Assembly: GCA_950073835.1 (NCBI GenBank)
Contig: CATMRP010000020.1
Coordinates: 1-47,803 of the forward strand
DNA from: an uncultured Alteromonadaceae bacterium
Lineage (GTDB): Bacteria > Pseudomonadota > Gammaproteobacteria > Enterobacterales > Alteromonadaceae
Direction of reading: 5' to 3'
Length of the DNA stretch: 47,803 nucleotides
The notes under the pieces were generated by a model. The model was given only the letters and a program-made list of their open reading frames with translations, was not told the origin of the DNA and made no database searches. Every line of letters begins with the position of its first letter. Position 1 is the first letter of the stretch. The translations under genes were made by a program, and so were the position numbers. Below, piece after piece: positions 1-47,803 of the stretch.

Positions 1-710
1 TCCTGATAGCTTTGCAATGACTGCCCAAGCCCTTGTTTCATCAGCAATCCGCGAAAGCCTGAGCAATCGATAAACAGTGTGGCAGTCAGGGGGGCGCTGC
101 AATCGGTTTCAAGTTGCGTAATGTGGCCGTTAGTGCACTGCACATTCAGTACATTGCCGGTAAGATTCTTTACCCCCTGCTGTACGGCAAAGCTGCGTAA
201 ACAGCTGGCGAGCTTGCCGGCATCAAAGTGATAAGCATAATCAATGTCGCGGCCCAGAGTGGTACTCACCGGCGTTACTGCCGCTTCTGCCATTGTGGCA
301 GCAGAGAAAAACTGCGCCGGCCGGACGGCTGCATTCTGGCCCTGTCGCAGCTGGTTACAATTAGCAAAAAAGTGTTCGGCAGTGTCTAAATCCAAGGCGC
401 TGAAGAACGGGTGAAAATAGCGTTTAAAGCGTTTGCTGTTGCTCCAGTTACTAAACTCAATACCCGTTTTGTAAGTGGCATCACAGGCGGGCATCCAGTC
501 GGATTCCTGCCAGCCCAGTTCGGCAAAAAATTGCTTTAAAAACGGCGTGGAGCCTTCGCCTACACCCACCGTACCAATTTGGGCCGATTCGATAAGCGTT
601 ATGCGATAGCGCTTGCTCCACTTAGCCGCCAGGTACGCAGCACACATCCAGCCGGCGGTGCCGCCGCCAACGATAACAATGGATTCGGGCTGTTGTGTGC
701 TATTAGTCAT
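1..710 (-). CDS. Tryptophan-halogenase-like flavoprotein (3' end outside window)
   Basis: Partial gene: 236 N-terminal codons are present and the rest runs off the left edge. The protein opens with a Rossmann FAD-binding motif (GGGTAGW, residues 15-21), then the family motif GVGEGSTP (residues 49-56). A lysine in ATYKTGIEF (K81) aligns with the catalytic lysine of PrnA-type tryptophan halogenases, and IDCSGFRGLL comes further on. The WxWxIP motif would lie beyond the edge. It starts 5 bases after the nagR stop on the same strand, so the two are probably co-transcribed. From family knowledge, paralogues of this halogenase family are common next to TonB receptor and sugar clusters in Alteromonadales, where the substrate is generally unknown. 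Halogenation of tryptophan itself is not implied here. Family call is confident; function is not. Confidence 0.9.
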   Translation of the reverse strand, partial: MTNSTQQPESIVIVGGGTAGWMCAAYLAAKWSKRYRITLIESAQIGTVGVGEGSTPFLKQFFAELGWQESDWMPACDATYKTGIEFSNWSNSKRFKRYFHPFFSALDLDTAEHFFANCNQLRQGQNAAVRPAQFFSAATMAEAAVTPVSTTLGRDIDYAYHFDAGKLASCLRSFAVQQGVKNLTGNVLNVQCTNGHITQLETDCSAPLTATLFIDCSGFRGLLMKQGLGQSLQSYQ

Positions 711-715
711 AATGG

Positions 716-1738
716 CTACCGGCTGGTGGATTCGCGAACTATCAGTTCAGGCACAAAGATATCGGCGGGGATCGTGTGATTCTCGGCTTTACGTTTACGA
801 GCCTGTAATGAGCGTATCAACGAAGAGGTGGCACGCTGAGCAATTTGCGCCGTGGGCTGCGATGCTGTGGTGAGTGGCGGAAACGTTTGGGTTGAAAAAG
901 GGCTGTTCTCAAACCCGGCAATGGCCAGCGCTTCAGGCACATCCACGCCTTGCATACGGGCGCCGAACAGTGCGCCCGCGGCAATTTCATCGTTACAGGC
1001 AAATAGCGCGGTGGGCGGCTCAGGCAATGCCAGTAATTGTTGGATACTTTGCACCCCGGTGCCAAATGAATAGGTACCATCAATTACCAGCTCTGGATCC
1101 GCCTGAATACCGTGGTCTGCCAGGGCCTGATAAAAGCCACGCTGACGTTCGGTGGTAGAGTGGTGTTGCTTTTCACCGGCGATAAATGCAATGCGCTGAT
1201 GGCCCTGGTCAAGCAGGTGACCAGTGATCTGGCGGGCTGCCTGGTAATCGTCTACCAGCACGCAGGGCTTGTTATCAGGCGCTTTATCTCCCGACAGTAC
1301 CCGCACATACTGAATACCTTTATCGTCCATGGCCTGCAATACATCGGGCATTTCAGACAACGGCGGAGACAGGATAAGACCAGCCAGTCGAGCGCTGTTC
1401 ACCATGTTAACCAGCTCATCGATGATGTCAGGATTAGTGGCGTCGCAGGGGTGGATCAGCAGTTCATAGCCGTTGGACCGACACTCTTTAAGAATACCGT
1501 TTTGCATCGCCAGAATATAATAGGCATTAGGGTTGTCGTACACGTAACCCAATACGTAATTATCGCGCCCGGCAAGATCCCGCGCCGCTTTGTTGGGTCG
1601 ATAATCCAATGCGTCGATGGCTTGCTGCACTTTTGCCAGGGTGTCTGGTTTTACCGTGCCTTCGTTATTGATAACCCGGGAAACGGTTTTAATGGATACA
1701 CCGGCGTATTCCGCAACACTTTTTATCGTGGCAGACAT
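716..1738 (-). CDS. nagR: LacI-family repressor of amino-sugar genes, NagR type
   Basis: A 340-residue LacI/GalR regulator. The N-terminal helix-turn-helix is classic (IKSVAEYAGVSIKTVSRVIN, about residues 5-24), followed by a periplasmic-binding-protein-like effector domain ending near residue 335. An upstream in-frame start at 1765 exists, but the start at 1738 has GGAGG 5 bases upstream and begins exactly at the LacI domain, so I chose it. It is divergent from the TonB receptor. Two palindromic sites between them match the operator known for NagR of Shewanella and relatives. It most likely represses the rightward amino-sugar genes and itself. The inducer is probably GlcNAc-6-phosphate or a related sugar phosphate, inferred from the family. 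Confidence 0.9.
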   Translation of the reverse strand: MSATIKSVAEYAGVSIKTVSRVINNEGTVKPDTLAKVQQAIDALDYRPNKAARDLAGRDNYVLGYVYDNPNAYYILAMQNGILKECRSNGYELLIHPCDATNPDIIDELVNMVNSARLAGLILSPPLSEMPDVLQAMDDKGIQYVRVLSGDKAPDNKPCVLVDDYQAARQITGHLLDQGHQRIAFIAGEKQHHSTTERQRGFYQALADHGIQADPELVIDGTYSFGTGVQSIQQLLALPEPPTALFACNDEIAAGALFGARMQGVDVPEALAIAGFENSPFSTQTFPPLTTASQPTAQIAQRATSSLIRSLQARKRKAENHTIPADIFVPELIVRESTSR

Positions 1739-1863
1739 TATGCCTCCAGAATAATTTTTAAACAATTTTTTGCATATATTTATCAGTAGCTTATGTAATA
1801 TTCACGGCGAATAGTAAATAAATATGTTTGCAAAGGTTAATTCCTTGTTGTAGCTTAACACTC

Positions 1864-1881
1864 AATGACAGCGTTGTCATT
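1864..1881. promoter_or_regulatory. NagR operator 1
   Basis: The 18-base site AATGACAGCGTTGTCATT has perfect 7-base arms around GCGT. It is identical to the second site 66 bases to the right. It lies in the divergent nagR/TonB-receptor intergenic region, 125 bases upstream of the nagR start, so it could serve both promoters. It matches the NagR (LacI-type) operator pattern described for Shewanella and related genera. Confidence 0.85.
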
Positions 1882-1929
1882 AACCAAATTCTGGCTAGTG
1901 AACGCGACTGTCATTTTATTTATGAGTAA

Positions 1930-1947
1930 AATGACAGCGTTGTCATT
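1930..1947. promoter_or_regulatory. NagR operator 2
   Basis: Exact second copy of the 18-base operator, 24 bases upstream of the TonB-receptor start and therefore well placed to block transcription initiation or early elongation. The centre-to-centre distance of 66 bases (about 6.3 helical turns) would allow looping by a tetrameric or paired dimeric repressor. A lone half-site TGTCATT also occurs at 1909-1915. Confidence 0.85.
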
Positions 1948-1971
1948 ATTATGAGAACAAGGACTTGAGTG

Positions 1972-4701
1972 ATGCAAAAACACAGAATAACTAAATTAAC
2001 TCGTGGGCTTCGTCTGGCACTGGCAGTAGGTGCAGTGGCGGCAACTTCAACGCCGGCTGTCTTTGCACAGGAAGGCGCAGATAATACCGAAGTTATTGAA
2101 ATCCGTGGTATTCGGGCAAGCCAAAAAGAAAACATTAACACTAAACGCTTTTCCGACAGCGTGGTGGATGCCATTACCGCAGAGGATATTGGCAAGTTCC
2201 CGGATAAAAACGTGGCAGAATCGCTGTCACGAATTCCGGGGATAACCATCGACCGTGATTTTGGTGAAGGCCAGGGCGTGACCATCCGTGGTGTGCAGCC
2301 CGATCAAAACCTGACATTACTGAATGGCCAGGCAGTGGGTACCGCACAATGGTTCGTACTGTCTGATGCAACCCGTAACTTTAACTTTGAGATCCTGGCT
2401 TCAGAAATGGTTGCCGGTCTTGAGGTGTACAAATCGTCGCAGGCCGATTTAGATGAAGGCGCGCTGGGTGGTACGGTGATTCTGCGTACCCGCAAACCGC
2501 TGGATCTTGACGCCAATACCTCGCAGGTATCCATTGAAGGGCAATACAGCGATAACGCAGAAACCACCGATCCGTCGCTATCTGGTTTGTACAGCTGGAA
2601 AAATGATGACAGTACTTTTGGTTTGCTGGTTTCAGCCAGCTATCAGCAACGTACCGTACAGCGCGAAACCAACGAAGATTTTGGCTGGTTTGGACCCAGC
2701 ATTCCGCGTATTGATCCGCTTATTGAAGCACCACAGGGTGCCAGCGAGCGCGGTGCCATTCCATGGGGAATGGGCTCTGCCTTGTTTAAGCAGGATCGTA
2801 AACGTAAAGGCTTTGATATCACCGGTCAGTGGCTGGTAACAGACAACCTGGATTTGTCTCTGCACTACATGTCGTCGGTCATGGAAGCAGATAACGTTAA
2901 CTCCAACCTTATTGGTATTCCGTTCAGAGGCGTGGCGTTCTTAGGTACAGATACTAATCCGGGTACGGTAAGTAACGGCATTGTTGATTCACTGGCAGTG
3001 ACTGGTGTACCAAACCGTCCGGGCTGGGCGCGTCATATTGCTTATGACAATATCTTCCGTGATGGTTCGGAGATGTCCACCGAGGTGCTGGACTTAGAGG
3101 GCACCTACACTCTTGAAAGTGGTGAGCTACACTTCCAGTTAGGCACCACCAGTGGTGAAGGCACTAACAATGACTTCTTCACCGAGTTCTGGGTAACCCC
3201 GGATGATGAACGTGCATCATTTGATTTTTACAACCCGGGTGGTACTAATCCGTATATCGATTTCGTCAGCGCCAGCCCCTGGTTGGCGAACCCGGGCGAT
3301 GAAATGTGGTTAGGTGGTATTTTCGATCAGGAAAATAGCACCGAGGATAAAGAAGACTACCTGCAGTTTGACTACAGTCACTTTGTAGAGTGGGGCGCCA
3401 TCAACGAAATCAAATCGGGTATGAAGTTTCGTGACCGTAGCTTCTCACAGCAACGGTATCGTACTGACCTGGCCAATCTGGCACCCACCGGTGAAGGTAG
3501 CCTGGGGCCAGCAAGCGAGTTCTGGAGCGGCGATATGGTTAACGTCAGCCATTCGCAAACCAATGGTGTGGCGGCGAGCTACTTTATGCCGGATAAAGAC
3601 CTGATGTACTCAGCGTTATATAACGTGTCGGAGTGTAATGAAGGCAACGCAGGCAGTCTGTGTCGCAACAGCAATGTATTCCTGAAAGATGCGTCCTTCG
3701 ACATTGAAGAGAGCATTACCGCCTTGTATACCATGGCAAAATTCTCAACGGATGATCTGCGCGGTAACATTGGTATTCGTTACGTTGAAACCGACTCAAC
3801 CTCGAATGGCTTTGATTTAAACTCTGGCCAGGACGTTGCCTACGACAGCGAGTATAAAGAGTGGCTGCCCAGCGCCAACATTGCTTATAACCTGTCTGAG
3901 GATGTTATCTTACGTTTTGCTGCGGCCCGTGTAATCACTCGTCCGGCACCTTTCCAACTGGCGCCTGCGGTGAACCTTACCCCGGAAACCAGCTCAGGCT
4001 CGGCGGGTAACCCGGCACTGAATCCGTTAACGGCTAATCAGTTTGAAGCCGGTGTGGAATGGTACTTCGACAGTGCGTCACTGGCGTCCATTACGTTTTT
4101 CAGAAAGGACATCAGCGACTTTATCTTTACCAAAACCGTGGCTAAAGAAATTAACGGTCAGCAAATTAACCAACTGAGCACCCCTGAAAACGGCGGTAAA
4201 ACGGCGCTTGAAGGCTTTGAATTCCAGCTTCAGCACGCCTTTGAAAACGGCTTTGGCGGGTACTTTAACTACACTTATACCGACCTCGACGATGCTGAAA
4301 TTGACGAAGCCGCCCCGGTACTGGATGATGACGGTAATATCATTGGTGCCACGTTAACCAGCCGTATGGTGAGCTTCCCTAATACATCGAAGAACTCGTT
4401 TAACGTAGGTGTTTATTATGAAACAGACCAGTACAGTGCACGCCTGAACTACAACTACCGTTCTGAGTACTTCATTGCTCAGGCCGAAATTGGTACCCAG
4501 TATCGCGATGAACAAGCGCAACTGGATGCACAGTTCAGCTGGCAGTTTAATGACAACGTTACGTTTAAAGCGGAAGCCTTAAATCTGACCGATGAAATCT
4601 GGGAAAACTACTATGTGCGGGAGTCTGATGGCGCTCGTCTTGGTGGCACTCAGAGTGCGAATGGCCGACGCCTGTTTGTTGGCGCGAGCATGAGCTTTTA
4701 A
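1972..4701 (+). CDS. TonB-dependent outer-membrane receptor for chitooligosaccharides/GlcNAc
   Basis: A 909-residue outer-membrane TonB-dependent receptor. The signal peptide ends near TPAVFA|QEG (about residue 33). Next come a TonB-box-like stretch (TEVIEIRGIRAS), the plug domain (KFPDKNVAESLSRIPGITID, then GQGVTIRGVQ), and a long beta-barrel ending in the aromatic terminus VGASMSF. A GTG one codon upstream (1969) is possible. I prefer ATG at 1972 because AAGGA lies 8 bases upstream. It belongs to the large TonB receptors typical of polysaccharide uptake in Alteromonadales. Its place behind two NagR operators and before hexosaminidase and nag genes suggests chitooligosaccharide or GlcNAc-glycan import. 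The substrate is inferred from context only. Confidence 0.93.
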   Translation: MQKHRITKLTRGLRLALAVGAVAATSTPAVFAQEGADNTEVIEIRGIRASQKENINTKRFSDSVVDAITAEDIGKFPDKNVAESLSRIPGITIDRDFGEGQGVTIRGVQPDQNLTLLNGQAVGTAQWFVLSDATRNFNFEILASEMVAGLEVYKSSQADLDEGALGGTVILRTRKPLDLDANTSQVSIEGQYSDNAETTDPSLSGLYSWKNDDSTFGLLVSASYQQRTVQRETNEDFGWFGPSIPRIDPLIEAPQGASERGAIPWGMGSALFKQDRKRKGFDITGQWLVTDNLDLSLHYMSSVMEADNVNSNLIGIPFRGVAFLGTDTNPGTVSNGIVDSLAVTGVPNRPGWARHIAYDNIFRDGSEMSTEVLDLEGTYTLESGELHFQLGTTSGEGTNNDFFTEFWVTPDDERASFDFYNPGGTNPYIDFVSASPWLANPGDEMWLGGIFDQENSTEDKEDYLQFDYSHFVEWGAINEIKSGMKFRDRSFSQQRYRTDLANLAPTGEGSLGPASEFWSGDMVNVSHSQTNGVAASYFMPDKDLMYSALYNVSECNEGNAGSLCRNSNVFLKDASFDIEESITALYTMAKFSTDDLRGNIGIRYVETDSTSNGFDLNSGQDVAYDSEYKEWLPSANIAYNLSEDVILRFAAARVITRPAPFQLAPAVNLTPETSSGSAGNPALNPLTANQFEAGVEWYFDSASLASITFFRKDISDFIFTKTVAKEINGQQINQLSTPENGGKTALEGFEFQLQHAFENGFGGYFNYTYTDLDDAEIDEAAPVLDDDGNIIGATLTSRMVSFPNTSKNSFNVGVYYETDQYSARLNYNYRSEYFIAQAEIGTQYRDEQAQLDAQFSWQFNDNVTFKAEALNLTDEIWENYYVRESDGARLGGTQSANGRRLFVGASMSF

Positions 4702-4708
4702 GTAACCA

Positions 4709-4737
4709 CCGCTGGCTGGCGTTTCGCCGGTCAGCGG
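4709..4737 (+). other. Strong intercistronic RNA hairpin
   Basis: Starting 7 bases after the TonB-receptor stop, CCGCTGGCTGGCG and CGCCGGTCAGCGG pair over 13 positions (two G-U pairs) with a TTT loop. No T-run follows, so it is probably not a classical terminator. It would protect the 3' end of the receptor mRNA or reduce read-through into the hexosaminidase gene, which is a common way to make an abundant receptor and less of the downstream enzyme. Confidence 0.6.
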
Positions 4738-4795
4738 CTGTTGTTGCCTGAACAACATTATTTATCTGTACCTTAACCCACCACAAAGATGCTCA

Positions 4796-7285
4796 ATGAT
4801 GATCAATACCCTACTTAAATATTGCCTGGTCTGCACTATAGCGAGCTTAAGTGCCAGCGCGGTGGCCGTTACCCAGCACGAACTAAACCAGTTAGGCCGA
4901 ACGCTGGCTGTGCAATATCAGGTATTGGATAACATTGAGCAGACAGATTGTGAGTCAGCACAAATAGCAGGACACTGTTTCAGCGCGCAAATCCGATTGC
5001 AAACCCAGGATGTCGCGCTAACCAGAGGAACAGTGATCCATTTTAGTCACATTACCCCTATCGCAGCGGCGCAAAGCAGTGCTGCTAGCATCAGCCATAT
5101 CAATGGCGATCACCATAAGATGCGCATTACCCGCACGATACCTGCTCATACTACCGAGACTATACGCATTGCGGCACCTGCCTGGCATGCGGCCCGGTCT
5201 GATATCATGCCCAATTACTACCTGGTAGCTGATGCGCTGGCGCCGGTGATTATTGACAGCACCGTGCAACAAGCAGAGCAGGGCTCTGGCTTACCGGTGA
5301 ACGCTCATGCCGGCAGCTGGACAAAACCACACCAGTATCGTCGCAATGCCGATGATGTCTTGCCACTTCAAACCAGCAAGGCACAATTTGCTGACTTGCC
5401 TGAGCAATGGCCGGCGGTGACGGCAAACCGCGTCGTGCCAAAGGTAAAACAGCGCCAGGATAGCCTGCAAAAGCGCTATCTGTCGGGCATCAAATTACCC
5501 TCTGGTGCAGCCCATTTAGCGCCTTGGTTAAAACTTGTTGAGCAGCTGGGCCTGCCAGTTGGTAAGCAGCAGGAAGCTATCAATATTGTTATCGCCGGGC
5601 AGCAGTTCAGCGGGCCCGAGCAATACGAATTACGCATTGAGGAGCGGGCCATCACCCTGACAGCGGCGTCAGATAAAGCGGCAGGCTATGGTTTACTCAC
5701 CCTGGCTCAGCTGCGCGACCCGCAAACCGGCCAGGTTGCCTTAACAACTATTACCGACGCGCCTCGCTTTGACTTTCGCGGTGTGCATTTTGATATTGCC
5801 CGTAGCTTTACCGGCTACAATTCTATCACCATGTTGCTGGAGCAGATGGCGATATTAAAGCTTAATAAACTGCATTTACACGTCAGTGATGACGAGGGAT
5901 GGCGTTTAGAAATTCCGGGGCTGCCTGAGCTTACCGAGGTGGGCGCCTACCGTTGCCACGATGAGTCTGAGCGGCGTTGTCTGATGCCTCAGCTGGGGTC
6001 CGGGCCACACCGGGATGCCGGGATTAATGGCTACCTGAGTGCGCAGCAGTATCAAACCCTGTTACAGCTGGCTAAGCAGTGGGGCATAGAAGTGATCCCA
6101 TCGCTGGATATGCCGGGCCACTCAAGGGCGGCCATAAAGGCCATGGAAGCCCGTTATCACCGACTGATGGCCGAGAACAAACCGGAGCAGGCTGAAATGT
6201 ATCTGCTCACTGAATTCAGCGATAAATCGGTTTATTCCTCAATTCAGCATTATAGCGATAACACGTTAAATCCCTGCCTGCCCTCAACGTTTCGGTTTAT
6301 TGATAAGTTGCTGGCCGAACTTAAGGTCATGCATCAACAAGCCGGTGTGCCGTTAACCACCTATCACATTGGTGCAGATGAGACGGCAGGCGCCTGGACG
6401 CAGTCTGCAGCGTGTAAAGGTTCAGGTATTGCTCCCCACGACATCGCCAAAACCTTTATTCAGGAAATCATTAAACTGGGTAACAGCAAGGGACTGGTAA
6501 TGGCAGGCTGGAGCGACGGCATGATGGAAGCCTTACCGGCACTACCGAATGCCAACGTGTATGTGAATGTCTGGCAAACCTTACCGGCGGGTGCAAGTAA
6601 AACGGTGAGTCAGCTCGCCGCAAGCAATACGCCGGCAGTGCTATCACTTCCCGATGTACTGTATTTTGACTTTCCTTATCAGAACGATCCGCTTGAGCCG
6701 GGTTATTACTGGGGAGCGAAGTCGGTGTCGCTAAAACGGGTCTTTGGCTTTATGCCGCAGTATCTGGGTCAGCATGCCGAGCTTTGGACTGACAGAATGG
6801 GTCAGCCTTATGACGACGAAGCCAAACAGAGTGCGACACCCGTACTGGGTATGCAGGCTCAGCTCTGGACCGAAATTACCCGCGATCGGCGCAGCGTTGA
6901 ATACATGCTGTTTCCCCGTTTACTGGCCTTCGCAGAGCGTGCCTGGCATCAGGCCGACTGGGAAGGCAAGGTGAGTCAGGCGGCGTTTTTGCCAGCGCTC
7001 AATCGCGACTTTACCGAATTTACCCGTGTAGTGGCGAAGCGCCACTTCCCACGACTGGTTAAAGCGGATATCAATGTCCGCATACCGCCACCGGGTTACC
7101 AAATCGACGCACACCACCAATTGGAACTGCGGGCCGCCATGCCTAATCTGAAGTTGGAATACAGCGCAGATGCCATGACCTGGCACACCTACACCGGCAC
7201 TGTGTCGGCAGAGGATATCCATTTTGTGCGAGCGCGTTTAATTAACAGTCCCCACACCAGCCGAATAATTGCCGTGGAACCCTAA
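4796..7285 (+). CDS. Beta-N-acetylhexosaminidase, GH20
   Basis: An 829-residue secreted or periplasmic GH20 enzyme that removes terminal GlcNAc from chitooligosaccharides. Order: signal peptide (cleavage near ASAVA), an N-terminal chitobiase/hexosaminidase carbohydrate-binding domain (about 25-180), a GH20b domain, then the catalytic barrel from about residue 325 (DFRGVHFDIARSF; KLHLHVSDDEGWRLEIPG). The catalytic Asp-Glu pair is D528-E529 in HIGADE. An Ig-like C-terminal domain ends the protein. Length and layout match SmCHB-type chitobiases. A second ATG follows immediately at 4799. It lies 94 bases after the TonB receptor, separated by a hairpin. The GlcNAc released would be imported by NagP and handled by the four genes downstream. 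Confidence 0.95.
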   Translation: MMINTLLKYCLVCTIASLSASAVAVTQHELNQLGRTLAVQYQVLDNIEQTDCESAQIAGHCFSAQIRLQTQDVALTRGTVIHFSHITPIAAAQSSAASISHINGDHHKMRITRTIPAHTTETIRIAAPAWHAARSDIMPNYYLVADALAPVIIDSTVQQAEQGSGLPVNAHAGSWTKPHQYRRNADDVLPLQTSKAQFADLPEQWPAVTANRVVPKVKQRQDSLQKRYLSGIKLPSGAAHLAPWLKLVEQLGLPVGKQQEAINIVIAGQQFSGPEQYELRIEERAITLTAASDKAAGYGLLTLAQLRDPQTGQVALTTITDAPRFDFRGVHFDIARSFTGYNSITMLLEQMAILKLNKLHLHVSDDEGWRLEIPGLPELTEVGAYRCHDESERRCLMPQLGSGPHRDAGINGYLSAQQYQTLLQLAKQWGIEVIPSLDMPGHSRAAIKAMEARYHRLMAENKPEQAEMYLLTEFSDKSVYSSIQHYSDNTLNPCLPSTFRFIDKLLAELKVMHQQAGVPLTTYHIGADETAGAWTQSAACKGSGIAPHDIAKTFIQEIIKLGNSKGLVMAGWSDGMMEALPALPNANVYVNVWQTLPAGASKTVSQLAASNTPAVLSLPDVLYFDFPYQNDPLEPGYYWGAKSVSLKRVFGFMPQYLGQHAELWTDRMGQPYDDEAKQSATPVLGMQAQLWTEITRDRRSVEYMLFPRLLAFAERAWHQADWEGKVSQAAFLPALNRDFTEFTRVVAKRHFPRLVKADINVRIPPPGYQIDAHHQLELRAAMPNLKLEYSADAMTWHTYTGTVSAEDIHFVRARLINSPHTSRIIAVEP

Positions 7286-7390
7286 TCAGCATGCTGACGA
7301 CAGACCATAATTATATTTATATCGCTGCCCACAGGCGTAATTCACACAGTTTGTGCCGGGACAACGACTGCAAGTTGAGAACAATTAGCT

Positions 7391-8275
7391 ATGAAAAGTA
7401 ACACGTATTTTATTGGTGTTGATGGCGGAGGGAGCCGTTGCCGGGTTCGCCTGGAAGATCAGCACGGCAAGTTACTGGCGACTGCCAGCAGCGGCCCGGC
7501 TAACATCATGCGCAATGCCGATGTGGCCGAAGCGTCTATTCGCCAGGCCTGCGCTCAGGCTATCAGGCAGAGCGGGCTGGATATTACCTTAGAGCAGGTA
7601 GTGTTGTGTGCGGGCCTTGCCGGTGCCAATATTGCCGGTGCCAGCCAGGCCTTTTTGCAACGGCAATTGCCCTTTGCGCAGGTTCATCTGATAAGTGATC
7701 TGCACGCCGCCTGTGCCGGCGCACACCGGGGGAAATCCGGTGCGGTGATTGTGTGTGGAACCGGCTCATCGGCTACTCGTTATGCCAATCAGACTTTTAC
7801 CGATTTTGGTGGCCACGGCTTTCCTATTGGCGATAAAGCCAGCGGAGCCTGGCTGGGATTACAGGCCATTCAGCATACTCTGCTCGGCTACGACCATCTC
7901 GCGCCTCGCGATGCGGTATTTGACGTAGTGTCTGCGCACTTCAACACTAAGCAGTCCGAAGACATTGTGCAGCAGTGCAGTGGATTTAATTCTAACGACT
8001 ACGCGGCCATTGTCACCGCGCTGATGCCCTTGTACCAAAGCGGTGACAGCGTGGTGGCAGGCTTTATTGAGCAAGGCCGCCACTATTTTCAGTGCCTTGC
8101 CGAACAAGCCATTGGCAACAGCGAACTCGAATTATGTTTAATTGGCGGACTGACCGCCGTTTACCAACCGTTATTAAGTGATGCCATACAGCAGCGGATC
8201 CAGCCCTGCGCATACAGCCCGGAACAGGGCGCAATCTTACTGGCAAAACAAGCAGTAACATCCGGAGAGGGATAA
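7391..8275 (+). CDS. nagK: N-acetylglucosamine kinase, BadF/BadG family
   Basis: A 294-residue cytoplasmic sugar kinase of the BadF/BadG/BcrA/BcrD ATPase fold (actin-like). Visible are the phosphate-1 loop GVDGGGSRCRVRL (residues 9-21), the phosphate-2 region DLHAACAGA, the adenosine-side VCGTGSSATRY and GGHGFPIGDKASGAWLG. It would convert imported GlcNAc and ATP to GlcNAc-6-phosphate, the substrate of NagA. Its stop shares a base with the start of the next gene (TAATG), which suggests translational coupling. The 105-base gap upstream holds an AT-rich stretch and no NagR operator that I can see, so it is probably reached by read-through from the hexosaminidase gene. Confidence 0.92.
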   Translation: MKSNTYFIGVDGGGSRCRVRLEDQHGKLLATASSGPANIMRNADVAEASIRQACAQAIRQSGLDITLEQVVLCAGLAGANIAGASQAFLQRQLPFAQVHLISDLHAACAGAHRGKSGAVIVCGTGSSATRYANQTFTDFGGHGFPIGDKASGAWLGLQAIQHTLLGYDHLAPRDAVFDVVSAHFNTKQSEDIVQQCSGFNSNDYAAIVTALMPLYQSGDSVVAGFIEQGRHYFQCLAEQAIGNSELELCLIGGLTAVYQPLLSDAIQQRIQPCAYSPEQGAILLAKQAVTSGEG

Positions 8276-9273
8276 TGACCAACAGTATTATGGCGCAGGA
8301 GGCCCGTCAGGCCGCCACAGTAATTGCCGATCAGCTTAAACACAACAAGCCCGTCTGCGATGCGCTTGCCGAAACCTTACGTGCTTTGCAGCCGAGTATG
8401 ATCATGATGATAGCCCGGGGCTCTTCTGATCATGCCGGTGTGTTTGCCAAATATCTTTACGAAGTGGAACTGGGGATCCCGGTGTGCGCTGCGGCACCTT
8501 CGGTATCGGGAATTTTCAATAAACAGCTTAACCTGAAAAATGCGCTGGTGATTGTGATTTCGCAGTCGGGACGAAGCCCGGATATTCTGCATCAGGCCAA
8601 ATTCGCTAGGCAGGGCGGTGCTTACACGGTGGCACTGGTAAATGATGAGAGTTCACCGCTGGCGTCCATTTGTGATGCCGTGTTACCCATACGTGCTGGC
8701 AAAGAGCAGGCGGTGGCCGCTACCAAGAGTTATCTGGCCAGTTTATCGGCGCTGCTGCAGCTTTGTGCCGTGTGGTCTGAAAACAAGGCCCTGGAAGCAT
8801 CGCTTGCCGACTTGCCTGCGGCCATGCAAGCCGTTTGCGAACAGCCTCCACAGCTTAAAACCGACCATTTGCAGGGCGTTCAGAACTGCATAGTATTAGG
8901 GCGCGCCTTTGGCTATGCGATCTCCAGAGAAGTGGCGCTTAAACTTAAAGAAGTATTGAGCATCCACGCCGAATCATTCAGCAGTGCAGAGTTTATTCAC
9001 GGGCCGGTAACCCTGGCTGAAAAGCCGTTGTTGATTATTGACCTGGACATTCCCGATGAGTCACAGCCCTATCATCATACGATGTCAGACAATGTGCGTC
9101 AGCGAGGTGCTAACATGGTGAAAATGGACTGCGCCAACACGACCTTGCACAAAAGAGTGGTACCCTTACTGCTAATGCAGCGTTTTTACCTGGATATTGA
9201 ACAGGTGGCGATGGAAATGGGCCTCGATCCTGATACGCCGCCGGGGCTGAACAAAGTGACGGAAACCGTATAA
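8275..9273 (+). CDS. nagB-II: Glucosamine-6-phosphate deaminase, SIS-type (NagB-II)
   Basis: 332 residues with two SIS (sugar isomerase) domains, about 30-165 and 195-325. It resembles the isomerase half of GlmS without the glutaminase half. Key stretches are ARGSSDHAG, ISQSGRSPD (phosphosugar-binding serines) and ISREVALKLKEV followed by SAEFIHGP. From family knowledge, this NagB-II class replaces the unrelated NagB in Shewanella and Alteromonas and converts GlcN-6-P to fructose-6-P and ammonia. It overlaps nagK by one base and abuts nagA with no gap, so the three are one translational unit. Confidence 0.92.
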   Translation: MTNSIMAQEARQAATVIADQLKHNKPVCDALAETLRALQPSMIMMIARGSSDHAGVFAKYLYEVELGIPVCAAAPSVSGIFNKQLNLKNALVIVISQSGRSPDILHQAKFARQGGAYTVALVNDESSPLASICDAVLPIRAGKEQAVAATKSYLASLSALLQLCAVWSENKALEASLADLPAAMQAVCEQPPQLKTDHLQGVQNCIVLGRAFGYAISREVALKLKEVLSIHAESFSSAEFIHGPVTLAEKPLLIIDLDIPDESQPYHHTMSDNVRQRGANMVKMDCANTTLHKRVVPLLLMQRFYLDIEQVAMEMGLDPDTPPGLNKVTETV

Positions 9274-10404
9274 ATGAAGATGTGTGTACAGCGGGTGATC
9301 ACCCCAGACGGTGTGCTGGAGAATACCAGTCTTACTGTTGAAGATGGCGTTATTGTGGCGATTGAGCCGGCGGGCACCGAGCCGGTGCAGGCAGGCACGC
9401 TGATCCCGGGCTACTTTGATACCCAGGTTAACGGCGGCGGAGGCGTGTTATTTAATCAGCACCCGGACGCCGCCAGTCTGGATAAGCTGGCGCGGGCTCA
9501 TCTGCGTTTCGGTACCACCTCCATGTTACCCACGTTAATCACCGATGGTGAGCCGGCCATGGCAAGAGCCGCTGATGCTATTGCCGAAGTGATAGCCGAC
9601 GATCACCCCACCATCGTAGGTGTGCACTTTGAAGGGCCGTTTCTGAACGTGGCTAAAAAAGGCGTTCACGAAGCGGGCTTTATTCGCCATCCCAAAGACA
9701 GTGAACTGGCTATTTTATCCCGCCAGGATCTGGGCCGGGTGTTGGTAACGGTAGCGCCGGATAATGTGGACGTTGGATTTATTCGCGAGCTGGTGGCAGC
9801 CGGCGTGATAGTGGCGTTAGGGCACAGCAATGCTACCTACGAACAGGCCATGGCAGCCCTGCAAGCCGGTGCCAGCGGTTTTACTCATTTGTACAATGCC
9901 ATGTCGGCCCTACAATCCCGCGCGCCTGGCATGGTAGGAGCGGCACTGAATCACAACGATGCCTACTGCGGCTTGATTGTGGATCATCATCATGTACACC
10001 CGCAAAGCGCAGCGCTGGCAATAAAAACCAAAACGGCACAGCGCACTATGCTGGTGACTGATGCCATGGCCCATGTGGGCACAGACTTAACCGAGCTGGC
10101 TTTTTTTAATACCGTTATCGAGCGTCATGGCGATAAGCTGATTACGCCGGAGGGAACGTTGGCCGGTTCTTGTCTGGATATGCATACCGCAGTACTTAAT
10201 TGTCACCGCGACCTGGGCTTTACGCTACCCGAGGTGAGCACTATGGCCAGTCATACGCCCGCCTGTTTTATGGGTAATGAGCAACACCTGGGCAGCATTG
10301 CAGTTGGGCAGACGGCCAATTTACTATTGCTCGACGATGCCCTTAATATTGAGACCATTTGGCTGCGCGGCAACGCCGTTACAAACAAAGAGATAACCCT
10401 ATGA
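9274..10404 (+). CDS. nagA: N-acetylglucosamine-6-phosphate deacetylase
   Basis: 376 residues, amidohydrolase superfamily. Motifs in order: PGYFDTQVNGGGG at the start of the barrel, HFEGPFLN with the metal-binding glutamate, ALGHSNATYEQA and THLYNAMS with metal-binding histidines, VDHHHVHP, and TDAMAHVG with the catalytic aspartate. As in other NagA proteins, the first HxH of the superfamily is replaced by a Q-x-N, fitting a single-metal site. It removes acetate from GlcNAc-6-P to give GlcN-6-P for NagB-II. The ATG directly follows the nagB-II stop. The stop overlaps the nagP start (ATGA). Confidence 0.95.
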   Translation: MKMCVQRVITPDGVLENTSLTVEDGVIVAIEPAGTEPVQAGTLIPGYFDTQVNGGGGVLFNQHPDAASLDKLARAHLRFGTTSMLPTLITDGEPAMARAADAIAEVIADDHPTIVGVHFEGPFLNVAKKGVHEAGFIRHPKDSELAILSRQDLGRVLVTVAPDNVDVGFIRELVAAGVIVALGHSNATYEQAMAALQAGASGFTHLYNAMSALQSRAPGMVGAALNHNDAYCGLIVDHHHVHPQSAALAIKTKTAQRTMLVTDAMAHVGTDLTELAFFNTVIERHGDKLITPEGTLAGSCLDMHTAVLNCHRDLGFTLPEVSTMASHTPACFMGNEQHLGSIAVGQTANLLLLDDALNIETIWLRGNAVTNKEITL

Positions 10405-11711
10405 ATACACAATCTGTTGCCCAACCGGGTAGTCGTAGTCTGATGCCGGTACTGACCATTGGTTTGTTATTTTTTATCTTTGGATTTGTCACCTGGCTTA
10501 ACGGCGCCCTGATCCCGTTTTTGCAAATGGTGTGCGAACTCAGTGAAATGGAAGCGCTGTTTATCGCTTTTTGTTTTTATGTCGCTTATGTGGTGATGGC
10601 CCTGCCGATGGCTAAAATCCTTGAGCGAACCGGTTATAAAAAAGGGATGTCGCTGGGGCTGGCGATGATTGCCGGCGGCTGCCTGCTGTTTGTGCCGGCC
10701 GCGTTGAGCAAAACCTTTATTATCTTCTTACTCGCTCAGTTTGTGGTGGGCTCCGGGCTAACGATTCTGCAAACTGCTTCCAATCCGTTTATTGTGCACC
10801 TGGGCTCGCCAGAGAGTGCCGCGGCGCGTATTGCCTTTATGGGCCTGTTGAATAAATTTGCCGGCGTACTAGCACCGCTGATTTTTACAGCGCTGGTGCT
10901 GGGTGATTTCGGCCATGTTAACCAGGTCTCTCTGGCACAGATGAGCGAAACCGAACGCAATATTCAGCTCAACGAGATGTCTTTTAAGCTTATTCAGCCC
11001 TATATCGGTATGGCGATTGCGCTGGGATTGTTAGCGCTGGGGTTAATGAAAGTTAATCTGCCGGACATTCGCTTTGAGGATGAAAACAGCGCTACCGAAG
11101 TTTCCGGCTCGGTGATGCAGTTTCCGCACCTGGTGCTTGGCGCGGTGGCTCTGTTTTGTTACGTGGGAGTGGAAGTCATTGCCGGCGACACTATTGGCTT
11201 GTACGGCTCTTCACTGGGGGTTGCCAACGCTACCTCACTCACCTCGTTTACCATGACCGCCATGGTGGTGGGTTATCTGCTAGGTTTGGTGTGCATTCCC
11301 CGGGTTATATCACAGGCTGCTGCATTAAAGGCATCCGCAGGACTTGGGCTGGTGCTGACAGTCGCTATTTTGCTGGGCTCGGACGACTCTACTTTGCTCT
11401 CTTCCCTGCTCTGGGGCTGGCTGGGCTTGCCCGTAGTACCGGATACCATTGCTATGATTGCGCTGTTAGGGCTAGCTAACGCTATGGTTTGGCCAACGAT
11501 TTGGCCATTGGCGCTGGCCGGTTTAGGTAAATTTACCCCGCAAGGCTCAGCTATTCTGATTATGGGCATTGCCGGTGGTGCAATTTTACCACTGGCCTAT
11601 GGCGGCCTCGCCGATGTGCTCTCTTCACAGCTGGCCTATGCCATTATGATCCCGTGTTATTTGTTTATTGGCTACTACGCCACTTTGGGTCATAAAAAAG
11701 CGAGCTGGTAA
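10401..11711 (+). CDS. nagP: GlcNAc inner-membrane permease, MFS/FHS family
   Basis: 436 residues with about 12 membrane helices, from the fucose/glucose/galactose-H+ symporter branch of the MFS. The diagnostic first helix reads FFIFGFVTWLNGALIPFL, and LERTGYKKGMSLGL marks the loop 2-3 motif. I start it at 10401, whose ATGA overlaps the nagA stop. A longer in-frame form from 10359 would run deep into nagA and lacks a better ribosome site. NagP proteins of Shewanella and Xanthomonas import GlcNAc across the inner membrane, which fits its place last in the catabolic operon before a terminator. Confidence 0.93.
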   Translation: MNTQSVAQPGSRSLMPVLTIGLLFFIFGFVTWLNGALIPFLQMVCELSEMEALFIAFCFYVAYVVMALPMAKILERTGYKKGMSLGLAMIAGGCLLFVPAALSKTFIIFLLAQFVVGSGLTILQTASNPFIVHLGSPESAAARIAFMGLLNKFAGVLAPLIFTALVLGDFGHVNQVSLAQMSETERNIQLNEMSFKLIQPYIGMAIALGLLALGLMKVNLPDIRFEDENSATEVSGSVMQFPHLVLGAVALFCYVGVEVIAGDTIGLYGSSLGVANATSLTSFTMTAMVVGYLLGLVCIPRVISQAAALKASAGLGLVLTVAILLGSDDSTLLSSLLWGWLGLPVVPDTIAMIALLGLANAMVWPTIWPLALAGLGKFTPQGSAILIMGIAGGAILPLAYGGLADVLSSQLAYAIMIPCYLFIGYYATLGHKKASW

Positions 11712-11758
11712 AATCAGTAGCAGCTAACGTTGTGTGACACTAATGTGTGTGACCTCTT

Positions 11759-11780
11759 GCCCCGCTAGCGGGGCTTTTTT
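11759..11780 (+). terminator. Rho-independent terminator of the nag operon
   Basis: The perfect 16-base palindrome GCCCCGCTAGCGGGGC is followed directly by six T residues, 47 bases after the nagP stop. It works for the plus strand. The other side has no A-run, so it would not terminate the leftward GGDEF gene, whose stop is 8 bases away. Confidence 0.93.
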
Positions 11781-11787
11781 GCTGGTA

Positions 11788-12762
11788 TTATGAGTCTGCC
11801 ATTCCACCGGCATAAGATACAACCTGATTGCGCCCGGCGTTTTTAGCTTTGTAGAGCGCTTTATCGGCGCGACTAACCAGCCCGTCATCAGAAATATTGG
11901 CGCTAATGGTTGCTACCCCAATGCTGCAGGTAATAGTAATATTATTGGTGAGCGTCATCGCTTCAACAGCCAGACGGATCCGATTGGCCAGCTCATGTGC
12001 TTGTTCACCCGGCGTTTCCGGCAATATAACTAAAAATTCCTCGCCGCCATAACGACCAACCGAGTCGGGTTGTCTGATATTGCTGGCAATACACATGGCC
12101 AGATCATGGAGTACTTTATCGCCGGTTTGGTGGCCATGGTTATCGTTGATGTCTTTGAAATGATCTACATCGATCATCAGGATGGAAAACGCTCGGTGGT
12201 AACGCTGATATGCCAGGTAACAGCGACTAAGCCGGTCCATAATGGCGAAGCGACTGGCAATGCCGGTAACAGTATCGGTATTGGCCTGACGCTCGAGTTC
12301 CTGTGTACGCTGTTTAACTTTTTCTTCCAGCGATTTGTTGGTTTCTTCGAGTTCCGTTCTGAGCCTTTCGAGCTCGGCATTACGTTGCTTTAGCATATCA
12401 ATACTGGGGATGCTGATGAGTGTGGGCATTAAGCGCCATAAACACACCGCAGTGACAATGGATATAACCCCGGTAGAGAACTTAATAACGCCTTCTATAA
12501 AATAGTAGCCATGCCATATGTTAATGAGCCCGGCCAGGTGTGAAGCACCGCAAAAGGCAATAAATCCGCCAAACAACATGGCAATGCCATTAAAGTTGAG
12601 ATCTTTGCGCTTGTGCAAGAAATAGAATATCCCGAAGGGGATCAATGAGTAAGCCATGACCGTTAACAGGTCGCCGCCGAGATGTAAAAACAACAGATCC
12701 CAACGCCACAACAGGCAGTGCCCATGTGGCATCAGGCTTCCATCAAATATTCGGTCCAGCAT
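11788..12762 (-). CDS. Diguanylate cyclase with ethylene-receptor-like (ETR1-type) membrane sensor
   Basis: 324 residues. Residues about 25-115 form three membrane helices that closely follow the N-terminal ethylene-binding domain of plant ETR1. Visible are GGDLLTVMAYSLIPFGIFYF (D31, Y38, I41-P42, matching ETR1 D25, Y32, I35-P36) and FGGFIAFCGASHL (C71 and H75, matching copper ligands C65 and H69). A third helix leads into LMPTLISIPS. A coiled coil (about 122-160) joins it to a GGDEF domain with an intact GGEEF signature (239-243) and an RxxD inhibitory site (RQPD, 230-233). It should therefore make cyclic di-GMP with product feedback. The ligand could be copper-bound ethylene or another small molecule, which the sequence alone cannot decide. 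The start has GGAGA upstream. Confidence 0.9.
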   Translation of the reverse strand: MLDRIFDGSLMPHGHCLLWRWDLLFLHLGGDLLTVMAYSLIPFGIFYFLHKRKDLNFNGIAMLFGGFIAFCGASHLAGLINIWHGYYFIEGVIKFSTGVISIVTAVCLWRLMPTLISIPSIDMLKQRNAELERLRTELEETNKSLEEKVKQRTQELERQANTDTVTGIASRFAIMDRLSRCYLAYQRYHRAFSILMIDVDHFKDINDNHGHQTGDKVLHDLAMCIASNIRQPDSVGRYGGEEFLVILPETPGEQAHELANRIRLAVEAMTLTNNITITCSIGVATISANISDDGLVSRADKALYKAKNAGRNQVVSYAGGMADS

Positions 12763-12895
12763 GCCGTCTCCATTGTAGCAGCATTAATGACGTGGGTATT
12801 TGAATCCCAAGGCGTCACTACTTAAAGTCTTCACTTCATTGAGCTTAATGCTAAATTGCGATAACAGCCAAAATTTAGGGCATTATTTTAGTTGT

Positions 12896-13717
12896 TCAGG
12901 TAAATAACGCGGCCACCTCGTGCCAGCGCGACTCGTTTTCTGCTACCAGTAATTTACCCGCTACCTGGGGAGTGTAATCGGAACCATCGAGCATACGGGC
13001 GACCGCCCCGGCTTCCTTACTGATCAATAACCCGGCACCGTGATCCCACAGATTAAGCGTTCCCTGAAAAATAATAAAGGCCGTGGCACCGGTATTAAGC
13101 AGACGATATTCGGCTGCGGCACAGCGATAGTCCATGACTCTGCCCATCTGCATTACTGCCTGCAGAGCTCGGGGTCGGTCGGCGCCTTTTGACACGCCAA
13201 ATGAAAAGCAGCCCATGGTTTCGCTGAGGGGCAGTGAGGATTGTTTGCCCGCTTTCAATGGGCGGTCCTGCCCGTCCACACGGTCAAACGCGCCCTGACC
13301 TTTAATGGCCCACATATAATCGCCGCTGATGGGTTCAAAAATGATCCCGGCGACCACTTTACCATAGCTGGCGACACTCAGCATCACACCAAAATTTACT
13401 GAGCCATTGGCGTAGTGCCAGGTGCCATCAATGGGATCTAACACAAAGCTGAGCGCTGCCTTGCTGAACTGAGACAAGGCTGTCGGGTCCTGATAAACAC
13501 TTTCCTCACCAATCAATAAGGCATCCGGATACAAGGCGCGGAGTTTGTCCAGAATAAAGGTTTCGGCTGCCTGGTCGGCAATGGTTACCAAATCGTGATG
13601 ATTCTGCTTCTCTTCAACCTGCTCACTGGCAAGTTTTCTGAATCTTGGCATAATTTCGGTATCTGCAGCCTGACGGCAAATATCGGCTAATTGATGAAGT
13701 TGTTCGCTGTTCAACAT
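12896..13717 (-). CDS. Inositol-monophosphatase-family phosphatase
   Basis: 273 residues of the Mg2+/Li+-sensitive IMPase superfamily. Metal-binding motifs are GEES (residues 70-73), DPIDGTWHYANG (D94, D97) and WDHGAGLLISKEAG near the C-terminus. I chose the start at 13717, which has AGGA just upstream, over a longer reading from 13798. The family includes inositol monophosphatase, histidinol-phosphatase (HisN) and 3',5'-nucleotidases. The tryptophan after DGT is not typical of SuhB or CysQ, so the substrate is left open. It precedes the GGDEF gene on the same strand with a 133-base gap and diverges from the DUF502 gene. Confidence 0.85.
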   Translation of the reverse strand: MLNSEQLHQLADICRQAADTEIMPRFRKLASEQVEEKQNHHDLVTIADQAAETFILDKLRALYPDALLIGEESVYQDPTALSQFSKAALSFVLDPIDGTWHYANGSVNFGVMLSVASYGKVVAGIIFEPISGDYMWAIKGQGAFDRVDGQDRPLKAGKQSSLPLSETMGCFSFGVSKGADRPRALQAVMQMGRVMDYRCAAAEYRLLNTGATAFIIFQGTLNLWDHGAGLLISKEAGAVARMLDGSDYTPQVAGKLLVAENESRWHEVAALFT

Positions 13718-13938
13718 TGTCGTCCTGTTGTGAATGGTTACTCTGCTTATACTGACATCTTTAGCTTTGTGTGCCAGTGATCTTTTTATGATAGCCATTT
13801 GCCAGTGTGGTTAGTGGCTTATAACCGCCGAAATAACCCCACTGCAGAACGTGATTAAAATAACCTGCGGACTGATCTACAATGCCAGACCCGTTAACGG
13901 TCCCGTCATCGCGGTTCACTTTTTTCAGTAGAGTGCTA

Positions 13939-14517
13939 ATGCTTAATAAATTGTTGTTATTACCCGTAAAGGGCCTGGTTACTATTTTGCCCTTCGCCAT
14001 TACTATTTACTTTTTGGTGTGGCTGGTCAGCTCCACCGAGGCGTTATTGTCGCCGCTTATTCCCGCGCAATATTACTTTCCCGGCCTTGGAGTGGTAACC
14101 GTTATCCTGGCGCTTACAGCCATTGGTATTCTGATCAATGCGTACTTGTTTAACTGGGTGATTTTACTCGGTGAGCGTCTGTTTGCCCGCGTGCCGGTGG
14201 TGAAAACCTTATTTGGTGCCGTGCAGGATGCAGTAGAACTGTTTGAGGTTAAAAAAGAAAAGGAAGCCAAAAAGGCCGTTGCCGTTGAGCTGGATAATGG
14301 CATTAAACTGGTTGGTTTTATGACCAGTGAAAAAGTCGCCAACAAGCTGTTTCCCGGTGAAGACAAAGTGGCCGTGTACCTGCCGTTAAGCTATCAGATT
14401 GGTGGTTATACGATTTATCTGGAGCGAGACAAAATAACACCGCTTGATATTGATGTTGAAACGGCCATGCGTATTGCAGTGACCGGCGGTAACTCAATTG
14501 AGAAAGACACTAAATAG
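13939..14517 (+). CDS. DUF502 family inner-membrane protein
   Basis: 192 residues. Two membrane helices (about 8-32 and 48-72) flank a short loop, followed by a soluble beta-rich domain with the family pattern RVPVVKTLFGAVQDAVELF and a charged KKEKEAKKAV stretch. DUF502 (PF04367) proteins are widespread in Gram-negative bacteria and plants, and their molecular role is not settled. I start at 13939, where the first helix begins. A reading from 13882 adds 19 residues with no membrane character. Confidence 0.85.
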   Translation: MLNKLLLLPVKGLVTILPFAITIYFLVWLVSSTEALLSPLIPAQYYFPGLGVVTVILALTAIGILINAYLFNWVILLGERLFARVPVVKTLFGAVQDAVELFEVKKEKEAKKAVAVELDNGIKLVGFMTSEKVANKLFPGEDKVAVYLPLSYQIGGYTIYLERDKITPLDIDVETAMRIAVTGGNSIEKDTK

Positions 14518-14563
14518 ACGTTAGCTAAGCGATTATTCAGCAAAGATATCGGATTGTTTCATT

Positions 14564-14911
14564 ATGAAGAAAACCATCAGGAAGCTCGATAATAACGTGG
14601 TGAAAGCGCTCACTCTGGCCTGCGAAACCGCCAAGGACTGGGAAATCGGTTTTCAGTGGCTCACTCATACTGCCCGCTATGAGCAATTTCCGGGCAGCCT
14701 GATGGTAACCTGCGTCTTTGAGCACGACGAAGACGTGCGGCAGCTCAGCAGTGACGAAAACGATAAAAAGCTTCGCCAGTTGATTCAGCAGCACCTGTTA
14801 AAAGTGGGGATTAAGGTAAAGGATATTCGCCGCCATGTGTGTTTCGACAGCGAAGAGAGCTGTGAGCGTGAGCACAGTGGTGACTGGCAGAAAAGGTTAA
14901 TTCACTGCTAA
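14564..14911 (+). CDS. Conserved hypothetical protein
   Basis: 115 residues, no signal peptide or membrane helix, charged and rich in His, Asp and Glu. The central pattern GFQWLTHTARYEQFPGSLMVTCVFEHDED resembles a small cytoplasmic family common in Alteromonadales and Shewanella. As I recall, that family is often labelled Fis-like in databases. I see no helix-turn-helix to support that label. It follows the DUF502 gene by 46 bases and may be co-transcribed. Function unknown. Confidence 0.75.
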   Translation: MKKTIRKLDNNVVKALTLACETAKDWEIGFQWLTHTARYEQFPGSLMVTCVFEHDEDVRQLSSDENDKKLRQLIQQHLLKVGIKVKDIRRHVCFDSEESCEREHSGDWQKRLIHC

Positions 14912-15249
14912 TTAAAGAGCACTTTGAAGTGTTCCGCAATAAACACTATTCCTCACTATTGTGGTTTTCTCGCCATATGTCGGGGTGCCGACAGCACCCA
15001 GGGGAATAGTGAGGTTCCCCCTGGACCCCCCTCAGTTCTATGTGGCGAAACAGCATGCTGGCCAACAATTCGCCACAACAGAACCACAAAAAAAGCTGGA
15101 AGTTTTAACCTTCCAGGGTAAAGGCAGTGCTCATCGGCAGTTAAAAGCGTTGTAAAACACCATTAATTTCACCATTGCTGTCACACCTTAGCGGGTTGCC
15201 GTTTCCAGTGAATACATCACTCGTATTTAATACCTGAAAGGAAAGCACT
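14912..15249. repeat. Non-coding stretch rich in inverted repeats
   Basis: No convincing gene lies here, but several nested inverted repeats do. CCTCACTATT (14951-14960) pairs with AATAGTGAGG (15005-15014). TTGTGGTT (14959-14966) pairs with AACCACAA (15082-15089). GTCGG/CCGAC form a hairpin near 14979-14992. CCAGGGGAA faces TTCCCCCTGG near 15000-15024. CTGGAAG (15096-15102) pairs with CTTCCAG (15110-15116). Together they suggest a structured RNA or a small non-autonomous repeat element (MITE- or REP-like). No flanking target duplication was recognised. Confidence 0.5.
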
Positions 15250-15390
15250 ATGAACAAGGCAACCCAGACAAAACCTACTTTCTTTAAAAAATATGCACCG
15301 GCTCTTATTGCGGGGAGCAGTGCCTTTGTGGCGGTGATGGCCGGCAATCCGGCCTTTGCGCAAAGCATTAAACTGATGCTTTTGGGCTGA
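15250..15390 (+). CDS. Small exported or membrane peptide, unknown
   Basis: 46 codons with a good ribosome site (AGGAAAG upstream of ATG). The peptide has a basic N-terminus (residues 1-15), a hydrophobic core (about 16-34) and a signal-peptidase-like site NPAFA|QS. Only a nine-residue hydrophobic tail remains after that site. It could be a cleaved secreted peptide or a single-pass membrane protein. I do not recognise it. Its correct start context and signal-peptide logic argue against chance. Confidence 0.55.
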   Translation: MNKATQTKPTFFKKYAPALIAGSSAFVAVMAGNPAFAQSIKLMLLG

Positions 15391-15549
15391 TGAACAAAGG
15401 CAAAGCACCTGTCTTATTCGGGGGAGGTGCCTGCTGTTACCTTGCCCTTACTATTACCTGCCTATTTTATATTTGTGCAGAGTAATCAACACATTCCCAG
15501 CTAAATAGCGTAACCTATAAGCCCTCTTATATTGTTTAGAAATTAGCTT

Positions 15550-16425
15550 GTGGCCTGGATCTTTTTCACCCTGATGGCGGTGTGCTTTCAAACGTTTCGC
15601 AATGCCATCCAAAGTAAACTCAGCAGCACCGTGCCCACTGCCGGAGTCACCCTGTCGCGGTTTCTTTTCGCGCCCCCCATTGTGGCGGTGTATGTATATG
15701 TGGTGTCCGTTAATGAAGGCATTGGCGTGCCGCAGTTCACGCCCCGTTTTTGGGTATTTATTGTTTTAGGCGCCCTGTTACAGATTGCTGCCACCTCGCT
15801 GATGGTGGTGTTATTCAAGCAGAAAAACTTTGCTGTGGGTGCGGGGCTGGCTAAAAGTGAAGCGCTGGTGGCCGGTGTGGTGGGCATGTTGTTTTTTGGC
15901 AGTGAACTCAGCCTGTTAGGTTGGCTGGGTATTCTGATTGGTGCGGTGGCGGTATTCGTGCTGAGTGGCTGGCGCCGGGGTGGTGACTTATCGGCGAAAA
16001 CCGTGGCTATCGGGCTGGCCTGTGGAAGCTGTTTTGCGCTGACTTCCTTATATGCACGCGAGGCCAGTCATGCGTTGGAACTGCCCTATGTGCAGGCAGC
16101 GGGGTGGGTGCTGTTTTGGGTCCTGTCGCTGCAAACAGTGTTGCTGTGTACATTTATTACAGCCAGGCAACCCGATACGTTTAAAAAGCTGGCAGACCGG
16201 CCGGGGCTGGTTATTGCGGCCAGCGTCACCAGTTGCTTTGGTTCGATTGGTTGGTTTACCGCAATGGCGATGCAGCATGTTGCCTACGTAAAAACCCTCG
16301 GGCAACTGGAAGTGCTCACTACCATGCTTATAACAATTATATGGTTTAAGCAGCCCGTGCGGCGGCATGAATTTGTGGGCCTGGTGCTTATCGGTCTGGC
16401 GGCCATATTGGTGATGTGGACCTGA
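15550..16425 (+). CDS. DMT-superfamily (EamA-type) transporter
   Basis: 291 residues with about ten membrane helices in two EamA-like halves (residues 1-140 and 150-290). The first half opens AWIFFTLMAVCFQTFRNAIQSKL. Initiation is at GTG 15550, because homologous DMT proteins of Alteromonadales begin at this point. An ATG eight codons later (15574) would cut into helix 1. The ribosome site is weak. It probably exports or exchanges a small metabolite. Nothing in the neighbourhood fixes the substrate. Confidence 0.85.
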   Translation: MAWIFFTLMAVCFQTFRNAIQSKLSSTVPTAGVTLSRFLFAPPIVAVYVYVVSVNEGIGVPQFTPRFWVFIVLGALLQIAATSLMVVLFKQKNFAVGAGLAKSEALVAGVVGMLFFGSELSLLGWLGILIGAVAVFVLSGWRRGGDLSAKTVAIGLACGSCFALTSLYAREASHALELPYVQAAGWVLFWVLSLQTVLLCTFITARQPDTFKKLADRPGLVIAASVTSCFGSIGWFTAMAMQHVAYVKTLGQLEVLTTMLITIIWFKQPVRRHEFVGLVLIGLAAILVMWT

Positions 16426-16486
16426 TCTCGCATTCCCGCCTGGTCCGCGCTAGGCTATAAATATTATAAGTAATAAAGGAAAGCCA

Positions 16487-17086
16487 TTGCCCGACTATAC
16501 CGACCCGGTTCTGCTTGCAGCGTTAACCGAATTAAAAACCGTGTTTAATGAAGGTATTTCTGAATATCAGTTAATTAAACAACTGCAGCAGCCGCCCTGG
16601 CTGTTGTTTGATGGGGTAGAGCTTAGCGAGCCGCTGGCGATGTTTCGTTGTCATTTTGTGCTGTTTAATGCTCTGTATTCGTTAAGCGAGACGTGGCGGC
16701 AGCAAGGGGTAGGCGAGCTGGATATTCATACCCTCAATATCAGATTGAAACCGGCAACGAAGTATTCTGCAGGGGTAACCGGGCATGACGGACTCAAGGC
16801 CTACTACCTAAACTGGGATAACTTTACCGAGACCAACGGTGCCGACGTGGAGGCATTGCTGGATGATTTCTGGCAGCGCATGGCTGGCCGTGAATTGCCA
16901 ACCGGCGATGTAGCCCAAGCCAGACTGACACTTGAGCTGGATTCCGAAGCTAAACTCACCACTGCAGAGCTAAAAAAACAGTACCGCAAATTGCTTCAGC
17001 AGCATCATCCCGATAAAGGCGGTAGTACGGCCAAAGCCCAGGAAATCAGCCAGGCTTATCGTCTATTAAGTTGCCAGTGCAACTAA
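16487..17086 (+). CDS. DnaJ-related protein with C-terminal J domain
   Basis: 199 residues. The N-terminal 130 resemble the DNAJ-related domain (PF12339) of Vibrio and Shewanella proteins. Residues about 150-199 form a short J domain with the HPD signature (HHPDKGG, HPD at 174-176) that would stimulate a DnaK-type ATPase. The start is TTG, chosen because AAAGGA sits 6 bases upstream and no ATG fits. The final bases overlap the convergent siderophore-interacting gene by 4. The J domain lacks helix IV beyond YRLL, and the position at the C-terminus is unlike canonical DnaJ. Confidence 0.85.
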   Translation: MPDYTDPVLLAALTELKTVFNEGISEYQLIKQLQQPPWLLFDGVELSEPLAMFRCHFVLFNALYSLSETWRQQGVGELDIHTLNIRLKPATKYSAGVTGHDGLKAYYLNWDNFTETNGADVEALLDDFWQRMAGRELPTGDVAQARLTLELDSEAKLTTAELKKQYRKLLQQHHPDKGGSTAKAQEISQAYRLLSCQCN

Positions 17087-17868
17087 CTAACGTGCCGAGA
17101 GTATTGTTCGGCGTCTTCACGTTTATCAATTTTGTGCTGATCTTCTGAGCGGCCTTCCCGCCAGTAGCTCGTTACATATACCTGCGAACGCGGCACGTTA
17201 AATTCTACATCCAGCGTACTGCGGATTGCGCGCATCGAGGAAAACTCGCACGCCGCCCAGACTGCCGGCTCCCCCTGGAGCCATTCAATATCCAGCAGGC
17301 TTTTGGCCAGACCGGCACTGCCAGTATGCACTAACCAGATAATTTTGATGCCTTCTGGCGATTGCAAAGGCTGTTTGTCCGCTTCACTTACGATACTGAT
17401 AATGGCATAGCCACGGGCTTGTGCAGGCAGTGCTTCTAACTGTGCGCTGATAGCCGGCAGCGCGGTCATGTCACCTAACAGAATCACCCAGTCGTGTTCA
17501 GGGGCGAGGCCCTTCGAAGTGCCCGGGCCTGCCACAACAATAGTGTCGCCCACTTTTGCCGATTGCGACCAGTGGGAGGCCGGGCCAGCCTCAACCCCTT
17601 CGCCGTGGAGCATAAAATCGACGGTCAGTGTTTTAGCTTCTTTATTCAGCGCACGCACAGTGTAAGTACGCATCAGTATTTTCTGGTTTTCTTCTGGTGC
17701 GGTGGGCTGTGGTTCACCAAACTGGTTAAATAACAATTTGATGTAACTGCCAGCCGGTGTATGGGGGAAAGCAGCTAAGTCGTCACCAGTAAGTACCAGT
17801 CGTTGTAAATTGGGGGTCAGGCGTTGGGTACTCAGCACCTGTAATTGGTAGTATTGCCGTTTTTTCAT
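17083..17868 (-). CDS. Siderophore-interacting protein (ferric-siderophore reductase)
   Basis: 261 residues of the SIP/ViuB family. An N-terminal FAD-binding barrel carries the RxYT motif (RTYT, residues 67-70), and a C-terminal NAD(P)H-binding domain contains ILLGDMTALPAI. It ends with YVTSYWREGRSED, which is typical of the family. It is a cytoplasmic flavin reductase that frees iron from imported siderophores. AAGGAG precedes the start. A Fur box and promoter lie about 165-190 bases upstream, so it should be derepressed under iron starvation. No siderophore receptor or transporter adjoins it. Confidence 0.93.
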   Translation of the reverse strand: MKKRQYYQLQVLSTQRLTPNLQRLVLTGDDLAAFPHTPAGSYIKLLFNQFGEPQPTAPEENQKILMRTYTVRALNKEAKTLTVDFMLHGEGVEAGPASHWSQSAKVGDTIVVAGPGTSKGLAPEHDWVILLGDMTALPAISAQLEALPAQARGYAIISIVSEADKQPLQSPEGIKIIWLVHTGSAGLAKSLLDIEWLQGEPAVWAACEFSSMRAIRSTLDVEFNVPRSQVYVTSYWREGRSEDQHKIDKREDAEQYSRHVS

Positions 17869-18032
17869 AAACGCTCCTTATAATGGGTCAAAAACCTTTC
17901 CTAATCGTCCGTGTAAAAAGGAGAGGAGTTGGCACAAGCAACCCAAAGGTCCGGATTGCTAAGATTTAATCATACCTGTTTGTAACGCTGCCCGGAGAGC
18001 ATCGGACGCAGCGGTCAGGTTATCTGTCGATA

Positions 18033-18061
18033 ATTATAAATGAGAATCATTTGCAATTAAA
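18033..18061 (-). promoter_or_regulatory. Fur-regulated promoter of the siderophore reductase gene
   Basis: On the minus strand, TTTAAT (18061-18056), a 17-base spacer and TATAAT (18038-18033) form a sigma70-like promoter. The spacer contains AATGATTCTCATT (18039-18051), 12 of 13 matches to the core AATGATAATCATT of a Fur box. A Fur dimer there would occlude RNA polymerase. The resulting leader of about 155 bases contains no recognised riboswitch or convincing leader peptide. Confidence 0.75.
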
Positions 18062-18109
18062 ATTATCTAATCGAACGGGTTAATTCGTAAATTAGAATGA
18101 CGAGGCTAC

Positions 18110-19558
18110 TTATAAATGGCGATAGCGGGCGAGGAGTTGCTCCATTGCTTCGCGGCGTTGCTGGGGCTCATCGTCCATCACGCCGTAAATTCGCAAGCCA
18201 TTATCAACTCGCTGAACGCCCATTGCATAGCAGTGGCCGCCGGTGCGCGGCAGCCATAAGCGCTCGTCGCACATAACATCTTTGATAAAAGTATTTTGTT
18301 GGTTCGCAGTCAGGCCGGTTAGCGAATAATGCAGGATCCAATCCTGTAAGTCGCAGGCGAAGTGTACGTTGTCGTTCAGCTTGGCGGCCAACGGGGTAAG
18401 ACGGTTTGGCAGCTCTGTTGGTACCTGTGGGGCGTGATTTTCCAAAGTATCCGTTACCAGCGGACAGGACATTTCGGCGTCGACCTTGCGCTCCATGAAG
18501 CGGATCACCGGCTTTTTGAGCGGGCGGGCCCCGGTGATTACCGGAGTTAACGTGAGCGCCTGGGAGAGGGCGACCACTTTGCGGTTCAGTGGCTGCTGTC
18601 CGTGGTACCAGGCAAGCAGTGCATTAATGGTTTCAGGGTACTTTGACTCAAAGAAGATATGCTGTTTGGGCACAATATGCAGGTGACGGACTTCGTCGAC
18701 CAGGGCCTGTTGTGCGGCAATGAGTTGGCCGGGGCGGCCAATCAGGCGTAAGGCAAACTTCCTGGCGTGATTAGCGGAGTCTTCCACAAAAACCCGCATG
18801 TTGTAAGGCTTCATGGCCTCGTTCAGGCGAGCCTGAGCAGACAGCAGGCCGTCTATGTAGCACTCAGGCAGCCACCAACTGAAAATATAATCATCCTGGA
18901 GTGTATCACTGAAAAAGCGATGTGCTTTGGGGGTATAGGTACTCCCCGTCGGTTTACTCTTTGCGGTACACAGCAGAGGCAGTTCGTCGGCTTCAAGGCC
19001 CGCCAGTAACAGTGTGATGTGCTCTGGTTGATAATACTGGGATTTATATGCTGCCACATCTTCAGCGCGGATCTCGGCCAGGGTATCGCAATACCCGCCC
19101 CAGTGATGATAGCAATCCGGTGAGCGGTCGCCGCGCCAGATACTCATTTGCGCCTGGTAATCGGGGGTTGCCTCATACATGGCCAGTTCACGGGCAAGCA
19201 CGCCATCCCGTTCGCGTTTGATATCGTCTTCAGGGTAGTCAATTTGCTTCAGGCCAGAGTACAGGTAGCCTACAATTTTCAGCAACACTGATTTGCTCGG
19301 GGAAACTGCGTAAAAATAACTGTAGCCGTTATGGCTGGAAGCATTTATTTTTACCGGCAGCACACTGTTGGCGGCAAACAGGGCATGGCGCTGCTGGTAA
19401 CGGTCTGAATACCGGAATACCAAATGTTCAACCAGGTGGGCGATGCCCGAGCTATCCAGGGCCGGGGTAGGCACCACAAAGGCAGCACCGTACTCCTGCG
19501 CAGGTTGCTTGAAGCTGACTACGTTGAGGCCGTTACTCAGGCGTGTCTGGTTACCCAT
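18110..19558 (-). CDS. M16-family metallopeptidase in the pqqF position
   Basis: 482 residues with the inverted zinc motif HLVEH (H41, E44, H45) and the downstream glutamate region RERDGVLARELAMYE. It is therefore predicted to be catalytic. Length fits one active M16 domain (about 1-220) plus one inactive partner domain, which is about half of insulysin-size PqqF. It begins 7 bases after pqqE. It probably cuts the crosslinked Glu-Tyr unit out of PqqA after PqqE acts, as PqqF or PqqF/PqqG do elsewhere. No second M16 subunit lies alongside. I leave the symbol blank because the homology to PqqF proper is uncertain. Confidence 0.85.
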   Translation of the reverse strand: MGNQTRLSNGLNVVSFKQPAQEYGAAFVVPTPALDSSGIAHLVEHLVFRYSDRYQQRHALFAANSVLPVKINASSHNGYSYFYAVSPSKSVLLKIVGYLYSGLKQIDYPEDDIKRERDGVLARELAMYEATPDYQAQMSIWRGDRSPDCYHHWGGYCDTLAEIRAEDVAAYKSQYYQPEHITLLLAGLEADELPLLCTAKSKPTGSTYTPKAHRFFSDTLQDDYIFSWWLPECYIDGLLSAQARLNEAMKPYNMRVFVEDSANHARKFALRLIGRPGQLIAAQQALVDEVRHLHIVPKQHIFFESKYPETINALLAWYHGQQPLNRKVVALSQALTLTPVITGARPLKKPVIRFMERKVDAEMSCPLVTDTLENHAPQVPTELPNRLTPLAAKLNDNVHFACDLQDWILHYSLTGLTANQQNTFIKDVMCDERLWLPRTGGHCYAMGVQRVDNGLRIYGVMDDEPQQRREAMEQLLARYRHL

Positions 19559-19565
19559 GGCTAAT

Positions 19566-20696
19566 TCAAATTTCCGTGATTGGGATCTTTACTTTGGGGT
19601 CACGATACACTAATTCGCGCTCAGGCGTTTGAGATTTTGCGACGGCTTCGGCCATTAAATGATGATCCGGTGATTTTGCACAGACCGGATCGGTTTTGTA
19701 CATATCGCCGGTTAACATATAGGCTTGACACCGACAGCCACCAAAATCGAGGTCTTTTTCGTCACAGGTTTTACACGGCCCCTGCATCCAGTCGGTGCCA
19801 CGGAAGTGATTAAAGGCAAAGTCGTCAAACCAGATATCCTGTACCGACTTGTCTTTTACATTGGGGAATGTCAGCGGCAGAATTTTTGCGCTGTGACACG
19901 GTAAGGCACTGCCATCCGGCGCGACCGTGAGGAATGTACTGCCCCAGCCATTCATACAGGCCTTGGGACGTTCCTCGTAATAGTCCGGCGTAACAAAAAT
20001 AAAGTGTGGTCCTTTACCATCCTGCTGATCGCGAAAAGCATTCACTTTAGCTTCGGCTTCGATAAGCTGTGCCTGACTGGGTAACAGGTGGTCGCGGTTA
20101 AGGTAGGCCCAGCCGTAGTACTGTACGGTTGCCAGTTCGACATAATCGCCATCCAGTTCGCAGCACAGCGCCATCACCTCTTCAATCTGGTGGATATTCT
20201 GCGCAGTCAGGCAAAAGTTCAGAACCATGGGGTACTCGTACTGTTTAACCAGCTTGGCCACTTTGAGTTTTTGTTCAAAGGAGTGGCGCTTGTTACCAAT
20301 TAAATCATTGGCGTCGGCATTAGCGGCCTGAAAACTTAACTGAATATGATCCAGTCCTGCCTCTCGCAGGGCGGCAATGCGCTTTTCGGTTAAGCCGATA
20401 CCAGAGGTAATCAGGTTGGTGTAATAGCCAAGGTCACTGGCATGGGCCACCAGTTGTTCCAAGTCTTTACGCAGGAGCGGCTCGCCGCCGGAAAAACCTA
20501 ACTGTACAGCACCCATTTCACGGGCATCGCTGAGCACTTTCAGCCAGGTATCGGTATCACATTCCTGCTCTCTGGAACCCAGATTGACCGGGTTTGAGCA
20601 ATAGGGGCAGTGCAGCGGACACTCATAAGTCAGCTCTGCCAGTAACCATAGCGGCGGGCCGGGCTTATTGGGAGGGCCGGAGCCATTCTCAGACAT
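19566..20696 (-). CDS. pqqE: PqqA peptide cyclase, radical SAM/SPASM protein
   Basis: 376 residues. The radical SAM cluster motif CPLHCPYC gives C26, C30 and C33, followed by GFSGGEPLLR. The C-terminal SPASM domain binds auxiliary clusters (CMNGWG, PCHSA, CKTCDEKDLDFGGCRCQA, DPVCAKS). It forms the carbon-carbon bond between Glu and Tyr of PqqA, working with PqqD as peptide chaperone. The start overlaps pqqD by 8 bases, consistent with coupling. The C-terminus VKIPI is about the usual length. Confidence 0.96.
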   Translation of the reverse strand: MSENGSGPPNKPGPPLWLLAELTYECPLHCPYCSNPVNLGSREQECDTDTWLKVLSDAREMGAVQLGFSGGEPLLRKDLEQLVAHASDLGYYTNLITSGIGLTEKRIAALREAGLDHIQLSFQAANADANDLIGNKRHSFEQKLKVAKLVKQYEYPMVLNFCLTAQNIHQIEEVMALCCELDGDYVELATVQYYGWAYLNRDHLLPSQAQLIEAEAKVNAFRDQQDGKGPHFIFVTPDYYEERPKACMNGWGSTFLTVAPDGSALPCHSAKILPLTFPNVKDKSVQDIWFDDFAFNHFRGTDWMQGPCKTCDEKDLDFGGCRCQAYMLTGDMYKTDPVCAKSPDHHLMAEAVAKSQTPERELVYRDPKVKIPITEI

Positions 20697-20964
20697 AGTT
20701 TATCCAACGTTTTTGTTCGGCATGCTCGAAAAAAGCCAGCACATCTTCTTCGATACCCTCGGCATCGGGATATTCTTCTAGCAGGGCGGTAACAATATCG
20801 CCAACGGATTTCGTGCCATCTACCTGTAACAGGATAGCAGAGGCGCTGCCGTTGAGCTTTATCATGCCTTCCGGGAACAGCAGCACGTAGCAGTCCTGGG
20901 CTTTTTCAAACTGGAACCTGAACAGTCGGTTTAGCTTGGGCACTTTGCTGATTAATTCACTCAC
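20689..20964 (-). CDS. pqqD: PqqA-binding chaperone PqqD
   Basis: 91 residues of the RiPP-recognition-element fold: VPKLNRLFRFQFEKAQDCYVLLFPEGMIKLN then a helical second half with SVGDIVTALLEEYP. It presents PqqA to PqqE. It starts with GTG at 20964, immediately after the pqqC stop (TAA-GTG with no gap), and overlaps pqqE. The standalone form is seen here, not the PqqC-PqqD fusion found in some methylotrophs. Confidence 0.95.
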   Translation of the reverse strand: MSELISKVPKLNRLFRFQFEKAQDCYVLLFPEGMIKLNGSASAILLQVDGTKSVGDIVTALLEEYPDAEGIEEDVLAFFEHAEQKRWINYV

Positions 20965-21723
20965 TTACATTAACCCCTTATGGCAGATACTCTGGTCGGC
21001 TACGCCGTGAAAAGGGCGCCGTTCAAACTCATAAGCCAGACTAATGGCATCGGCCAGTGACCACAACACATCGAGCTTAAATTGCAGGATGTTGAGCGCT
21101 TTTTCCTGTAACTTACGGGTCGTAAAATGATCCAGCGTTATCTGTAAGCCATGTTCAACATCGCGGCGGGCCTGGCTCAGACGCATCTGAAAATAGTTAA
21201 ACCCTTGGGCGTCTATCCACGGATAGTGCTCCGGCCAGGTATCCAGTCGGCTTTGATGAATTTCCGGGGCAAACATCTCGGTTAATGAGGAACAGGCCGC
21301 TTCTTCCCAGGTCGCGCGGCGGGCAAAATTCACATAAGCCCCTACGGCAAACTTAACCCCGGGTAAAAGCAGCTTTTCATCAAGAATGTCCTGGCGGTTA
21401 AGGCCAACAGCTTCACCTAAGCGCAGCCAGGCTTCAATGCCACCCAAGCGGGGATCGCCTTCTTCGCCATCGTGATCAAGAATGCGCTGTATCCATTTTC
21501 GGCGGGTTTGCATATCCGGGCAGTTAGCCAGAATGGCGGCGTCTTTAACCGGAATGCACTGTTGATAAAAGAAACGGTTGGCTACCCAGCCCTGAATTTG
21601 CTCCTTGCTACATTTACCCTGATTCATGGCCTGATGGAAAGGGTGATGAATATGGTAAAACTGGCCTTTATCACGCAGCTTTTGTTCGAATTCTGCTCTG
21701 CTCCAGGGGCGTTGTTCGCTCAT
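20965..21723 (-). CDS. pqqC: Pyrroloquinoline-quinone synthase PqqC
   Basis: 252 residues, all-helical heme-oxygenase-like fold. It carries out the final ring closure and eight-electron oxidation of AHQQ to PQQ without a metal or cofactor. Conserved stretches include [59 protein letters not shown] and [15 protein letters not shown]. The length is standard. The ATG at 21723 has AGAGG upstream. It lies 12 bases after pqqB. Confidence 0.96.
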
Positions 21724-21735
21724 GGGATACCTCTT

Positions 21736-22659
21736 TTATAGGGTGATTTGCATACCGTCGTATGCCAGTTCTATATCGTTATCAGCTAAATACTGATGCG
21801 CCTCGGAATCTTCGTGCAGAACCGGATTGGTATTATTGATATGAATCAGTACTTTGCGATCGATACTAAAGCGATTCAGCAGGCTCACTGTGCCGTCGGG
21901 CCCGTTTACCGGCATGTGACCCATCTGACTGCCAAGGCGATTGCTAAAACCTTTCTGAATCATTTCGTCATCCAGCCATAAGGTGCCGTCAAACAACACG
22001 CAGGATGCCTGATCGAGCATGGACTCCACAAGCGGACTGGCTTGTACGCAGCCTGGGGCGTAAAACAGGCTTTTGCCACTGGCGGTATCAGTGATTTGTA
22101 AACCTATATTATTGCCGGGTACGACTTTATCCCGATAGCTGGAGTAGGGCGGCGCGTTGGATTCCAGTACAACCGGATTAAACACCAGCCCCTCGGCACC
22201 CTGAGGGGTGAAAGACGCTGCATAATCGGTAGCAATACTATGCCGCTGTAAACCGCCGTGCCAGTGTTTGAGCATGGTGAACAGCGGGAAGGCAGTGGTT
22301 AAATCTTCGTGCACTACATCGGTACAGTAAACCGGGAGTGGTAGTCCTTCGCGCAGGGTTAGCAGGCCAGTGGTGTGGTCTATCTGACTGTCGGTTAAGA
22401 TAATAGAACGAATACTGGTTCCGCGTTGCTGCTGTTTATCCGCCGGCCAGAGTTCTGGCGTATGATTTATTTGTTGGCGTAAATCCGGGGAGGCGTTAAT
22501 TAACACCCAGTCAGTGCCGTTGGCGCTGACAGCGATACTTGATTGCGTGCGGGGAGTGGCCTTTATTGAGCCATCGCGAACACCACGGCAGTTATCACAG
22601 TGGCAATTCCATTGCGGAAAGCCACCTCCGGCGCCCGCGCCCAGGATCAGAATCTTCAT
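21736..22659 (-). CDS. pqqB: PqqB, metallo-beta-lactamase-fold hydroxylase
   Basis: 307 residues. The N-terminal GAGAGGGFPQWNCHCDNC (zinc site C19, C21, C24) and the DSQIDHTTGLL motif are hallmarks of PqqB. From published work on the family, PqqB is an iron-dependent enzyme that hydroxylates the tyrosine-derived ring of the Glu-Tyr intermediate. It follows pqqA after a terminator-like hairpin. The intergenic 22660-22824 otherwise holds nothing coding. Confidence 0.95.
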   Translation of the reverse strand: MKILILGAGAGGGFPQWNCHCDNCRGVRDGSIKATPRTQSSIAVSANGTDWVLINASPDLRQQINHTPELWPADKQQQRGTSIRSIILTDSQIDHTTGLLTLREGLPLPVYCTDVVHEDLTTAFPLFTMLKHWHGGLQRHSIATDYAASFTPQGAEGLVFNPVVLESNAPPYSSYRDKVVPGNNIGLQITDTASGKSLFYAPGCVQASPLVESMLDQASCVLFDGTLWLDDEMIQKGFSNRLGSQMGHMPVNGPDGTVSLLNRFSIDRKVLIHINNTNPVLHEDSEAHQYLADNDIELAYDGMQITL

Positions 22660-22730
22660 GCAATGAGCCCTGATTGGTTACCACACCGCTAAACGGTTCT
22701 GGTAATATTTGATTAAAAAGCGTTACCAAT

Positions 22731-22771
22731 AAAAAAGGCTGCACCACTACTAAGCGAAAGCGCAACCTTTT
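22731..22771 (-). terminator. Attenuating terminator between pqqA and pqqB
   Basis: Read on the minus strand, AAAAGGTTGC (22771-22762) pairs with GCAGCCTTTT (22742-22733), ten pairs with one G-U, followed by further T residues. Partial termination here would leave a surplus of short pqqA message over the downstream enzymes, the usual arrangement for a peptide substrate. A second, smaller hairpin (CCGGA...TCCGG, near 22797-22813) lies just after the pqqA stop. Confidence 0.8.
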
Positions 22772-22824
22772 ACAGGTCTTGTTGAGATGACGTCTCCGGA
22801 AAACTCTCTCCGGGTATAAAGTTC

Positions 22825-22896
22825 TTATCTGTTGCTGATGTACAGAGTAACTTCAAAGCCTAAACGCATTTCAGTGTATTGAGGTTTAGTCCACAT
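22825..22896 (-). CDS. pqqA: PQQ precursor peptide PqqA
   Basis: A 23-residue peptide beginning [19 protein letters not shown]. The invariant Glu and Tyr are E15 and Y19 in EVTLY, spaced as required for PqqE crosslinking, and both end up in PQQ. AAGGAG lies 6 bases before the ATG. It is first in the pqqABCDE set and on the same strand. Too short for most gene finders, but unmistakable by motif and position. Confidence 0.97.
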
Positions 22897-22934
22897 AACG
22901 GGCTCCTTATTAACTTCGTTTTAACACTTTTGCG

Positions 22935-22990
22935 ATTGTAGGACTCGCCTCACGAAAAAAAAATCCTACTTTGGAACTACTTTTTCTACT
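22935..22990 (-). promoter_or_regulatory. Putative activator-dependent pqqA promoter with three AGTAG repeats
   Basis: On the minus strand a TACAAT -10 element (22940-22935) lies 38 bases before pqqA, but the -35 position is only a T-run. Just upstream, AGTAG occurs three times (22990-22986, 22981-22977, 22970-22966) with spacings of 9 and 11 bases, close to one helical turn. Also, GTAGGA (22938-22943) and TCCTAC (22964-22969) are inverted repeats. The layout suggests a transcription factor bound on one DNA face. The factor is unknown. Confidence 0.4.
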
Positions 22991-22994
22991 CCCT

Positions 22995-24494
22995 TTAGGG
23001 TAAAAATCCACAAGCATCCGTATTGATAGACCATTGCGGCGCAGTTAAGTTGCTATAATTTCGTAAAAATTGTAACAACAAGGGCAGAGGCCTGCCCGTA
23101 GCGCTATTGCCCGTACCATATTGAAAGCTGGTTCCGGCGATATCAAGATGGGCCCAGGGGGTGTTGCCGGCAAAACGGGCTAAATAGCACCCGGCGGTGA
23201 TCATGCCCGGTGATTGATTGCCTGCATTACGCATATCAGCAAAGGGTGAGTCCAGCGCATCCTGATAGTCCGGCCACAGTGGCATGCTCCAGGCCCGGTC
23301 ACCACTTTCATCGCCGGCTTGCTGCAGCGCCTGGTTGAGCTGCGGTGAGTTACCCATTAAACCACTGGCATGACTGCCGAGGCTGACAATTTGTGCCCCG
23401 GTAAGTGTGGCTACGTCAATAATCAGTGCTGGCTGGTGCTGTTTGGCGTAAGTAATGGCATCGCAGAGTACCAGTCTGCCTTCGGCATCGGTACTGATAA
23501 TTTCTACCGTTTGGCCTGACAGGGTGGTGAGAATGTCCCCCGGCCTGAAAGCATCGCCATCGGGCATGTTCTCGGCGGTGGCGATCACCCCGGTGACATT
23601 AACCGGTAATTTGAGTTCTGCAACAGCGGCCATCAGACCAATGACAGACGCGCCGCCACACATATCGTAAATCATGTTTTGCATGCCCGGCGGCTTTTTA
23701 AGGGTGATTCCACCACTGTCGAAAGTAATGCCTTTGCCAATGACCCAGATTGCCGGCGCCTCAGGATCTGCACCCACGTAGCGAATTACCGGCATACAAG
23801 CCGAATGTACCGAGCCTTTGCCTACGGCGAGGTAAGCGCCCATACCCAATTCAGTTAACTGTGCTTCGTCGAGGACATTGGTGGATAGGGTCGCAAACTG
23901 CTCGTCAAGCGCCAGCGCGCATTCTGCAAAATAGCCTGGCGTACACAGATTGCCCGGCAGGTTGGCCAGATCGCGGGTACGGCACTTGCCGTTGTGTAAT
24001 GCCCGGGCATAGTCCAGTGACTCATTTAAGCTGTGGTCACTGACCAGCAACGCTAAGGTAATTTCTGTACGCCGGAATGATTGGGTTTTGTAATCGCTAA
24101 ACTTATAGGAAGCATGAAAAAGGGCCTGGATCAGAAGTTCACCACCCTGTAACCATGGGGGGAAAAGAATCGCAGCTTTCACCTGGTTAAGTTGTTCTAA
24201 TACGTCGGTAACTACATTACTGATACGCGTGGCATCAGCCCATTCTATACTAACGTTAGTATTTACTAACAATATGCGTGAAGCTTTAAATTCCGGTGGA
24301 TCTATACACAGTAAGTATTTACTTTTTAAATGCCAGTCACCCAATGCTTTATAATGTTCAATAAGGCTTTCGAGACTGGCCGGATACGCCTGAGAAGGAA
24401 AGCCAGCCTGTCCGGCCGGCACCATAATGACCAGTAATTCTGTACTGTGATCATCAATGGCTGCCATGTTCAGATGTTGCGTTTGCATTATCAC
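22995..24494 (-). CDS. M17 leucyl-aminopeptidase-family metallopeptidase
   Basis: 499 residues. The catalytic C-terminal domain has GKGITFDSGGITLKKPPGM (metal-binding Lys and Asp), YDMCGGASVIG (Asp) and STDAEGRLVLCDA (Asp, Glu, catalytic Arg), so all PepA/LAP metal residues appear present. The N-terminal domain (about 1-180) is divergent. The start is GTG 24494 with GGAG upstream, or ATG two codons later. It lies 98 bases before pqqA on the same strand. It may be an ordinary aminopeptidase or may trim the PqqA-derived product. Co-location is suggestive only. Confidence 0.88.
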   Translation of the reverse strand: MIMQTQHLNMAAIDDHSTELLVIMVPAGQAGFPSQAYPASLESLIEHYKALGDWHLKSKYLLCIDPPEFKASRILLVNTNVSIEWADATRISNVVTDVLEQLNQVKAAILFPPWLQGGELLIQALFHASYKFSDYKTQSFRRTEITLALLVSDHSLNESLDYARALHNGKCRTRDLANLPGNLCTPGYFAECALALDEQFATLSTNVLDEAQLTELGMGAYLAVGKGSVHSACMPVIRYVGADPEAPAIWVIGKGITFDSGGITLKKPPGMQNMIYDMCGGASVIGLMAAVAELKLPVNVTGVIATAENMPDGDAFRPGDILTTLSGQTVEIISTDAEGRLVLCDAITYAKQHQPALIIDVATLTGAQIVSLGSHASGLMGNSPQLNQALQQAGDESGDRAWSMPLWPDYQDALDSPFADMRNAGNQSPGMITAGCYLARFAGNTPWAHLDIAGTSFQYGTGNSATGRPLPLLLQFLRNYSNLTAPQWSINTDACGFLP

Positions 24495-24548
24495 AGCAAC
24501 GACTCCTGTGCTATCTGTACGCGGATAATTATGCCATCAGTGTAACGG

Positions 24549-25496
24549 CTAAGTACGGTTTTCGCTAACTGGATATAAGGGCGTGGGTTTGCTTTTCACT
24601 CGTCTTCTGATTGTCGCGATGAGCAAGCAGGCGCTGATAAGGCCGATGCCAAACCAGCCTGTGAGAGAGAGTTTTTCACCTACTACGCTAACAGCCAGCA
24701 GGGCAGCCACAACCGGTTCCAGCAACGTGATAGTGGTGGCCAGGCTGGCGCGCACAACCGTCAGGCCTCTGCCGAATAACAGATAAGCTAAAAACATAGG
24801 AACCACGGCCATATATAGCCCCACCGAAAAATTATTCACTGACGCAAGCAGTGGTGCGCCGGTGATAAGTAATACAGGCATCAATAGCAGGGCACCGACG
24901 CCAAACATACTGCCCATTGCTGCCCGGGATGCAATGCCACGGTCAATCAGGCGGCGAGCTATCCAGGAATACATGGCATAAGTAAAAGCGGCGACTAAAC
25001 CAAGCAGGATCCCAATCGTGTTATGCCAGCTGGTGGCGGTACTTTCAAATGAGCTGGCGGGCTTTGCTGTCGCCAGACACACCACTCCGGTTATCCCCAA
25101 GGCAATACTGATAAGCCATTTGTGGTTTAGCGATTGTTTATCGAAGGCCCATTCAATCAAGGCAGCGGCAATGGGGGCCAGGCCAATGGAGATAACGTTA
25201 CCAACGGCAACGCCTGAGAGTTTCATTGAGCTGTAAAATGCCAGCGGGTAAATGGCAACATTCACCGCGGCTGCCAATACCAGCAGACGATTATTAAAAA
25301 GTGCGGTTTTATGCCGGGCGATGGGCCTTGCAGCAACCAACGTCAGTAACAGGCCGCCAACCCCCATGGTTACTGAAGCAATCCCTAATGGGCTGACCTG
25401 AGGCGCGAAAGTAGCCGCCGTGCCGGTGGTTCCCCATAGTACGGCGGCAATAATCACGGCAAAAATGCCTGTGAAATAGCCTGGTTGTGAACTCAT
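24549..25496 (-). CDS. EamA-family (DMT) exporter
   Basis: 315 residues with about ten membrane helices in two EamA repeats (about 10-145 and 160-300). The opening is IIAAVLWGTTGTAATFAPQ and the second half starts LGLVAAFTYAMYSWIARRLI. The start overlaps the TetR stop by 4 bases (ATGA), so the two are co-translated. Such TetR-EamA pairs usually control efflux of an unwanted metabolite or drug. The substrate is unknown. Confidence 0.88.
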   Translation of the reverse strand: MSSQPGYFTGIFAVIIAAVLWGTTGTAATFAPQVSPLGIASVTMGVGGLLLTLVAARPIARHKTALFNNRLLVLAAAVNVAIYPLAFYSSMKLSGVAVGNVISIGLAPIAAALIEWAFDKQSLNHKWLISIALGITGVVCLATAKPASSFESTATSWHNTIGILLGLVAAFTYAMYSWIARRLIDRGIASRAAMGSMFGVGALLLMPVLLITGAPLLASVNNFSVGLYMAVVPMFLAYLLFGRGLTVVRASLATTITLLEPVVAALLAVSVVGEKLSLTGWFGIGLISACLLIATIRRRVKSKPTPLYPVSENRT

Positions 25497-26074
25497 AGGG
25501 CACGCTCAATCAATTTGTCTGCCATGGCTCTGGCTCGAGAGATGGCATGTACGTCACGTGACAGTCCGGCAAGAGATATCGAGCCTTCGAGTAAAAAACA
25601 GATATGTTCAGCCAATGCCGCTGCGCTATTACCGCTTTCTTCGGTCAGAGGTAATTCACTGAGCTGGTTTATAACGATTTCTCGGACTTCCTGCTTATGC
25701 CGGTTTACCGCCTCACGCTCGGGACTGTTTGCTGGCATTTCTGCGGCAGCATTTAATAAGCCACAGCCGCGAAAGCCATTTTCATAGTCGAATTCTGCGT
25801 GATCCTGATAAGCATCGAAAACCGCGAGTACCCGCTCCCAACTATTTGATAGATTGTCTGATCGCCGGGCAAAAAGGTCTAGCCATTCCTGATGGCGGGC
25901 ATCAATGTAGGCCGCAATCAGTTCAGATTTGGATTTAAAATTATTATACAGCGACATTTTGGCAACGCCGGCCCGGGTGATCACCGCATCTACACCGGTG
26001 GCAGTGATGCCATGGTCGTAAAACAGTTCTCCTGCTGCCCTTAGTAATTTATCCCGCGCACTCACCCGGCTCAT
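25493..26074 (-). CDS. TetR/AcrR-family transcriptional regulator
   Basis: 193 residues. The N-terminal DNA-binding domain is standard: KLLRAAGELFYDHGITATGV, then ITRAGVAKMSLYNNFKSKSELIAAYI. It is followed by a ligand-binding helical domain ending near residue 190. GGAGA precedes the ATG. A very long palindrome is centred about 30 bases upstream of the start, in the promoter region, so it should autorepress this gene and the exporter downstream. Similarity to QacR- or AcrR-like regulators suggests a hydrophobic ligand, by inference. Confidence 0.92.
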   Translation of the reverse strand: MSRVSARDKLLRAAGELFYDHGITATGVDAVITRAGVAKMSLYNNFKSKSELIAAYIDARHQEWLDLFARRSDNLSNSWERVLAVFDAYQDHAEFDYENGFRGCGLLNAAAEMPANSPEREAVNRHKQEVREIVINQLSELPLTEESGNSAAALAEHICFLLEGSISLAGLSRDVHAISRARAMADKLIERAL

Positions 26075-26086
26075 AATCGTCTCCGC

Positions 26087-26120
26087 AATTAACTATACAG
26101 ACTAGTCTATATAGTTAATT
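26087..26120. promoter_or_regulatory. 34-bp near-perfect palindrome, predicted TetR operator
   Basis: The sequence reads as a palindrome across all 34 bases except for one mismatched pair. The core is AGACTAGTCT (26098-26107) and the outer arms are AATTAACTATA and TATAGTTAATT. Its edge is 13 bases from the TetR start codon. This size fits two TetR dimers or one dimer with extended contacts. Confidence 0.85.
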
Positions 26121-26188
26121 TAAAAGATACAAGTGAGACGAACTAAAAAATAACAAACGCTTTTATAACGCTGATATTTAATAGGGCT

Positions 26189-26198
26189 TAGACTAGTC
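26189..26198. promoter_or_regulatory. Secondary TetR site candidate
   Basis: TAGACTAGTC repeats the core of the 34-bp palindrome about 90 bases further upstream of the TetR gene, without the long arms. It may be a weaker auxiliary operator. The rest of 26121-26325 shows only a GGCGTTTA direct repeat near 26287 and 26323 and no gene. Confidence 0.45.
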
Positions 26199-26325
26199 AT
26201 TCTACCTTTGGTTGGAGGTGTAAAACTGACTGTGAAAATAACTGGAAGCGACGATAGGGCTACCACTTGGAAATGGTGAATTCGATGGCGTTTATGATCA
26301 ATCCGACAGGCTGGATAAGAGGCGT

Positions 26326-27507
26326 TTACCGTGCGCGCAAATGAGTAATGGCGATTAAAGTAACTATTGCCAACAATACTGAAGCGGCTATAAAAGGCAT
26401 TCTGTGCCCTATACCATATAAGGTTGCGGCAATCGGCGGGCCAATAATGTAACCCATGGCCGGTGAAGCGGTGATAAAACCGGTCACTGTGGCCTGATTT
26501 TCCGGTTTACAGCTTGAGCTGGCCAGTGCCGCTATGGCCGGGTAGCTAATCCCCAACCCACTGCCTAAAAACAGCATGGCCACATATAAATGTGGGGTTT
26601 GCTGATGCAGGTAGATTATCAGGTAACCAATCGATAACAGTGGAAAAGCAATTTTAATCAGATTGCCAGGGTGCATACTGGTGCGTTGCACGAGTGCTAC
26701 CTGAACAATTAACGCACAGATGGCACTTAACATCATAGCCAGTCCTACTGCCTGGGCGGCTTCGGTAGTGGTTAGCTGGTGATGGTCAATCAGAAAAAAC
26801 GCCAGAGATTGCTGCATCATTGCAATAGCAAGAAACACACTGGCGTTCATGCCAATCAGCAATGGCACATAGGGTTGTATGGTTCGAGCGCCCGACGGTA
26901 CTTTTCTGGTAGTTGTCGCACCAACAGGTTTACCATGTTCCGCTGGCAGAAAACGCCAGACCAGCATAACCGCTATGAAGGTCATCAGGGTAATGCCATA
27001 AAGTGGCGCCAATAGGTGAAAACTTACCATCAGCCCTGCGAACGTCGGCCCGAGTATTTGTCCGAGACTGTGTGCAGAGGACACTTTACTGATGGCTTTA
27101 ACCCTTTCTTTTTCACTGCTGATGGCAATAGCCATACCCACCACCGATGGCGGGGTCGCCGACATAATGGTGGCCTGGGCTGTGCGGGCAAACAGTAGGG
27201 CGATAAATAAAGCCGAGCCGACTAACCAACCCTGAAATCCGGTGAGCCATACGGAGGCAAATATCAAAGTGCCAACGGTATAGCCGCTAAGCCCGGTAAT
27301 TAGCAGTCGCCGGTACCCCCGCCGTTTACCAACTCGTGACCAGAATGCATTGCCCAGCGCATACATCATGGCGGAACTGGACATCAGAAACGCCACATTA
27401 AATTCGCTAAGCCCCACCTCGCGGCCAAGGGGCGGCAAAGTTGTCATCACAACAGACTGACCCATGGCAGTGGCGAGCAGTGAAAAGAACAGTAAGCGAA
27501 AGGTCAT
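26326..27507 (-). CDS. MFS transporter, multidrug-efflux type
   Basis: 393 residues, 12 predicted membrane helices. The opening TFRLLFFSLLATAMGQSVVMTTLPPLGREVGLSEFN and the WSRVGKRRGYRRLL loop are typical of the DHA1 drug:H+ antiporter branch. It lies upstream of the TetR-EamA pair on the same strand with a 250-base gap holding the TetR operators, so it is probably a separate unit. The ribosome site is poor. Substrate unknown. Confidence 0.85.
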   Translation of the reverse strand: MTFRLLFFSLLATAMGQSVVMTTLPPLGREVGLSEFNVAFLMSSSAMMYALGNAFWSRVGKRRGYRRLLITGLSGYTVGTLIFASVWLTGFQGWLVGSALFIALLFARTAQATIMSATPPSVVGMAIAISSEKERVKAISKVSSAHSLGQILGPTFAGLMVSFHLLAPLYGITLMTFIAVMLVWRFLPAEHGKPVGATTTRKVPSGARTIQPYVPLLIGMNASVFLAIAMMQQSLAFFLIDHHQLTTTEAAQAVGLAMMLSAICALIVQVALVQRTSMHPGNLIKIAFPLLSIGYLIIYLHQQTPHLYVAMLFLGSGLGISYPAIAALASSSCKPENQATVTGFITASPAMGYIIGPPIAATLYGIGHRMPFIAASVLLAIVTLIAITHLRAR

Positions 27508-27716
27508 GTAAGGAAGGCGGCACCGAAAATAAATGAATGAAGCGGCAGTCTAACACGAACCGGCGCTTTGCTTCCTGAAATCAGCTTGTTAGAAGAATTT
27601 TTCTGTCAATTTAGCAGCCGTTCAGTGCTACGTGTGAATAAATAAACTTGTTATATTAGATTTGGCGCATATATTGCTATCATAAATCAGGTTTTATTGT
27701 CTTAACGACGGTGATT

Positions 27717-30269
27717 ATGAATAGTTTATCCAGCAAACTCGTTGCAATCAGTACGCAAAAACCATTGTGGGTTTATGTCATACTGCTGCTTTTGACCCTC
27801 GGCGTTGGTAGCCAGATCCCAAGGATTACCATTGATACAGACCCGGAGAACATGTTGGATGCCGATCATCCTGCGCGGGTTTTTCACAACCAGACCAAAG
27901 CCGATTTTGGTATGTACGACGCCATTGTGGTGGGGGTTGTAGACGATGAAAATTCTCAGGGCGTTTACAATCAGTCATCATTGACTGACATTTTTGACCT
28001 AACTGAGTCAATTTTGTCAATTGATGGGGTGGTGGATGCCGATCTCATGTCTATTTCCACGGTAGACAATATTTCGCAGGCCGAAGCGGGGACCATCCGT
28101 TTTGAATGGATGATGCCAAATCCACCGGCTGATGAGGCTGCCGCCGCGCAAATTCAAACCAATATTGAACGCCTGCCACTGTTGTACGACACGCTGGTGT
28201 CACAAAACGGTAAAGCCGCGGCTATTTATGTGCCGATTCTGGATAAAAACGAGAGTTATCGAATTGCCGAAGAAATCCGCGCAACCATCAATCAGTTTGA
28301 CGGCACCGAGCAGTGGTATATCACCGGACTGCCGGTGGCTGAAGACCAGTTTGGTTTTGAAATGTTCCTGCAAATGGGCATCTCAGCGCCAATGGCGGGA
28401 CTGACAATCTTTATTCTGCTGTTTGTTTTCTTCCGCAGTATTCCGCTTATCATTGCGCCGATGGTGGTGGCTATGGCCACGGTTATCGTTACCATGGGGT
28501 TGCTCATAGGCTTTGGGTTTACGGTGCATATTATGTCGTCGATGATCGCCATCTTCCTGATGCCGATTGCGGTGGTTGACTCAGTGCATATTCTGTCGGA
28601 ATTCTCCGATCGCTATAAACCCGGCGAAGATTTAAATGCGGTGGTAAAAGAGGTGGTTGGTCACCTGTTTACGCCGATGCTGTATACCTCGATTACCTCA
28701 TCGGTTGGCTTTTTCTCGCTGATGCTAACACCTATTCCGCCAGTGCAGGTTTTTGGTGCCTTTGTGGGCTTTGGGATCCTGTTTGCATTTGTAGTAACCA
28801 TTGTGTTTATTCCCGCATACCTGTCCCGCATGAGTGACAAAGCACTGAATAATTTGCAAGAGGCTTTGCATCAGGAGACTAGTGGCGACGGTTCACGCAT
28901 TGCTCGTATCGCCCGCGGTCTGGGCAGAATTGCCACAGGCTATAAAGGATCTTTACTGTTAGCCTTCGGCGCGATTTTCGCGGTGTCGGTGTGGGGCGTA
29001 ACGCAAATTCAGATTAACGATAACCCGGTACGCTGGTTCAAATCAGATCACGAGATCCGTGTGGCAGACCGCGTATTAAACGAGAACTTTGCCGGTACTT
29101 ACAATGCCTATCTGGTATTAACCGACCGCTCTGAACAGGCCATGCCACAGAGCATGCTGAATGACCAGGCTATACCTGCGTCGCTGCAGGACTGGCGCGA
29201 AGAAACGCTGGTAACCGTGCAGGGCGGTGCACCAGCCGAAGCGCTGCAAAACCTGATCTTTGCCATCGACGATAAGCTCTTTGATGACCTCACAACCGAA
29301 GAAACCGACTATCTGGATGCGGTAATGGCAAAAGTGGAAGCGGCGAACAGTCAAAGCAAAACCTTTCAGAACCCAGAGATACTTGCCTACATTGAAAAGC
29401 TACAACTTGCCCTGCAGGAATCAGGTTTAGTGGGTAAATCCAATGCGCTGCCGGATGTGGTGAAGGTAGTGAATCGTGAGCTGCGCTCAGGCGAGCAGAA
29501 TGACTATGCATTACCGGACTCCAGCAATGCCGTCGCCCAAACATTATTACAGTATCAGTCTTCGCACCGACCAAACGACCTGTGGCACTTTGTCACGCCG
29601 GATTACCGGGCGGCGCTGGTATGGCTGCAGCTGACCAGCGGTGATAACCAGGATATGACCGCCGTAGTACAACTGGTTAGTGACTATATTAGCGCCAACC
29701 CGTTGCCTGTGGGCATCGAGGCCGACTGGGCCGGCAAGGCTTACCTGAACGTGGTATGGCAGGAGAATATGGTGGCCGGCATGCTAAACAGCTTAATGGG
29801 CGCGTTTGTGATTGTGTTTGTCATGATGATAGTGCTGTTTCGTTCGTTGATTTACGGCGTACTGGCCATGTTGCCGCTTACTATCACCATTACTTTCATT
29901 TACGGCCTGATAGGCATTGTGGGTAAAGATTACGACATGCCTATCGCGATCCTTTCCGCGCTAACGCTGGGCTTGTCGGTGGACTTTGCCATTCACTTCC
30001 TTGAGCGCGCCCGGGCGACTTTTAACCAAACAGGCTCCGTTAAGCAAACCATGGCTATTCTGTTTGAGGAGCCGGCAACCGCTATCTCCCGTAATGCGTT
30101 AGTGATTGCGCTGGGCTTTACGCCGTTACTATTCGCCCCGCTGGTGCCTTACATCACCGTTGGTGTGTTTCTGGCGAGCATCATGGCTATCTCCGCCCTG
30201 GTAACCCTGATGTTGTTACCCGCGGTTATGAGTCTGGGCCGTAAAATCGTTTTTAAGTCAGCGAATTAA
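27717..30269 (+). CDS. RND-superfamily exporter, MMPL type
   Basis: 850 residues with two repeats, each of one helix, a large periplasmic domain and five helices. Helix 1 is near 17-35. Sequence LDADHPARVFHNQTKADFG starts the first porter domain. Helix-4-type motifs carrying charged residues are VDSVHILSEF and its second-half counterpart VDFAIHFLERA, where proton relay residues sit in MmpL/HpnN proteins. I prefer ATG 27717 over GTG 27711. It is first of four coupled genes with a LolA-like protein and an outer-membrane barrel, so export of lipid or lipophilic cargo to the outer membrane is plausible. Confidence 0.9.
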   Translation: MNSLSSKLVAISTQKPLWVYVILLLLTLGVGSQIPRITIDTDPENMLDADHPARVFHNQTKADFGMYDAIVVGVVDDENSQGVYNQSSLTDIFDLTESILSIDGVVDADLMSISTVDNISQAEAGTIRFEWMMPNPPADEAAAAQIQTNIERLPLLYDTLVSQNGKAAAIYVPILDKNESYRIAEEIRATINQFDGTEQWYITGLPVAEDQFGFEMFLQMGISAPMAGLTIFILLFVFFRSIPLIIAPMVVAMATVIVTMGLLIGFGFTVHIMSSMIAIFLMPIAVVDSVHILSEFSDRYKPGEDLNAVVKEVVGHLFTPMLYTSITSSVGFFSLMLTPIPPVQVFGAFVGFGILFAFVVTIVFIPAYLSRMSDKALNNLQEALHQETSGDGSRIARIARGLGRIATGYKGSLLLAFGAIFAVSVWGVTQIQINDNPVRWFKSDHEIRVADRVLNENFAGTYNAYLVLTDRSEQAMPQSMLNDQAIPASLQDWREETLVTVQGGAPAEALQNLIFAIDDKLFDDLTTEETDYLDAVMAKVEAANSQSKTFQNPEILAYIEKLQLALQESGLVGKSNALPDVVKVVNRELRSGEQNDYALPDSSNAVAQTLLQYQSSHRPNDLWHFVTPDYRAALVWLQLTSGDNQDMTAVVQLVSDYISANPLPVGIEADWAGKAYLNVVWQENMVAGMLNSLMGAFVIVFVMMIVLFRSLIYGVLAMLPLTITITFIYGLIGIVGKDYDMPIAILSALTLGLSVDFAIHFLERARATFNQTGSVKQTMAILFEEPATAISRNALVIALGFTPLLFAPLVPYITVGVFLASIMAISALVTLMLLPAVMSLGRKIVFKSAN

Positions 30270-30278
30270 GGAGTGGTT

Positions 30279-31094
30279 ATGAAACTTACACAATTTGCTA
30301 AATCAACCCTGGCTGCAACAATACTGGCAGTCACCAGTCTGACCATACTGACACCCGCTATGGCAGAGGTGGATGTAGACCAACTGATCAGACAGGCCGA
30401 AAAAGCCGCTTACTATGCAGGTTCTGACGGTCGCTCGGATGCCCGCATGATGATTGTGGACAGCCAGGGCCGCAAGCAGTTACGTCAGTTCACTATTTTA
30501 CGCAAGGACGTGGAAGATAACGGCGACCAGAAAATGATGGTGTTTTTCTCCCGCCCTACCGATGTAAAAGACACGGTTTTCCGGGTCGAAAAATATGCCG
30601 ATACCAATGTGGATGACGACCGCTGGTTGTACTTACCTGCGCTGGATCTGGTGAAACGAATTTCAGCAGGCGATAAACGCACCTCTTTTGTGGGCTCGCA
30701 CTTCTTCTATGAAGACGTGTCTGGTCGCGCCGTATCCCAGGATGATTTTTCGCTGGTCGAAGAAAACACTGAGCGCTATGTACTTAAAGCGGTGCCTAAA
30801 GAGCCCGGATCGGTGGAATTTGCCTACTACGTCGTCGAAATCGACAAGGCTACCTCCTTACCGGTACTGATTAACTTCTACAAAAGTGATGATACTAATT
30901 ATCGCCGCGTAGAATCGGTGCAGGTTAATGAAGTTCAGGGCTTCCCCACAGTACTGCGCTCAAAAGTGTCTGATCTGGCTAACGGTGGTTACACCCTAAT
31001 GGAGTTCCGTGGATCAGAATATAACGTGGGATTGCCGGATGATGTGTTCACCGAGCGAAGTCTGCGTAACCCGCCTGTGCAGTGGATAAAATAA
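30279..31094 (+). CDS. LolA-like periplasmic lipid/lipoprotein carrier
   Basis: 271 residues with a clear signal peptide (cleavage near PAMA|EVD, about residue 30) and a LolA/LppX-type half-barrel of the outer-membrane lipoprotein-sorting-protein family (PF17131). Visible are FSRPTDVKDTVFRVEKY, DDRWLYLPALDLVKRI and SHFFYEDVSGR. Such folds carry acyl chains in a hydrophobic cavity. The start at 30279 has AAGGAG 5 bases upstream. It follows the MMPL gene by 9 bases and overlaps the barrel gene by one base (TAATG). It could be the periplasmic shuttle of this export set. Confidence 0.88.
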   Translation: MKLTQFAKSTLAATILAVTSLTILTPAMAEVDVDQLIRQAEKAAYYAGSDGRSDARMMIVDSQGRKQLRQFTILRKDVEDNGDQKMMVFFSRPTDVKDTVFRVEKYADTNVDDDRWLYLPALDLVKRISAGDKRTSFVGSHFFYEDVSGRAVSQDDFSLVEENTERYVLKAVPKEPGSVEFAYYVVEIDKATSLPVLINFYKSDDTNYRRVESVQVNEVQGFPTVLRSKVSDLANGGYTLMEFRGSEYNVGLPDDVFTERSLRNPPVQWIK

Positions 31095-32437
31095 TGCGTC
31101 GCTCTTCTTTATCCTTAGCCATTGTAGCTATCCTGTTGACAGTGCCGATGTTTTACTCTGGAGAATCGACTGCTCAGGAAGCTCAGACCAGCGGTGATGA
31201 ATGGGATGCCTGGGACGAGTTTGATGAATTTGAGAAAAGCGAACAAATATCGCCTTTTACCTGGGCAGGCTTCGGTGAAATTGCTGTGGGGCAACGCATA
31301 AACACTGACCCGGCACTAAATACCGATAAAACCTTAAGGGATTTACGGGTGCAATTACAGGCAGACTATACCCTTGAGGCGTCAACCCTGGCGTTTCGGG
31401 GCGACCTGTATTACGACGGTGTCCTGGACAGTGTGAAAGTGCAAATTCGCGAAGCAGCCTGGCAGGGTAATCTGGCCTTTTTAGGTGACTGGGGCAGAAG
31501 GTTCGACGCTAAAATTGGTCAGCAGGTATTAACCTGGGGGACTGGCGACTATGTGTTTTTAAATGACATGTTTCCCAAGGATTACCAGTCTTTCTTTGCT
31601 GGTCGGGACGACGAGTATTTAAAGGCGCCCAGCCTGTCGGCCAAGTTATCCGGTTTTTTTGACTGGGTGAATGTGGATCTGGTGGTGACCCCCCGGTTTG
31701 AGCCGGATAACGGTATTACTGGTGAGTACTTTTCCTTTTTTAATCCGCAATTCGGAATGAATGTCGCACCGGCGTTTGACGTGCTGGATAGCAACGAGCC
31801 AGATAACGCCGAGTGGGCGTTGCGGATGTATCAAACCGTCGGGCAAACTGAGCTCGCCTTCTACGGGTATCGGGGCTACAACAAAACGCCGATGGCGGCC
31901 GATGAGCAAGGCTTGCCGCGCTATAGCCGCTTAAATGTGTGGGGCGCCAGTGCGGTTAAGCCGCTCGGACCGGGTCTCGCCAAAGTGGAATATGCCTACC
32001 ACGATGCCATGGAAGACGATGACGGTACCAACCCTTTAGTACCTAACAGCCAGCACCGGTTTTTAGTGGGTTACGAGCAGGAGCTGGTTGCCAATTTAAC
32101 CGGCAGCGTGCAGTGGTACGCCGAGCATATTGTTGATCACGATGTGCTGCTTGCCAATTCTTACTGGCCGCAGTACGAACAGGAAGAGAGCCGTCATGTG
32201 GTGACAACCCAGTTAATGTACCGGGCGCTCAGGCAAACGCTGACTCTGAACTGGTTTAATTTCTATTCGCCTACTGATAGTGACGGCTACATGAAGTTTC
32301 GTGCTACCTATTCACCGGTGGATGAGTGGCAGATAAACGGCGGGGCCAACCTGTTTTACGGTGATGAGCCCCACACCTTTTACTCACAATTTAAAGATGC
32401 CAGCAATGTGTATGCGTCTTTCCGCTATTTTTATTAG
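31094..32437 (+). CDS. Outer-membrane beta-barrel partner of the RND exporter
   Basis: 447 residues. A signal peptide (cleavage near ESTAQ|E) precedes an acidic, tryptophan- and phenylalanine-rich segment (EWDAWDEFDEFEKSE, about 37-51). The rest shows alternating amphipathic strands and a C-terminal aromatic end (SFRYFY) as in BAM substrates. It resembles porin-like proteins found with MMPL and LolA-like genes (DUF1302-like), but I do not claim a family. It is co-translated with the LolA-like gene. The acidic WD segment may be a docking tail on the periplasmic side. Confidence 0.8.
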   Translation: MRRSSLSLAIVAILLTVPMFYSGESTAQEAQTSGDEWDAWDEFDEFEKSEQISPFTWAGFGEIAVGQRINTDPALNTDKTLRDLRVQLQADYTLEASTLAFRGDLYYDGVLDSVKVQIREAAWQGNLAFLGDWGRRFDAKIGQQVLTWGTGDYVFLNDMFPKDYQSFFAGRDDEYLKAPSLSAKLSGFFDWVNVDLVVTPRFEPDNGITGEYFSFFNPQFGMNVAPAFDVLDSNEPDNAEWALRMYQTVGQTELAFYGYRGYNKTPMAADEQGLPRYSRLNVWGASAVKPLGPGLAKVEYAYHDAMEDDDGTNPLVPNSQHRFLVGYEQELVANLTGSVQWYAEHIVDHDVLLANSYWPQYEQEESRHVVTTQLMYRALRQTLTLNWFNFYSPTDSDGYMKFRATYSPVDEWQINGGANLFYGDEPHTFYSQFKDASNVYASFRYFY

Positions 32438-32446
32438 GAGTTAGTT

Positions 32447-32662
32447 ATGTCTGCAGAACGTGCGTTAACCGCTTTTGCCGGATTTATGGTGTTGCTGTCG
32501 GTAGCGCTTACCTGGTTTGTCCATGAAAACTTTTTATGGTTTACCGTCTTTATTGGCGCCAATCTTTTTCAGCAAAGCTTTACCGGCTTTTGTCCGGCCA
32601 CCCTTATTTTACGCAAGGTGTTTGGCTTTAAAACCGAGAAGGAGCTGGCGCTAAATAAATAA
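32447..32662 (+). CDS. DUF2892 (YgaP-type) small inner-membrane protein
   Basis: 71 residues with two membrane helices (about 6-25 and 29-47) and the family pattern NLFQQSFTGFCPATLILRKVFGFK, as in the C-terminal domain of the E. coli rhodanese YgaP. No rhodanese domain is present here. AGGAG, overlapping the previous stop, serves as its ribosome site. It is last in the four-gene operon, before a strong terminator. Its role in the set is unknown. Confidence 0.88.
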   Translation: MSAERALTAFAGFMVLLSVALTWFVHENFLWFTVFIGANLFQQSFTGFCPATLILRKVFGFKTEKELALNK

Positions 32663-32691
32663 CTGTCTGATTGATATAAAGTAAATTTTGC

Positions 32692-32705
32692 TAAGTAATT
32701 ACTTA
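32692..32705. promoter_or_regulatory. 14-bp perfect palindrome
   Basis: TAAGTAATTACTTA sits 30 bases after the DUF2892 stop and before the terminator. It could be an operator or chance AT-rich symmetry. No regulator gene adjoins it. Confidence 0.3.
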
Positions 32706-32748
32706 CTTATGATCTGAACTCATTGCAGGATGTTCCCATCCGTGCTTT

Positions 32749-32774
32749 GCCCCGGCTGTTTCGGGGCTTTTTTT
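32749..32774 (+). terminator. Rho-independent terminator of the MMPL operon
   Basis: GCCCCG, a seven-base loop and CGGGGC form a GC-rich stem followed by seven T residues. It closes the four-gene operon, 86 bases after the last stop. Confidence 0.92.
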
Positions 32775-32872
32775 ATGGGGTAACGGGTGAGATGTATCAT
32801 CACTTCTCTTTCGCCTGAAAAAGTGAAACACTGATTACTATGATGCTGCAACGAAACGCATATAAGGTGGCC

Positions 32873-33844
32873 ATGAGCACACATAGCGATGAACAGGATC
32901 CATTGATTGCCACAGAGTTACAGCCTTTTCTTGGTGCTTTGCTTCAACTCACGGAAAATTCGCCGCCTTTAAACGGTGCGAATCTGGGGTTTTACCGAAA
33001 GCGGGCCAGAGTAGGTGGTAGTAAGCCTCTTGATGATGTGCCTTTCGAGGTGGTTGAAGTACCGGATGGGGCGGGTTACCGGAGCGTTCGACTTTGGCTG
33101 GTAAATACTAATGCGGATGCCCCCGCGCGGCCGGCGGTGCTGCACTTTCATGGTGGTGGGCTGGTAATGGGCAACTGCCAGAATTCTCTGCCGCGCATGC
33201 AGGGTCTGGCCAGGGCGCTGAATTGTGCGGTCGTATCGGTGGAATACGGTCTGGCGCCTGAAGTGGGGCCAAACGAAGCTCAGTTACAACATCAGGCCGC
33301 TGTGAACTGGCTCATTGCACAGGCCGGTAACCTGGCTATCAATGTGAACCGAATCAGCTTATTGGGCGTGAGTGCCGGTGGCTGCCACGCGGTTAATCTG
33401 GCACTTCGCTGTGTCGACAATAAGGTGGTTGATTTTAGCGGCATGGCGCTGCTTTATCCCATGCTGGACGACAGAACCGGCAGTACCGTAATGCCGCCAG
33501 CTCATCAGGGGCAGTACTTATGGACAGCCGAGCAGAATCACTATGGCTGGCGCACTTTTCTTGGCAAAGCGCCCGGCAGCGATAAAATATCCAGTCACCA
33601 TGTACCAGCCAGAGCGAAAACCCTCAGCGGTTTACCACCTACGTTCATTGCGGTGGGAGAACTGGATTTGTTTTATGCCGAAAACTGCGCGTTTACCGAA
33701 AAGCTCGAAGCTGCAGGCATTGCTACCGAGCTGTATACCGTACCCGGTGCATTTCACGCTTTCGAGTCAGTAGCCCCGCAAAGCCAGCTGGCGAGTGAAT
33801 TTAATCAGCGTCTGTTACAAGCTCTGGATCGGTTTTGCCACTAG
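32873..33844 (+). CDS. Alpha/beta hydrolase, hormone-sensitive-lipase family
   Basis: 323 residues. The oxyanion-hole motif HGGG (93-96) and nucleophile elbow GVSAGG (Ser167) define the HSL/bacterial family IV. The acid residue lies in AVGELDLFYAEN and the histidine in GAFHAFE. It is cytoplasmic (no signal peptide) and probably acts on short-chain esters. The start at 32873 has AAGGTGG just upstream. Readings from 32840 or 32843 add 11 or 10 residues without a clear ribosome site. It stands alone between a terminator and the MetR-type promoter region. Confidence 0.88.
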   Translation: MSTHSDEQDPLIATELQPFLGALLQLTENSPPLNGANLGFYRKRARVGGSKPLDDVPFEVVEVPDGAGYRSVRLWLVNTNADAPARPAVLHFHGGGLVMGNCQNSLPRMQGLARALNCAVVSVEYGLAPEVGPNEAQLQHQAAVNWLIAQAGNLAINVNRISLLGVSAGGCHAVNLALRCVDNKVVDFSGMALLYPMLDDRTGSTVMPPAHQGQYLWTAEQNHYGWRTFLGKAPGSDKISSHHVPARAKTLSGLPPTFIAVGELDLFYAENCAFTEKLEAAGIATELYTVPGAFHAFESVAPQSQLASEFNQRLLQALDRFCH

Positions 33845-33871
33845 TCGACGCGCTGGCGACAACTCAAAGTA

Positions 33872-33884
33872 TGAATGGTATTCA
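33872..33884. promoter_or_regulatory. MetR-type operator upstream of mesX
   Basis: TGAATGGTATTCA fits TGAA-N5-TTCA, the known MetR recognition pattern, and extends to a 15-base palindrome (33871-33885). A weaker related element, ATTCATGTGAAT, lies at 33911-33922, and a possible -10 TATAAC at 33930-33935. This suggests homocysteine-dependent activation by MetR of the methionine synthase genes downstream. Confidence 0.65.
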
Positions 33885-34003
33885 TGTATTAATGAAATAA
33901 AGTCACTTTTATTCATGTGAATCGGCGCGTATAACTCTCTCAGGTTCTGAACACAAATAGTGTTTGATGAGTTTTAGTTCTATGAGCAGGGTAGCAAACA
34001 ACC

Positions 34004-34981
34004 ATGAAAGATGATTTTAGCTTTACCATAAAGCGCGTTTGTTTCGATGAAGACTACCGTCCATCAGACAACACGCGAATCACCACTAATTTCGCCAACC
34101 TGGCCCGCGGTGAATACCGCAAAGCGAACTTGCGTAACGCTCTGGCGATGATAGATAACCGCTTTAACGCCCTGGCAAGCTGGGATAATCCGGCCGGTAA
34201 ACGCTACAGCGTGGAGCTTGAAATTGTCTCGGTGGACATTGATATCGATGGCAGCGGGCAAACATTTCCGACCATCGAAGTGCTGCAAACCTATATTGTT
34301 GATACACAAACCAACGAGCGGATTAACGGCAATGTTGGCAATAATTTTTCCTCTTATGTGCGTGACTATGATTTTAGTGTGTTGCTGCTTAATCATAATA
34401 AAAACCAGTCAGGCTTTAGCATCCCGGACAATTTCGGCGATCTGCATGGCAAGTTGTTTAAGTGTTTTGTGAATTCTCAGGAATATCAACAGGCTTTCAC
34501 TAAGCGTCCGGTAATTTGTCTGAGCGTGTCTGACAGCAAAACTTATCACCGCACCGAGAATACCCACCCGGTACTGGGGGTTGAGTATCAGCCTAACGAG
34601 TCGTCACTCACCGAACTGTATTTTCAGAAAATGGGCCTTAAGGTGCGATATTTTATGCCGCCAAACAGTGTTGCGCCGTTGGCTTTTTACTTCTTTGGCG
34701 ATCTGTTGAATGACTACACTAACCTGGAGTTGATTAGCACCATAGCCACTATGGAAACGTTCCAAAAGATATACCGGCCGGAGATTTACAACGCCAATGC
34801 AGTGGCCGGGCAACAGTATAAGCCTAATCTGAAACACCCGGATCATTCGGTTACCCAAATCGTGTATGACCGTGAAGAGCGCAGCCAGCTTGCTATCGAG
34901 CAGGGTCGGTTTGCCGAACAGTATTTTATTAAACCTTATCAGGCCGTGCTTGAGCAATGGTCTGCCAATTACGCTAACTAA
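34004..34981 (+). CDS. mesX: MesX (DUF1852), partner of methionine synthase MesD
   Basis: 325 residues of the DUF1852 family, beginning DDFSFTIKRVCFDEDY. No signal peptide or membrane helix. From published comparative genetics, DUF1852 (MesX) is encoded with and required for MesD, a short oxygen-requiring methionine synthase that does not use methyl-folate polyglutamate like MetE. MesX may help supply the methyl group, though its chemistry is not settled. It lies 21 bases before mesD and behind a MetR-type box, supporting a methionine role. Confidence 0.9.
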   Translation: MKDDFSFTIKRVCFDEDYRPSDNTRITTNFANLARGEYRKANLRNALAMIDNRFNALASWDNPAGKRYSVELEIVSVDIDIDGSGQTFPTIEVLQTYIVDTQTNERINGNVGNNFSSYVRDYDFSVLLLNHNKNQSGFSIPDNFGDLHGKLFKCFVNSQEYQQAFTKRPVICLSVSDSKTYHRTENTHPVLGVEYQPNESSLTELYFQKMGLKVRYFMPPNSVAPLAFYFFGDLLNDYTNLELISTIATMETFQKIYRPEIYNANAVAGQQYKPNLKHPDHSVTQIVYDREERSQLAIEQGRFAEQYFIKPYQAVLEQWSANYAN

Positions 34982-35002
34982 CAACCCAAAAGCATGCTGA
35001 CT

Positions 35003-36031
35003 ATGAAAAAATTATTACCTGTGTGTAGCGCCGGCAGTTTGCCGAAGCCAGCCTGGCTGGCACAGCCTGAAACCCTGTGGTCACCCTGGAAGCTGGAAGG
35101 TGAAGCGCTGGTGGAAGGAAAGCAGGATGCGCTGCTGTTGTCGTTGCAGGATCAACTCCGCGCTGGGGTTGATATTGTTAGTGATGGCGAGCAATCCCGC
35201 CAGCATTTTGTCACCACGTTTATCGAGCACTTAAGTGGTGTGGATTTTGAAAATCGTAAAACGGTAAGAATTCGCAACCGCTACGATGCCAGTGTACCGG
35301 TAGTGGTGGATGCAGTGGCCAGAACAAAGCCGGTCTTTGCCGACGATGCCCGGTTCTTACGTAAACACACCAATCAGCCAATAAAATGGGCGTTACCCGG
35401 CCCGATGACGATGATTGATACCCTTTACGACGATCACTATCAGAGCCGTGAAAAACTGGCCTGGGAGTTTGCCGGCATTCTCAATCAGGAAGCTAAAGAA
35501 CTGGAGGCTGCAGGCGTTGATATTATCCAGTTCGACGAGCCGGCCTTTAACGTTTTCTTTGATGAAGTGAATGACTGGGGAATCGCGGCACTGGAAAGAG
35601 CCATTGAAGGCCTCAAATGTGAAACCGCGGTGCATATCTGCTACGGCTATGGTATCAAAGCCAACACCGACTGGAAGAAAACCCTGGGGGCTGAGTGGCG
35701 CCAGTATGAAGCGGTGTTTCCTAAACTGCAGCAGTCGAATATCGATCTGATTTCGCTGGAATGCCACAATTCACGGGTGCCCATGGAGTTAATTGAATTG
35801 CTGCGCGGTAAAAAAGTGATGGTAGGTGCTATCGATGTGGCTAACAATGCCATCGAAACGCCGCAAGAAGTTGCCGATACGCTGCGCAAAGCATTACAGT
35901 TTGTTGATGCGGATAAGCTTTATCCGTGCACGAACTGCGGCATGGCGCCGTTGCCCCGCCAAATCGCCAGCGGAAAATTAGCGGCGTTAAGTGCCGGCGC
36001 GCAAATTGTACGTGATGAGCTTGGCAGGTAG
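35003..36031 (+). CDS. mesD: MesD, core B12-independent methionine synthase
   Basis: 342 residues, matching only the C-terminal catalytic barrel of MetE. The N-terminal MetE domain is absent. Zinc-ligand candidates follow the MetE pattern: His and Cys in AVHICYGYG, Glu in ISLECHN, and Cys in CTNCGMAPLPR. FDEPAF is the homocysteine-side aspartate/glutamate motif. An ATG at 34994 would add three residues. I prefer 35003 (MKKLLP). The pairing with mesX separates it from other MetE-like fragments of unknown use. Confidence 0.9.
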   Translation: MKKLLPVCSAGSLPKPAWLAQPETLWSPWKLEGEALVEGKQDALLLSLQDQLRAGVDIVSDGEQSRQHFVTTFIEHLSGVDFENRKTVRIRNRYDASVPVVVDAVARTKPVFADDARFLRKHTNQPIKWALPGPMTMIDTLYDDHYQSREKLAWEFAGILNQEAKELEAAGVDIIQFDEPAFNVFFDEVNDWGIAALERAIEGLKCETAVHICYGYGIKANTDWKKTLGAEWRQYEAVFPKLQQSNIDLISLECHNSRVPMELIELLRGKKVMVGAIDVANNAIETPQEVADTLRKALQFVDADKLYPCTNCGMAPLPRQIASGKLAALSAGAQIVRDELGR

Positions 36032-36051
36032 CGTTACCAGGGGCGCCTTTA

Positions 36052-36519
36052 CTAGGCTTTCTTTACTATTGATGACTGGTAAACCGATATCCAGTCATCA
36101 ACGCTCACTTTGCTGACCAGTTCGCCAATCAGGTCATAGGGGATGTGTTTGGGATTTTTAAAACGAATACAACTCTTACCCATATCCAGCTTGGTAGGTA
36201 CAGCTTGGGCGTAACGGCCCCGAAACCAGCTTTCGAGCTCAGGCATGGCATAAATGCCCATATGATAAAAACCGTAATGACTTTTCTGTGCCGCCAGGTT
36301 CATAAAGGGCAATGGTAATTCGGGGTTGCAATGATAACCGGCCGGGAACAGTTGATGAGGCACCACATAGCCAATCATGTTGTAGTTGATGCATTCGCTA
36401 AACCCGGTTGGCAGGTTAGTCACTACTGCCTGGCGTAACTGCGATAAAACCTGCTGTTTTTCCTCGGGCTGAGCGGCAATGTACTGCTCTACCGATGTGA
36501 ACTGTTGAGCGTTGGTCAT
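36052..36519 (-). CDS. DUF1801 (YdhG/frataxin-like fold) protein
   Basis: 155 residues, cytoplasmic. Features of the DUF1801 family are the helix EQYIAAQPEEKQQVLSQLRQ, a middle GYVVPHQLFPAGYHC, and the C-terminal KSCIRFKNPKHIPYDLIGEL. Relatives include the Bacillus YdhG iron-chaperone-like protein, but most are uncharacterised. Convergent with mesD, 20 bases apart. Confidence 0.8.
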   Translation of the reverse strand: MTNAQQFTSVEQYIAAQPEEKQQVLSQLRQAVVTNLPTGFSECINYNMIGYVVPHQLFPAGYHCNPELPLPFMNLAAQKSHYGFYHMGIYAMPELESWFRGRYAQAVPTKLDMGKSCIRFKNPKHIPYDLIGELVSKVSVDDWISVYQSSIVKKA

Positions 36520-36705
36520 TCAAATTACCTTGTAGATTAAAACCGGCGCGTCATTGCCCGTTGCATTAGGTTTCAGGACGTGTAGTATTTTAGTTTATAA
36601 AGTATACAAGGTAAAAAATTGGCCGTCATCGGATTCTTTCAATCAGTCAGTGCTACATCGCACCGCTACGCGGGTGGTGTGGTGGGCTTATTGATTGATA
36701 TTATG

Positions 36706-36858
36706 TCACTGCTGACTGTGTTTACCCCCGGTCTGGTAAAACAGCAACTGCCAGTACCGCACTTCAGTAAACTCAATTTGTTGCCCTGCAGTTATGGCTT
36801 TTTCCACTGGTGCCTGGCCTGGTGGACTGAAAACCCAACCTCTCTCTAGTACTGCCAA
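36706..36858 (-). CDS. Doubtful small ORF or gene remnant
   Basis: The 380-base gap 36520-36911 holds no clear gene. On its minus strand a 50-codon frame from TTG 36858 reads like protein (LERGWVFSPPGQAPVEKAI, then QQIEFTEVRYWQLLFYQTGG), with a composition unlike random frames here. It lacks a ribosome site and an ATG. It may be a decayed gene end or an unrecognised small protein. A 76-codon plus-strand frame over the same DNA (36619-36849, TTG start) looks less protein-like. Confidence 0.25.
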   Translation of the reverse strand: MAVLERGWVFSPPGQAPVEKAITAGQQIEFTEVRYWQLLFYQTGGKHSQQ

Positions 36859-36860
36859 AG

Positions 36861-36877
36861 GGTGTATCTGTTACACC
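36861..36877. promoter_or_regulatory. Palindrome before the oxygenase-MFS pair
   Basis: GGTGTATCTGTTACACC has perfect six-base arms around a five-base spacer, 34 bases upstream of the oxygenase start. Symmetry and position fit an operator of a dimeric regulator. No regulator gene lies next to it, and no terminator T-run follows. Confidence 0.5.
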
Positions 36878-36911
36878 ATCATTAATTTACGTTAAATCGA
36901 TGAGAGAGATT

Positions 36912-37814
36912 ATGTCTTTACCTGTTATTCCTTTTTATTCCCATCCTGATCCCGCTCAGGCTATTCACGATTCATTGAGTGGTCTTGGGTTTATGCAAAT
37001 CAGCGACATTGGTATCGATCCCGCACTGCTTAGCAAAGTGTTCGCCATGAGTCGTGAGTTTTTCTGTGGCGATAAAGCGGTGAAAGCCCGTTGTCGCTAT
37101 CAGTCAGCACAAGAAAATTTCGGCTATCAGGGGGTGCTGGAAGAGAACCTCGACCCTGCTGCCCCCGCTGATCTCAAAGAAACGTTTACCATGCGTAATA
37201 TACTTGCCGCGTGTCCGGCGGATGAACGCTGGCCAAGTGTGGCGTTTAAGTTGTTAATGCAACAATTTTACGCTGAAGTACTCAGAGCCGCCCATGAAAT
37301 TCAACGGGTGATGGCCAGACAACTGAGCGAACAGGAACACTTTTTTACCAGAGCGCATAACGGTGAGAACATCTCATTACGCTTGTTGTATTACCCGGCT
37401 CAGGATAAAAATAAGCTGAGCGATGGGCAGTTAGGCGCAGGCGCGCACACCGATTATGGCTTTTTAACCTTGCTGTTTCAGGATAATGCCGGCGGTTTGC
37501 AAGTGCTAAATCACGAACAAAACTGGATGGATGTTCCGCCAGAGCAAGGCGCTGCAGTAGTGAACAGCGGTGATTTGCTGGAGCACTGGACCAATGGCAC
37601 CTATCGGTCTACCCTGCACCGTGTTATGCCTCGCACTAATGGCAAAGACCGGCTTTCCATTGCGATGTTTATCGACCCGGATACTGCAACAAAAGTCACG
37701 CCGCTGGCTGGCTGCGTTAACGCAAACAACCCGGCCAAATATCCAACAGTGACTGCGGGCGAACATATACAGGCCAAACTGGCCGCGTCACACAAAGCGA
37801 GGTTTGCCCAATGA
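36912..37814 (+). CDS. 2-oxoglutarate/Fe(II) oxygenase, isopenicillin-N-synthase-like
   Basis: 300 residues. The non-haem iron facial triad is present: H179 and D181 in GAHTDYG, and H236 in STLHRVMP. The RxS substrate/2OG motif follows (R247, S249 in DRLSIAMF). The N-terminal DIOX_N domain is about residues 1-120. Length and motifs match bacterial IPNS-like oxygenases of mostly unknown substrate. ATG 36912 follows GAGAGA. A start four codons earlier (36900) is possible. It overlaps the MFS gene by 4 bases, so the pair probably makes or breaks down a compound and moves it across the membrane. Confidence 0.88.
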   Translation: MSLPVIPFYSHPDPAQAIHDSLSGLGFMQISDIGIDPALLSKVFAMSREFFCGDKAVKARCRYQSAQENFGYQGVLEENLDPAAPADLKETFTMRNILAACPADERWPSVAFKLLMQQFYAEVLRAAHEIQRVMARQLSEQEHFFTRAHNGENISLRLLYYPAQDKNKLSDGQLGAGAHTDYGFLTLLFQDNAGGLQVLNHEQNWMDVPPEQGAAVVNSGDLLEHWTNGTYRSTLHRVMPRTNGKDRLSIAMFIDPDTATKVTPLAGCVNANNPAKYPTVTAGEHIQAKLAASHKARFAQ

Positions 37815-38986
37815 TGAACGCTATCAGGCCAGCGCTGCTGCTGGTCATTGCCGCTAGCGCCAGCTTTTCCATGTCGACGTTGTTCAGCTCAGTAAAACCG
37901 GTGTTACTGACCCAGTTTATACGTGAAACGGGTGTCGCTACCAGTCTGGCCGGATGGTTGGTGGCAGCGCCTTTTATTGGTATTGCGCTGGCCACTTTTG
38001 CGGTGGCCTGGTTACTGGCCAGGTTGAGCTATTTCAAACTGATAACTTATGCAGGCGCTATTCTGGTAACAGCCCAGTTTTTGCTCAGCGTGCTCTTTCC
38101 ATACCCGTTGCTCACCCTGATGTTACAACTGCTCAGTGGTCTGATGGTTGGGGTATTAATGGGGGTAACCTCTTTTTACATCGCACAGAGCCGATCGCCC
38201 GGGGTGCTCTTCGGACTGGTGGATATGATTGGTGTGTTATTAATGTCGGTTATGGTGGCCGGGGCTAGTCTGGCCACTGACAATCTGGGTATCGCCGGGG
38301 GCTTTTTGTTTAGCGGGACGTTATGTGCCGGTTACTGGATTTTAATGTATGCGTACAGGGGGCTGCCGGTCAGCATGGACGCCAGCCATGAGTCAGATAA
38401 GGTGTTACGGGTAAGTGCCCGGCCAATAGTCATTATTCTCATGGGCGTCTTATTTGTTACCTTTAGCGGTCAGGGATTTGCCTTTATGTTTTCAATGGCC
38501 GAAAAGCTGGGAATGGGGTTTGAGGCTGCCGGCAGTAAAATCGGGCTTATTTTGTTCGTTTCAGCATTTGGCTGCATAGCGGGGGGCCTCTGCAGTGCCC
38601 GGTTTGGTGCCGAACGGCCCCTGGCTATAGCGTTTATCATTTGCGGCGTCAGTTGGACAATCGCGATTAACGCTTCCTCGCAAACGGTGTTTTTGTGGGC
38701 ATTATTTCCAGCAATCACCATGTTGCAATTCAGCTTTCCGGTGCTGTTGGTGCTGGCCGGTACACTCGATTCCGGCGGTAAATGGGCAGCGGTGGCCACG
38801 CCTTTACTGACCAGCGGATTTGCCTGGGCCGCAGTGCTTGCTGGTTTCGTAGTTCAAAACTGGGATATCCGGACCCTGGCGTATTCCACGCAACTGGGTA
38901 TGGGGCTTTGTTTGCTCCTGTTGGCGGTAAGTGTCTGGCTGCGCCGGGCTGACCGATTAGCGCTGCTGACCAAAGCACTTAATTAA
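37811..38986 (+). CDS. MFS transporter coupled to the oxygenase
   Basis: 391 residues, about 12 membrane helices, opening ALLLVIAASASFSMSTLFSSVKPVLL. ATGATG gives two possible starts (37811, 37814), both overlapping the oxygenase stop. Its last bases overlap the convergent metallo-hydrolase by 4. Lacking a sugar or drug signature I recognise, the substrate is inferred only as the substrate or product of the oxygenase. Confidence 0.85.
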   Translation: MMNAIRPALLLVIAASASFSMSTLFSSVKPVLLTQFIRETGVATSLAGWLVAAPFIGIALATFAVAWLLARLSYFKLITYAGAILVTAQFLLSVLFPYPLLTLMLQLLSGLMVGVLMGVTSFYIAQSRSPGVLFGLVDMIGVLLMSVMVAGASLATDNLGIAGGFLFSGTLCAGYWILMYAYRGLPVSMDASHESDKVLRVSARPIVIILMGVLFVTFSGQGFAFMFSMAEKLGMGFEAAGSKIGLILFVSAFGCIAGGLCSARFGAERPLAIAFIICGVSWTIAINASSQTVFLWALFPAITMLQFSFPVLLVLAGTLDSGGKWAAVATPLLTSGFAWAAVLAGFVVQNWDIRTLAYSTQLGMGLCLLLLAVSVWLRRADRLALLTKALN

Positions 38987-39744
38987 TGCTGGTTAGAGCG
39001 CAAGCCCAGCGCCCGGTAAATTCTGATTTTACTGGAGTGCCAGTGATTTTTCGGCAGCGCCGGCGCCTGGGCTATCAGCGCCGGATAATCGATGTCCTCG
39101 TCTGCCAAGGGCTTCACATGAGCGCAATACACCCGGAACGGATTCAGGTGACTCACCCGCTTCAGTGAACGTTTGTATTGATTGGGATGGCATACCGGGT
39201 AGGGTGAGGATAGCCGTTTTTTCACCGATACAATTAAATCAGCCACATAGAGTTGCCGGGTTGGCAGGTGGAATAAGGATATATCGTGGTCGGTATGGCC
39301 AGGCGTGTATATCACCTGCCAGTCTGCAAATACCGGTAGACGCTGCTCGTCATTAAGCCTGATATCCGGCTCAAAGGATGGCTTATACCAGATATGCCGC
39401 TTAGGTTTACCTAACTTTCCGGCTACCCACCAGGTCAGCGCTACGTCAATGGCATGCGCGGTTCTGCCAGCGATGCCGCGATACCAGCCCGGCGCTTTAG
39501 GATGGCAGGCGAGTAACGCACCACTTCGTTGTTGTAATAACCGCGCGCCACCGGCGTGATCCGGGTGCATATGGGTAACCACAATGAGTTTAAGTGCTGA
39601 GAGTGGCAGGCCCATTTCATCACCAATATAACGACAAACGGTTTCTACATCCGCGCGGCTGCAACCATCCAGGAGCATAAGCCCGGCCTGGTCTTCAACC
39701 AGATATATATTTTCTATGTAGCCGGCAATGGCATGAAGTTGCAT
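38983..39744 (-). CDS. Metallo-beta-lactamase-fold hydrolase
   Basis: 253 residues with the zinc motif HMHPDH (H58, H60, D62, H63) and the second-site GHTDHDISLFH. It has no signal peptide and begins LHAIAGYIENIYLVEDQAGLMLLDG. It belongs to the broad MBL group that includes glyoxalase II-like and lactonase-like enzymes. Which activity it has cannot be read from the motifs. A GTG two codons upstream (39750) is an alternative start. Confidence 0.85.
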   Translation of the reverse strand: MQLHAIAGYIENIYLVEDQAGLMLLDGCSRADVETVCRYIGDEMGLPLSALKLIVVTHMHPDHAGGARLLQQRSGALLACHPKAPGWYRGIAGRTAHAIDVALTWWVAGKLGKPKRHIWYKPSFEPDIRLNDEQRLPVFADWQVIYTPGHTDHDISLFHLPTRQLYVADLIVSVKKRLSSPYPVCHPNQYKRSLKRVSHLNPFRVYCAHVKPLADEDIDYPALIAQAPALPKNHWHSSKIRIYRALGLRSNQH

Positions 39745-39802
39745 AAACACCCGCAGCTTAATTCAGTCAGCCGATAGTAGCAAAAAGTTGCTGGTCCAAC
39801 CA

Positions 39803-40909
39803 CTAGTTGGCGTTATGCACCGGGTTAGCATAGTTGGCTATCAGGTAGCTTTGAGCCTGTTCGGGCAGCTCAGCCAACTTGGCAGCAAAGCGATCGCGGC
39901 AGGCCTGGGTGAGCTCGTCGCAGCGCTGATTAGCAGCCAGATAGTTAATCGGGTATAGCTGATAGTTGTGGTGGATTTGCTGGTCGATATGCTCGGCCAA
40001 TGCTTCCGGCGTTTCGAAATCCTGGGTGATCACTTCACCAAAGTTCACGCTCACCCGGCATTTATTGCCGATGATACCCTGAATAATGCTGTCGATATCT
40101 TCAAATTCTGTTTTGTTGTAACTGCCCAGGTGCTCGCGCTGATAAAGCTCGTTGGCTTTGGCAATATCACAGGGATCGTTCTCGTAGGAAATGGCAACTG
40201 GCACGATATTTAATGATTTCATGTACTCACCGAAGGCGAGTTTTTGTTGCTTACCAGCCATGTAGAACATTTTCAGGATCGCCGGATCGGTCAGGTCCAT
40301 GCCATCTTTGGCGCGCCCTTCGCGCTGAGCTATCCAGATAGACTGCTGGTTATTCAATGAGTCTTTAATAAAATTCGATAGCTGCGTGAGAGCTTTGAGT
40401 AATTCCCGCGGGCCTTTGGCGGAACGCTTTACCACAAAACCTTTATTGAGCTTCATTAGCTCGGTGGCACTGGGCTTTTTGAGCAGGTTATCCCCAAACG
40501 CTATCAGCGCGGTTTCATGGTCGGCACGGTGCAGGGCAAAATTAACCAGCGCGGGATCCATAGCTATATCGCGATGATTAGAAATAAAAATATAGGCTGT
40601 GTTGGGGTCGAGTTTATCCAGCCCTTGTACGCTAATACCCTGACTGGTGCGCTGCAGCAGCGATTCCATAAACACCCCCACTTCGTTCTGAATGTGAGCA
40701 ACGGTTTTAAATTTGCGCCATTTCAGTCGTAGCAGCACTTTAACCAGCGGGCTCAGCAGCGACGACAGCCAACGCGGACTGTGTTCAAACCGGTGATTAA
40801 CAATAGCGTTAATAAATTCCTGATCGTTAATCAGTCGCTCTATGGACGCAGGCACTTCGGCGTCGTTGTAGGGGCGAATGTCATGATACGGATCGGCGTT
40901 ATCGGTCAT
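39803..40909 (-). CDS. PlsC-like 1-acyl-glycerol-3-phosphate acyltransferase
   Basis: 368 residues. The acyltransferase motif HX4D is present as NHRDIAMDPALV and the substrate-binding block as IWIAQREGRAKDGMDL. A long N-terminal extension begins DNADPYHDIRPYNDAEVPASI, typical of a group annotated as glycerol acyltransferases in Alteromonadales. I start it at 40909, since the reading from 41011 adds 34 residues without family similarity. It is probably a cytoplasmic-face membrane-lipid enzyme. It diverges from the thiamin operon. Confidence 0.88.
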   Translation of the reverse strand: MTDNADPYHDIRPYNDAEVPASIERLINDQEFINAIVNHRFEHSPRWLSSLLSPLVKVLLRLKWRKFKTVAHIQNEVGVFMESLLQRTSQGISVQGLDKLDPNTAYIFISNHRDIAMDPALVNFALHRADHETALIAFGDNLLKKPSATELMKLNKGFVVKRSAKGPRELLKALTQLSNFIKDSLNNQQSIWIAQREGRAKDGMDLTDPAILKMFYMAGKQQKLAFGEYMKSLNIVPVAISYENDPCDIAKANELYQREHLGSYNKTEFEDIDSIIQGIIGNKCRVSVNFGEVITQDFETPEALAEHIDQQIHHNYQLYPINYLAANQRCDELTQACRDRFAAKLAELPEQAQSYLIANYANPVHNAN

Positions 40910-41044
40910 AATGCTGGCTATGGTTACTGTTTCTGATAAAAAGCGCACATTGTACGCACATTCAGCGAATTGGGTAGTGTTGATACTATTATTCCCGGTC
41001 AAAATGACCATTTCATTAAGAGCAAACTAACTTACCTGCAGGCC

Positions 41045-41073
41045 TTGAAGTGGCAGATAGCATTCCCTATACT
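41045..41073 (+). promoter_or_regulatory. Sigma70 promoter of the thiamin operon
   Basis: TTGAAG, a 17-base spacer and TATACT are close to consensus -35 and -10 boxes. Transcription would begin near 41080, about 40 bases before the TPP aptamer. Divergent PlsC-like gene starts at 40909. Confidence 0.75.
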
Positions 41074-41120
41074 CGGTGGCAATCTGGTTGCAGAAGCTAA
41101 AAGGCTGCAATTAACGATAC

Positions 41121-41219
41121 TTGTCGGAGTGCTTCGCTATTCTTTACAGAATGCAAGCTGAGACCGCGAAAGCGGGATCCGTTGAACCTGATCAGGCTAA
41201 TACCTGCGAAGGGAACAAG
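41121..41219 (+). ncRNA. TPP riboswitch (THI element)
   Basis: The conserved aptamer parts appear in order: GGAGTGCT near 41125, CTGAGA (41158-41163), then GAACCTGATCAGG, TAATACC and GCGAAGGGAA up to about 41215. About 110 bases separate it from thiC. I see no T-rich terminator there, so TPP probably blocks ribosome access to the thiC site (AAAAGGA) and does not stop transcription. The CTCCTG near 41291 could mask that site, by inference. Confidence 0.95.
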
Positions 41220-41287
41220 GCAATATTACCCACAGTACAACACAGCACCGGAAGGTTTTGTTGTGGCTGAAGTAATCGTCTTTTTAA

Positions 41288-44730
<3,443 letters not shown>

Positions 44731-44753
<23 letters not shown>

Positions 44754-45498
44754 TTACAACCGATACAGCCGGCAACTGTTGGTGGCGGAGATGGATGAGC
44801 ATAAGCAACAGGCCTTACGCCTCGCAGACGCAGTGATTGTGGGGCTTGGCGGACTCGGTTGTGCGGTGGCGCCGTACTTAGCCGGCGCCGGGGTTGGCAG
44901 ACTAAGACTGATCGACGGTGATGAGGTGGAGCTGAGTAACCTGCCGCGACAGCCTCTTTACGGTGAACGGGATCTTGGTGAGGCCAAGGCCAGGGTGGCG
45001 AGTCTGCGCTTGCGTGACATGAACCGGACGCTGAGTGTGCAATGCTATGCCACCAGAGTGGTTGAAAGTAATGCTGAAAGCCTGCTGCAAGGGGCGTCGG
45101 TCGTGCTTGACTGCACCGACAACATGGCGTCCCGGCAATTAATTAATCGGGTCTGCTATCAGCTTGGTGTACCGCTTATATCCGGCGCTGCCAGTGGTAT
45201 GCAGGGGCAATTATTAATGTTACATCCCGACCAGACTCACGGTTGCTACAGATGCTTATACGCACCGGAGCAAAGTGAGCCTAATACATGCCTTGCCCAG
45301 GGAATCCTGGGGCCGGTAGTAGGCATCGTTGGCACGGCGCAGGCGCTACAGGCCCTGCTGTTTATGACTTCTATGGCCCCACCAAACTGGGGGGAGTTAC
45401 GGCTTTTCGATGGCTTGAGTGGTCAGTGGCAAGCCTTAAAAGTGCCCTCCCTTAAAGGGTGTCCGGTATGTGGAGAGCGCAATGCAGATTACAGTTAA
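44731..45498 (+). CDS. thiF: ThiS adenylyltransferase
   Basis: 255 residues of the MoeB/ThiF/E1-like family. The ATP site is VGLGGLGCAVAPYLAGAGVG with the downstream LPRQPLYGERDLGEAKA. Two CxxC zinc pairs follow (CYRC and CPVC near the C-terminus). It adenylates the C-terminal glycine of ThiS before sulfur transfer. AAGGAG lies before the ATG, which is inside the end of thiDE (23-base overlap). Confidence 0.95.
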
Positions 45499-45682
45499 CG
45501 ACAAGGTAACGGAAGTGGCCGAGGGCCTGAGCCTGAAACAGCTCCTCGAGCTGCTTTCGGTAGACGAAAACGGGCTTGCTCTGGCGGTGAATCAGCGGGT
45601 AATAAACCGTACATTATGGCCTCAACATGCCTTGCATGCTGACGATCAGGTAACTCTCTTTACTGTTGTCGCCGGGGGATAA
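45482..45682 (+). CDS. thiS: Sulfur-carrier protein ThiS
   Basis: 66 residues, ubiquitin-like fold, ending in the required Gly-Gly (VVAGG). It opens MQITVNDKVTEV and carries LALAVNQRVI in the core. It is the thiocarboxylate donor for ThiG. I take ATG 45482 (GGAG upstream) in place of GTG 45470. It overlaps thiF by 17 bases. Confidence 0.95.
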   Translation: MQITVNDKVTEVAEGLSLKQLLELLSVDENGLALAVNQRVINRTLWPQHALHADDQVTLFTVVAGG

Positions 45683-45685
45683 CCA

Positions 45686-46453
45686 ATGCTTAAGATTGCA
45701 GATAAAACCTTTTCATCCAGATTGTTCACCGGCACCGGCAAGTTTGCCAGCGCCACTATTATGCAGCAAGCCATTGCTGCCAGTGGTAGTGAGCTGACCA
45801 CGCTGGCTTTAAAGCGTATGGACCTGTCGCGCCGCTCAGATCAATTACTAACCCCCTTACAGCAGCTGGGTGTGCAGTTACTGCCTAACACCGCAGGAGC
45901 CCGCACGGCAAATGAGGCGGTTTACGCGGCTGAACTGGCGCGCCAGGCGCTTCACACCCACTGGGTGAAACTGGAAATTCATCCGGATCAGCGCTACTTG
46001 CTGCCAGACCCTGTGGAAACACTTAAAGCCGCAGAGCTATTGGTTAATCAGGGGTTTGTGGTATTGCCTTACTGCCCGGCCGATCCCGTATTATGCAAAC
46101 GACTGGAAGAGGTTGGCTGTGCGGCAGTGATGCCGCTGGGGGCGCCGATTGGTTCTAATCAGGGGCTGCAAACCCGCGAATTCCTGCAGATAATTGTTGA
46201 GCAGACCAGCGTACCGGTGGTGGTCGATGCAGGGATAGGCGCACCAAGTCATGCGGCCGCGGCAATGGAAATGGGGGTAGATGCGGTGCTGGTGAATACT
46301 GCTATGGCTGCCGCGCATGATCCAATCGCCATGGCAGGGGCATTTAACCATGCAGTCACAGCCGGACGCCAGGCATATGAAGCCGGTTTGGCTGCCGGGC
46401 ATAAAAGGGCGGTGGCCACCAGTCCGCCAGACGCGTTTCTGGAAGATCTATGA
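45686..46453 (+). CDS. thiG: Thiazole synthase
   Basis: 255 residues, TIM barrel with the Schiff-base lysine in WVKLEIH and phosphate-binding GIGAPSHAA. It combines DXP, ThiS-thiocarboxylate and dehydroglycine from ThiH to make the thiazole. ATG is 3 bases after thiS, with the GGGGG-A stretch of the thiS end acting as ribosome site. It overlaps thiH by 4 bases. Confidence 0.96.
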
Positions 46454-47574
46454 GTTTTGCAGACACACTGGCGGCCACCGACTGGGATGACATTCGGCTA
46501 CGCATCTATGCCAGTACCGCCAAAGATGTGGAAGCCGCCCTTAATGCGCCGCAATTAACCTTGCAGCACCTGCCGGCGTTGCTGTCGCCAGCCGCCGAGT
46601 CCTATTTGTCGGTATTAGCCAGCCGCGCCAGGCAACTTACCCGTTGCCGGTTTGGTCATACCATGCAGTTTTTTGTGCCGTTGTATTTATCAAATCTCTG
46701 TGCCAATGAATGTACCTATTGCGGGTTTTCGGCGAGTAATGCGATTCGTCGTAAAACCCTGTCTGAAGAAGAGATAAGCGCAGAAGTCGCGGTCATTAAA
46801 GCCATGGGGTTTGACAGTGTGCTGCTAGTAACCGGGGAGCACGAGCGTAAAGTTGGTATGGCCTATTTTCGCCGGGTGTTACCCCTGATCAAACCACACT
46901 TTAGTTATGTTGCGATGGAAGTTCAGCCGCTGGCCGAAGATGATTACCAGATACTTAAAACCCTGGGCGTTGATGCAGTGATGGTATATCAGGAGACTTA
47001 TCAACGACGACGCTATGCTGAATATCACACGCGGGGTAATAAACAGGATTTTGACTGGCGACTGTTAACGCCTGAGCGGTTGGCCCGTGCCGGGATGGAT
47101 AAAATCGGCCTGGGTATATTAATCGGGCTAAACGACTGGCGTGTGGATAGCTACTTTACGGCACTGCATCTGGAATATCTGCAATCCCGCTACTGGCGAA
47201 GCCGCTATAGCTTGTCGGTACCGCGACTGAGGCCCTACACGGGCGACAAGGTGAGTACGCTGGATATGACCAATCGCCAGTTACTGCAGCTTATTTGCGT
47301 GCACCGGCTGCTGAATGCAGAGGTAGAGATCAGTTTATCAACCCGTGAGTCGGCAGCTCTGAGAGACAAGCTGATGCCCTTTGGTATCACTAGTCTGAGC
47401 GCGGCATCCAGCACGCAACCGGGTGGTTATTCAGCCACAGATGAAGCACTTGAGCAGTTTAGCACCGATGATAAACGCTCACCTGAAGCGGTGGCAGACG
47501 CTGTGGTAAAGCTAGGCATGACACCGGTGTGGAAAGACTGGAGCCAGGCTTTTTCTGGTTGGAATTGCCGTTAA
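46450..47574 (+). CDS. thiH: Tyrosine lyase ThiH, radical SAM
   Basis: 374 residues. CANECTYC (C84, C88, C91) is the radical SAM cluster motif, and the family block [22 protein letters not shown] precedes it. It splits tyrosine to dehydroglycine and p-cresol. The presence of ThiH in place of the glycine oxidase ThiO is usual for anaerobe-tolerant enteric-type gammaproteobacteria. It ends the operon. No terminator hairpin is evident in the following 150 bases. Confidence 0.96.
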
Positions 47575-47730
47575 TCTGGCTGGCAACCTGGCTAATTAGT
47601 CGCATTAGCTGTGTTGTGGATAGGTACTCTGGCAAATTTGTATTACTATTTTAGGAGGTGATTTTTGTAATAAACATATTGGCGGTTTTATCACTGTGTT
47701 AGAGCGGTCAGGCGAACAGTGCAAATAGTA

Positions 47731-47803
47731 ATGGAAAAAATTACTGCAGTATTTAAACATTCGTTATTGATATTAACCTGGCTGGTGCTGTGGCGTCTGT
47801 CGG
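47731..47803 (+). CDS. Start of an unidentified gene (3' end outside window)
   Basis: 24 codons from ATG to the window edge encode a basic start and then a hydrophobic helix (LLILTWLVLWRL), like a signal anchor or first membrane helix. The ribosome site is not clear. The preceding 47575-47730 contains a strong AGGAGGTGA near 47653-47661 with no useful start after it. Confidence 0.4.
   Translation, partial: MEKITAVFKHSLLILTWLVLWRLS

Follow-up and report, generated by a model that had tools for sequence, protein, structure and literature searches.

A conserved fusion of an ethylene-receptor-type membrane domain to a diguanylate cyclase domain in Alteromonadaceae

In the part of the literature covered here, bacterial receptors that carry an ethylene-binding domain (EBD) have a kinase output. 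SynEtr1/UirS of Synechocystis, which was compared by its description in the portions of the literature covered, is a bacterial EBD protein that binds ethylene, and it is also a photoreceptor and signals by a histidine kinase. AzoEtr1 of A. brasilense is described in similar scope as an EBD followed by PAS and histidine kinase parts; its residues 1-130, produced in yeast, bind 14C-ethylene, and disruption of its gene removes nearly all ethylene binding from A. brasilense cells, according to the sections covered of PMC11819568. The same sections report that binding is abolished when C65 or D25 of Arabidopsis ETR1, or the matching cysteine of SynEtr1, is mutated, and that the AzoEtr1 variants D35A and C75A were made. 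Copper and ethylene binding are matters of record for the EBDs of relatives, as far as these sources go. For plant receptors, the excerpted text of PMC13012798 describes the step from ethylene binding in the membrane to the signal as only partly understood. For GeiEtr2, the extract covered of PMC6682694 places a cyclase domain in a separate, adjoining gene, and none of the literature matches listed, as far as their text was covered, described an EBD fused to a cyclase.

Here we describe such a fusion in the window, by which we mean the whole stretch of 47,803 nucleotides analyzed, taken from a contig (CATMRP010000020.1) of an uncultured Alteromonadaceae bacterium.

Domain content and predicted structure

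The gene encodes a protein of 324 residues on the minus strand (11788..12762), reading from an ATG start codon at 12762 down to 11788. A Shine-Dalgarno-like GGAG (12768..12771, minus strand), recognized by sequence pattern only, is separated from the ATG by 5 nt. The initial annotation had claimed an ETR1-like domain and a cyclase in one open reading frame, and this was confirmed by Pfam. The ETR1_N profile (PF25487) matched residues 23-117 (12412..12696, minus strand) with an E-value of 1.2e-30 over profile positions 2-96 of 97, and the GGDEF profile (PF00990) matched residues 160-313 (11824..12285, minus strand) over its whole length with an E-value of 1.3e-42. The match to the ethylene-binding domain, on which that annotation had proposed to stand or fall, was a strong one, at 106 bits, the cut-off being 27. 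Pfam detected neither HisKA nor HATPase in the protein, which sets it apart from receptors with a two-component or plant-type kinase output. The GGDEF domain model of NCBIfam also exceeded its cut-off, and the best 25 of 31 NCBIfam matches included no equivalog above its own cut-off. This gene is the sole PF25487 match in its assembly (4.9 Mb, 95.6% complete).

A fold search returned only cyclases among the best 50 of 630 matches, including 5llx, 3ign, 3i5c, 7e6g and 6ttr, and a sequence-profile search of the PDB found no solved structure for the EBD. DgcB, the WspR fusion, SiaD and the Idiomarina bacteriophytochrome cyclase share with the window protein the cyclase fold and a helix preceding it, whereas their sensor inputs are unrelated. 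The GGEEF active-site signature (residues 239-243; 12034..12048, minus strand) and the RQPD product-inhibition site of RxxD type (residues 230-233; 12064..12075, minus strand), a feature that some cyclases lack, lie five residues apart. GGEEF, R230, D233, D198, D200, N206 and D215 were found in all 30 complete fusions collected (see below), so that the metal and nucleotide residues expected of a diguanylate cyclase are present. Judged by these residues and the full-length PF00990 match, the diguanylate cyclase is predicted to be intact.

An AlphaFold2 model (a monomer with mean pLDDT of 86.9, a pTM of only 0.56 and a shallow alignment of 67 sequences) predicted three N-terminal membrane helices, at residues 21-51, 58-84 and 87-117, and one long helix, residues 121-161, that runs into the cyclase. 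The linker between the two domains (residues 118-161; 12280..12411, minus strand) is thus predicted to be helical and coiled-coil-like. Its bulky hydrophobic residues fall at positions spaced 3 and 4 apart and occupy 47% and 73% of two heptad positions, against at most 18% of the other five. The alignment from C71 to D163 had zero gaps in 30 of 30 fusions, indicating that the spacing of sensor and cyclase is fixed. A fixed length and a heptad pattern fit a dimeric coiled coil, which would pass a rotation or a change of register to the pair of GGDEF domains.

Sensor residues and published ethylene receptors

The three-helix Cu(I) domain of ETR1, as far as it is described in the sources covered, has counterparts at matching spacing in the window protein: ETR1 D25, Y32, I35, P36, F61 and I62 correspond by spacing to D31, Y38, I41, P42, F67 and I68, and C65, H69, K91, T94, S98 and P110 to C71, H75, K94, T97, S101 and P113. 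Asp31 (12670..12672), Cys71 (12550..12552) and His75 (12538..12540, all on the minus strand), the last two being the presumed copper ligands, as well as Tyr38 and Ile41-Pro42, occupy the positions that the initial annotation had assigned to them. The seven residues needed for ethylene binding by ETR1, which we take to be D25, Y32, I35, P36, I62, C65 and H69, all occur in the window protein, as they do in every one of the 30 fusions. In the passages covered, seven residues are given as required for ethylene binding (PMC6682694), and the binding or signalling residues named are D25, C65, H69 and K91 (PMC11819568), I35, P36, I62, C65 and H69 together with T94, S98 and P110 of helix 3 (PMC6586836), and Y32, F61, I62, C65 and H69 (PMC8879215).

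For comparison with a bacterial receptor, a plasmid-encoded frame of A. brasilense was used, from a strain other than that of the published AzoEtr1. The frame has 525 residues and begins MFGGVEAF; since its length and first residues fit the published description and primer, it is presumably AzoEtr1. The EBD was 42% identical to it over residues 2-124 (tblastn), and window residues 10-129 aligned to it free of gaps. D31, Y38, I41, P42, F67, I68, C71, H75 and K94 face D35, Y42, I45, P46, F71, I72, C75, H79 and K98 of this presumed AzoEtr1, so that the two proteins share the same D/Y/I/P/F/I/C/H/K set as well as the N-terminal motif described below. They differ in output, which is PAS plus histidine kinase in AzoEtr1, as described in the sections covered, and a GGDEF cyclase reached through a helical linker in the window protein.

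Since a sensor domain of copper-binding type is joined to a c-di-GMP enzyme, the protein probably acts alone as a sensor of ethylene or copper. The reading that we favour, to which we give a probability of roughly 0.6, is a one-component membrane sensor enzyme in which ethylene or a similar olefin, bound to Cu(I), alters c-di-GMP synthesis. The conserved ligands indicate a binding site and not the natural ligand. Copper and ethylene binding by the window protein itself, its dimer, the coupling and the sign of the response are inferred.

The N-terminal motif PHGxCxxW, read PHGHCLLW in the window protein (residues 12-19; 12706..12729, minus strand) and predicted to be periplasmic, is a further conserved element. 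P12, H13, G14, C16 and W19 did not vary among the 30 fusions or among 67 chosen bacterial EBDs, and P, H, G, C and W stood at these positions in 91 of 109 other EBD sequences. Plant receptors such as ETR1 differ from the cyanobacterial ones in having two N-terminal cysteines versus one, and the single cysteine of the latter may replace the plant disulfide, according to the part covered of PMC6682694. Among rows lacking C71 or H75, C16 was absent in 6 of the 8 that were readable, compared to 1 of the 94 that retained both (Fisher 1.4e-7, a value that ignores kinship; 7 gapped rows not counted). We suggest that C16 links the dimer, as a candidate inter-subunit disulfide, or sits near the copper site. 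Several pi-acceptor ligands have an affinity for Cu(I) sites, and with this chemistry the joint loss of C16 and the copper ligands would also suit a Cu(I) sensor of CO, of another alkene or alkyne, or of thiol or redox state via C16. We consider such a sensor quite unlikely, as the pocket residues match those of receptors whose ethylene binding has been measured, and the rows showing joint loss are few and related by descent.

Distribution and conservation of the fusion

PF25487 was searched in five overlapping genome samples, and matches were found in 25 of 59 genomes of the genus, 71 of 295 of the family, 29 of 398 of the phylum, 16 of 369 of the class and 17 of 240 alphaproteobacterial genomes. 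The loci retrieved from these yielded 30 complete compact EBD-GGDEF fusions, the window's included, all from Alteromonadaceae: they were present in 14 of the 59 genomes of the genus, probably Alteromonas, and in 16 that belong to six further genera. Frames longer than about 625 residues were mostly read in their first part in the family search, so that a far C-terminal GGDEF domain could be missed, and the fusion gene of one genus genome (G081, locus L133), cut by a contig end, was left out of the residue counts. The fusion is therefore not peculiar to the window genome: the union of a domain of ethylene-receptor type with an intact cyclase in the 324-residue protein is real and conserved, and also occurs in related marine Alteromonadaceae.

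Five of the 29 other fusion proteins were 89-99% identical to the window protein, and the sensor domains of all 30 had a mean pairwise identity of 66% and a minimum of 50%. At this divergence D31, Y38, I41, P42, F67, I68, C71, H75, K94, T97, S101 and P113 were invariant in 30 of 30 fusions; conservation of C71 and H75 among orthologues had been named beforehand as decisive for the claim, which came through intact. Invariant columns numbered 42 of 118 in the sensor, and all eight ligand or signalling sites tested (D31, Y38, I41, P42, I68, C71, H75 and K94) were among them, with a hypergeometric probability of 1.6e-4 that ignores kinship. Binding residues can be lost, since of 109 further EBD sequences, a set that includes fragments, 60 kept all seven and 96 kept both C and H.

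In four long proteins from this genus (L131, L132, L134 and L135; frames of 1093-1246 residues) the EBD lacks the copper cysteine and other binding residues. Judged from these degenerate copies, the domain can persist without its ligand residues. A constitutive cyclase for which the membrane domain is a mere anchor or dimeriser is one way to read the window protein, as three short helices could anchor it and a constant partner gene is absent from the compared loci. However, neither twelve binding or signalling residues nor the length of the linker vary among the fusions at the sensor identities given above, whereas the four degenerate proteins illustrate the domain in a relaxed state, and we regard a mere anchor as very improbable.

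In a maximum-likelihood tree of 122 EBDs, computed quickly on a short alignment that leaves many forks open, a branch with SH-aLRT support of 99 separated the 30 compact fusions from the rest. Duplicates and degenerate or partial rows (L132-L135, L131/L133 excepted; L160; L260-L264; L278; L281-L285) were excluded beforehand, and six of the remaining 128 rows were removed by a profile filter, including L253, whose loss may be due to trimming. L253 and L255, from other gammaproteobacteria, likewise have EBD and GGDEF in one chain but are long multi-domain EBD-PAS-GGDEF proteins, L253 having also the start of an EAL domain. L255 carries Asn in place of Asp31 and lies outside the compact clade, indicating more than one joining of EBD to GGDEF in the sample, with the compact form as one lineage.

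In a scan of genome contigs, EBD and GGDEF occurred together only in L001 among the best 80 of 580 relatives, and L029 had an EBD alone in its frame; L003 showed no EBD by profile, though tblastn had matched residues 7-318. None of six loci from viral contigs had an EBD by profile. Eighteen plasmid records matched the EBD, of which 6 bear kinase- or PAS-type names and 12 are unannotated there; the one that was read is a kinase.

Histidine-kinase parts were present in all of the seven further EBD proteins to which Pfam was applied: a hybrid kinase of the window's genus (L246), three proteins of Alteromonadaceae (L164, L219 and L220) and the proteins L141, L144 and L156. Besides kinases, the family and the genus have EBDs as standalone proteins. 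Standalone EBD proteins of about 140-200 residues were seen in L213-L218, L254:1435-2028, L269:1423-1836 and L270:1429-1848. In L213, L216, L269 and L270, where the next gene was scanned with Pfam, a histidine-kinase gene follows the standalone EBD; in L254 the EBD gene is divergent from a REC-GGDEF gene and is itself followed by a gene for a PAS protein. It is possible, going by gene order, that standalone EBDs and their adjoining genes are split ethylene receptors. In the alphaproteobacterial locus L270 a SCO1/SenC gene (PF02630, 6.3e-41; L270:826-1386) lies directly upstream of the standalone EBD gene.

Gene neighbourhood and proposed signalling

The plus-strand neighbours of the window gene are nagA and a NagP-like transporter gene, whose NagP match is below its cut-off; on its own strand the window gene adjoins an inositol-phosphatase-superfamily gene. 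A perfect GC hairpin of six pairs with a T6 tail (11759-11774, plus strand) lies between the convergent nagP and cyclase genes and probably ends the nagP transcript. A promoter scan gave one promoter-like site, on the strand opposite the gene, against 1.9 expected. The full neighbourhood, nagA/nagP on one side and the phosphatase on the other, recurred in 5 of 29 other fusion loci, and L229 and L234 share three genes on one side with the window. Of the 29 loci, 16 were compared with flanks of only about 4 kb; in 22 of the 29 no flanking gene was shared with the window at an E-value of 1e-20, beyond one weak match. An operon or partner gene as a general explanation was rejected, because the neighbours differ between lineages, and for the same reason there is no support for an operon.

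Some loci have neighbours of note. In three genomes a YfiR/HmsC-like gene (L199:3321-3812, L201:3326-3817 and L206:4468-4959) stands beside the fusion, next to a TonB receptor gene, the YfiR/HmsC-like call resting on Pfam for the first two and on membership of the same cluster for L206. YfiR is a periplasmic controller of the cyclase YfiN, so the adjoining YfiR-like genes suggest that some relatives may have a second input. A gene for a family 3 solute-binding protein was found in five fusion loci, and in L207 and L208 the fusion gene follows DsbD-, redoxin- and DsbA-like genes. No ethylene-linked gene was found among the annotated neighbours of the fusion loci. The 25 commonest families of 95 neighbouring ORFs in 24 of the 30 fusion loci included none for copper export or resistance, the ORFs being read from stop to stop and cut to 300 residues; 49 rarer families lie outside these 25.

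These neighbours bear on the possibility that the protein is a copper or copper-redox sensor, in which the cyclase would respond to Cu(I) loading as such, and ethylene would have no role in the cell. Scs and SCO1 proteins have copper roles; the Dsb-like genes of L207 and L208 resemble a copper-sensitivity (Scs) set in 2 of 24 neighbourhoods, although NCBIfam returned no Scs model for L207, the standalone EBD gene of L270 follows a SCO1/SenC gene, and the presumed copper ligands are invariant in the fusions. Against this, the commonest neighbouring families gave no copper export or resistance family, and Y38, I41, P42, F67 and I68, whose ETR1 counterparts are needed for ethylene binding and are not named copper ligands, are equally invariant. 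A copper sensor is unlikely in our judgement, and an olefin bound to Cu(I) is the better reading of the pocket.

In the olefin-sensing scheme a homodimer of three-helix EBDs would hold Cu(I) between Cys71 and His75, with Asp31 assisting, and ethylene or a similar small olefin would reach this copper from the membrane. The signal would pass through helix 3 and the coiled coil of fixed length and change the facing of the two GGEEF domains, so that c-di-GMP synthesis would go up or down on ligand binding, and c-di-GMP at the RxxD site would limit the output.

With its sensor, fixed helical linker and enzyme in 324 residues, the protein would be a simple test system for signalling by ethylene domains, and its product would be readable in E. 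coli by standard c-di-GMP reporters. If the scheme is true, this would be the first ethylene receptor with a non-kinase enzyme output, within the literature searched and the parts of it covered. Ethylene arises in the sea from algae, for example, or from light acting on dissolved matter. That a marine clade of Alteromonadaceae has a one-protein ethylene receptor, turning an environmental gas directly into c-di-GMP and dispensing with a phosphorelay, is a tentative proposal to which we give somewhat less than an even chance. If ethylene is the ligand, marine heterotrophs would join plants, fungi, cyanobacteria and plant-associated bacteria among the organisms that sense it, and ethylene would be a cue for surface attachment in the sea.
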